Made by a program: the position numbers and the translations under genes. This document shows, in pieces, positions 1 through 34,144 of a stretch of 34,144 bases of DNA (position 1 is its first letter; every line of letters starts with the position of its first letter). Under the pieces are notes generated by a model. That model was not told where the DNA came from, did not search any database, and saw only the letters and a list, made by a program, of their open reading frames with translations. Source of the stretch: Phycisphaerales bacterium (GTDB taxonomy: Bacteria > Planctomycetota > Phycisphaerae > Phycisphaerales > UBA1924); contig JAGQOC010000005.1 in assembly GCA_020427745.1 (NCBI GenBank), forward strand, positions 1-34,144, given 5' to 3'.

Positions 1-88
1 TCAAGAGATTTGCTGCCATTGATCTACTCCCATTATAAAGAGTCGAAATATCTCAGAATGACGACATAAATACAGAAAAAAATGCTCC
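1..88 (-). promoter_or_regulatory. AT-rich left edge with a possible leftward promoter
   Basis: No gene is seen in these 88 bases, which are clearly more AT-rich than the rest. On the minus strand a perfect TATAAT hexamer lies at 37-32, reading out of the left edge. A copy of the arm AAATATC (46-52), also found in the operator upstream of the neighbouring ArsR gene, sits just upstream of it. Ten bases further, GACATAA (63-69) matches four of seven bases of the second operator arm. No good -35 is visible. Whether a gene starts left of the window is unknown. Confidence 0.35.
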
Positions 89-421
89 CTATTCAACATC
101 TTGTTCATCGACACAAGCATTCCCGAACCGTGAGCGCACACAACCCATGATCGAGCGGAGCCCGGGCTCGGCGACCGAGTAAAACGCCTTGCGTCCGTCC
201 TTTTCGAGGTCCAGCAGCCCGCGGTCCTTCATCTTTCGCAGGTGCTCGGAGGCCACATTTGGGCGGATATCGCACAGCTCCGCGATCTCCCCCACCGTCA
301 TCCGGTGGTCCAGCAGCACCTCAACCATCCGCAAGCGGACGGGATGCGAGAGCGTCCGCAAGCACTCGGCGGCTTCCTCGAGCCGATCCATCGCCGTGAT
401 ATCTTTGAGCTGGAGCATCAC
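89..421 (-). CDS. ArsR/SmtB-family winged-helix transcriptional regulator
   Basis: A 110-residue (GTG start) or 109-residue (ATG at 418) protein with the whole ArsR fold. The segment ECLRTLSHPVRLRMVEVLL is the usual first helices, followed by the recognition region with ELCDIRPNVASEHLRKMKDRGLL and the beta-wing DGRKAFYSV. The ELCVCDL metal site of classical ArsR is absent: the helix reads ELCDIRPN, with one Cys. Two more Cys lie near the C-terminus (CVRSRFGNAC), so a thiol or metal sensor is possible but not shown. The gene has its own promoter and an inverted repeat just upstream, so autorepression is likely. The start lies directly after a TATACT hexamer, leaving no room for a Shine-Dalgarno sequence. 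The regulated target may lie left of the window. Confidence 0.9.
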   Translation of the reverse strand: MMLQLKDITAMDRLEEAAECLRTLSHPVRLRMVEVLLDHRMTVGEIAELCDIRPNVASEHLRKMKDRGLLDLEKDGRKAFYSVAEPGLRSIMGCVRSRFGNACVDEQDVE

Positions 422-467
422 CAGAGTATATCTTAAAATATCGACAAATCAAGATATTTAGACCAAA
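422..467 (-). promoter_or_regulatory. arsR-type operator and leaderless promoter
   Basis: This AT-rich gap contains the inverted repeat AAATATC (436-442) and GATATTT (453-459), with 10 bases between the arms. A second pair, ATATCTT (428-434) and AAGATAT (451-457), overlaps it. On the minus strand TTGATT (452-447) is followed after 16 bases by TATACT (430-425). The GTG codon follows 3 bases and the ATG codon 6 bases after this hexamer. The palindrome covers the -35 to -10 interval, as expected for a repressor binding its own promoter. Confidence 0.6.
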
Positions 468-1673
468 TTACTGCTCGACGGGAACGACATCAATGACCTG
501 GATCTTGTGCGGCCCGATCGGGGGGTCGATCAGCCGGTAATCCGTCGCCCGCCAGTTCGGCCCTGTCAGCGCGAGGTCGATATGCCAGTCCGCCAGTCTC
601 ATTGGCTGTCGCAGGAACCGATTCCCGATCCTCGGCACCCAAGACCCGCCGCGGCCGTGCCCCGCTTGGGCAAACGCGTCCCGTGTTCCGGGCGCGATCT
701 CCATGAGCGACGCCGAGCCGCGGAGTGTGTTGAAATCCCCGATCACCAGATCCGGCGATGGGAAGAGCCCATCACTATCCACCGCCCGCCACTGGTCGTC
801 TTGAATCGTCCAATACACCCCGTTCCATCGGTTGATCGCGGCGACTGCCTCGCGCATTGACTCCATCCGCCAGAGCATCGGCTCGCTCGGGAGATCGACG
901 AGCCAGACAACCATCGTGCCCGGGCCTTGAGGATCAAGCTCGTGGATATCGAGCTCGATGAACATGATCCACCCGGACTGACCGTTCGGGCGGACGGCGT
1001 CCTCCGGCGATATCTCCGGGTTGACATACGCCGTGGATGTCCGCAGGATCGGGTATCGCGATGCGACGAGCGCCTGCCCGCGGACAGTGACATGGTTGGG
1101 GTCGAAGTTCACCCGCGTGCCGGGCACGATGCGGTGGTCCGTGTCGCTCGGCGCCATCTCGCTGAGCGATTCGAGCAGGAGCTTGTGTGACTTGTTCCGC
1201 CTCGCGTTGACGACGAGCACAAGATCCGCATCCTGCGCCTTGATGATGGGCGGGGCTTTGTCGGAGGTGTTGTACGCCGACTGGTTCCAGTGCAGCACGC
1301 GCAGCGAGCTCTCTCGTGGCGAGGGCGCCGGCGTGAACACCACACGCTGCACACGCCAGATCCCGATGAGCAGAAACACGCTGCACCCGACACACCCGAG
1401 CATGAGGATCGGTCGCAGGACGATCCCGCCGGGGCGGAGAGCGAACCTCCCGAAGACCGCCGAGACCACCAGCAGCCCCCACGCCGACCCGATCGCCCAG
1501 ATCGGAGGCACCCACCAGAGGTACTGTGACCAGACGAACTGGTCCGTGAGCACCCGCCCGACGATCCACAGCACCAGCACGAACAGCCCCGCGAGCGCGC
1601 AGAGCTTCGCCAGCGCGGGCAGCACGCGACGCCGGAGCAGTTTGATCGGTCCTCTGGGCGGTTCTCTGGTCAT
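468..1673 (-). CDS. Membrane-anchored endonuclease/exonuclease/phosphatase-family protein, degenerate active site
   Basis: A 401-residue protein with three hydrophobic helices in the first 110 residues, then an EEP (DNase I-like) domain. The architecture resembles VanJ-type membrane EEP proteins, which act on lipid or envelope phosphates; function here is inferred only from that. Visible motifs are RVLHWNQ at the domain start, VIGDFNT (intact metal/catalytic Asp-Asn) and DWHIDLALTG near the end. The conserved metal-binding Glu after the second strand is replaced (DLVLVVNARRN), and the final SDH motif reads GPH. Activity may be altered or lost. The ATG at 1673 is chosen because GGAG lies 8 bases before it. 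An in-frame ATG at 1730 would add 19 residues, lacks a good ribosome site and overlaps the divergent gene's leader. Confidence 0.75.
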   Translation of the reverse strand: MTREPPRGPIKLLRRRVLPALAKLCALAGLFVLVLWIVGRVLTDQFVWSQYLWWVPPIWAIGSAWGLLVVSAVFGRFALRPGGIVLRPILMLGCVGCSVFLLIGIWRVQRVVFTPAPSPRESSLRVLHWNQSAYNTSDKAPPIIKAQDADLVLVVNARRNKSHKLLLESLSEMAPSDTDHRIVPGTRVNFDPNHVTVRGQALVASRYPILRTSTAYVNPEISPEDAVRPNGQSGWIMFIELDIHELDPQGPGTMVVWLVDLPSEPMLWRMESMREAVAAINRWNGVYWTIQDDQWRAVDSDGLFPSPDLVIGDFNTLRGSASLMEIAPGTRDAFAQAGHGRGGSWVPRIGNRFLRQPMRLADWHIDLALTGPNWRATDYRLIDPPIGPHKIQVIDVVPVEQ

Positions 1674-1763
1674 CGGCTGGGCTCCGAAACAGCATACCCC
1701 ACGGGCATGGGGGCGTATCGGCACTATCATCCACTTTCGTACATGCAGAGCAGGAGTTTCAAG

Positions 1764-2774
1764 ATGGCCTCAATGAACTGGAAAGACCAACGCATCATCC
1801 TCACCGGCGGGTCCGGCTTCCTCGGACGCCACATCGTTGAGGGGCTCCACGAACGCGGGGTCGCGGATAACCAGATCGTGATCCCGCGCTCCGCGAAGTA
1901 CGACCTCACCGAGAAAGACGCCGTCGTCTCGCTCTACAACGACGCGTTCGGCTCCGACAAGGCCACGATGATTATCCACCTCGCCGCCGAGGTCGGCGGC
2001 ATCGGTGCCAACATGAAAAACCCGGGCCGATACTTCTACGCCAATATGGCCATGGCCCTGCACCTCATCGAACAAGCGCGCATCGACGGGCTCATCGAAC
2101 GCAACGGCAAGTTCATCCAGACCGGGACGATCTGCGCGTACCCCAATCACACACCCGTCCCGTTCAAAGAGTCCGACCTGTGGAACGGGTACCCGGAGGT
2201 CACGAACGCGCCGTACGGCGTCGCAAAGAAAGCCGCGTGGCAGATGCTCGACGCGTACAAGCTCCAGTACCACATGAAGTCCGCGTTCGTGCTCCCCGTC
2301 AACCTCTACGGCCCGTGGGACAACTTCAACCTCCAATCATCGCATGTCATCCCCGCGCTCATCCGCAAATGCATCGAGGCGATGGATCGCGGCGACGAGT
2401 TCCTCGAGGTCTGGGGGACCGGGAGCGCCTCACGCGAGTTCCTCTTTATCGAGGACTGCGCCGATGGGATCCTGACCGCCGCGGAAAAGATGGACGACCC
2501 GACCCCCATCAACCTCGGCACCAACATGGAGATCACGATCCGCGATCTTGTGCACCTGATCGCGAAACTGACCAGGTTCGCGGACGAGGACACGATCGAA
2601 GAGCGCATCCGCTGGGACGCAACGAAACCCGACGGCCAGCCGCGCCGATGCCTCGATGTTTCGCGCGCGAAAGAACTGATGGACTGGGAAGCCAAGGTCG
2701 GGTTTGAGGAAGGGCTCAAACGCACGATCGAATGGTTCAGAAATCATCGCAACGACGCGGATGCGAGGATGTGA
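1764..2774 (+). CDS. fcl: GDP-L-fucose synthase (GDP-4-keto-6-deoxymannose epimerase/reductase)
   Basis: This cytosolic short-chain dehydrogenase (336 residues; family usually 310-325) converts GDP-4-keto-6-deoxy-D-mannose to GDP-L-fucose with NADPH, for surface polysaccharide. It shows the nucleotide-binding GGSGFLG near residue 15, the AAEVGGIGAN segment, and the catalytic YGVAKK (Tyr and Lys). The epimerase Cys is in TICAYP and the His in SSHVIPALIRK. LPVNLYGPWDNF and SREFLFIEDCADG are family signatures. The ATG at 1764 is chosen because AGGAG (1752-1756) lies 7 bases before it, whereas an upstream in-frame ATG at 1707 has no such site. GDP-mannose 4,6-dehydratase, the usual partner, is not in the window. 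An O-antigen-ligase-type gene lies at the other end. Confidence 0.93.
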   Translation: MASMNWKDQRIILTGGSGFLGRHIVEGLHERGVADNQIVIPRSAKYDLTEKDAVVSLYNDAFGSDKATMIIHLAAEVGGIGANMKNPGRYFYANMAMALHLIEQARIDGLIERNGKFIQTGTICAYPNHTPVPFKESDLWNGYPEVTNAPYGVAKKAAWQMLDAYKLQYHMKSAFVLPVNLYGPWDNFNLQSSHVIPALIRKCIEAMDRGDEFLEVWGTGSASREFLFIEDCADGILTAAEKMDDPTPINLGTNMEITIRDLVHLIAKLTRFADEDTIEERIRWDATKPDGQPRRCLDVSRAKELMDWEAKVGFEEGLKRTIEWFRNHRNDADARM

Positions 2775-2780
2775 AGCAGT

Positions 2781-3416
2781 ATGGGCATGCACCATTCAAG
2801 AGCGCGAGCGACCTTGACTATTTTTCTCGCAACCGCAATCGGCGGAGTTCTCGGATTCGCGCTGGGCATCGTGGTTGGGTGGAACACCGGATTCAGTGAA
2901 GCCGACGGCTCTTCGGAGGTGCTTTATTCGGATTCCGGTTCGTCGATGATTCCAGAGTACTGGTATGTTGTTCTGAATCACCAGAATCAACCCATACTCC
3001 GGTCGGCGCACGAATCACCTCTGCTCATCGATTCGGCAAATGACTACATAGTACAGATCGGTCCGGGCGGCATACGCGAGGTCGGTGTGCCTATCGGGGG
3101 TTCTGACTTTGAATCAGCACACGCCCGCTTTGTACAACAGCAAGAGGACACACTTGTTTCACTGATCGTCTCCCCATCCAAGGAGCAATCAGAGGGATGG
3201 CCAATCCAGACCTACACATACACGGTTGATGAGCATGAGATTCGCCTCGTCGAGATAACGCGGAGACGACCATTCAACGAATGGGGCGGCGAGGTCGTGT
3301 TTCTATACGCACTTGGGATGACACTTTTGGGGGTGATACTCGGGTGTGTGGCCGGGGTGTTGTTTGGTTGTATTCTGATCTTCAGTCAAAGTCATGTAAA
3401 GCGCGATGCTTGTTAA
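2781..3416 (+). CDS. Hypothetical two-helix membrane protein
   Basis: Family not recognised. The 211-residue product has one glycine-rich hydrophobic helix near residues 10-32 (TIFLATAIGGVLGFALGIVVGW) and a second near 172-203, with a polar domain of about 140 residues between, probably outside the inner membrane. It begins 6 bases after the fucose synthase stop, so it may be co-transcribed; a second in-frame ATG lies at 2787 and neither start has a strong Shine-Dalgarno sequence. Base composition is visibly less GC-rich than in the neighbours, which may mean recent acquisition or weak codon selection. Confidence 0.65.
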   Translation: MGMHHSRARATLTIFLATAIGGVLGFALGIVVGWNTGFSEADGSSEVLYSDSGSSMIPEYWYVVLNHQNQPILRSAHESPLLIDSANDYIVQIGPGGIREVGVPIGGSDFESAHARFVQQQEDTLVSLIVSPSKEQSEGWPIQTYTYTVDEHEIRLVEITRRRPFNEWGGEVVFLYALGMTLLGVILGCVAGVLFGCILIFSQSHVKRDAC

Positions 3417-3441
3417 TCGCACACTAGGGAAAAACCGCTGA

Positions 3442-3894
3442 ATGAACATCCAGCCGTACACCCCGACCCACCGCGCCGCATGGCTGACCATGCGCGGCGC
3501 GTTGTACGAAGAAGAGGACCTCAACCATCTCGATGACGAGATCGAGGAGATCACGACAACCGGGAAGATCAACGGTCAGCCGTACGCGTGTCTCCTCGCG
3601 ATCGATGAGGACGAACGCGCGATCGGGTTCATCGAACTCTCGTTGAGATCGACCGCGGAGGAGTGCACGAGTTCGCCCGTTGTCTATGTCGAGGGCTGGT
3701 ATGTCCAACCCGATGCGCGTCAGCGCGGGGTCGGGCGCGCGCTGATGAACGCCGCGTGTGATTGGGGACGCGAGCGTGGGTGCACCGAGATGGGCTCGGA
3801 CACCCAGCATTTCAACACCCTGTCCTACAAAGCCCACCTCGCGATCGGATTTGAGGACGCGGGACTGGTGCGCCACTTCCGGCGGTCGATCTGA
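3442..3894 (+). CDS. GNAT acetyltransferase, aminoglycoside 6'-N-acetyltransferase-like
   Basis: A 150-residue single-domain GNAT enzyme, transferring acetyl from acetyl-CoA to an amine. The acetyl-CoA motif is VQPDARQRGVGRALMNAA (about residues 88-105). The order MNIQPYTPTHRAAWLTMRGALY, then SPVVYVEGWYVQP, CTEMGSDTQHFNTLSYKAH and LGF-type IGFEDA fits the chromosomal AAC(6')-Ig/Ij-like branch, whose members acetylate aminoglycosides at the 6'-amine. The likeness is from remembered family features, so substrate is inferred; environmental relatives often do not give resistance. It begins 25 bases after the preceding membrane protein. A weak TAGGGA lies about 11 bases before the ATG. Confidence 0.82.
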   Translation: MNIQPYTPTHRAAWLTMRGALYEEEDLNHLDDEIEEITTTGKINGQPYACLLAIDEDERAIGFIELSLRSTAEECTSSPVVYVEGWYVQPDARQRGVGRALMNAACDWGRERGCTEMGSDTQHFNTLSYKAHLAIGFEDAGLVRHFRRSI

Positions 3895-4040
3895 CGCCCC
3901 GCCCCGGGGAGAACCAGGCCGGCTAATGCTGGCCAATCGGCAGGATCGGCGCGACAGCGGGGCGGATTACCCGCCGAGAGCCCCGGAGTTGTCCCGAATT
4001 CTCCCACACCCGCGTCCAAACGGGGCGTGCTTACGAATAA

Positions 4041-4073
4041 TTGACTGGTGGATATCCACCGATCAGGTAGAAT
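4041..4073 (+). promoter_or_regulatory. Promoter with palindrome in an over-long spacer
   Basis: TTGACT (4041-4046) is followed 21 bases later by TAGAAT (4068-4073). The spacer begins with a perfect 14-base palindrome, GGTGGATATCCACC (4047-4060), directly next to the -35. MerR-type promoters have long spacers (19-20 bases) with a dyad in this place, so an activator of that kind is possible. No merR gene is in the window. The leader to the PEP-CTERM gene start would be about 95 bases. Confidence 0.5.
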
Positions 4074-4174
4074 AGAGAAGTGGTACATTCCATACGAGCC
4101 GGCTTTTTCACGATTCAGCAAGGGAGCGGAGTGGTTCTCGGATCGTCGCCGGCCTCACAAGGAGGAGAGCAGAT

Positions 4175-4801
4175 ATGAAAAAGACAATGACACTGGTCGC
4201 CTTCGCGGGCTGCGCATCACTTGCGTCCGCGACCATCATCGCCCAGAACACCTGGGACTCCGGCAGCCTCGAGGGCTGGACCTACGCATCGGGTACCGGT
4301 GGCGGTGAGTACGAAGTGCCGCTCTTCGGCGGCAACCCCGGCGGCTTCGTTCAGTATGTCGACGGCACCGACGGCTCGGCGCCCCCGCCGCAGATCTTCG
4401 CCCCCGCGGAGTACCTCGGTGACTACACCAGCTATGTCGGTGGCTACTTCGAGTACGACATCATCCTCTCGACCCCCCCGACCGTTCCCGGCGAGCCCCT
4501 CAACTACCCGAGGCTCCGCCTGGTTGGCGCGGACGGCTCCGAGGCACGCATCATCGCGGACTACCTCGTCGATGATTCTTGGCAGACCGTGCATGTCAAC
4601 ATCGTCGAGAGCGAGTGGGAGATGGTCACCGGCACATGGGCCGGGCTGATCAGCAATGTCAGCGCCGTCAAGCTCGGTGGCGATGTCATCACCGGCTCGG
4701 GCCCCGAGGGTGGGTTCGATAACTTTGTTCTTGTCCCCGCAGCACCGACCACCGGGCTGCTCGCGGTGGGCATGGCGCTCGCAACCCGCCGCCGTCGATA
4801 A
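4175..4801 (+). CDS. PEP-CTERM-type secreted protein with laminin-B-like domain
   Basis: A 208-residue exported protein. Residues 1-20 are a signal peptide (MKKTMTLVAFAGCASLASA). The body begins with NTWDSGSLEGWTY and ends with GGFDNFVLV; this and the strand pattern resemble the laminin B (domain IV) beta-sandwich, common in planctomycete PEP-CTERM proteins. The tail is a short proline motif (VPAAP), a hydrophobic segment and RRRR, which is the exosortase sorting layout, so the protein is probably cut and attached at the surface by an exosortase encoded elsewhere. A strong GGAGGA Shine-Dalgarno sequence (4161-4166) lies 8 bases before the ATG. An intrinsic terminator follows directly, so it is a single-gene transcript. 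Ligand unknown. Confidence 0.85.
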   Translation: MKKTMTLVAFAGCASLASATIIAQNTWDSGSLEGWTYASGTGGGEYEVPLFGGNPGGFVQYVDGTDGSAPPPQIFAPAEYLGDYTSYVGGYFEYDIILSTPPTVPGEPLNYPRLRLVGADGSEARIIADYLVDDSWQTVHVNIVESEWEMVTGTWAGLISNVSAVKLGGDVITGSGPEGGFDNFVLVPAAPTTGLLAVGMALATRRRR

Positions 4802-4826
4802 TCATCAACCTGAAGCAGCACCCAAG

Positions 4827-4853
4827 ACCGGGCCGAGAAGGCCCGGTTTTTTT
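4827..4853 (+). terminator. Intrinsic terminator
   Basis: Perfect 8-bp stem ACCGGGCC (4827-4834) and GGCCCGGT (4840-4847) with a 5-base loop, running into a 7-T tract ending at 4853. It ends transcription 26 bases after the PEP-CTERM gene, just before the separate promoter of the DUF1450 gene. Confidence 0.95.
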
Positions 4854-4879
4854 ACACCCGGACACCGCGGCCCGCGATC

Positions 4880-4885
4880 TATACT
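4880..4885 (+). promoter_or_regulatory. -10 hexamer of the leaderless DUF1450 gene
   Basis: TATACT ends 5 bases before the GTG at 4891, which places the predicted RNA start at the start codon. No Shine-Dalgarno sequence could fit. No convincing -35 is seen. Confidence 0.6.
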
Positions 4886-4890
4886 CCCCT

Positions 4891-5160
4891 GTGGACCCGA
4901 GCCCCCAACCAACCAGCCGCACGATCCGCTTCTGCGTGAACAACCCGCCCACGCTGACGGAGCGCAACGATCTGATCGCACGCGGCTTCGTCTGCCGGGA
5001 TTGTCTCGGCAACTGCTCGGCGTGTTTCGAGGGGCGATTCCTCGAGATCGACAGCGAGTTTATCGAGGGCGGGACCTACGACGAGATCCTCCAAAACGCG
5101 AGCACCCCGATCGAGAACGACCGGGGTGCTCATGAGTCACTGAAGAAGAAGGACGAGTGA
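4891..5160 (+). CDS. DUF1450 (YuzB-like) small cysteine protein
   Basis: An 89-residue cytosolic protein matching the DUF1450/YuzB family: RFCVNN at the start, then CRDCLGNCSACF (CLGNC-x-x-C motif, residues about 47-58), then an EFIEGGTYDEIL segment like the family's end (EYVEGDTPEELL). The family has a thioredoxin-like or ferredoxin-like Cys site, but no firm biochemical role is known to me. The GTG at 4891 is the only suitable start and lies 5 bases after TATACT, so the mRNA is probably leaderless. The last 10 codons contain a 10-bp inverted repeat that may work as a terminator for the convergent gene. Confidence 0.75.
   Translation: MDPSPQPTSRTIRFCVNNPPTLTERNDLIARGFVCRDCLGNCSACFEGRFLEIDSEFIEGGTYDEILQNASTPIENDRGAHESLKKKDE
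5100..5131 (-). terminator. Possible terminator for the converging PEP-CTERM gene, inside the DUF1450 coding end
   Basis: Perfect 10-bp inverted repeat GAGCACCCCG (5100-5109) and CGGGGTGCTC (5122-5131) with a 12-base loop. Read on the minus strand, the stem is followed by GCG and then TTTT, a weak U-tract. It lies 60 bases past the stop of the minus-strand gene ending at 5191. Confidence 0.45.
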
Positions 5161-5190
5161 TCGGGAGGGATCACCGAGCAATCACAGTTC

Positions 5191-5877
5191 TTACGCGTTG
5201 CGGCGACGGCGGACGCTGCGGACACCGGCGATGCCCATCAGGAGCCCCGCACCGGCGAACGCTGCCGGGGGAAGCGGGACCACATAGAGCATGTCCTGCA
5301 CGCCCGGGGCGACCATCGCCTTGAGCCCGTTCAGACGCAGCGTGTCGTCGAAGGTCTGGGGGTTGGTCAGCTCGTAGTAGTAGTCCGCGAGATCGCCATC
5401 GGTGCGGTAGCTCTCGATCCGGACAGGGGAGCCGAAGGCTTCCCAGATCGCAGCCTGGATCGCACCCATCTTGGCGTAGTAATCAGTCTGGTTGGTGTCG
5501 GCCTGGAGCTGGTTGTCGATCCAGCCGAGCTCGACCGCGTTGGCGACGACCGCGTTGATCGCGTCGGAGATCGCCTGCCCGTAGGGCGTGCCGGGCATCG
5601 GAGCGTCGGCAACCTCAACGATCTCGTAGGTCGTGTCGGTCGAAGTCGCACGCTCCGAGAAATCGATGCAGAAGGTCGAGAATCGTTCGCCGGAGCGGGG
5701 GCCCGAGGTGAACTCGTGGACCATGTGCCCGGCCAAGTAGGTCGAGTGGCCGACCTTCAAGCGGGTCGCGTCCTGATAGCCCCCGGCGATCCCAACATAC
5801 TGGGCGTCCACAGTGTCTGCGACAGCAACGGTCGCGGTCAATGCACAAACAGCAGCGATAGCGAATCGGTTCTTCAT
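5191..5877 (-). CDS. PEP-CTERM-type surface protein with thioester (TQXA-like) domain
   Basis: A 228-residue exported protein: signal peptide 1-20 (cut near AVA|DTV), a central domain, then VVPLPPAAFAGAGLLMG, a hydrophobic stretch and RSVRRRRNA, a VPLPA/PEP-CTERM sorting tail. Cys70 in FSTFCIDFSE and Gln141 in GAIQAAIWEAFG fit the two motifs of Cys-Gln thioester domains ([YFL]C plus QxxxW; the TQXA form is TQXAIW). Such domains form an internal thioester able to bond covalently to host or partner amines; here this is inference from motif pattern only. The ATG at 5877 is chosen because GGAGGA lies 9 bases upstream; an open frame continues to 6042 but without a signal. Single-gene unit with its own leader. 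Confidence 0.8.
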   Translation of the reverse strand: MKNRFAIAAVCALTATVAVADTVDAQYVGIAGGYQDATRLKVGHSTYLAGHMVHEFTSGPRSGERFSTFCIDFSERATSTDTTYEIVEVADAPMPGTPYGQAISDAINAVVANAVELGWIDNQLQADTNQTDYYAKMGAIQAAIWEAFGSPVRIESYRTDGDLADYYYELTNPQTFDDTLRLNGLKAMVAPGVQDMLYVVPLPPAAFAGAGLLMGIAGVRSVRRRRNA

Positions 5878-6130
5878 GGCTTTCTCTCCTCCCCGCATCC
5901 CTGCGGGTCTCATCTCTCTGGTTGACTCGTGTGCCGAGGACGGAATCACACACCCCCTCGGACGGGTGGAGAATACACCATCACGCGTGGAAGGCAAGTT
6001 TCTTGTATTCCAAACACTTACGATCTCATCGGGTTGTAACAATCAGACCCCAAATCCCGCCCGATAACAATCCGGGAGGGGGGTGATCGGACCCCGGGCC
6101 CGTGTTCTGGGACGACCGCAGCTGGCGCAG

Positions 6131-6164
6131 AAAAAAGGCGGCATACCCACGAGAGGATGCCGCC
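6131..6164 (-). terminator. Intrinsic terminator (minus strand)
   Basis: Perfect 8-bp stem formed by 6157-6164 and 6137-6144 (GGCGGCAT and ATGCCGCC on the minus strand) with a 12-base loop, followed by six T (6136-6131). It ends either lepB mRNA, 330 bases after its stop, or a separate small transcript. Confidence 0.85.
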
Positions 6165-6189
6165 CCTTGCATGTCTTGAGCGAACCTGC

Positions 6190-6246
6190 TCAGGAGGAGG
6201 AGCAGGAACCCGCACAACACACACCGCTCGGAAGCCGATCGGTCAC
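6190..6246 (-). CDS. Possible 18-residue cysteine-rich peptide
   Basis: GTG-started frame giving MTDRLPSGVCCAGSCSSS, stopping 26 bases before the terminator. The tail with three Cys and a Ser run is unusual. It has no good Shine-Dalgarno sequence and begins 7 bases after the end of another tiny frame (6254-6337). It could be chance; reported because it lies in an otherwise unexplained transcript-like region. Confidence 0.2.
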   Translation of the reverse strand: MTDRLPSGVCCAGSCSSS

Positions 6247-6253
6247 GGGGCAC

Positions 6254-6337
6254 TCACTTATCAGTGGGCACCCAAAGAGAGCCAGAGACCCAGAGAAAGG
6301 CTCGCCGCGACCGAAAGGAAACCTTCCGGCGATTCAT
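6254..6337 (-). CDS. Possible 27-residue basic peptide
   Basis: ATG-started frame coding a 27-residue peptide, basic in its first half (MNRRKVSFRSRRAF) and with three Trp-containing hydrophobic residues after. GGTGGA lies 6 bases before the ATG, a partial Shine-Dalgarno match. Not recognised; may be chance. Confidence 0.2.
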   Translation of the reverse strand: MNRRKVSFRSRRAFLWVSGSLWVPTDK

Positions 6338-6459
6338 CAGATGTCCACCGACCACGACGCCGGCGGAACCAGCATCCCAGAAACAGTTGCGTGTGTCAAT
6401 AACCAAACCGGTCCAAATTCACCGGAATCGATCGAGAGCGGCCCCGTGGGGGTCCATAC

Positions 6460-8088
6460 TCACCAGATCCAGCGGGCCTTGCCGACATCCGGCGTCGGGA
6501 TTGTCCCATCACGGAGCAGCGAGGGGAGATAAACCACGAACGCCTTGCCCACCACAAGGTCACGGTGCACCACGCCCGGCGTCGCGTCGATGTATTCGCG
6601 GACCCACGGGATGATCGAATCCTCACTCCACAGCCGCCCGTCCAGAGAGCGCGGCGAGTTGTCGCCGCACATGAAGAACTCGTCGGGTGTGAGCGTCGGG
6701 AAGAAGTTGGGGTGCCCGCCCCTTGTCGGGTAGCTCTCGACGAGATCGGGCAGGGAGATCTGATAACTGATGTCGCGTTCGATGGAGACATTGGTGAGCG
6801 TGAACCCGCCACCGCTGAACCCCCACCGCACGCGTGGCGGGACATAGATCTCCGGGCGTGAGAACACCCCGGCGTGTGTCACCCCGTTGCCGACACTTTC
6901 GTCCGTCCGCAGTTGATCGAAGCTCATCGCCGTAGCGGCCTCGGCACGCCGTGCAGGGGTGAGCGTGTAGGCGCCCTTCTCGGCTCCGCCGCAGACGAGT
7001 GCGCCGTCGATGTAGACATACAGCGCCTGGTCGACATGCCAGAACTCAACGCGGGTGTACATCCCGGTCTCGATCGTCCCGGTCTCGCCCGTGTCGAGGG
7101 TCACCCAGCTGGTCGACTCGTCCTGGTCCGGTTTCATCTCGACGCTCGCCGTACCCGCGGCGGTGTCCACGACTGCGCGGAAGACCATGCCGCGCGCTTC
7201 GATCGTCGGCGTCAGCGTCAGGGGCGAGCCGTCGGGCCGGACATTTACGCTCATCGCGATGTCCGAGACCGGGAACGGGCGAGGCTGGTTTGTTCCCAGC
7301 GGCAGCGTCGATGGCGCGAACAGATCAAAGTGCGGGCTCAGCTGGTTGTACGGGTACCGGTCCGTGATCGGGCGGACCGTCGAATCCCACTCGAGCGTCG
7401 TTTCCGCGGAGCCGGTATAGGTGTAGGTGCTAGTCTGCAGCCCGTCCCACCCGGGGGTCGAGCCGCGCACGGGCGACCGGAAGCTCGGCTTGGGGTCGAT
7501 CGGTGCGTAGCGCGAGTTGTAGACCGGGAGGAACATTGTCCGCTGCACCCGCTCGGGCTTGCGTGCGATGGACCACGAGTCGTCCATCCATGAGTCCCAC
7601 CCGGAGCGAGCGGTCACGCCCTCGACAAACGGGCGCGTGAACACATCGCCGTCCACCAGCGCGATCTGCTCGCCCGGCTTGCCGATCATGCGCTTGATGT
7701 AGTTCTCGTTCGTTCCCGGGTTCTTGAAGACGACGACATCCCACCGGTCCGGGGTGTGCAAGAACGGGAGATACTTGAGCACGAACACGCGATCGCCCGA
7801 GGAGAGGCGCTTGTTGGAGACCGTGATCCGCTCGCCGCTCATCGGATCATTGACCTCGATCTTGCTCGATCGCGCGGTGTTCCACGGCCCGACCGCCCAG
7901 CGGTACCCATTGGCGGGAGAGGTGAACTGCAGGTGCTTGCCCATCAGTGTCGGCGCCATCGACCCGGTCGGGATCACAAACCCCTCGATCACGAAGCCGC
8001 GGAAAAGGAACGCGAGCATCAGCGCGATCGTCAGGCTCGTGATGGTCTCTTTGATGCCCGCGGGCTTGTGGTGCTTGGTGGTGCTCAT
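6460..8088 (-). CDS. lepB: Signal peptidase I with large inserted lectin-like domain
   Basis: Inner-membrane serine protease that removes Sec/Tat signal peptides. One N-terminal helix (about residues 18-38) leads to the catalytic Ser43 in IPTGSMAPTL; the catalytic Lys132 lies in NENYIKRMIGKPGE, and box E is MCGDNSPRSLDGRLW near the C-terminus. At 542 residues it is far longer than most bacterial enzymes (250-320). The excess sits between the Lys box and box E, roughly residues 160-450, and part of it (TRVEFWHVDQALYVYIDGAL) looks like a concanavalin/LamG-type beta-sandwich, facing the periplasm. It follows ricT by 57 bases and probably shares its operon. Its clients would include the two PEP-CTERM proteins nearby. 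Confidence 0.92.
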   Translation of the reverse strand: MSTTKHHKPAGIKETITSLTIALMLAFLFRGFVIEGFVIPTGSMAPTLMGKHLQFTSPANGYRWAVGPWNTARSSKIEVNDPMSGERITVSNKRLSSGDRVFVLKYLPFLHTPDRWDVVVFKNPGTNENYIKRMIGKPGEQIALVDGDVFTRPFVEGVTARSGWDSWMDDSWSIARKPERVQRTMFLPVYNSRYAPIDPKPSFRSPVRGSTPGWDGLQTSTYTYTGSAETTLEWDSTVRPITDRYPYNQLSPHFDLFAPSTLPLGTNQPRPFPVSDIAMSVNVRPDGSPLTLTPTIEARGMVFRAVVDTAAGTASVEMKPDQDESTSWVTLDTGETGTIETGMYTRVEFWHVDQALYVYIDGALVCGGAEKGAYTLTPARRAEAATAMSFDQLRTDESVGNGVTHAGVFSRPEIYVPPRVRWGFSGGGFTLTNVSIERDISYQISLPDLVESYPTRGGHPNFFPTLTPDEFFMCGDNSPRSLDGRLWSEDSIIPWVREYIDATPGVVHRDLVVGKAFVVYLPSLLRDGTIPTPDVGKARWIW

Positions 8089-8145
8089 GAGATCTCGGTC
8101 TTTTGCCTATGGAGGGAGGAGTTTCACGCTCTGGCGGTACACGGC

Positions 8146-9417
8146 TTATTCATTCTTCGGCGATCCGGGCGCCCCATCCCCACCGCCCGGGCGACGCCGA
8201 CGCTTGCGCCGACGCTTCTTCTTCGGTGCACCACCCTCGCCATCCGCGGCGGGTGTCGGGCGCTGCGGCGGAGACCCACCCTCGTTCACCCCCGTCGACC
8301 GATCGCGGGGCTTGCGCCGTCGGCGTTTCTTCTTTTTCGGCGCGTCGCTGGGCGCGTCGAATGCGGTTTCCCCATCGGGCTGGATGTCGGGCTTTGACTC
8401 TCGACCCTCGGAACGCCTGCGCGATCGCGGGGCCCGCTCCGGTTTCGGCTCGTCGGCCCGCTTGAGGCCGGGCTCGGTGAGCTCTTCGACCGGCACCGCG
8501 ACCTCGATGCCCGAGTCGAGCTTGACGAGCGCGAGCTGCGTGAGGATCTGGGTGCTGACCACGATCCCGTCGCCGTCGGGTGTGCCGACGCGGCTCTTCC
8601 GGTTCGGCAGGTTCTTCCGCAGCTGCTCGTAGGTCTCGTCCTCGTACCGCAGGCAGCACATCAGCCGCCCGCAGCGTCCCGAGATCTTCAGCGGGTCCAG
8701 CGTTGCCTTCTGGATCTTCGCGCTCTTCATGCTCACGGGCTTGAGCACCTTGAGGAAGCTCTTGCAGCAGCAGTACTGCCCGCACCGTTCGTAGTCGGCG
8801 GTGATCCGGGCCTCGTCGCGTGCGCCCACCTGGCGCAGCTCCACCTTGGCACCGATCGCGTCCTGCAGATCACGCACGAGATCACGGAAGTCGATCCGGT
8901 CGTCGGCGGAGAAATAAAACACGACCCGGTCGCCCCCGAGCAGCGGCTCAGCCTCGACGATCTGCATGGGCAGCCCGGCGCTTTCCACTAGACGCTTGGC
9001 CGCCATCTTGTACTCGTTCTTCTTCTGCTCGAGGCGTTGCTCTTCGTTGAGATCCTCCGCGGTCGCGATCCGTAGCACACGACCCTGTTCGTAGAACGGG
9101 TACTGCTTGCCGCCCGAGTGCTCGATGTACTCGAGCATCTCCTTGCGCGTCACGCTCTTGGAGCACCCGGCGTTTCGGCAGGTGCTCGTGAGCATCTCGC
9201 CCATCTCGACGCCACGCTGCGTTTTCACCACCAGCTTGGACCCGCACCCGGGTTTGGCGTCGCCCGTGTAGGGGAACTCGCCGATCATGCGGAGGTAGCC
9301 GAACCGGACCACGATCGTGCTCGGAGCGCTGAGCTTCTCGTAGGCCTCGCGGTCCTCGCGCTCTTTGAGCAGCACCGCGAGGTCCTCTTCGAACTGTGGC
9401 AACGGATGGATCGGCAC
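8146..9417 (-). CDS. ricT: PSP1-domain protein of the RicT/YaaT family with basic C-terminal tail
   Basis: A 423-residue cytosolic protein. The PSP1/RicT core (about residues 30-310) has the family cysteines: CGSKLVVKTQRGVEMGE, the CGQYCCCKSFL cluster and CGRLMCCLRYEDE. In Bacillus, RicT forms an Fe-S complex with RicA and RicF that directs RNase Y. After residue 310 comes a low-complexity tail rich in Lys, Arg, Gly and Pro, with runs such as KKKKRRRRK and KKKRRRKRRRRPGGG, which looks RNA-binding like the tails of degradosome scaffolds; this is inference. The start is GTG at 9417 with GGGGA 8 bases upstream. An in-frame ATT lies 9 bases earlier. Likely operon with lepB after and the small envelope genes before. 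Confidence 0.88.
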   Translation of the reverse strand: MPIHPLPQFEEDLAVLLKEREDREAYEKLSAPSTIVVRFGYLRMIGEFPYTGDAKPGCGSKLVVKTQRGVEMGEMLTSTCRNAGCSKSVTRKEMLEYIEHSGGKQYPFYEQGRVLRIATAEDLNEEQRLEQKKNEYKMAAKRLVESAGLPMQIVEAEPLLGGDRVVFYFSADDRIDFRDLVRDLQDAIGAKVELRQVGARDEARITADYERCGQYCCCKSFLKVLKPVSMKSAKIQKATLDPLKISGRCGRLMCCLRYEDETYEQLRKNLPNRKSRVGTPDGDGIVVSTQILTQLALVKLDSGIEVAVPVEELTEPGLKRADEPKPERAPRSRRRSEGRESKPDIQPDGETAFDAPSDAPKKKKRRRRKPRDRSTGVNEGGSPPQRPTPAADGEGGAPKKKRRRKRRRRPGGGDGAPGSPKNE

Positions 9418-9462
9418 GGATGAAATCCCCGGAAATGCACGCGGAAAAGCCCGCCCGGGAGT

Positions 9463-9792
9463 CTAGGGACGCACCGCTCCCTGTGCGCGGGCCCGCGAAA
9501 ACAGTGGCCCGAGCTGCTCACGCTTGTAGAGCTGCAGCCGGTTGCTCTGGTTCACCCGGTAGATCATCAGCGATTCCTGGCGTGAATCGACCACCACGAG
9601 CACCTCGTCCGTCCCGCCGTCGGTCGTCATCATCGAGTACGACTGGGAGGTCGTCGTCATGTCCGCGACCGCCTCGCTCTCGAGCATCCCCGCGCCCTGC
9701 ACAACGATGAGTCCGCAGAGAAGACCCGCCGTGACCCAGAGCCACCCGGCGCGCCCGCCCCGATCCGTTGCTGTTTCGTGCGTTGTATTCAT
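9463..9792 (-). CDS. Small single-helix envelope protein, paralogue of the gene before
   Basis: A 109-residue protein with an N-terminal membrane anchor (AGWLWVTAGLLCGLIVVQ) and an outer domain containing EVLVVVDSRQESLMIYRVNQ. The same pattern (hydrophobic strand, D-S/T, then a L-x-x-Y/L-R strand, ending in R-x-L-x-x-x-F) occurs in the gene just upstream, so the two are probably tandem duplicates. Its ATG overlaps the upstream stop (ATGA), so translation is coupled. Function not recognised; the repeat looks like one propeller-type blade. Confidence 0.7.
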   Translation of the reverse strand: MNTTHETATDRGGRAGWLWVTAGLLCGLIVVQGAGMLESEAVADMTTTSQSYSMMTTDGGTDEVLVVVDSRQESLMIYRVNQSNRLQLYKREQLGPLFSRARAQGAVRP

Positions 9793-10109
9793 CGGTCGGG
9801 CTCCGCGAAGACATCCTGGGCCAGGTTGCGGTACCCGATCCCCTCCAGCGAGCTTGTGTTCGGATTCCACCGCAGCGCGACGAGCTCGCGGTTGGCGGTG
9901 TCGAGCACATAGATCGCGTTGCTGTTGCCCGACGAGGTCTGCCCGCCGACGAGTGTGTACTCGCCGCGGGCGCGTGGGGCGCTCGGGTCGCTAGGCTGGG
10001 CGCCCGCTCGGGGCGCGAGCGTGATCAACGCGAGCACACTCAGCAGGGCAAGGTTCAGCGCCATGAGCGCGTTGCCCGGTCGTCTGCGGATTGTTGTCTG
10101 GGCACGCAT
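9789..10109 (-). CDS. Small secreted or anchored envelope protein
   Basis: A 106-residue protein: basic N-terminus, hydrophobic helix ALNLALLSVLALITLAPRAGAQ (signal peptide or anchor, possible cut after AGA), then an outer domain with NAIYVLDTANRELVALRWNP. The ATG at 10109 is chosen because AAAGGGG lies upstream; the open frame extends to 10175 without a better start. Coupled to the following paralogue by an ATGA overlap. Function not recognised. Confidence 0.7.
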   Translation of the reverse strand: MRAQTTIRRRPGNALMALNLALLSVLALITLAPRAGAQPSDPSAPRARGEYTLVGGQTSSGNSNAIYVLDTANRELVALRWNPNTSSLEGIGYRNLAQDVFAEPDR

Positions 10110-10199
10110 GAGGGGCCCCTTTCGTGTGGGTGATGAACTCGTGACGCCGAACCCGATGAAGAGCTTTACGCACACCGATGCGGCAGAGTTCCGGGCGTC

Positions 10200-10460
10200 C
10201 TAGTCCTGGTGCCCGCGTTTGGTCTTGAGTGTCGCCGCGAACACCACCGCACCAACCAGCAAGACGATGAGGAGGAACACCATCACCTTGGGGGCGCTCG
10301 GTGGATCCGCGACCTTCGGCGGGCGGAGGGCCTCCGTGTCTTGGGCGAGTGCGGCCGAGCTCATCAGCACCGCGGCGCCGAGACCAAGAATCCGGGTGTT
10401 CAGCGAGCCGAGGGCACCGCGGATGGAGAGTTGCTTCGTGATCAATCGGGGGGTCATCAT
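10200..10460 (-). CDS. Small membrane protein with signal peptide and C-terminal helix
   Basis: An 86-residue protein: signal peptide with RILGLGAAVLMSSAALAQ (cut after ALA), a short Pro-rich outer segment, then a C-terminal helix (VMVFLLIVLLVGAVVFAATL) and KTKRGHQD. Not recognised. The ATG at 10460 is chosen over the track-like upstream start because TAGCGT lies 5 bases before it and TTGACC 18 bases before that, a clear leaderless promoter. It is probably the first gene of an operon with the two paralogues, ricT and lepB. Confidence 0.65.
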   Translation of the reverse strand: MMTPRLITKQLSIRGALGSLNTRILGLGAAVLMSSAALAQDTEALRPPKVADPPSAPKVMVFLLIVLLVGAVVFAATLKTKRGHQD

Positions 10461-10465
10461 CGACA

Positions 10466-10495
10466 ACGCTACACGCGTCAACGAGTCCGGGTCAA
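10466..10495 (-). promoter_or_regulatory. Leaderless promoter at the head of the ricT-lepB gene row
   Basis: On the minus strand, TTGACC (10495-10490), an 18-base spacer and TAGCGT (10471-10466), ending 5 bases before the ATG at 10460. The -35 overlaps the stop codon of the HYExAFE gene. This is the best -35/-10 pair among the leaderless genes in the window. Confidence 0.65.
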
Positions 10496-11148
10496 GCAAA
10501 AACCGGATTCCGCGCCGGATTGTCGCCGAGTGTGTTCCGTGCGAACGGGTCGAATACGGGCGATTCCCCTGCCCCGGCGTGGGCGGACGCTGCCGAGGGC
10601 GGGGCGAACGGCGCCGCGAGCCGATCGAAATCCGCTGTCGAGAGGTGCAGTGTCCTCCATCGCGGGCTGCGGACCTTCATCGCGCTGATGTAGTCACCCA
10701 GCGTGATCGCCCGCAGGGTGTACCATCGCCCTTGATGCTCGATCAACTCGCCGAACAGCCCGTCCGGGGGGGTGTCGGCGCACCAGTAGATGAACACGAA
10801 CGCCGCTTCGTACCCCGATCCGAAGAGCTCCTGCCAGCGCATCAGCGACTCGATGTCATCCATCGTGACCCATGATTCGAGCCGTGCCTTGCCCGGCGTG
10901 CCGTCCTTGAGCCGGAGCGGGGGCAGCTTGCGTCCCTTGATCTCGACCAAGAGATTCGGGGTGTCGCCGTAGATCACAAAGTCGAAGTTTTTGAGCGATT
11001 CCGGGTCCTCGCCCGCCCGCGTGGTCCGGAGCGCGGCCCGCTCGGGCAGCAACGCCTTGCGTGCCTCGTTGACCGCGACATAGGGGATCCGCGTCGTGCG
11101 GAGATACTCCTCAAAGGCGCGCTCATAGTGGTGCCGACGCTGGGCCAT
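10492..11148 (-). CDS. HYExAFE-family protein, PD-(D/E)XK nuclease-like
   Basis: A 218-residue protein with HYERAFEEYLR near the N-terminus (residues 7-17), the signature that names the planctomycete HYExAFE family. A restriction-endonuclease-like core follows: FDFVIYGDTPNLLVEIKGRK (Asp, then Glu-x-Lys) near residues 75-95, as in PD-(D/E)XK enzymes. The C-terminus is Ala/Pro-rich. Nuclease activity is inferred and the substrate is unknown; no partner methylase or toxin is next to it. The start ATG lies 5 bases after TATACT (11159-11154), with no Shine-Dalgarno sequence. Confidence 0.78.
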   Translation of the reverse strand: MAQRRHHYERAFEEYLRTTRIPYVAVNEARKALLPERAALRTTRAGEDPESLKNFDFVIYGDTPNLLVEIKGRKLPPLRLKDGTPGKARLESWVTMDDIESLMRWQELFGSGYEAAFVFIYWCADTPPDGLFGELIEHQGRWYTLRAITLGDYISAMKVRSPRWRTLHLSTADFDRLAAPFAPPSAASAHAGAGESPVFDPFARNTLGDNPARNPVFA

Positions 11149-11153
11149 GCCCG

Positions 11154-11159
11154 AGTATA
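11154..11159 (-). promoter_or_regulatory. -10 hexamer of the leaderless HYExAFE gene
   Basis: TATACT on the minus strand, 5 bases before the ATG at 11148. No clear -35. Confidence 0.55.
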
Positions 11160-11183
11160 CACCAAATTCCGACCGGATCGGTG

Positions 11184-12341
11184 TTATGGAAGGATATTGT
11201 CCGGTGTTTTCGGTTTCGGCACTTTCAGCCGATCGACGATCACCCGGATCGCCGGTGGCTCGGGCCCGCCCGGCTTCCCGGTCATCCGCCCGATCGCCTG
11301 TCCCAGCTCGATCGAGCGGATCATCGAGCGGTGGTTGGCTTCAACAACCACGATGTCGGTCGCCCCGGGCATGACGGCCGATGATACGGGGACCACCCCG
11401 TCGCCCAGCTCACGCTTCAGATCATCGAGCCCCCGCCCGATCGCCCGGGCATCACGAACGCCGACAAGCTGCTCGAGTGCCCCGCTCCCCGCGATCACCA
11501 TTGGATCAAAGTCCCCGAATGGCACCGCCCGACCGACGATGCAGGTCACCCGCACGCCGGGGGGCATCGGACGCTCGTTGAGCGCGTTGAGGAACTCCGA
11601 TCCGGGGAGCAGATCGGTCCCCGCTTGCCCGACGCCGTCTTTGGCGAACAGAAGCAGCCGCTTGGGGTCGTGGTCGGGGGACTCGATCCAACGCTGTGTC
11701 TGCTCGCGGATCTCGGCGACCGCGCGCATCCGCGACCACGGCGAGCCCAGATGCGGCGTGCCGAGCGTGATAAACCGATCAAACACCGGGAGATCCTTCG
11801 ACATGAGCTCCGGGCGCGTCATCGCCTCCCGCGCGACCAAACCACCCATCGAATGCGCCACGATGTCAACACGACCGACCCCCAGCCCGTGGAGCTCTTC
11901 GAGGGCATCCGCGAAGGCCGACGCGGACGGCGCGATCCGCTGGTCGTTGGGGTACTCGAACCGCACAACCGTGTGCCCGCTGTCGTGCAGCGCGGGCGCG
12001 AGCTGGTCCCAGATCCCGCCCGGCTCATCGAGCCCGTGGATCAGCACCACGACGCGCTCGGGGGCAACACTCGGCGATTGGGTTGTCCAGTCATCGGGCA
12101 CGCCCGGGTCGTACCAGCGTGTGCCGAGCCAGGCATGGTCGTCTTCAGGAATGGTGTTGAGCACCGCGTTGAGTGTGTCCGATGCCCACTGGGTGACTTG
12201 GAGGATCGCGTCGTTCTGCACGCCCGCGGCCCGCGCCGGCGTCGAGACCTTCGCCGCGATCCACAGCACACCGACCCCCAGCGCGCCAGCAAGGAGCCCG
12301 GCGAGCACGCCCGGTGTGCTGGAGTCCGAGCGACGGATCAT
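11184..12341 (-). CDS. Membrane-anchored alpha/beta hydrolase, lipase/PGAP1-like
   Basis: A 385-residue protein with an N-terminal anchor (residues about 10-30) and an alpha/beta-hydrolase domain. LIHGLDEPGGIW is the oxyanion region, VAHSMGG the nucleophile Ser elbow, GDGVVPVSSA the probable Asp and VVEANHRSM the probable His. LGTPHLGSPWS is typical of triacylglycerol-lipase and PGAP1 relatives. It probably acts on lipid esters at the periplasmic side. Its ATG overlaps the stop of the MCE gene (ATGA), so the two are translated together, which points to a job in phospholipid transport or turnover. Confidence 0.85.
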   Translation of the reverse strand: MIRRSDSSTPGVLAGLLAGALGVGVLWIAAKVSTPARAAGVQNDAILQVTQWASDTLNAVLNTIPEDDHAWLGTRWYDPGVPDDWTTQSPSVAPERVVVLIHGLDEPGGIWDQLAPALHDSGHTVVRFEYPNDQRIAPSASAFADALEELHGLGVGRVDIVAHSMGGLVAREAMTRPELMSKDLPVFDRFITLGTPHLGSPWSRMRAVAEIREQTQRWIESPDHDPKRLLLFAKDGVGQAGTDLLPGSEFLNALNERPMPPGVRVTCIVGRAVPFGDFDPMVIAGSGALEQLVGVRDARAIGRGLDDLKRELGDGVVPVSSAVMPGATDIVVVEANHRSMIRSIELGQAIGRMTGKPGGPEPPAIRVIVDRLKVPKPKTPDNILP

Positions 12342-13681
12342 GGCTTGCCCGACGCGTCCGTGGGCAGCTTGAGGACCTCGAGCAGCCCACGCTCGGCGTT
12401 CTCATAACGCCCGTACGCCGCGTCGACCACCTGCGCGATCCGCGCGATGTCGCTGGCGCTCACGCCCGTCACCTGCCCGGAGACGGCGGCATCGAGCGCC
12501 TCGGACGCCGCCCGGAGATCACCGACCGCCGACGCGTAGGTCCGCGCGGCTTCATAGAGCGGCTCGCGTTCGAGGTCCTCTTTCTTCGGCTTGGCGAGCA
12601 GACGCCACGGCTGCGAGCGGACCTCCTCGAGGAAGAGGTTTCCCTGCGTGCTCGCCATGCGGACATTGTCCAGCGTCGCGTCGATCTTCGGGCGTGCATC
12701 GAGCAGCAACGCATTGGCGTTTCCCGCGACCTCGTTGTAGGAGCCGAGTGCGAGCGTCCCTTTTTCGAGCAGCTCGTTCAACCGCTCGGTCGTGGGGTCG
12801 ATCTTCCCGCGGATGTTCGCTGTCGTCTCATCAACATTCGCGATAATGCTGTCGATGCGCCCGCGGTTGGTGTCGATCATCTCGCGGACCGAGTTGGTCG
12901 TTGCTTTCGCGTCGGAGGAGATCACGGAGACATCGTCCATCACGCCGTCGGCCTTGCTGAGCACACCATCAACGCGTGACGCCCACCCGCCCTCGCTGTT
13001 GAGTTTGTCCGTGAACGCGCGGATGTTCGCGATTGTCATCCGGCCATCGGAAACGCCCGATCCGAACTCGGGCTCCAGCGTGTTTGCCATCCGCCGGATG
13101 CTCGCCGTGATCTCGTCGGCGTTGGCGGAGATCGATTGCGCTCTCGCGATCGTGTCCTTGATCTGGTCGGCCTGCTCGCTCGTGAACCCCAGCTGGGCGA
13201 GGATGCTCGGGGCGAATCGCCCGCGGAGGATCTCGCCCGGCTGGAGCAGGCCGTCGGCGTCGGATGGGCCGCCCTCATACGACCCGGCACCGGCGGAGGT
13301 GAAGTTGATCCGCGAGACCCCGCCGAGGATGGGCGGGGAGAGATCCGCGAACGCATCCTCGTGGAGCCGGATATCGGAATCGATGCTGATCCGCACGAGC
13401 ATCGCCGAGGGGATCATCACGCCGCTGTTTGGGTCCTTGACCAGCTCGGGCTCGACCGCAACAACCTGCCCGACCGGGAGCCCGGCGAAGGTGACCTCGG
13501 CGCCGCTCTTGAGCCCGACAACCCCGACGCTCGTGGGGAAACGGACGCTGTACTCGGCTTTGTCCCCGAAACTGCCCAGGAAATCGCCCAAGACGAACGC
13601 GATGACCAACGCGAGGATAATGCTCGCGAGGAGGAAACTGCCCGCCATCACATTGTTCTTCTTGATCACCGCGACGCTCAT
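12338..13681 (-). CDS. MlaD-like MCE-domain lipid transport protein
   Basis: A 447-residue protein with one N-terminal helix (MAGSFLLASIILALVIAFVLG), an MCE domain (about residues 40-130, with VGLKSGAEVTFAGLPVGQV), and a long helical region with many VxxT/N-rich heptads up to about residue 370. Long helical MCE proteins form tubes or needles that carry lipid between membranes (as PqiB, LetB and mycobacterial Mce). AGAGGAAC-type Shine-Dalgarno sequence (GAGGA) is 8 bases before the ATG. Partner ATPase is 32 bases upstream and the hydrolase overlaps downstream. No permease gene is present. Confidence 0.9.
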   Translation of the reverse strand: MSVAVIKKNNVMAGSFLLASIILALVIAFVLGDFLGSFGDKAEYSVRFPTSVGVVGLKSGAEVTFAGLPVGQVVAVEPELVKDPNSGVMIPSAMLVRISIDSDIRLHEDAFADLSPPILGGVSRINFTSAGAGSYEGGPSDADGLLQPGEILRGRFAPSILAQLGFTSEQADQIKDTIARAQSISANADEITASIRRMANTLEPEFGSGVSDGRMTIANIRAFTDKLNSEGGWASRVDGVLSKADGVMDDVSVISSDAKATTNSVREMIDTNRGRIDSIIANVDETTANIRGKIDPTTERLNELLEKGTLALGSYNEVAGNANALLLDARPKIDATLDNVRMASTQGNLFLEEVRSQPWRLLAKPKKEDLEREPLYEAARTYASAVGDLRAASEALDAAVSGQVTGVSASDIARIAQVVDAAYGRYENAERGLLEVLKLPTDASGKP

Positions 13682-13713
13682 GGTGGGTTCCTCTGGGTTC
13701 TCTTCGTCCGTCT

Positions 13714-14613
13714 TCAGCCCCGGGTGGGCTCGACGCTCGGGGTGCGTGTGACGCGGTCGGGGGTCATCCCGAACAGGTCCGCGCTGTAGCCCTCTTCATC
13801 GCGCCTCGCCGCGAGCGGGCCGTCCGCATCGCCGCGTAAGAACTGTCGGACAAGTCGGCTGTCCTCGTCCATTGTTCGGGCTTCTTCGCTCGGCATATCG
13901 CGCAGGTTCTCGAACCACGAGCGGTCCTCGACGCAGAGCATCCGTCCCTGGTCGAGCATCGCCATCCGGTCCGCGATCGTGAACGCCGAATCCATCTCGT
14001 GGGTGACGACCACGCTCGTGACCCCGAGCTGCTTGGTCAGCGCGAGGATCAGTTGGTCGATCTGGGCGCTGGTGACGGGGTCCAGCCCGGCGCTGGGCTC
14101 GTCGTAGAACAGGATCTTCGGATCCAGGGCGAGAGCGCGGGCGAGCCCGGCGCGTTTCTTCATGCCGCCGGAGATCTGTGCGGGGTACTTGTCGGCGTGC
14201 TCGCGGAGCCCGACGAGCTCCAGCTTGATCTTCACCTGGATATCGATGATCTCCTGGTCGAGGTCCGTGTGCTCCTGCAGCGGCAGGGCGACATTCTCGG
14301 CGAGCGTCATCGAGTTGAACAACGCCCCGGACTGGAAGAGGATCCCGAACTTCTTTCGGACCTCGTTGAGATTTTCTTCACTGATACCGCAGAGGGACTG
14401 CCCGAAGAGCTCGATCGATCCGCCGTCGAGCGTGTGCGTCCCGATCATGGTGCGGAGCATGGTCGATTTGCCGGAGCCCGAACCGCCCATGATGACCATG
14501 GTCTCGCCCGGATAGACATCGAAGGTCACGCCCTTGAGGACGGTCTGGTCGCCGAAGCGTTTGACGACTTCCTTGCAGCGGATAACGGGTTTTTGGTCCG
14601 CGGGTGTGTGCAT
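13714..14613 (-). CDS. MlaF-like ABC transporter ATPase
   Basis: A 299-residue ATPase with Walker A GGSGSGKST (about residues 39-47), Q-loop FQSGALFNSMTLAENVALPL, signature SGGMKKRAGLARALALDP, Walker B ILFYDEPSAGLDP and the switch His VTHEMDSAF. The SGALFNSMT and GGMKKR variants are typical of MlaF/Mkl ATPases that power MCE lipid transport. About 45 extra residues follow the ATPase core. The ATG is 6 bases after TACGAT (14625-14620), with no Shine-Dalgarno sequence, so it heads the operon as a leaderless gene. The usual permease (MlaE) is absent and must lie elsewhere. Confidence 0.92.
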   Translation of the reverse strand: MHTPADQKPVIRCKEVVKRFGDQTVLKGVTFDVYPGETMVIMGGSGSGKSTMLRTMIGTHTLDGGSIELFGQSLCGISEENLNEVRKKFGILFQSGALFNSMTLAENVALPLQEHTDLDQEIIDIQVKIKLELVGLREHADKYPAQISGGMKKRAGLARALALDPKILFYDEPSAGLDPVTSAQIDQLILALTKQLGVTSVVVTHEMDSAFTIADRMAMLDQGRMLCVEDRSWFENLRDMPSEEARTMDEDSRLVRQFLRGDADGPLAARRDEEGYSADLFGMTPDRVTRTPSVEPTRG

Positions 14614-14619
14614 AGAGGC

Positions 14620-14625
14620 ATCGTA
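14620..14625 (-). promoter_or_regulatory. -10 hexamer of the leaderless mlaF-like gene
   Basis: TACGAT on the minus strand, 6 bases before the ATG at 14613. No convincing -35. Confidence 0.5.
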
Positions 14626-14675
14626 CCACGATCAAGCGATCGGCGTCCGATGGGGCTGAGATTCCTGCTCCGCGA

Positions 14676-15365
14676 TCAGTTCGCGGGGAGCTTGTACTCG
14701 GTCCCGTTCTGGTCGATGATGATCAGTTCCTCCGCGACCGGCTGCCCGTTGCTGGACTGCTTCTGCGGGTTCACCATGAGCACGACGAGGGCTGTCCCAT
14801 TGTCGAAGTAGAGCGGGATCGGGATCATGCCCTGCCGACCCTGGTAGTTCTGCAGGTACTGGCCCATCGACATCCAGCCGTCGATGTACTCACCCCACCC
14901 GTTCGGTTTCGCCTTGTAGTTGCCGAGCGTGCTGGTGTACGCATCGCGGAACGCGATGAGCTCCTCGTCGGTGGCGTCGGCTGCCGGAGAGACCAGCCCG
15001 GCGCGGACGCCGTCGAAGTTGTCCGACTGCAGATCAAGGAAGATCTGAGCGGTGGGCTGGGTGACATATTTGTCCATGCCGTTGATCGCGCCCTTGACGC
15101 CCAGCAGGACCGCGATCCACGCCGCCGCCATGAGCAGGCCGATGAGCAGGCCGGCGATCGCCAGCCCCATCCCACCGACGCGTCCGCGCGAGCCCTTGAT
15201 CCCGATGATCGCGAAGATCGCGAGGAGGACAGCGATGATGCCGGTGATCCCGCCGCAGCATCCGAGGATGCCGAGCACAAGGCTCAGGATCGCGGCGATG
15301 CTGGTGCGTTCGGGTTCGGCGTACATTTCTACCGGCGCGGAGCCGTCAAACTGGGCGTGGTTCAT
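14676..15365 (-). CDS. DUF4190-type membrane protein with outer domain
   Basis: A 229-residue protein. A DUF4190-like double helix (residues about 22-90: AAILSLVLGILGCCGGITGIIAVLLAIF and GLAIAGLLIGLLMAAAWIAV) is followed by a soluble domain of about 135 residues that ends in an EELIIIDQNGTEYKLP strand. The outer part resembles the small DUF4878/NTF2-like domains found behind such anchors; not sure. The start is ATG at 15365, 6 bases after TAGGCT. The intervening bases are G-rich (GGGGGC) and could serve as a weak ribosome site. Confidence 0.7.
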   Translation of the reverse strand: MNHAQFDGSAPVEMYAEPERTSIAAILSLVLGILGCCGGITGIIAVLLAIFAIIGIKGSRGRVGGMGLAIAGLLIGLLMAAAWIAVLLGVKGAINGMDKYVTQPTAQIFLDLQSDNFDGVRAGLVSPAADATDEELIAFRDAYTSTLGNYKAKPNGWGEYIDGWMSMGQYLQNYQGRQGMIPIPLYFDNGTALVVLMVNPQKQSSNGQPVAEELIIIDQNGTEYKLPAN

Positions 15366-15371
15366 GCCCCC

Positions 15372-15377
15372 AGCCTA
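15372..15377 (-). promoter_or_regulatory. -10 hexamer before the DUF4190 gene
   Basis: TAGGCT on the minus strand, 6 bases before the ATG at 15365. Confidence 0.4.
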
Positions 15378-15401
15378 GCCGAATCGTCGAAAAGAAACCA
15401 G

Positions 15402-16556
15402 TCAAACCCCCGGAAGCGTGCGTGAAAGCCGATCCACCGCCGCTCCCACGAGCCCAATCGCATCACGGATCTCGCCCGGTGTCGTGAACCTCGACAGGCT
15501 GAAACGCACCGAGCCGTGGGCGGTTTTGGGGTCCGTGCCCATCGCGAGGATCACCGGCGAGGGCTCGATGGACCCCGAAGCGCACGCCGACCCCGCCGAG
15601 ATACACACCCCGCTCTCCGAGAGTAACAGCAGCAACGCCTCCGCTTCAAGGCGCGGGAACCCGATGTTTGTGGTGTTCCACACGCGCCGCGTTGGGTCGC
15701 CGTTGACCGTCGCGCCCGGGCAGTGCTCAAGGATCCCGTGTTCGAGCTCGTCGCGGAGTTCCCCGATGCGTTCCCGATTTGTATCGTCGCTGAGCCAGAG
15801 CATTGCCTGCTCCGCCGCGGCCCCGGCGCCCGCAATCGCGGGCACACCCTCCGTCCCGCCGCGTCGCCCGAGTTCCTGCGTGCCCACAATCGTCGGCAGC
15901 AGCTTTGTCGTCCGCGCCGTCCGCAGCACGCCGACACCCTTGGGCCCGTGGAACTTGTGCGGGGCGAAGTTCAGCAGATCGATCCGTGGCATGCCCGGGG
16001 CGCCGAGATCGATCGGGATCTTTCCCACCGCCTGCGTCGCGTCGCAGTGGAACACGACGCCGCGCTCGTTGCACGCGCGCGCGATCTCAAGGACCGGCTG
16101 GATGCACCCCGTCTCGTTGTTGATCCACTGCACGCTGACGATCCCGGTGGTGCCGTCGATCAGCGAAAGGACGGCGTCTGGATCAACAACACCCGAGAGC
16201 CCGACCGGGGCACTGCGGATCTCGGTGCCGCCGGTTCCCAAACGCTCACACAACGCCGTGACGGCGTGGTGTTCGATGCCCGTCGTGACAACCGAGGTCT
16301 TCTTGTTCACGCCCAGTGTTCCGCGGATCGCGAGATCGATCGCTTCGGTCCCGGTGCCGGTGAAGGTCAGCTCACGCGGGCGTGCGCCGATAAGGGCAGC
16401 GAGCCGCGCGCGTGCGGTCTCGACGCAGTGCTTGGCGTTCTGCCCGGCGCGGTGCGTGCTCGATGGGTTGTGCCAGATTTCTGTCAGCGCGATCGTCATC
16501 GCATCCACGACCTCGGGGAGTGGCTTCGTGGTCGCGTTGTTGTCCAGATAGATCAC
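15402..16556 (-). CDS. Cysteine desulfurase, NifS/IscS type
   Basis: A 384-residue PLP enzyme that takes sulfur from cysteine for Fe-S clusters or tRNA thiolation. MIYLDNNATTKPLPEVVDAM is the classic N-terminus, HNPSSTHRAG follows, HKFHGPKGVGVL carries the PLP-binding Lys, and SGVCISAGSACASGS the catalytic Cys. The GTG at 16556 is chosen because it places the start exactly at the conserved IYLDNNATT; the open frame continues upstream to 16733 through the tetR gene without family likeness. It starts 18 bases after the TetR stop, so they are co-transcribed. No IscU or SufE partner is in the window. Confidence 0.93.
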   Translation of the reverse strand: MIYLDNNATTKPLPEVVDAMTIALTEIWHNPSSTHRAGQNAKHCVETARARLAALIGARPRELTFTGTGTEAIDLAIRGTLGVNKKTSVVTTGIEHHAVTALCERLGTGGTEIRSAPVGLSGVVDPDAVLSLIDGTTGIVSVQWINNETGCIQPVLEIARACNERGVVFHCDATQAVGKIPIDLGAPGMPRIDLLNFAPHKFHGPKGVGVLRTARTTKLLPTIVGTQELGRRGGTEGVPAIAGAGAAAEQAMLWLSDDTNRERIGELRDELEHGILEHCPGATVNGDPTRRVWNTTNIGFPRLEAEALLLLLSESGVCISAGSACASGSIEPSPVILAMGTDPKTAHGSVRFSLSRFTTPGEIRDAIGLVGAAVDRLSRTLPGV

Positions 16557-16573
16557 TTGGTGAGCACCCGTCG

Positions 16574-17200
16574 TTACTCGGTCGGCTTGGCTTTGTTCTC
16601 TTTGGGCTCGCGCCCGACGAGGATGCGTGCGAGGACATCCTTGACATGCGTGCCGCCCGAATCGAAACCGTGCCCCGGGACGCTCATCGCGCTGAGCACG
16701 CCGTAGCCCATGCCGACGCTGACAAGCACCCACGCGATGACGGAGGCGCTGAACTTGGCGGTGACCTTATGCGCCTCCTGGGCGCGTTCGATCTCGCGGG
16801 TGATGAACGCGTGCAGGCGGGTCATGTGCTCACTGGTCGCTTTGTGGATCAGTTCGTCATCGATCTCGGAGATGGACTGCAGCAGCACGCGGTAACCGTC
16901 GCGTCCGGATTCGGACACCATCGGGTTGTCGTTGAGGATCCGCCCCAGGCGTTCGCCCGGATCGTCGATCCCGCTCAGATCCTTCTCCCACTGCTCGAGC
17001 GTCCGCCGACCCGTGCGTTCGATGAGCGCGACGAAGAGGTCCCGCTTGGACTTGAAGTGCCGGTAGATGATCGGCTCGGTGATCCCGGCGTCCTTGGCGA
17101 GCTGGGCCGTCGTCGCGCCGGCGTATCCCCGTTTGGCGAAGAGCTCCATCGCTACATCAAGCAACTGCTCGCGTCGTTTCATCGCGGGGAGTCGGGCCAT
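16574..17200 (-). CDS. TetR-family transcriptional regulator
   Basis: A 208-residue regulator. The helix-turn-helix (residues about 8-52) reads LFAKRGYAGATTAQLAKDAGITEPIIYRHFKSKRDLF in the usual TetR arrangement. The C-terminal ligand domain ends with two possible hydrophobic helices (ASVIAWVLVSVGMGYGVL). GGAG lies 5 bases before the ATG. It sits between yidD and the cysteine desulfurase in a same-strand row, so it may control that row or a distant target. Confidence 0.9.
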   Translation of the reverse strand: MARLPAMKRREQLLDVAMELFAKRGYAGATTAQLAKDAGITEPIIYRHFKSKRDLFVALIERTGRRTLEQWEKDLSGIDDPGERLGRILNDNPMVSESGRDGYRVLLQSISEIDDELIHKATSEHMTRLHAFITREIERAQEAHKVTAKFSASVIAWVLVSVGMGYGVLSAMSVPGHGFDSGGTHVKDVLARILVGREPKENKAKPTE

Positions 17201-17246
17201 GGGTGCTCCTGTGGGTGAAAAACCAGAAAAGTGAGTGTGCCTGTAC

Positions 17247-17570
17247 TTACTTTAGCTCTGGATTCTCCGCCGGTTCGCACGATTTCTCGGATTCGGGGAT
17301 CGGCACCGGGTCGTAACCACCCTTGGCGAGCGGGTGGCAGCGTCCGATCCGGCGCAGAGTAAGGATCGTCCCCCGGATCGGGCCGTGGTATTTATACGCG
17401 TCGAGTCCGTAGCGTGAGCAGGTCGGCTCGTATCGGCACTGACCGCCGATGAACGGCGAGAGTGTGATGCGATAGATCCAGATCAGCGTCACGAACGGCA
17501 GCGAGCACACCCGAGCAACCAGCCCGGGCATCGGGAGCGGGTCCAGACTCGTCTCTGATTCAGCCGTCAC
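17247..17570 (-). CDS. yidD: Membrane protein insertion efficiency factor YidD
   Basis: A 107-residue protein with the YidD core: LIWIYRITLSPFIGGQCRYEPTCSRYGLDAYKYHGPIRGTILTLRRIGRCHP, including the three conserved Cys. It helps YidC insert inner-membrane proteins and sits on the inner membrane by an amphipathic helix. The start is most likely GTG at 17570, which overlaps the rnpA stop (GTGACGGCTGA), the standard rnpA-yidD coupling. An ATG at 17588 would lie deeper in rnpA. yidC, which usually follows, is not here; tetR follows instead. Confidence 0.93.
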   Translation of the reverse strand: MTAESETSLDPLPMPGLVARVCSLPFVTLIWIYRITLSPFIGGQCRYEPTCSRYGLDAYKYHGPIRGTILTLRRIGRCHPLAKGGYDPVPIPESEKSCEPAENPELK

Positions 17571-17946
17571 GACGCACCTGCACCGCATGGGCGTCCATCA
17601 TCGCGTCGATGATCGCGGCTCGGTACGCATCGAGCGTCATCGGGTCGTGCTTGCGGGCGGAGATGACCAGGTCATAGCCCGCTTCGCCGAGCATCGGCAT
17701 CGTGGCGTGGTGGAGCCGGAAAACCTCGCGGATCATCCGCTTGAGTCGGCTCCGCGTGACGGCGTTGCCCACCCGCCGACCGATCGAGAGCCCGAGCCGG
17801 TGATGCGGCAGATCGTTGGGCCGGAGGTGCAGCGTGATCGGGCCTCGGGATTTGCGGATCTTGTGCGCAAACACCGCGTCAAACTCGCTGGCTTTACTCA
17901 GCCGGTGACGCCTGCGGAACACGAGTTGACGGGGCGGTCCTTCCAC
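17560..17946 (-). CDS. rnpA: Ribonuclease P protein component
   Basis: A 128-residue basic protein that binds the RNase P RNA to mature tRNA 5' ends. RRRHRLSKASEFDAVF and LGLSIGRRVGNAVTRSRLKRMIREVFR contain the RNR signature. The start is the GTG at 17946, next to the first conserved residues and 5 bases after TAGTGT, so probably leaderless. A 446-codon open frame running upstream across miaA is antisense shadow. rpmH, the normal upstream neighbour, is missing; miaA diverges instead. Confidence 0.92.
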   Translation of the reverse strand: MEGPPRQLVFRRRHRLSKASEFDAVFAHKIRKSRGPITLHLRPNDLPHHRLGLSIGRRVGNAVTRSRLKRMIREVFRLHHATMPMLGEAGYDLVISARKHDPMTLDAYRAAIIDAMMDAHAVQVRRDG

Positions 17947-17951
17947 CACAA

Positions 17952-17968
17952 ACACTAGGGCGTAGAGT
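17952..17968. promoter_or_regulatory. Back-to-back leaderless promoters of rnpA and miaA
   Basis: On the minus strand TAGTGT (17957-17952) ends 5 bases before the rnpA GTG. On the plus strand TAGAGT (17963-17968) ends 5 bases before the miaA GTG. Only 27 bases separate the two start codons, so the -35 region of each lies in or next to the other gene's first codons. Polymerases could not occupy both at once. Confidence 0.6.
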
Positions 17969-17973
17969 CCCCC

Positions 17974-18924
17974 GTGCAGCGCTACCCGGTCATCGTGGGC
18001 CCGACAGCGGGCGGGAAGACCTCGCTCGCGATCGCTCTGGCGCGGTTGTATCACGCCGAGGGGCAGCCCGCCGAGATCGTGACGGCCGACGCCTTCCAGA
18101 TCTACCGGGGCATGGATATCGGTACCGCGAAGCCCACGCCCGAGGAACAGGGGGGCATCCCCCACCACCTGATAGACATCGTCGATCCAATCGAGCGGTT
18201 TACCGTTCACGACTGGCTGACGCTCGCCGAGCCGATGATCACGGCGATGCGGGCGCGGGAGATCGTCCCCATCGTTGTCGGTGGCACAAATCTGTACATC
18301 AAGTCCTTCCTCGACGGGATGTTCAGCGCCCCCGAGCCGACGCCCGAGATCCGCGGGCGCGTCCGGGAGATGGCGCAGGACGATCGCCGGCGGCTGCTCG
18401 AAGAGGCGGATCCGAAAGCGTGCGAGCGGATCCACCCGTCCGACCAGCGCCGAACAGCGCGGGCGCTGGAGGTCTACCTCCAGACCGGTACGCCGATCAG
18501 CGAACTCCAGCGGCAATGGGAAGCCGAGCAGACCCATCGCCCCGAAGCGGTGCTCGTTGGGCTCGATTGGGATGCCGACGCGATCAAGTCCCGCGCGAAC
18601 CGGCGCGTGAAGATCATGGTCGAGCAGGGGTTGGTGGATGAGGTCCGGGGCTTGTGGGAGGGGTGTCTGCTGGGTGACCAGGCCGTCCAAGCGATCGGGT
18701 ACAAGCAGCTCATCGCCCACTTTGAGCGTCGATGCTCGCTCGATGACGCGATCGAGCGGGTGAAGATCGAGACGCGCCGGCTCGCCAAGAACCAGCGGAC
18801 CTGGCTGCGCCGGCTCCGCCCTCGCTCTGGTTCTGTCTGGATAAAGGCGGATATGCGAGATGCGGGTGATCTTGCCCGAGAGGCATTGAACCACATGCAA
18901 GATGGGTTATCGGACGAAAACTGA
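17974..18924 (+). CDS. miaA: tRNA dimethylallyltransferase
   Basis: A 316-residue enzyme that puts the dimethylallyl group on A37 of tRNAs reading UNN codons. GPTAGGKTSLAIAL is the P-loop (residues about 9-16), DAFQIYRGMDIGTAKP the prenyl-site Asp region, VVGGTNLYIKSFLDG and AIGYKQLIAHF further family motifs, and TRRLAKNQRTWLRRL the tRNA-binding end. The length is normal. GTG start directly after TAGAGT and five C, with no Shine-Dalgarno sequence. Confidence 0.95.
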   Translation: MQRYPVIVGPTAGGKTSLAIALARLYHAEGQPAEIVTADAFQIYRGMDIGTAKPTPEEQGGIPHHLIDIVDPIERFTVHDWLTLAEPMITAMRAREIVPIVVGGTNLYIKSFLDGMFSAPEPTPEIRGRVREMAQDDRRRLLEEADPKACERIHPSDQRRTARALEVYLQTGTPISELQRQWEAEQTHRPEAVLVGLDWDADAIKSRANRRVKIMVEQGLVDEVRGLWEGCLLGDQAVQAIGYKQLIAHFERRCSLDDAIERVKIETRRLAKNQRTWLRRLRPRSGSVWIKADMRDAGDLAREALNHMQDGLSDEN

Positions 18925-18980
18925 GCGGTCAGGAATAATCGCAAGAATTCTGCCCTTTTCGTCCCCTATGCGGGGCAGCG

Positions 18981-19014
18981 GCCGATGATCTTGGAGTGAT
19001 CCCCCGACATCGGC
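18981..19014 (+). repeat. Inverted repeat upstream of topA
   Basis: GCCGATG (18981-18987) and CATCGGC (19008-19014), perfect 7-bp arms around 20 bases that hold a GATC direct repeat. It lies in the 159-base gap between miaA and topA, directly before TTGACT (19015-19020). It has no T-tract, so it is more likely a regulatory site than a terminator. Confidence 0.35.
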
Positions 19015-19037
19015 TTGACTCTCGCAGATTCCGGGCG

Positions 19038-19066
19038 TTCGCTGATGGCCCGCGAGACCTTACTTT
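19038..19066 (+). promoter_or_regulatory. Candidate topA promoter
   Basis: TTCGCT (19038-19043), 17 bases, TACTTT (19061-19066). The RNA would start near 19073, leaving a leader of only about 10 bases before the ATG at 19084. Confidence 0.4.
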
Positions 19067-19083
19067 ACACACCGGCAGAGCAC

Positions 19084-21903
19084 ATGGCCAAAAAGACGAC
19101 CACCAAGAAAAAAACGACCAAAAAGCCCGCTAAGAAGACGACCAAGAAGTCATCGGCGACGACCAAAAAGGTCACCAAGAAGGCCTCCGGATCGTCGCGG
19201 TCGTTCAAGAGCGCGTACAAGGCCGGCTCCGCCAAGGGCAAGTCGCTGGTTATCGTCGAATCCCCCGCCAAGGCCAAGACGATCAACAAACACCTGGGCA
19301 GCGACTTTGTCGTGCTCGCCTCCGTGGGGCATGTCCGCGATCTCCCATCCAAGAACCCAAAGGGCGTCAAGGACCCGGTGCCGGGGGTGAAGATCGACAA
19401 ACGGTTCCAGCCCAGCTACGAGATCCTCAAGGGCAAAGAGCAGGTGATGAAGGACCTCAAGCGTGCCGCGAAGGACGCGGAGGATATCTGGTTCGCGACC
19501 GATCTTGATCGCGAGGGCGAGGCGATCGCCTGGCATCTCGCGCAGGAACTGGGGATCGATTCGAAGGACGCCAAGCGCGTGATCTTCCCCGCGATCACCA
19601 AGGCGGAGATCGACAAGGCGTTCCACCACCCGCACCCGATCGACGAGGACCGTGTCAACGCCCAGCAGGCGCGGCGGATCCTTGATCGCATTGTCGGCTA
19701 TCAGGTGTCGCCCCTGCTCTGGAAGAAGGTCGCACGCGGGCTCAGCGCCGGGCGTGTGCAGTCCGTCGCGGTGCGGCTGATTGTCGAACGCGAGCGTGCG
19801 ATCGCCGCGTTTGTCCCCGACGAGTACTGGACCGTCAGCGGGTACTTCGCGCTCGACGCGAAGAGCGCCGAGAAACTCGGGCCGCAGTGGCGGGCGTTCC
19901 TCGACGAGACGGACGACAAGGGCAAGCCCCCGACGCAAAGGGCACGCAACGCGTGGCTGGGGAGCAACAACACGATCCGCGCGGAACTGATCGAGTACGA
20001 CGGCGAGAAGTTTGATCCGCGGATCGTCAGCGCTGAGATCGTCCCCGAGCCCGACTTCATGGACAAGGACGCGGTGAAGGAGCGGCTGGAGAAGATCGCC
20101 AGCGCGTTCGGTACGCCGGACACTTTCGATATTTCCGATTCGGTTGCGGATGTTGTTCGCGGGTGCGGCTTGAGCGGCGCAAAGGTGCATGTCTCGGAGG
20201 ACCCGAAAGGGCGCGGGCCGGCGCGATGGACGCGGGCAATCGAGGGCTCGCCGGATGCGAGCACGAAGTATCGCATCGAGTCCATTGAGACCAAACGCAC
20301 CAACGCGCGTGCGGCGGCCCCGTTTATCACCTCGACGCTCCAGCAGGCGGCGTCATCGCGGCTCGGGTTCGGCGCTCAGCGCACGATGCGTGCGGCCCAG
20401 GGGTTGTACGAGGGCATCAATATCCCGGGAGAGGGGCTGACAGGTCTCATCACCTACATGCGTACCGACGCGACCTACATCGCGCCCGAAGCGATCAGCA
20501 TGGCTCGGTCGTACATCGGGAACACCTTCGGCGACAAGTACCTCCCCGAGAAACCAAACTACTTCAAGTCACGCAACAAGGACGCACAGGAGGCGCACGA
20601 GGCGATCCGTCCGACCGCCGTGATACGGACGCCCGAATCGGTGAAGAACGCCCTCAAGCCCGACCAGTACCGGCTCTATCAGCTTATCTGGGAGCGGTTC
20701 GTGGCGTCGCAGATGGTCCCCGCGCAGTGGGACGCAACGCAGGTGCTCATCCGTGGCGGCGAGAAAGACAGGGCACTCTTCCGCGCGACCGGACGCACAC
20801 TCGCGTTCGATGGGCACTTCCGCGTCTCGGGGGTCCCGACCTCGGGCGACGAGCTGAACCTGCCCAAGCTCGAAGAGAACCAGCCGATGTTCCCCTTCGA
20901 TGTGCGCGCCAAGCAACGCTTCACCGCGCCGCCCGGGCGCTTCAGCGAGGCGAGCCTCATCAAGACGCTCGAATCCGAAGGGATCGGTCGCCCGTCGACC
21001 TACGCGAGCATCATCCAGACAATCCAGGACCGCAGGTATGTCGAGCAGATCCAGCGCGCGTTCTGGGCGACGGACCTCGGTGAGGTCGTCACCGACAAGC
21101 TGATCGAGGGGTTCCCGAGGCTGATGGATCTGGGGTACACCCGCGACATGGAGTCACGCCTCGACAAGATCGAAGAGGAACACCTCGACTGGATCGAGAT
21201 GCTCGAGGCGTTCTACGGCAGATTCTCCGAAGCGCTCGAACGGGCGCACGAGGAGATGACGCACGCGAAGGCGGAGATCCAGCCCGCGCCCGAGGAGTAC
21301 CGGTGCGAGAAGTGCGGGTCTTCGCTGGTGTACCGGTTCGGGAAGAACGGCAGGTTCCTCAGCTGCTCGACCTACCCGGACTGCAGCTACGCGTGCCCCT
21401 GCGATCGCGAGGGCAAGCCTCAGCACGCGGAGTTTGTGGATGTGAAGTGCCCGAAGACGGGGCGTCCGATGATCCGCAAGACCGGGCGGTTCGGTCCGTT
21501 CCTGACGACGCCGCTCGAAGAGGGTGAGACGAACGACGACGGGATGATCCTGAACATCGACAAGAAGGGGTATGTAAACGCTCCGAGTGTGCCGCCGCTG
21601 GAGACGGGGCTGCCGTGCCCGACCTGTGAATCGCCGCTGAATCTGCGGAACGGTGCGCGTGGTCCCTGGCTCGGGTGCTCGCGTTTCCCCAAGTGCCGGG
21701 GCCGCGGGAAGTGGGCCGGGCTCGAGGACGACATCAAGGCAGATCTCGAGAAGAAGCTCGAAGAGCACGAGCGCAGGCACCCCGTGCTGGTCATCACCCG
21801 CATGGACGGCACGCCTCTGACGGACTCCAAGGGCAAGCCCGTGCCCGAGGCGCCGAGGGTCGACGAGCTTGTTCTTCAGGAAGACCCGCGCGAAGCGGTC
21901 TGA
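19084..21903 (+). CDS. topA: DNA topoisomerase I with lysine-rich N-terminal tail
   Basis: A 939-residue type IA topoisomerase that relaxes negative supercoils. The first 55 residues are a Lys/Thr/Ala tail (MAKKTTTKKKTTKKPAKKTT and on) like histone H1-type tails. TOPRIM begins at SLVIVESPAKAKTINKHLG; the metal residues DLDREGEAIAWHL and the active-site Tyr in GLITYMRTDATY are intact. The C-terminal zinc-ribbon repeats include CEKCG...CSTYPDCSYACPC, a middle repeat without most Cys (CPKTGRPMIRKTGRFGPFL) and CPTCES...CSRFPKC. Start ATG at 19084 is favoured because the tail is MAKK and upstream in-frame starts (19045, 19015) add no likeness. Confidence 0.95.
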   Translation: MAKKTTTKKKTTKKPAKKTTKKSSATTKKVTKKASGSSRSFKSAYKAGSAKGKSLVIVESPAKAKTINKHLGSDFVVLASVGHVRDLPSKNPKGVKDPVPGVKIDKRFQPSYEILKGKEQVMKDLKRAAKDAEDIWFATDLDREGEAIAWHLAQELGIDSKDAKRVIFPAITKAEIDKAFHHPHPIDEDRVNAQQARRILDRIVGYQVSPLLWKKVARGLSAGRVQSVAVRLIVERERAIAAFVPDEYWTVSGYFALDAKSAEKLGPQWRAFLDETDDKGKPPTQRARNAWLGSNNTIRAELIEYDGEKFDPRIVSAEIVPEPDFMDKDAVKERLEKIASAFGTPDTFDISDSVADVVRGCGLSGAKVHVSEDPKGRGPARWTRAIEGSPDASTKYRIESIETKRTNARAAAPFITSTLQQAASSRLGFGAQRTMRAAQGLYEGINIPGEGLTGLITYMRTDATYIAPEAISMARSYIGNTFGDKYLPEKPNYFKSRNKDAQEAHEAIRPTAVIRTPESVKNALKPDQYRLYQLIWERFVASQMVPAQWDATQVLIRGGEKDRALFRATGRTLAFDGHFRVSGVPTSGDELNLPKLEENQPMFPFDVRAKQRFTAPPGRFSEASLIKTLESEGIGRPSTYASIIQTIQDRRYVEQIQRAFWATDLGEVVTDKLIEGFPRLMDLGYTRDMESRLDKIEEEHLDWIEMLEAFYGRFSEALERAHEEMTHAKAEIQPAPEEYRCEKCGSSLVYRFGKNGRFLSCSTYPDCSYACPCDREGKPQHAEFVDVKCPKTGRPMIRKTGRFGPFLTTPLEEGETNDDGMILNIDKKGYVNAPSVPPLETGLPCPTCESPLNLRNGARGPWLGCSRFPKCRGRGKWAGLEDDIKADLEKKLEEHERRHPVLVITRMDGTPLTDSKGKPVPEAPRVDELVLQEDPREAV

Positions 21904-21931
21904 TCTCGGTGAGATCCGCGGAATGGTTGCG

Positions 21932-21937
21932 TAACAT
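21932..21937 (+). promoter_or_regulatory. -10 hexamer of the leaderless ClC gene
   Basis: TAACAT, 6 bases before the GTG at 21944. It lies 28 bases after the topA stop, so the ClC gene has its own promoter despite the same direction. Confidence 0.5.
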
Positions 21938-21943
21938 GCCGCG

Positions 21944-23791
21944 GTGTCCGCATTCAAGAGCATAACCCGGCTGACCAAGCGCCTCGGCGCTTGGGTGCAC
22001 GATCATCCCGATGGGTGGCTGAATGTCATCGGCGCGGTGATCGGCGCGTTGACCGCCATCGGCGCTGTCGTGTTCTCGTGGACACTCGAGCGGATAGATC
22101 ACTGGACGGAGCATCTGCAATCCGTCTTCCAGGCATCGGGGACCAGGGGGCTGCTGTTGCTCCCGCTGATTCCGATGGTCGGCGCGCTGCTGACCGGGAT
22201 TTTGGTCTATCGCTTTGCGCGCGAGGCGGGCGGGCACGGCGTGCCCCAGGTGCTCGACGCGATCGTGCGCAAAGACGGTAAGATCCCCGCCCGGATCGGC
22301 GTCGTCAAGGTCGTTGCCTCCATCTGCACCGTCGGCACGGGGGGGTCGGCGGGGGCGGAAGGGCCGATCGTCCAGATCGGTGCCGTCATCGGATCAAATC
22401 TCGCGCAGTGGCTTCGGGTCGATGCGAGGCACATCGGCACGCTCGTTGGGTGCGGAGCCGCGGGCGGCATCGCGAGTATCTTCAACGCACCGATCGCGGG
22501 TGTGTTCTTCGCGATCGAGATCCTGCTCCGCGACTTCTCGCTCAAGGCGTTCACCCCGATCGTGATCGCGTCCGTCTTCGCAACGGCGATGACCCAGGTC
22601 CTGCTCCCCAAAGAGGACGCGATCTTCGCGTTCGAGCTCACCGGGTACCTCTTCACCCTCAGCGAGCTCCCCAGCTACATGGTGCTCGGGGTGCTCTGCG
22701 CCATCGGCGCCTGGGCGTTCACCCACACGCTGCATATCGGCGAGGATGTTTTCGCGAAGCTCAAACTGCACCCGGTGCTGATGCCCGTCTTCGGCGCTCT
22801 TCTGCTCGGGCTCATGGGCGTCTCCCTGATGCATATCGGTGCCCGGCTCGATTCCGGATCGCTGATCCCCAGCGAGAGCCCGGTACCCGTGTTCTTTGGC
22901 AACGGCTACTCCATGATCCGTTCGCTGCTCGATCCGACGCACTACACCGCCGCCGAAGTCACCTGGATCGCGGTCATGACACTCGGGCTGCTCATCGGCG
23001 CAAAGATTGTCGCGACCACGCTCACGCTCGGCAGCGGCGGCAGCGGCGGCGTGTTCGCGCCGTCGCTGTTCATCGGCGCGACGATCGGCGGGACCTTCGG
23101 CGTCTTCCTCGAGATGCTCGGGCTGATCCCCGACGGCGGATCACCCGCGAGCTACGCGCTCGTTGGGATGGCGGCCGTCGTCGCGGGGACGACCTTTGCG
23201 CCGATGACGGCGATCCTCATGCTCTTCGAGCTCACACGCGAGCCCCGCGTGCTCGGGCCCATCATGCTCGCCGCGATCATCTCCACGATCGTCGCCCGCA
23301 TGCTCATGGCGGACTCAATCTACACCTCCAAGCTCCGCAGGCTCGGGATCCGCATCGGAACAAACCGGGATCACTCGCTGCTGCGTCATGTCCCCGTGAC
23401 GAGCGTGGAGTACTCCGGGCTCCCGAGCGAGCCGATCTACCCGTCGGACCCATTGAGCAAGCTGATCACGCTGCACGCGTACCACAATGTCCCCGACTTC
23501 CCGGTCGTCGACGCCGACGGCAGGTACATGGGGATGGTCACCGGCGCCGACATGCGGACGGCGCTCATCGACCGCGAGGCGATCCCGCTCCTGCTGGTGG
23601 CCGAGCTGCTGCGCGATGATCTGCCCAAAATCCGTGCTGGGGAGAACCTTGACACCGTGCTCGACAAGTTTGCGGAGCACGATGTGTCGAGCCTGGTGCT
23701 CGTCGACGCGTTCGAGGGGGCGAAACCCATCGCGCTGATCACGCGGGCGAAGGTGATGGCCCGCTACCAGCGGGCGCTCGACGAGGCGTGA
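21944..23791 (+). CDS. ClC-family chloride channel/transporter with two CBS domains
   Basis: A 615-residue inner-membrane protein with about 10-12 hydrophobic helices up to residue 455, then two CBS domains (about 475-605, VPDFPVVDADGRYMGMVTG and VSSLVLVDAF). Filter motifs are GGHGVPQ (first filter, with His in the usual Ser place), GSAGAEGPIVQIG (gating Glu kept) and GSGGSGGVFAPSLF. The internal proton Glu of the E. coli exchanger (IIEEM) appears changed to Ile (AIEIL), as in channels, so proton coupling may be weak or different. GTG start after TAACAT; only 40 bases follow topA. Confidence 0.92.
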   Translation: MSAFKSITRLTKRLGAWVHDHPDGWLNVIGAVIGALTAIGAVVFSWTLERIDHWTEHLQSVFQASGTRGLLLLPLIPMVGALLTGILVYRFAREAGGHGVPQVLDAIVRKDGKIPARIGVVKVVASICTVGTGGSAGAEGPIVQIGAVIGSNLAQWLRVDARHIGTLVGCGAAGGIASIFNAPIAGVFFAIEILLRDFSLKAFTPIVIASVFATAMTQVLLPKEDAIFAFELTGYLFTLSELPSYMVLGVLCAIGAWAFTHTLHIGEDVFAKLKLHPVLMPVFGALLLGLMGVSLMHIGARLDSGSLIPSESPVPVFFGNGYSMIRSLLDPTHYTAAEVTWIAVMTLGLLIGAKIVATTLTLGSGGSGGVFAPSLFIGATIGGTFGVFLEMLGLIPDGGSPASYALVGMAAVVAGTTFAPMTAILMLFELTREPRVLGPIMLAAIISTIVARMLMADSIYTSKLRRLGIRIGTNRDHSLLRHVPVTSVEYSGLPSEPIYPSDPLSKLITLHAYHNVPDFPVVDADGRYMGMVTGADMRTALIDREAIPLLLVAELLRDDLPKIRAGENLDTVLDKFAEHDVSSLVLVDAFEGAKPIALITRAKVMARYQRALDEA

Positions 23792-23817
23792 TGGATCCGG
23801 TTGTGGTGGGATGCGTA

Positions 23818-23832
23818 TATCCCATCGGGATA
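23818..23832. repeat. Short inverted repeat after the ClC gene
   Basis: TATCCC, ATC, GGGATA: perfect 6-bp arms, 3-base loop, no T-tract. It lies just before a possible small gene. Confidence 0.3.
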
Positions 23833-23836
23833 CGCC

Positions 23837-24013
23837 ATGGATAAAGAGAAGTCAGCGTGGATCAGCTTTGGAAACCGGAAGGTTCCGGTGTTTGTTGAGT
23901 TTGCTCCTTTCGACGAGTCCGATCGCATGCTCGCGGCACAACAGTCCCGCTTACAGCCGCCCGCACCGGAATCAGTGGGCTCCGCTATACTCCGCGAGAA
24001 GGAGCAGCCATGA
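23837..24013 (+). CDS. Possible 58-residue protein of unknown function
   Basis: ATG-started frame giving MDKEKSAWISFGNRKVPVFV and so on, ending with its stop overlapping the next gene's ATG by 4 bases. No family is recognised. GGGAT lies 5 bases before the ATG, a weak ribosome site. The frame's third positions are only moderately GC-rich, and the next gene's -10 (23986-23991) lies inside it, so it may be non-coding. Confidence 0.3.
   Translation: MDKEKSAWISFGNRKVPVFVEFAPFDESDRMLAAQQSRLQPPAPESVGSAILREKEQP
23986..24004 (+). promoter_or_regulatory. -10 hexamer and Shine-Dalgarno sequence before the pseudopilin-like gene
   Basis: TATACT (23986-23991) followed by AAGGAG (23999-24004), 5 bases before the ATG at 24010. 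The same -10 form as in leaderless genes is used here with a short leader. Confidence 0.55.
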
Positions 24014-24672
24014 ACGAGCACGAGAACCCGCCGCAGATGTACCAACCGCCCGGCATCGACACCCGCCCGACCTCCGGGCTCGCGGTGACCTCGATGGTCT
24101 TGGGGATTCTGTGTTTGTGCTTCGGGCCGCTGGCGTTGGTGCCGTTGATCCTCGGGATCATCGGGATCCTGACGACCGGCGCCAACGGGCAGAAAAAGGG
24201 GCAGGGCTTCGCGATCGCGGGGACTTCACTCGGCGCGGTGGGGGTCCTTGGGTCATGCCTGTCGGTGGGGATCCTGCTCCCGGCGCTCGGCAAGGCGAGG
24301 CAGCAGGCGCAACTGTTGATGAGCCAGACGCAGGTGCAATCGATTGTTCAGGCGTGCATCGTGTATGCGGACAACCACGATGGCTCGTTCCCGCCCGTTG
24401 AGGGATGGGAGCAGGCGCTCGTGGACTCCGGTCTGATCGGGCAAGAGATCTTGGTCTCTCCACGCGAAGACGGCGATGGTGTGTCCTACATCTACCTCGG
24501 CGGGCCGCACGACTACGACGCGAGCCGGATCATCGTGTACGAGGATCCGAAGCATGGAGAATATATCGGGGTCGTCGTGGGCTTTGCCGACGGGCATACG
24601 GAGACGATCTCGCCCCGCATCTTTGAGGAGATGCTCGCCGAGCAAGTCGATGCCGCGGAGGCGCAGCCGTGA
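24010..24672 (+). CDS. DUF4190 protein with pseudopilin-like outer domain
   Basis: A 220-residue protein. A proline-rich start leads to a DUF4190-type helix pair (about residues 22-85), then LLPALGKARQQAQLLMSQTQVQSIVQACIVYADNHDGSFPP and a C-terminal VVGFADGHTETI. These are features of planctomycete pseudopilin-like proteins (H-X9-DG class): the ALGKARQQA helix, the short-helix start of the soluble domain and the final DGH. A true prepilin cleavage site is not visible. It overlaps the next gene (TGATG), so the two are coupled. Confidence 0.78.
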   Translation: MNEHENPPQMYQPPGIDTRPTSGLAVTSMVLGILCLCFGPLALVPLILGIIGILTTGANGQKKGQGFAIAGTSLGAVGVLGSCLSVGILLPALGKARQQAQLLMSQTQVQSIVQACIVYADNHDGSFPPVEGWEQALVDSGLIGQEILVSPREDGDGVSYIYLGGPHDYDASRIIVYEDPKHGEYIGVVVGFADGHTETISPRIFEEMLAEQVDAAEAQP

Positions 24673-25265
24673 TGTTCCGATCGCTCGCCGCAGTCATCCC
24701 GATCCTCGCCATCATTCTCGCCGGCTGCTCGACACCCTGGAAGGACCACTACACCGGGGCACCGATCGGGCATTACGAGCGGACGGACGATGTCGAGATC
24801 CGCGAGGTGCCCTGGCAGCGGGTCGATGAGGCGCTGCGGTACATCGACGAGCAGCGGGCGGCATCCGACATCCACTGGTCCGAGTGGTCGCGTGACGACA
24901 AGTTCGAGGAGCAGGGCGTGCTGCTGCGGGCGCTGCAGATCTCCGGGGACCCGCGCGACATCATTGTGCTCGGGCGGAACGTGTTCCGCTCGACGGACGA
25001 CCTGTCGCCACAAGACGGATCACTGGCGAAGTTCGCGCAGTCGATCGGCGCGGACTACGCGGTCTGGTCGGCGCACTATGTGGGCAAGGCCGACAAGGTC
25101 GTGCAGGAGCCGGTCCATCGCTCGGGGATCTCGATCGGTGTGCACGGCGGGCACGGTCATCACGGACACACGATCGGCGGGTGGGACGAGACGGTGTATG
25201 TCCCGGTGGTCGTCGAGGCCGACGAGTACGCGTGGGTGGTGTACTACCTGCGCTACCGGGACTGA
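24672..25265 (+). CDS. Putative lipoprotein with His/Gly-rich loop
   Basis: A 197-residue protein starting MFRSLAAVIPILAIILAGCS, with lipobox LAGC and Cys near residue 18. The mature part is acidic, and contains VRNVF-like GRNVFRSTDDLS and a His/Gly cluster GVHGGHGHHGHTIGG near residue 155 that could bind metal. Family not recognised. The ATG shares a base with the stop of the preceding gene, and GTG-ATG is possible at 24669. Confidence 0.75.
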   Translation: MFRSLAAVIPILAIILAGCSTPWKDHYTGAPIGHYERTDDVEIREVPWQRVDEALRYIDEQRAASDIHWSEWSRDDKFEEQGVLLRALQISGDPRDIIVLGRNVFRSTDDLSPQDGSLAKFAQSIGADYAVWSAHYVGKADKVVQEPVHRSGISIGVHGGHGHHGHTIGGWDETVYVPVVVEADEYAWVVYYLRYRD

Positions 25266-25269
25266 TCGC

Positions 25270-26730
25270 TCACCCGTCCTCGCCGAGTGTTTTCTTGCGC
25301 CGGAGGATGTGATGGTAGTGCTGGGCGAACCGGTGTGATTCGTCGCGGACCTGCATCAGCAGACGCAGCCCGGGGTTGTTTCTGCCGAGCTTGATCGGTT
25401 CGTCGGAACCCATCGTGTAGATGAGCTCTTCCTTCTTCGCAAGCGAGACGACCATCGGCGGCTGGACATCCAGCTGCGCGAACGCCTCCATCGCGGCGTG
25501 GAGCTGCCCGAGCCCGCCGTCGATGAGCACAACATCCGGGTACAGCTCGTGCCCCGCGCCGGCCTCGCGGTAGCGACGGGAGATCACCTCGCGCATGGAC
25601 TGGAAGTCATCGTTCGCCCGTCCGCCGGGCAGGTTGCGGAACGATTTGATGCGGAACCGCCGGTACTCCTGCTTGAACGGGCGTCCGTCAACAAAGCAGA
25701 CCTTGGACGCGACGGTCTCGTTGCCCTGCAGGTGCGCGATGTCGAAGCCCTCGACACAGCGGATGGGCTTGTCGAGCCCGAGCGTCCGTTGCAGGCTTGC
25801 GCACGATTTCAGCGGGTCCTGGTAGCCGATCTCGGATTCGGGTTGCCACTGGTCGGATGTCTTGGCCCGTTCGTCGAGCTTCTCGATCGCGAGGAGCTGG
25901 TCGCGGAGTGTCGCGGCGCGCTCGAAGTCCAGCTCGCCCGACGCCTGCTCCATCTCGGCGCGCAGCTCGCGGATCATGGTCGATCGCTTCGTCTTGATGA
26001 ACCGCACGAACCGGTAGATGTCCTCGCGGTACGCGTCCTTGCTGATCGACTCGTTGCACGGTGCCGTACATTTGCCGATGCTCGCGAGCAGACACGGGCG
26101 GAAGAACCTGTTCTTCGGATCGCCCTCGATGATGTCGAGCGAGCATGTTCTGTACCTGAACACGCCCTGCAGCGCCTCGACCGCCCGGCGGAGCGAGCCC
26201 GGCGAGGTGAACGGGCCGAGAATGGTCGCGTTGGTGTAACGCGGATCCTTGCTGCCGTCGTTCTTGATCCCCGTCGGGTTGCGTGAGACGAACACCCGCG
26301 GGTAGTCCTCGCCCATGGTCACGATGAGATAGGGGAAGGTGCGGTCGTCCTTCTGCGCCGCGTTGTACGCCGGGTGGATGTCCTTGATCAGCCGGTTCTC
26401 GGCGAGCAACGCCTCCCATGCAGTGTCGGTCGTGAAAGTGTCGAACGAGTGGACTTCGTCGAGCAGCTTGTTCTTCCACGGCCCCAGATCCGTCGATGGC
26501 AGAAAGTACGACCCCACGCGGTCGCAGAGCCTGGACGCCTTGCCGACATAGATCACGATCCCCTTGTGATCCTTCATGAGGTACACGCCGGGCAACGCGG
26601 GGAGGTTGCGTGCATCGCTGTGCAACCGCGTCATGCGCGCGGCGCGCGTCTCCGTCCCCCAGGGCGGCGGATCGCTCGAGGGCGCGTGCCCCTCATCGTC
26701 GAGAAAAGATGTATCGGGATCGTCTGCCAC
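25270..26730 (-). CDS. uvrC: Excinuclease ABC subunit C, short form without helix-hairpin-helix
   Basis: A 486-residue nuclease for nucleotide excision repair that cuts both sides of a lesion. GIY-YIG domain: LPGVYLMKDHKGIVIYVGKA; then RNRLIKDIHPAYN-type motif, a Cys cluster (CLLASIGKCTAPC), the UVR motif GELDFERAATLRDQLLAIEKL, and the RNase H-like domain (EGFDIAHLQGNETVAS, VVLIDGGLGQLHAA, RDESHRFA) with its acidic residues and His. It stops about 14 residues after RDESHRFAQHY. Usual UvrC (about 600 residues) continues with a double HhH domain, which is missing. The convergent gene ends 4 bases away, so there is no lost piece nearby. GTG at 26730 follows TACAAT by 5 bases. Confidence 0.93.
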   Translation of the reverse strand: MADDPDTSFLDDEGHAPSSDPPPWGTETRAARMTRLHSDARNLPALPGVYLMKDHKGIVIYVGKASRLCDRVGSYFLPSTDLGPWKNKLLDEVHSFDTFTTDTAWEALLAENRLIKDIHPAYNAAQKDDRTFPYLIVTMGEDYPRVFVSRNPTGIKNDGSKDPRYTNATILGPFTSPGSLRRAVEALQGVFRYRTCSLDIIEGDPKNRFFRPCLLASIGKCTAPCNESISKDAYREDIYRFVRFIKTKRSTMIRELRAEMEQASGELDFERAATLRDQLLAIEKLDERAKTSDQWQPESEIGYQDPLKSCASLQRTLGLDKPIRCVEGFDIAHLQGNETVASKVCFVDGRPFKQEYRRFRIKSFRNLPGGRANDDFQSMREVISRRYREAGAGHELYPDVVLIDGGLGQLHAAMEAFAQLDVQPPMVVSLAKKEELIYTMGSDEPIKLGRNNPGLRLLMQVRDESHRFAQHYHHILRRKKTLGEDG

Positions 26731-26735
26731 GCCTG

Positions 26736-26741
26736 ATTGTA
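26736..26741 (-). promoter_or_regulatory. -10 hexamer of leaderless uvrC
   Basis: TACAAT on the minus strand, 5 bases before the GTG at 26730, and directly behind the terminator of the gene before (26747-26776). Confidence 0.6.
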
Positions 26742-26746
26742 TGGAC

Positions 26747-26776
26747 AAAAAAACACCCGCCAGCAAACGGCGGGTG
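26747..26776 (-). terminator. Intrinsic terminator (minus strand)
   Basis: Perfect 8-bp stem (26769-26776 with 26754-26761; CACCCGCC and GGCGGGTG on the minus strand), 7-base loop, then seven T. It ends the lipoprotein gene 27 bases after its stop and separates it from uvrC. Confidence 0.95.
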
Positions 26777-26802
26777 CCAAGAGAGTCTGTTCTGGCCGAG
26801 AT

Positions 26803-27228
26803 TTACTCGTAGATATAGTCCGGACCGCGCCACTGCTGCCACTTCTTCAGGCGGAAGCGCCAGAAGTTCTCCTCGAAGTTCTTCTGGGCCTCGGGCGACC
26901 AGTCCATGAACGCCGGGAGCGTGCGGGCCTCGCTCGCGACCTCGCGGAGCAGGTCCTCGGCCTCCTGCACGGTCAGCGGCTCGGCCTCGCCCGAGCGGAT
27001 CGCGGCGTGCAGCAGGTCCTGGTACATCGCGTTGAGGTGCGCGTAGCCCTCGAGCGTCTGCTCGCTGTTGGGTTGCTGGTTCAGACGCATCGCCTCGGCA
27101 CGCAGGATCGAGTCGATCGCCCGCGCCTGGTGGCGCTGCCCTTCTGTCCGCTCGACGCGGCACCCGGTGGAGCAGGCAAGGACCACGGCCCCGGCACACA
27201 CAGCGATTGTCTTGGTCAGTTGGTTCAT
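26803..27228 (-). CDS. Putative lipoprotein, helical
   Basis: A 141-residue protein with signal peptide MNQLTKTIAVCAGAVVLACS and lipobox-like LACS or STGC near residues 20-24. The mature part is mainly helical and ends WRFRLKKWQQWRGPDYIYE. Family not recognised. The ATG at 27228 is chosen for GGAG 5 bases upstream. A TATCCT -10 (27295-27290) lies at the end of the M20 gene. The gene is monocistronic. Confidence 0.75.
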   Translation of the reverse strand: MNQLTKTIAVCAGAVVLACSTGCRVERTEGQRHQARAIDSILRAEAMRLNQQPNSEQTLEGYAHLNAMYQDLLHAAIRSGEAEPLTVQEAEDLLREVASEARTLPAFMDWSPEAQKNFEENFWRFRLKKWQQWRGPDYIYE

Positions 27229-27287
27229 GGTCACTCCATCGGTTTTCGGACACGCCGGCTTCACGCCCGCCCGCGGTTTCATGCACT

Positions 27288-28502
27288 TTAGGATAGCGCC
27301 AGTCGGCACATCATCTCCACGCCCGGAGCGATCGCCCCGTCATTGAAATCAAACCGGTCCGTATGCAGCCCCGGCCTGTCCTCTTGATCGGGTTCTGACA
27401 GCCCCAGGAAGAAAAAACAGCTCGGGACCGCCCCGCAGTAGTACGAGAAATCCTCCCCGCCAAGGGTCGGGGCCTCGATCACCTCCGTACGACGCGCAAA
27501 GACTGCCTGTTCGCCCGTCCGCAGCACTCTTTCCGCCTCCGACGGATCGTTCCGTGTCACCGGGTACCCCGGGATCCATTGGATTTCTGATCGGCAGCCC
27601 ATCGCCTCGCTGGTCTGCCCCACGATCCTGCGGAAATGCTCCTGTGCCATTGCCCGCGTCTCGCTCCGCAGCGTCCGCACGGTTCCCTTCATCTCCACCG
27701 TCTCGGGGATGACATTGAACGCGCTCCCGGCGTGGATGCTCGTTACGCTGACCACCACCGAGTCCGTCGGCATCGCGTTGCGTGAGCAGATCGTCTGCAG
27801 CGCCGTCACGATCTGGGCCGCCGCAACGATCGGGTCTACGCACAGGTGCGGGTACGCTGCGTGCCCCTGTTTGCCCGAGACGCGGACAACGAAGGTGTCC
27901 GTTGCCGCGAGCATCGGGCCCGGGCGTGTGCCGACGACGCCGAGATCATACTGGGGCCAGCCGTGCAGCCCGTACATCTTCTCGACCGCGGGGTGCTTCC
28001 CATGAGCCGCGATCGCTCCGTCGCGGATCATCTTCTCCGCGCCCGCCCCACCCTCTTCCGCGGGCTGGAACACAAAGCGGACCGGGTTGGGTCGGTGGGA
28101 GATCCTGCTGAGAACGCTCGCGGCACCGAGGAGGATCGTCGTGTGCCCGTCGTGCCCGCATGCGTGCATAATCTCAGGGGTGGTGGACGCGTAGTCCTTG
28201 CCGGTGGCTTCAATGATCGGCAGCGCGTCCATGTCCGCGCGGAGCCCGATGCACGGGCCCGGGTCCTCGACCGTCGCGGGAAGGAAACCGATCACCCCGG
28301 TGCCGGTGCCCTTCTCGCGCCCGCCCATGTTGATCGCGTGGTCGATGCCGAGGGCGCCGAGCTGCTGCTGCACGGCCGCGCTCGTGCGTGATTCGGTGAA
28401 CATTAGCTCCGGGTGCGCGTGCAGGTCATGCCGGATCGCGGTCAGCTCGTTCAGCGAAGCGTGGATCAGATCGGTGAGTTCGTCGGTGGTGGTGCTCGCC
28501 AT
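27288..28502 (-). CDS. M20-family amidohydrolase (N-acyl-amino-acid/hippurate hydrolase type)
   Basis: A 404-residue metallohydrolase that removes acyl or amide groups from amino acids or peptides. LRADMDALPI and MHACGHDGHTTILLGAA hold the metal Asp and His residues, FQPAEEGGAGAE the catalytic Glu pair, GLHGWP the dimer/His region, and PTLGGEDFSYYCG a late metal-site motif. The GHAAYPHLCVDPI segment marks the dimerisation domain. Its substrate cannot be told from sequence. The start ATG lies 5 bases after TATGAT, so it is probably leaderless. Length is normal for the family. Confidence 0.93.
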   Translation of the reverse strand: MASTTTDELTDLIHASLNELTAIRHDLHAHPELMFTESRTSAAVQQQLGALGIDHAINMGGREKGTGTGVIGFLPATVEDPGPCIGLRADMDALPIIEATGKDYASTTPEIMHACGHDGHTTILLGAASVLSRISHRPNPVRFVFQPAEEGGAGAEKMIRDGAIAAHGKHPAVEKMYGLHGWPQYDLGVVGTRPGPMLAATDTFVVRVSGKQGHAAYPHLCVDPIVAAAQIVTALQTICSRNAMPTDSVVVSVTSIHAGSAFNVIPETVEMKGTVRTLRSETRAMAQEHFRRIVGQTSEAMGCRSEIQWIPGYPVTRNDPSEAERVLRTGEQAVFARRTEVIEAPTLGGEDFSYYCGAVPSCFFFLGLSEPDQEDRPGLHTDRFDFNDGAIAPGVEMMCRLALS

Positions 28503-28507
28503 GGCGG

Positions 28508-28513
28508 ATCATA
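28508..28513 (-). promoter_or_regulatory. -10 hexamer of the leaderless M20 gene
   Basis: TATGAT on the minus strand, 5 bases before the ATG at 28502. Confidence 0.55.
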
Positions 28514-28541
28514 GATCCGGCAGACCACCCAAAACGCTCTG

Positions 28542-29570
28542 CTATGCCGCGAGCTTGAGCGGTTTGCCCTGCCCCTCGAGGTACCGCCGGGCGTTGTCCT
28601 CGAGCTTGGTGAACGATTCGGCGTGGGCCGTCTCGCCCTGCACGCGGGCGCGGATCCGGTTGAAGAGCTCGTCGTTGGTTCTGAACGCGTCGGCGACATC
28701 CGGGGCGAAGTGCGTGCCCCGCAGCGATTCGATCAACGCCGCGGCTTCCTCATGGGGCATCGCGTCCTTGTAGACCCGCACACTCGTGACCGCGTCATAG
28801 AAATCCGCGAGCGCAACGATCCGCGCGGAGAGCGCGATGTCGTCGCCCTTGACCCCGAACGGGTACCCGGTGCCGTCCCATTTTTCGTGGTGCTGCATCG
28901 CGATCTCGATGCCCATGTCGATGAACCCGTCAGGCCCGAGCTTCTCGCGGATCGCCAGCAGCGTCTCCGCGCCGATCAATGCGTGCTTCTCCATCTCGGT
29001 GCGCTCCTCAGCAGTCAGGCGTCCGGGTTTGAGGAGAATCGAGTCGGAGATCCCGACCTTGCCGATGTCGTGCAGCGAGCTGGCGAGCACAAGACGATCG
29101 ATCCATTCGCTATCGATCTCGGGGTACGAACCGCTGAGCTCGTCGGCGATGATCCGTGCATACAAACCGATGCGCTCGAGGTGTGCCCCGGTGTCCGTAT
29201 CACGGTAGTCTGCGAGCTTGGCGAGCCCGAAGATCAGCGCGTTGCGTTTCTTTAAGCCGTCCTTGACCTGACGCTGAACTTCTTGCTCGAGTTCCTCGTT
29301 GGCGGATTCGAGCTCATCGCGGTATCGCTTGGACGCGAGGAACATCGTCGCTGCGCTGAGCGTGAGGATGGACAAGGCGATCGACATGCGGAACCAGAAC
29401 AGCCGGTCCTCGTAGATCGGGGCGAGCTCGAAGCTCCGTTTGATCCACGCGTCAATAAGCAGCTCGCCCGTGAGGATCACCGCGAGCTGCGCGAGAACGA
29501 TGCACATGAAGAGGGCTCGCCGATTCTTCGGGCGGAAGCCGAACTCGAGTCTGCGCTTCGTGGGAGCCAT
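28542..29570 (-). CDS. Membrane HD-GYP phosphodiesterase
   Basis: A 342-residue signalling enzyme. Two N-terminal helices (residues about 19-40 and 50-70) are joined by a short outer loop, then a coiled coil (YRDELESANEELEQEVQRQV) and an HD-GYP domain (about 105-315). SSLHDIGKVGI is the HD pair with the lysine, HHEKWDGTGYPFG the GYP motif, and LADFYDAVTS the rest of the metal site, all intact, so c-di-GMP hydrolysis is probable. The loop between the helices is only about 15 residues, so it is unlikely to sense a large ligand. GGATGG before the ATG may act as a ribosome site. Confidence 0.9.
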   Translation of the reverse strand: MAPTKRRLEFGFRPKNRRALFMCIVLAQLAVILTGELLIDAWIKRSFELAPIYEDRLFWFRMSIALSILTLSAATMFLASKRYRDELESANEELEQEVQRQVKDGLKKRNALIFGLAKLADYRDTDTGAHLERIGLYARIIADELSGSYPEIDSEWIDRLVLASSLHDIGKVGISDSILLKPGRLTAEERTEMEKHALIGAETLLAIREKLGPDGFIDMGIEIAMQHHEKWDGTGYPFGVKGDDIALSARIVALADFYDAVTSVRVYKDAMPHEEAAALIESLRGTHFAPDVADAFRTNDELFNRIRARVQGETAHAESFTKLEDNARRYLEGQGKPLKLAA

Positions 29571-29680
29571 GGACCATCCATCGGCTCGGTGGATTCGGGG
29601 ATTGGTTCGTGCAACCGAAAAGCCCCGTTGGATCGACGATCCGGTCGGTCTGGACCGATCGGGCGGATCGGCGGGTGGTT

Positions 29681-30724
29681 CTACGGACCCTCCAGCGTCC
29701 GCTCACACGCGTCCATCGCGTCGCCGACGACGGGATACGCCCGGGCGTAGTCGATCAGCACGCCGCCCGGATCCATCGCAAGGTCCGAGAACTCGTCGCG
29801 AAGTGATGAATGCACCGGCGTGTTCCGGCTCGCGCTCTGCGCGATCAGACGCTCACAAGCCGGTGAAACGAGGAACGCCGCGAGTTTTCTGGCGCCCTCC
29901 GGGTTCGGCGCGCCCGCGATGATCCCGACGGTATTGGGGATCGTGGTCGCTCCGAAGCTCGGCATCGCGGGGTCGTCATCGATCGACTCGTACACAAGCT
30001 CAACGCCCCACCCGTTCTCTTTCCCGGCGAACACATCGTCGGTGTCCGTCAGCCCGACATCGATCTCACCGAGCGACACGGCGCGGACAACGCTCATGTT
30101 CCCGTCGTAGAGCCGCAACTTGTTCTTCTTGAGGCCGTCGAGCCACACCTGGAACGAACCACTCCCCCACCGCTCACGGAGGACGGCCATGTGCCCGCGG
30201 GTGGTCCCGAACTGCGGACGCGCCATACCGATGCGCCCCTTCCATTCGGGATCTACCAACGCCCGCATCGTCGTCGGAGGCTCCCGGACCCGGTCAGCCG
30301 CGTACACGATCACCCGCGCCCGCTGCGCGAACCCCACCCATGTGCCGTCTCGCCCAATGAGTTCGCTCGGCCAGTCTTCGGGGACCGTGCCCGCCATTCC
30401 TCCTCGCTCGAGCGCCCCGGACGCCGCGAGGTGGATCGTGCCCATGGGCTCGCTGGACCACCAGACATCGCCCTTCGGGTGGTCGCTCTCGGCGAGGATC
30501 CGCGCGACGAGCCCGGTGGTTTTCGTCGCCTCGGTGTCGCCGAGGATCTGCACGCGGATGCCGGTCTCTTTGGTGAACGCGTCCGCGACGAGCTTTGCGA
30601 GGTGGTCATCCGCGCTGGTATACAGTACGACCGAGTCCTCGCCGTCATCCTGCTGGTTGGATTCCGAGCACCCTGGCGCGATCGCAGCCACGAGCAACAA
30701 CACGCACGCGATCAGCCAACGCAT
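29681..30724 (-). CDS. Extracellular solute-binding lipoprotein (iron/family 1 type)
   Basis: A 347-residue lipoprotein: MRWLIACVLLLVAAIAPGCS, lipobox APGC (Cys19). The mature fold opens with VVLYTSADDHLAKLVADAFTKETGIRVQIL, the pattern of FbpA/FutA-type Fe(III)-binding proteins, and includes GEIDVGLTDTDD. The double-Tyr iron site of FbpA is not clearly seen, so the ligand is open. No permease or ATPase is next to it. It is coupled to the gene before (TGATG overlap). Confidence 0.85.
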   Translation of the reverse strand: MRWLIACVLLLVAAIAPGCSESNQQDDGEDSVVLYTSADDHLAKLVADAFTKETGIRVQILGDTEATKTTGLVARILAESDHPKGDVWWSSEPMGTIHLAASGALERGGMAGTVPEDWPSELIGRDGTWVGFAQRARVIVYAADRVREPPTTMRALVDPEWKGRIGMARPQFGTTRGHMAVLRERWGSGSFQVWLDGLKKNKLRLYDGNMSVVRAVSLGEIDVGLTDTDDVFAGKENGWGVELVYESIDDDPAMPSFGATTIPNTVGIIAGAPNPEGARKLAAFLVSPACERLIAQSASRNTPVHSSLRDEFSDLAMDPGGVLIDYARAYPVVGDAMDACERTLEGP

Positions 30725-32538
30725 CAGTCACCTTCCGGCTTGGGATCCTTGGGCTTGTCGGCGTCGGCTCCCGCTGCGGCGGGCTTCGCTTCGCCCGTGC
30801 TCTCCTTGGCTTTGCTCTCAAGCCGGCCGAAGTAGTGCTTGATCGCCGCCTCGTGCTCATGCGGCACGCGCTTGGTCTCGATCGCCTGGGCCGCCTGTGT
30901 GGTGGCGCTCGTGACGACCTCGCTGAACTGCGCGGTCGATTCGCCGCGGACCTGCTCGCCGTTGACGAAGGTCGAGCTGATCACCGGGCCGTCGCCCGTT
31001 GTATTGACCGCCGCGTGCTCTTTCTTGATGGTGTAGTCGACGGCCTGCTGGTCGGGCGAAGCGCCGTTGCCCTGTCCCGGCCCGCCCGAGCCGTTGCCCA
31101 TGTTCTGCGAGGACTGCCCCTGGGAGTACTGCCCGGTCTCGCCCCACTCGCTGCCCTCGCCGAAGGTCTGGGCCCCCTGTCCTTGACCCTGTCCCTGCCC
31201 GAGCCCGGCCATCTGCCCCTCACACTGGGACATCGCCTGGTCGAGCGCCTGCATCTCCTGCTGCATCTGTTCCATGCCGGAGAGCTGCCCGCTCATGGAC
31301 TCCATGCCCTCGCCCGCCTGCTGCATATCGCCGTTCTGCATGCCCTGGGCCATCTGCCCCATCGCCTCGGCCATCGCGCTGGCGGCGTCGGACGCGTTCT
31401 GCTGCGCCTGGGCCTGTTTGGCGAGTTCCTGGATCTGCTCGGGGGACATGTTGCCCAGCTCTTCGAGCGCTTTCTTCATCGCCTCGGGGTCGCCCGAGAG
31501 CTGCTTGGCCTGCTGCTCACTCAGCCCGGCGGCCTGGAGCTGCTCCTCGAGCTGCTGGGTGTTCTGGGCCATTTTTTCGAGCTGTTCTTTCATCTTCTCG
31601 AGCTGGGCCGCGGCCTGCTTCTTGTCCGCCTCGGACATCTCCCCGTTCTGGATCTGGTTTGCGAGCTCGCTGAGTTTCTCCTGAGCCTCTTTGAAATCAC
31701 CGCGTGCCATCGCGCGCCCCATCTCGGACGCCGCGCCGGGCTCGGGGGCGTTGAGGTTCCGCATCGCGTCCTTGATCGCGTCGAAGGTCGCGCCGTCCTC
31801 GTCGTTGCGTTTGTCCTCGAGCTGGTCCTTGAGGGTCGTCAGCTTCTTGAGTGTTGCGCGGACCATCTCTTCGGGCTTGGCGTTCTCGATGCGGTCGGGG
31901 TTGAGGAGGTCCTCGCCCGACTCGTCGCCGAGCCCGTCGAGATCAAGATCCGCAGCTTTGGCGATGTCGGCCATCTTCTGGTTTACATCGGCGACCTTCG
32001 CTTGTACCTCGCGGACCTGCGCCTGCTCGGCGAGCTGCTGCTCCTTCTTCGCGAGCAGCCCGGTGACATCGGTGCTCGGGAGGAACCACACCGCGAGCAG
32101 CGCGAGCGCCGCCGCCAGCGGCATGGGCCACAATCTCGGCGCCGCGATCGGGAGTGCGTCGCGCATCACCACGCGCTTCGCTTTGCTGGCGGCATCGTCG
32201 ACGATTGTCCTCGACCAGGCATCGTCCGACTGGTCGACGCAGAGCGCCGTCGACAACGATTCGCGGAGCTCGGCGCGCTCGTCGACTTCCTGCGCCACCT
32301 TGAGCATGCTCGGGCGACGGAGCAGCGACCACACGAACGCGGTAACGAACGCAACACCGACCGCGATCAATGCGCTCATCATCCACGGGAACTCGAAGAC
32401 CGGAACGAGCTTCTGCGTGATCCGAGCGGCGACCATCAGCACCGCAGCAATGAACAGCGTCACCGCGAGCGTGCGGAGTAGGTCGATGAGGAACAGCCGT
32501 TTCTTGGCGATCCCGAGCACCCGTGTGATCTCGTTCAT
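30724..32538 (-). CDS. DUF4175-like membrane protein with Gln-rich coiled coils
   Basis: A 604-residue protein with three N-terminal helices (about 20-40, 50-70, 140-160), then long alpha-helical heptads rich in Gln, Met, Glu and Ala (EQLEKMAQNTQQLEEQLQAA), a Gly-Gln run GLGQGQGQGQG, a Gly/Ser/Asn linker and an acidic Lys-rich tail. The layout resembles large DUF4175-like proteins that occur beside MoxR/Bat genes; this is a pattern match only. AGGAG 7 bases before the ATG. It is coupled to the solute-binding protein. Role unknown. Confidence 0.75.
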   Translation of the reverse strand: MNEITRVLGIAKKRLFLIDLLRTLAVTLFIAAVLMVAARITQKLVPVFEFPWMMSALIAVGVAFVTAFVWSLLRRPSMLKVAQEVDERAELRESLSTALCVDQSDDAWSRTIVDDAASKAKRVVMRDALPIAAPRLWPMPLAAALALLAVWFLPSTDVTGLLAKKEQQLAEQAQVREVQAKVADVNQKMADIAKAADLDLDGLGDESGEDLLNPDRIENAKPEEMVRATLKKLTTLKDQLEDKRNDEDGATFDAIKDAMRNLNAPEPGAASEMGRAMARGDFKEAQEKLSELANQIQNGEMSEADKKQAAAQLEKMKEQLEKMAQNTQQLEEQLQAAGLSEQQAKQLSGDPEAMKKALEELGNMSPEQIQELAKQAQAQQNASDAASAMAEAMGQMAQGMQNGDMQQAGEGMESMSGQLSGMEQMQQEMQALDQAMSQCEGQMAGLGQGQGQGQGAQTFGEGSEWGETGQYSQGQSSQNMGNGSGGPGQGNGASPDQQAVDYTIKKEHAAVNTTGDGPVISSTFVNGEQVRGESTAQFSEVVTSATTQAAQAIETKRVPHEHEAAIKHYFGRLESKAKESTGEAKPAAAGADADKPKDPKPEGD

Positions 32539-32585
32539 AGCGAGTCTCCTTGGAGGGGCAAACCCATTCGCTTCCCCTCCATATT

Positions 32586-32627
32586 CGGAACTTCTGCGCC
32601 GCTGTCACGCAGAATCCGAAGTTTTTT
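32586..32627 (+). terminator. Orphan intrinsic terminator in a divergent gap
   Basis: On the plus strand CGGA (32586-32589) and TTCTGCG (32592-32598), with a 2-base bulge, pair with CGCAGAA (32608-32614) and TCCG (32615-32618); loop of 9, then AAG and six T (32622-32627). No plus-strand gene lies before it: the gene to its left is on the minus strand. It may stop antisense transcription or attenuate the ligase-type gene at 32738. Confidence 0.65.
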
Positions 32628-32652
32628 CCGTTTCCACCCCAATCGTACCAAT

Positions 32653-32669
32653 CAACCAGGCCCTGGTTG
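32653..32669. repeat. 17-base palindrome upstream of the O-antigen-ligase-type gene
   Basis: CAACCAGG, C, CCTGGTTG: perfect 8-bp arms about a single base. It sits 69 bases before the ATG at 32738, an operator-like position. Confidence 0.5.
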
Positions 32670-32737
32670 CCCGTTGTTGCGCGCCTGTGACCGCCGATCC
32701 GGGTGGATTCGCCCGTGCTCAAGGCCCACAATCGCCC

Positions 32738-34105
32738 ATGCCCGCCGATGACCAGCCCGCCCCACCGCCGCCTGCAACGGACCGACCGGGGTACCTCGCA
32801 CGGTTTCTTGGGCTCCTGGACGGCTCCTACATCGACCGGGCAGCCTGCGACCAGGCGTTCAAACGCATGCACGCCCGCGACGCGATCGGGGACAGGGTCC
32901 ACCTGTTCTTCGCACTCATCTGGTGCGTGCTGCTCTTTTCGCCCCAGAGCGTAATGCAGATCGCCGTGCTCCCGATGGTGGTGTTCTTTGTCGTCCGGGT
33001 GCTCAACACCTTCCCGCTCTGGATCCACGGCTTCGGGCAGCCCGCGGTGCTCGCGACGATCATCCTCGCCGGGTGGATGGGGATCACGCTGCTCTGGTCA
33101 CCCAATCCGCTGCTCGGCGCGGAGGAGATCTCCCAGCTCCGCTGGCTGGCAGCCACCGGGTTCCTGTTCCCGGTCATCCGCCATCGAGGGCTCCTGCTCT
33201 CCGCGCTGCTCGTCGGGTACGCGTCGATGATGATCGCCCAGGTCTTCGACGCCTTCGACGGCTTCGGGAACCGCACGCTCTACCGATTCTTCTGGCACGA
33301 GCCCAACAGAATCTCCGGATGGACACAGCCTGTCGTTGCGGGATCCATGCTCGTCGCCGGGCTCGGGCTCGTCCTCCCCGCGGCGTTGTTCGACCGGGCC
33401 CGCCGACCGCTCTGGATCGTTGCGAGCGTGCTGATGTGTGTTTCCGTCCTCGCGACCGGTTCACGCGGTGCGTGGCTCGCGATGGCGGCGCTGGTGCTGA
33501 CGATCCTCCTCTACGGCTTCGTCACCAAGCGACTCAACCGACGGGTGCTCGTAGGTGCGTTTGTTCTTGGCGCACTCGTGATCGCGACTGTACTCGCGAT
33601 CGACGGCGGGAACATCAGAGAACGCGCTGCCGAAGCACGCACAGAGATCACTGGAGCGATCGACGGCGAGTACAACTCACACACCGGTGCCCGCATCCGT
33701 ATGGCCCAGCTCGCGATCGACGCGACTACCGCTCACCCGATCGCCGGTGTCGGCGCGGGCGGCTACAAACAGTGGGCCACAGAGCACGACGACACCGATT
33801 CGTTCATCCACGATCATGCGCACAACACACCGCTGCAGCTCTCCGCAACAACCGGATTGCTCGGGCTGCTGCTCGGGATCGTGCTCTTTATGACGCTCAT
33901 TCGCAACGCGCACAACGCGAAAAAACCTTGTGAAACAAACGGTTTGATGCTCGGCCCAATGTTCGCGATCATCGGGATGCTGTTCGTTTCGATGACCGAC
34001 GCGGTACTCATCAACGCGCAGACCGCGGCGCTCCTCGGAACGCTCGCCGCGCTCTCGCCGGCATATATCCCGGACTCAGAACAGCCCTCGTCAGTCGTCC
34101 GCTGA
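32738..34105 (+). CDS. O-antigen ligase/polymerase-type membrane protein
   Basis: A 455-residue inner-membrane protein with about 10 helices and the Wzy_C (O-antigen ligase) pattern: a long outer loop with NSHTGARIRMAQLAIDATTAHPIAGVGAGGYKQW and DHAHNTPLQLSATTGLLGLLLG. The Arg and the HNTPLQ His-type residues are those of WaaL/Wzy-like enzymes that join undecaprenyl-linked polysaccharide to lipid A or other acceptors, or polymerise it. The ATG at 32738 is the first after the divergent promoter region; an open frame running back to 31691 is antisense to the coiled-coil gene. CACAAT lies 5 bases before the ATG. Which acceptor is used is unknown. Confidence 0.85.
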   Translation: MPADDQPAPPPPATDRPGYLARFLGLLDGSYIDRAACDQAFKRMHARDAIGDRVHLFFALIWCVLLFSPQSVMQIAVLPMVVFFVVRVLNTFPLWIHGFGQPAVLATIILAGWMGITLLWSPNPLLGAEEISQLRWLAATGFLFPVIRHRGLLLSALLVGYASMMIAQVFDAFDGFGNRTLYRFFWHEPNRISGWTQPVVAGSMLVAGLGLVLPAALFDRARRPLWIVASVLMCVSVLATGSRGAWLAMAALVLTILLYGFVTKRLNRRVLVGAFVLGALVIATVLAIDGGNIRERAAEARTEITGAIDGEYNSHTGARIRMAQLAIDATTAHPIAGVGAGGYKQWATEHDDTDSFIHDHAHNTPLQLSATTGLLGLLLGIVLFMTLIRNAHNAKKPCETNGLMLGPMFAIIGMLFVSMTDAVLINAQTAALLGTLAALSPAYIPDSEQPSSVVR

Positions 34106-34144
34106 GATCGATTTCGGGCCTTCTTTGCCCGCGACGCGTTCCAT
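34091..34144 (-). CDS. 3' end of a minus-strand gene, cut by the window edge
   Basis: The last codons of a minus-strand frame, ending KEGPKSISADD before TGA at 34093-34091. The first codon in view is ATG but the gene may extend past 34144. It overlaps the end of the ligase-type gene by 15 bases (convergent). Too short to identify. Confidence 0.35.
   Translation of the reverse strand: MERVAGKEGPKSISADD

Follow-up and report, generated by a model that had tools for sequence, protein, structure and literature searches.

The helix-hairpin-helix (HhH) domain is taught as a part of UvrC, and as one that E. coli needs for the 5' incision. A study by Verhoeven in 2002 is said, by its title, to report that this domain "contributes to the flexibility", a wording in keeping with a domain that helps but is dispensable. 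The architecture of the orthodox bacterial UvrC is given in an excerpt of PMC1564403 as C4-UvrBb-EndoV-HhH, with an N-terminal GIY-YIG domain. According to an excerpt of PMC9426483, both HhH motifs are required for UV survival in E. coli (from work cited there), whereas the HhH region of Helicobacter UvrC is down to one motif or absent; in H. pylori, whose UvrC has a single HhH motif, a mutant with a disrupted hairpin shows nearly normal UV tolerance. We recognised no description of an HhH-less UvrC in planctomycetes in the titles, abstracts or passages of the open-licence full-text literature.

The gene analyzed here lies in a stretch of 34,144 nucleotides of a Phycisphaerales bacterium (contig JAGQOC010000005.1, positions 1 to 34,144), hereafter the window. 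The uvrC ORF, identified by ORF reading, Pfam and NCBIfam, occupies positions 25270..26766 of the minus strand, with its stop codon at 25270-25272. Its start may be placed at a TTG at 26766 (498 aa), at a GTG at 26730 (486 aa), which was the start used in the initial annotation, or at 26697 (475 aa), from which residues are numbered below. The protein scores above the cut-off of the NCBIfam uvrC equivalog TIGR00194 (340 bits, cut-off 285.45). It had first been described as keeping both nuclease domains and the UVR motif, and this is confirmed by Pfam, by the residues and by the fold match; the C4 cysteines are kept as well. The GIY-YIG nuclease domain (residues ~21-117; 26347..26637, minus strand; VIA-align and residue counts) carries Y39, Y50, R60, E100 and N112, which align with E. 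coli UvrC. Its Pfam match is below threshold (14.9 bits, cut-off 22.6), with the catalytic residues nonetheless in place, and its fold matches 1yd6/1ycz with Z 13.8-14.4 (VIA-align). The C4 cysteine cluster C185-x16-C202-x7-C210-x3-C214 (26056..26145, minus strand; sequence pattern and alignment) aligns with C154, C166, C174 and C178 of E. coli. The UVR motif, i.e. the UvrB-binding segment (residues 241-273; 25879..25977, minus strand), gives 41.9 bits with Pfam PF02151 (cut-off 21.5). The RNase H endonuclease domain (25324..25791, minus strand; Pfam, alignment and VIA-align) gives 158.2 bits with Pfam UvrC_RNaseH_dom (cut-off 22.3) over model positions 1-158 of 159, and its D319, D364, D393 and H455 correspond in the alignment to D399, D438, D466 and H538 of E. 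coli. An identity as Cho was rejected: the RNase H domain is present and the NCBIfam Cho model gives 32 bits for a cut-off of 367.

The C-terminal end is different. After the catalytic His of the RDESH motif the window UvrC has a tail of 20 residues (25273..25332, minus strand), compared to 72 in UvrC of E. coli K-12. The missing part is therefore ~50-60 residues long, i.e. the (HhH)2 domain and its linker, and not ~100 as initially estimated. No HHH family was found in the window UvrC with Pfam up to E 1, and an HhH profile was negative on the tail as well as on the downstream frames. The window protein is therefore an HhH-less variant of UvrC and not an orthodox one. The initial claim that the domain is truly missing, rather than detached into a neighbouring gene, holds, no HhH being found downstream in any frame; the convergent neighbour ORF (24669..25265, plus strand; ORF reading) does end, as had been noted, 4 bases from the uvrC stop.

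The window belongs to a draft genome of 263 contigs, a point in favour of a sequencing error, a frameshift or an assembly artefact at the 3' end of uvrC, but the same end is found throughout the genus. UvrC was present in 20 of the 21 genus genomes searched, the remaining one (G012) being 56% complete, and 20/20 of these proteins end 18-20 residues past RDE[SA]H. The comparison of UvrC lengths with relatives, proposed in the initial annotation, thus gives one short end for all 20 UvrC-bearing genomes; it lends no support to the view of the HhH absence as a peculiarity of this genome, and the combination of full-length UvrC in close relatives with a 3' error here was not what we found, the relatives being short too. 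The domain is also absent from 94/94 readable genomes of the class (among the matches listed). When the 900 nt downstream of 210/210 short genes, including 80 loci of named organisms and L183 (see below), were searched in six frames, nothing resembling HhH was obtained at E < 1. Since the end is the same genus-wide and no remnant lies downstream, both faulty assembly and a gene split are rejected as its cause, and the probability that the 3' end is an artefact is negligible.

The distribution of the short form was then considered across the phylum. UvrC was gathered from 209 genomes, 208 of them with a readable 3' end, and the tails were scored against a profile of the HhH domain for which 74 clear tails had been used. 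L183, in which a contig end cuts UvrC and which is from the sole genome of its family, was left out of the HhH counts. The absence in the window's class, Phycisphaerae, extends over 25 families for the 94 readable genomes (among the matches listed); before the removal of L183 the class counted 95 genomes and 26 families, none with HhH. In the rest of the phylum, HhH is present in 79 and absent in 35 of 114 genomes (among the matches listed), figures drawn from a sample of best-scoring matches plus some lower ones, which leans towards well-matching UvrCs. The corresponding 68 families, among the same matches, fall into 42 with HhH only and 26 with none: mixed families number 0. A search of named organisms with the peptide DE[AS]HRFAQ gave 80/80 short UvrCs, a result that is not evidence of prevalence as the peptide favours short forms. 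The tail past RDExH counts at most 25 residues in 82 of 129 short proteins and reaches 115 in the longest; some short UvrCs have a long low-complexity or basic tail instead, still free of HhH. Separately, planctomycete-like UvrCs were seen in records labelled Cyanobacteria (L237), Vicinamibacteraceae (L257), Bacteroidia (L297) and Limnohabitans (L299), which are probably mislabelled metagenome bins.

A UvrC tree of 98 rows was built with the C-terminal signature and the tail left out. A branch with SH-aLRT 100 splits 52 HhH-less rows from 44 HhH rows. Two further rows, L095 (G335) and L126 (G321), are HhH-less yet nested among the HhH rows, and are probably independent truncations. The same split is recovered in a tree with outgroups, for which 3 of 8 outgroup UvrCs were used, since 5 gave no match to the cut motif; in this tree a long stem (0.66 changes per column) leads to the HhH-less rows. 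All 8 outgroup UvrCs have HhH, their C-termini being judged by eye, and as HhH also belongs to the orthodox UvrC in the excerpt of PMC1564403, loss is the natural direction of the change. The deep ancestor in which it would have occurred is common to the window's class and to many other planctomycete lineages, with a single origin within the sampled phylum and the two isolated truncations as exceptions. We therefore favour, with good confidence, the reading that the window protein is a UvrC orthologue the (HhH)2 domain of which was lost once in a deep planctomycete ancestor, and which presumably still cuts on both sides. The monophyly of UvrC in the phylum has weak support in the rooted tree (73), so that the short UvrC might also have been acquired by transfer from an HhH-less lineage outside the sample.

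Every residue that either incision is known to require is invariant in the short proteins. D319, D364 and D393 are present in 129/129 short proteins and H455 in 128/128 (one row is gapped); on the GIY-YIG side, Y39 and Y50 are found in 126/126 short rows reaching them, and E100 and N112 in 128/128. The GIY-YIG Arg is equally invariant in the short rows that reach it and the four cysteines are nearly so. From these conserved parts, UvrB would recruit UvrC via the UVR motifs, the GIY-YIG domain would make the 3' cut and the RNase H domain the 5' cut; the closest experimental backing comes from the Helicobacter data given above. One could suppose from E. coli, in which loss of HhH is reported to affect the 5' incision, that an HhH-less UvrC makes the 3' cut only and that another nuclease cuts 5'. 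We consider this highly improbable: the RNase H residues are invariant over 25 families of the class and 26 other families, and a dead domain would lose them. The AlphaFold2 model of the window UvrC (mean pLDDT 78.7, pTM 0.41) matches T. maritima UvrC 341 to 496 (2nrz) with Z 22.3, and this match ends with the RNase H part. The model also covers the whole of 2nrr, a chain limited to the RNase H domain (139/139 residues, Z 20.4, VIA-align), which indicates that the window UvrC ends about where the self-standing catalytic domain ends. No HhH fold is named in the list of fold matches of the model, an absence which does not constitute a test.

The helix carrying the catalytic His differs between the two forms. 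The residues following it read FAQxYHH in the HhH-less clade versus FAIxYHR in HhH-bearing UvrCs, the clade signature being Q459...H463, 4 and 8 residues past H455 (25309..25323, minus strand; alignment). Position 459 is Q in 119/129 short proteins and I/V in 72/79 HhH proteins; position 463 is H in 123/129 of the former and R/K in 79/79 of the latter. The outgroups have I at 459 and R/K at 463 (8/8). A continuous helix is predicted from 442 to 474, with pLDDT < 50 from residue 465, and as the two positions lie 4 and 8 residues on in it, they are predicted to point to the same side as the catalytic His. The I-to-Q and R-to-H changes, one and two helical turns past this His, together with the long stem branch, suggest that this 5' active-site helix may have been remodelled when HhH was lost; we infer that Q459 and H463 may compensate for the lost domain. 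L095 and L126 keep the ancestral FAI/FAL..HR helix and lack the Q/H signature, which is therefore not tied to every loss.

Another place where a substitute could be found is UvrB. DNA holding might have moved to this protein, a K/R-rich disordered tail behind its UvrC-docking UVR motif replacing HhH. We searched UvrB in 108 distinct genomes and obtained 94 usable pairs with a closed UvrB end. Excluded were G006, G236, G321, G336, G353 and G467 (no match), G348, G355, G468, G531 and G577 (gene cut), G335 and G371 (where the adjacent UvrC had been picked automatically; the UvrB end of G335 was read separately) and G052 (its UvrC is not in the table). With a basic tail defined as a stretch past the UVR motif that has at least 20 aa and a net charge of +4 or more, 37 of 56 HhH-less genomes have one compared to 8 of 38 HhH genomes (30/46 versus 8/37 by family), and UvrB of the window genome itself has a tail of 37 aa with net +6. 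The difference gives a Fisher p of 2e-5, a value not corrected for kinship. However, 19/56 HhH-less genomes are without a basic tail and 8/38 HhH genomes have one, the tail is short in G335, where the truncation of UvrC is recent, and the tree shows 18 changes of the trait. As HhH was lost once among the 94 genomes, there is a single independent comparison, and the link with the UvrB tail is a lead, not a result; that the tail took over from HhH appears doubtful. We hold as equally doubtful the wider scenario of a rewired repair, in which UvrC would lack (HhH)2, the helix would be remodelled, the basic UvrB tail would hold the DNA and UvrB, not UvrC, would position the 5' cut. K/R-rich UvrB tails (L346-L372, L434-L463, L464-L505) are frequent in HhH-less lineages and occur in some HhH lineages too. 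We also observed that ~36-52 residues are inserted in frame between profile positions 327 and 328 in the UvrB of G011 (C1:31037-33142), G023 and G052; this insertion is found in the window's family, but G110 of the same family is without it.

The C4/[4Fe4S] loop, reported in work cited in PMC9426483 (excerpt) to be involved in complexes of UvrC with dsDNA, was also considered. It is x16 in 118/128 short rows (L183 counted), the two isolated truncations, taken apart, being x11, and it is x11 in 69/79 HhH rows; in 6 HhH rows the automatic pattern read it as x27, with an extra upstream Cys in the printed examples. The longer loop was rejected as a substitute for HhH: it is not specific, since an HhH-bearing Parabacteroides outgroup also has x16.

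Finally, the missing function could be provided by another protein. The initial annotation had suggested a search for a second uvrC, which gave no HhH-bearing second copy in the window genome, and for a separate HhH protein or cho: no UvrC-type HhH fragment was found, but a degenerate UvrC-like paralog was. It had escaped a search of the genome with the window UvrC, which returned one match, and surfaced only with a closer query. This gene (L341; G000:C224:3964-5112 of the window genome, minus strand) lies between FabA-like and mannose isomerase-like genes, and by eye seemingly has the same neighbours in G011. The paralog (relatives: L023-L030, L345, L384-L413) is ~380-450 aa long, with a degenerate GIY-YIG, conserved C4 cysteines and a UVR-like segment, and without recognised RNase H or HhH domain; in our own reading of 17 aligned sequences the second GIY-YIG tyrosine is missing. 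As a partner making up for the missing HhH it has in its favour its presence in 98/150 class genomes at E < 1e-19 and the neighbours seemingly shared with G011. Against this, 75/76 genomes from elsewhere in the phylum, 32 of the 76 being HhH-less, gave no separate match at E < 1e-20, and the one match outside the class is a frame of 568 aa in G476. Within the genus 7 of 21 genomes, some of them incomplete, have no match, the copy of G013 is a remnant with stops, and the paralog diverges far more rapidly than UvrC does, sharing 21-41% identity with the copy of the window genome. Being largely confined to the window's class, it was rejected as a general compensator, and we regard a role as partner as very unlikely; it is possibly a catalytically dead, UvrB-binding regulator. 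HhH might also act in trans from a separate gene, e.g. a small DUF4332 double-HhH protein. The window genome does encode, at a site not linked to uvrC, a stand-alone DUF4332/HHH_5 protein (L034, G000:C172) that contains two HhH-like segments, and other HhH proteins which by eye are RuvA-, DprA-, DNA polymerase IV-, LigA-, ComEA- and MutY-like. But none of the HhH matches of this genome is on the window's contig, and DUF4332 is not known to be a partner of UvrC; such a supply in trans has little chance of being correct.

We thus return to a UvrC orthologue that lost (HhH)2 in a deep ancestor. Its repair mechanism may differ, as was first suggested. With its incision residues invariant, and given the H. 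pylori hairpin mutant (excerpt of PMC9426483), the dependence on HhH seen in E. coli is not automatically transferable, which suggests that the HhH piece is not needed everywhere for UvrC-type repair. A clade without HhH and with both active sites is a natural experiment, in which what positions the 5' cut becomes directly testable. It also contradicts the view, expressed in the excerpt of PMC9426483, that a reduced HhH is unique to Helicobacter. The HhH of Helicobacter UvrC is likewise reduced or absent, but Helicobacter belongs to another phylum and its HhH is variable within one genus, whereas among planctomycetes a whole deep clade of many families is without it. The T. maritima chain 2nrr is an RNase H chain free of HhH with a similar end, but it is an artificial fragment produced for crystallisation. 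Cho and Cho-like proteins, in the excerpt of PMC1564403, share GIY-YIG and C4 with the window protein, and the Cho-like ones a UvrB-binding segment in addition, but Cho is without the RNase H domain that the window protein has; it is the UvrC-like paralog that resembles the Cho-like proteins. Compared with the canonical UvrC of E. coli, T. maritima and B. subtilis, the window protein has GIY-YIG, C4, UVR and RNase H (EndoV-like) in the same order and with the same catalytic residues; it differs in the absence of (HhH)2, in FAQxYHH for FAIxYHR and, within Planctomycetota, in a C4 loop that is 5 residues longer.
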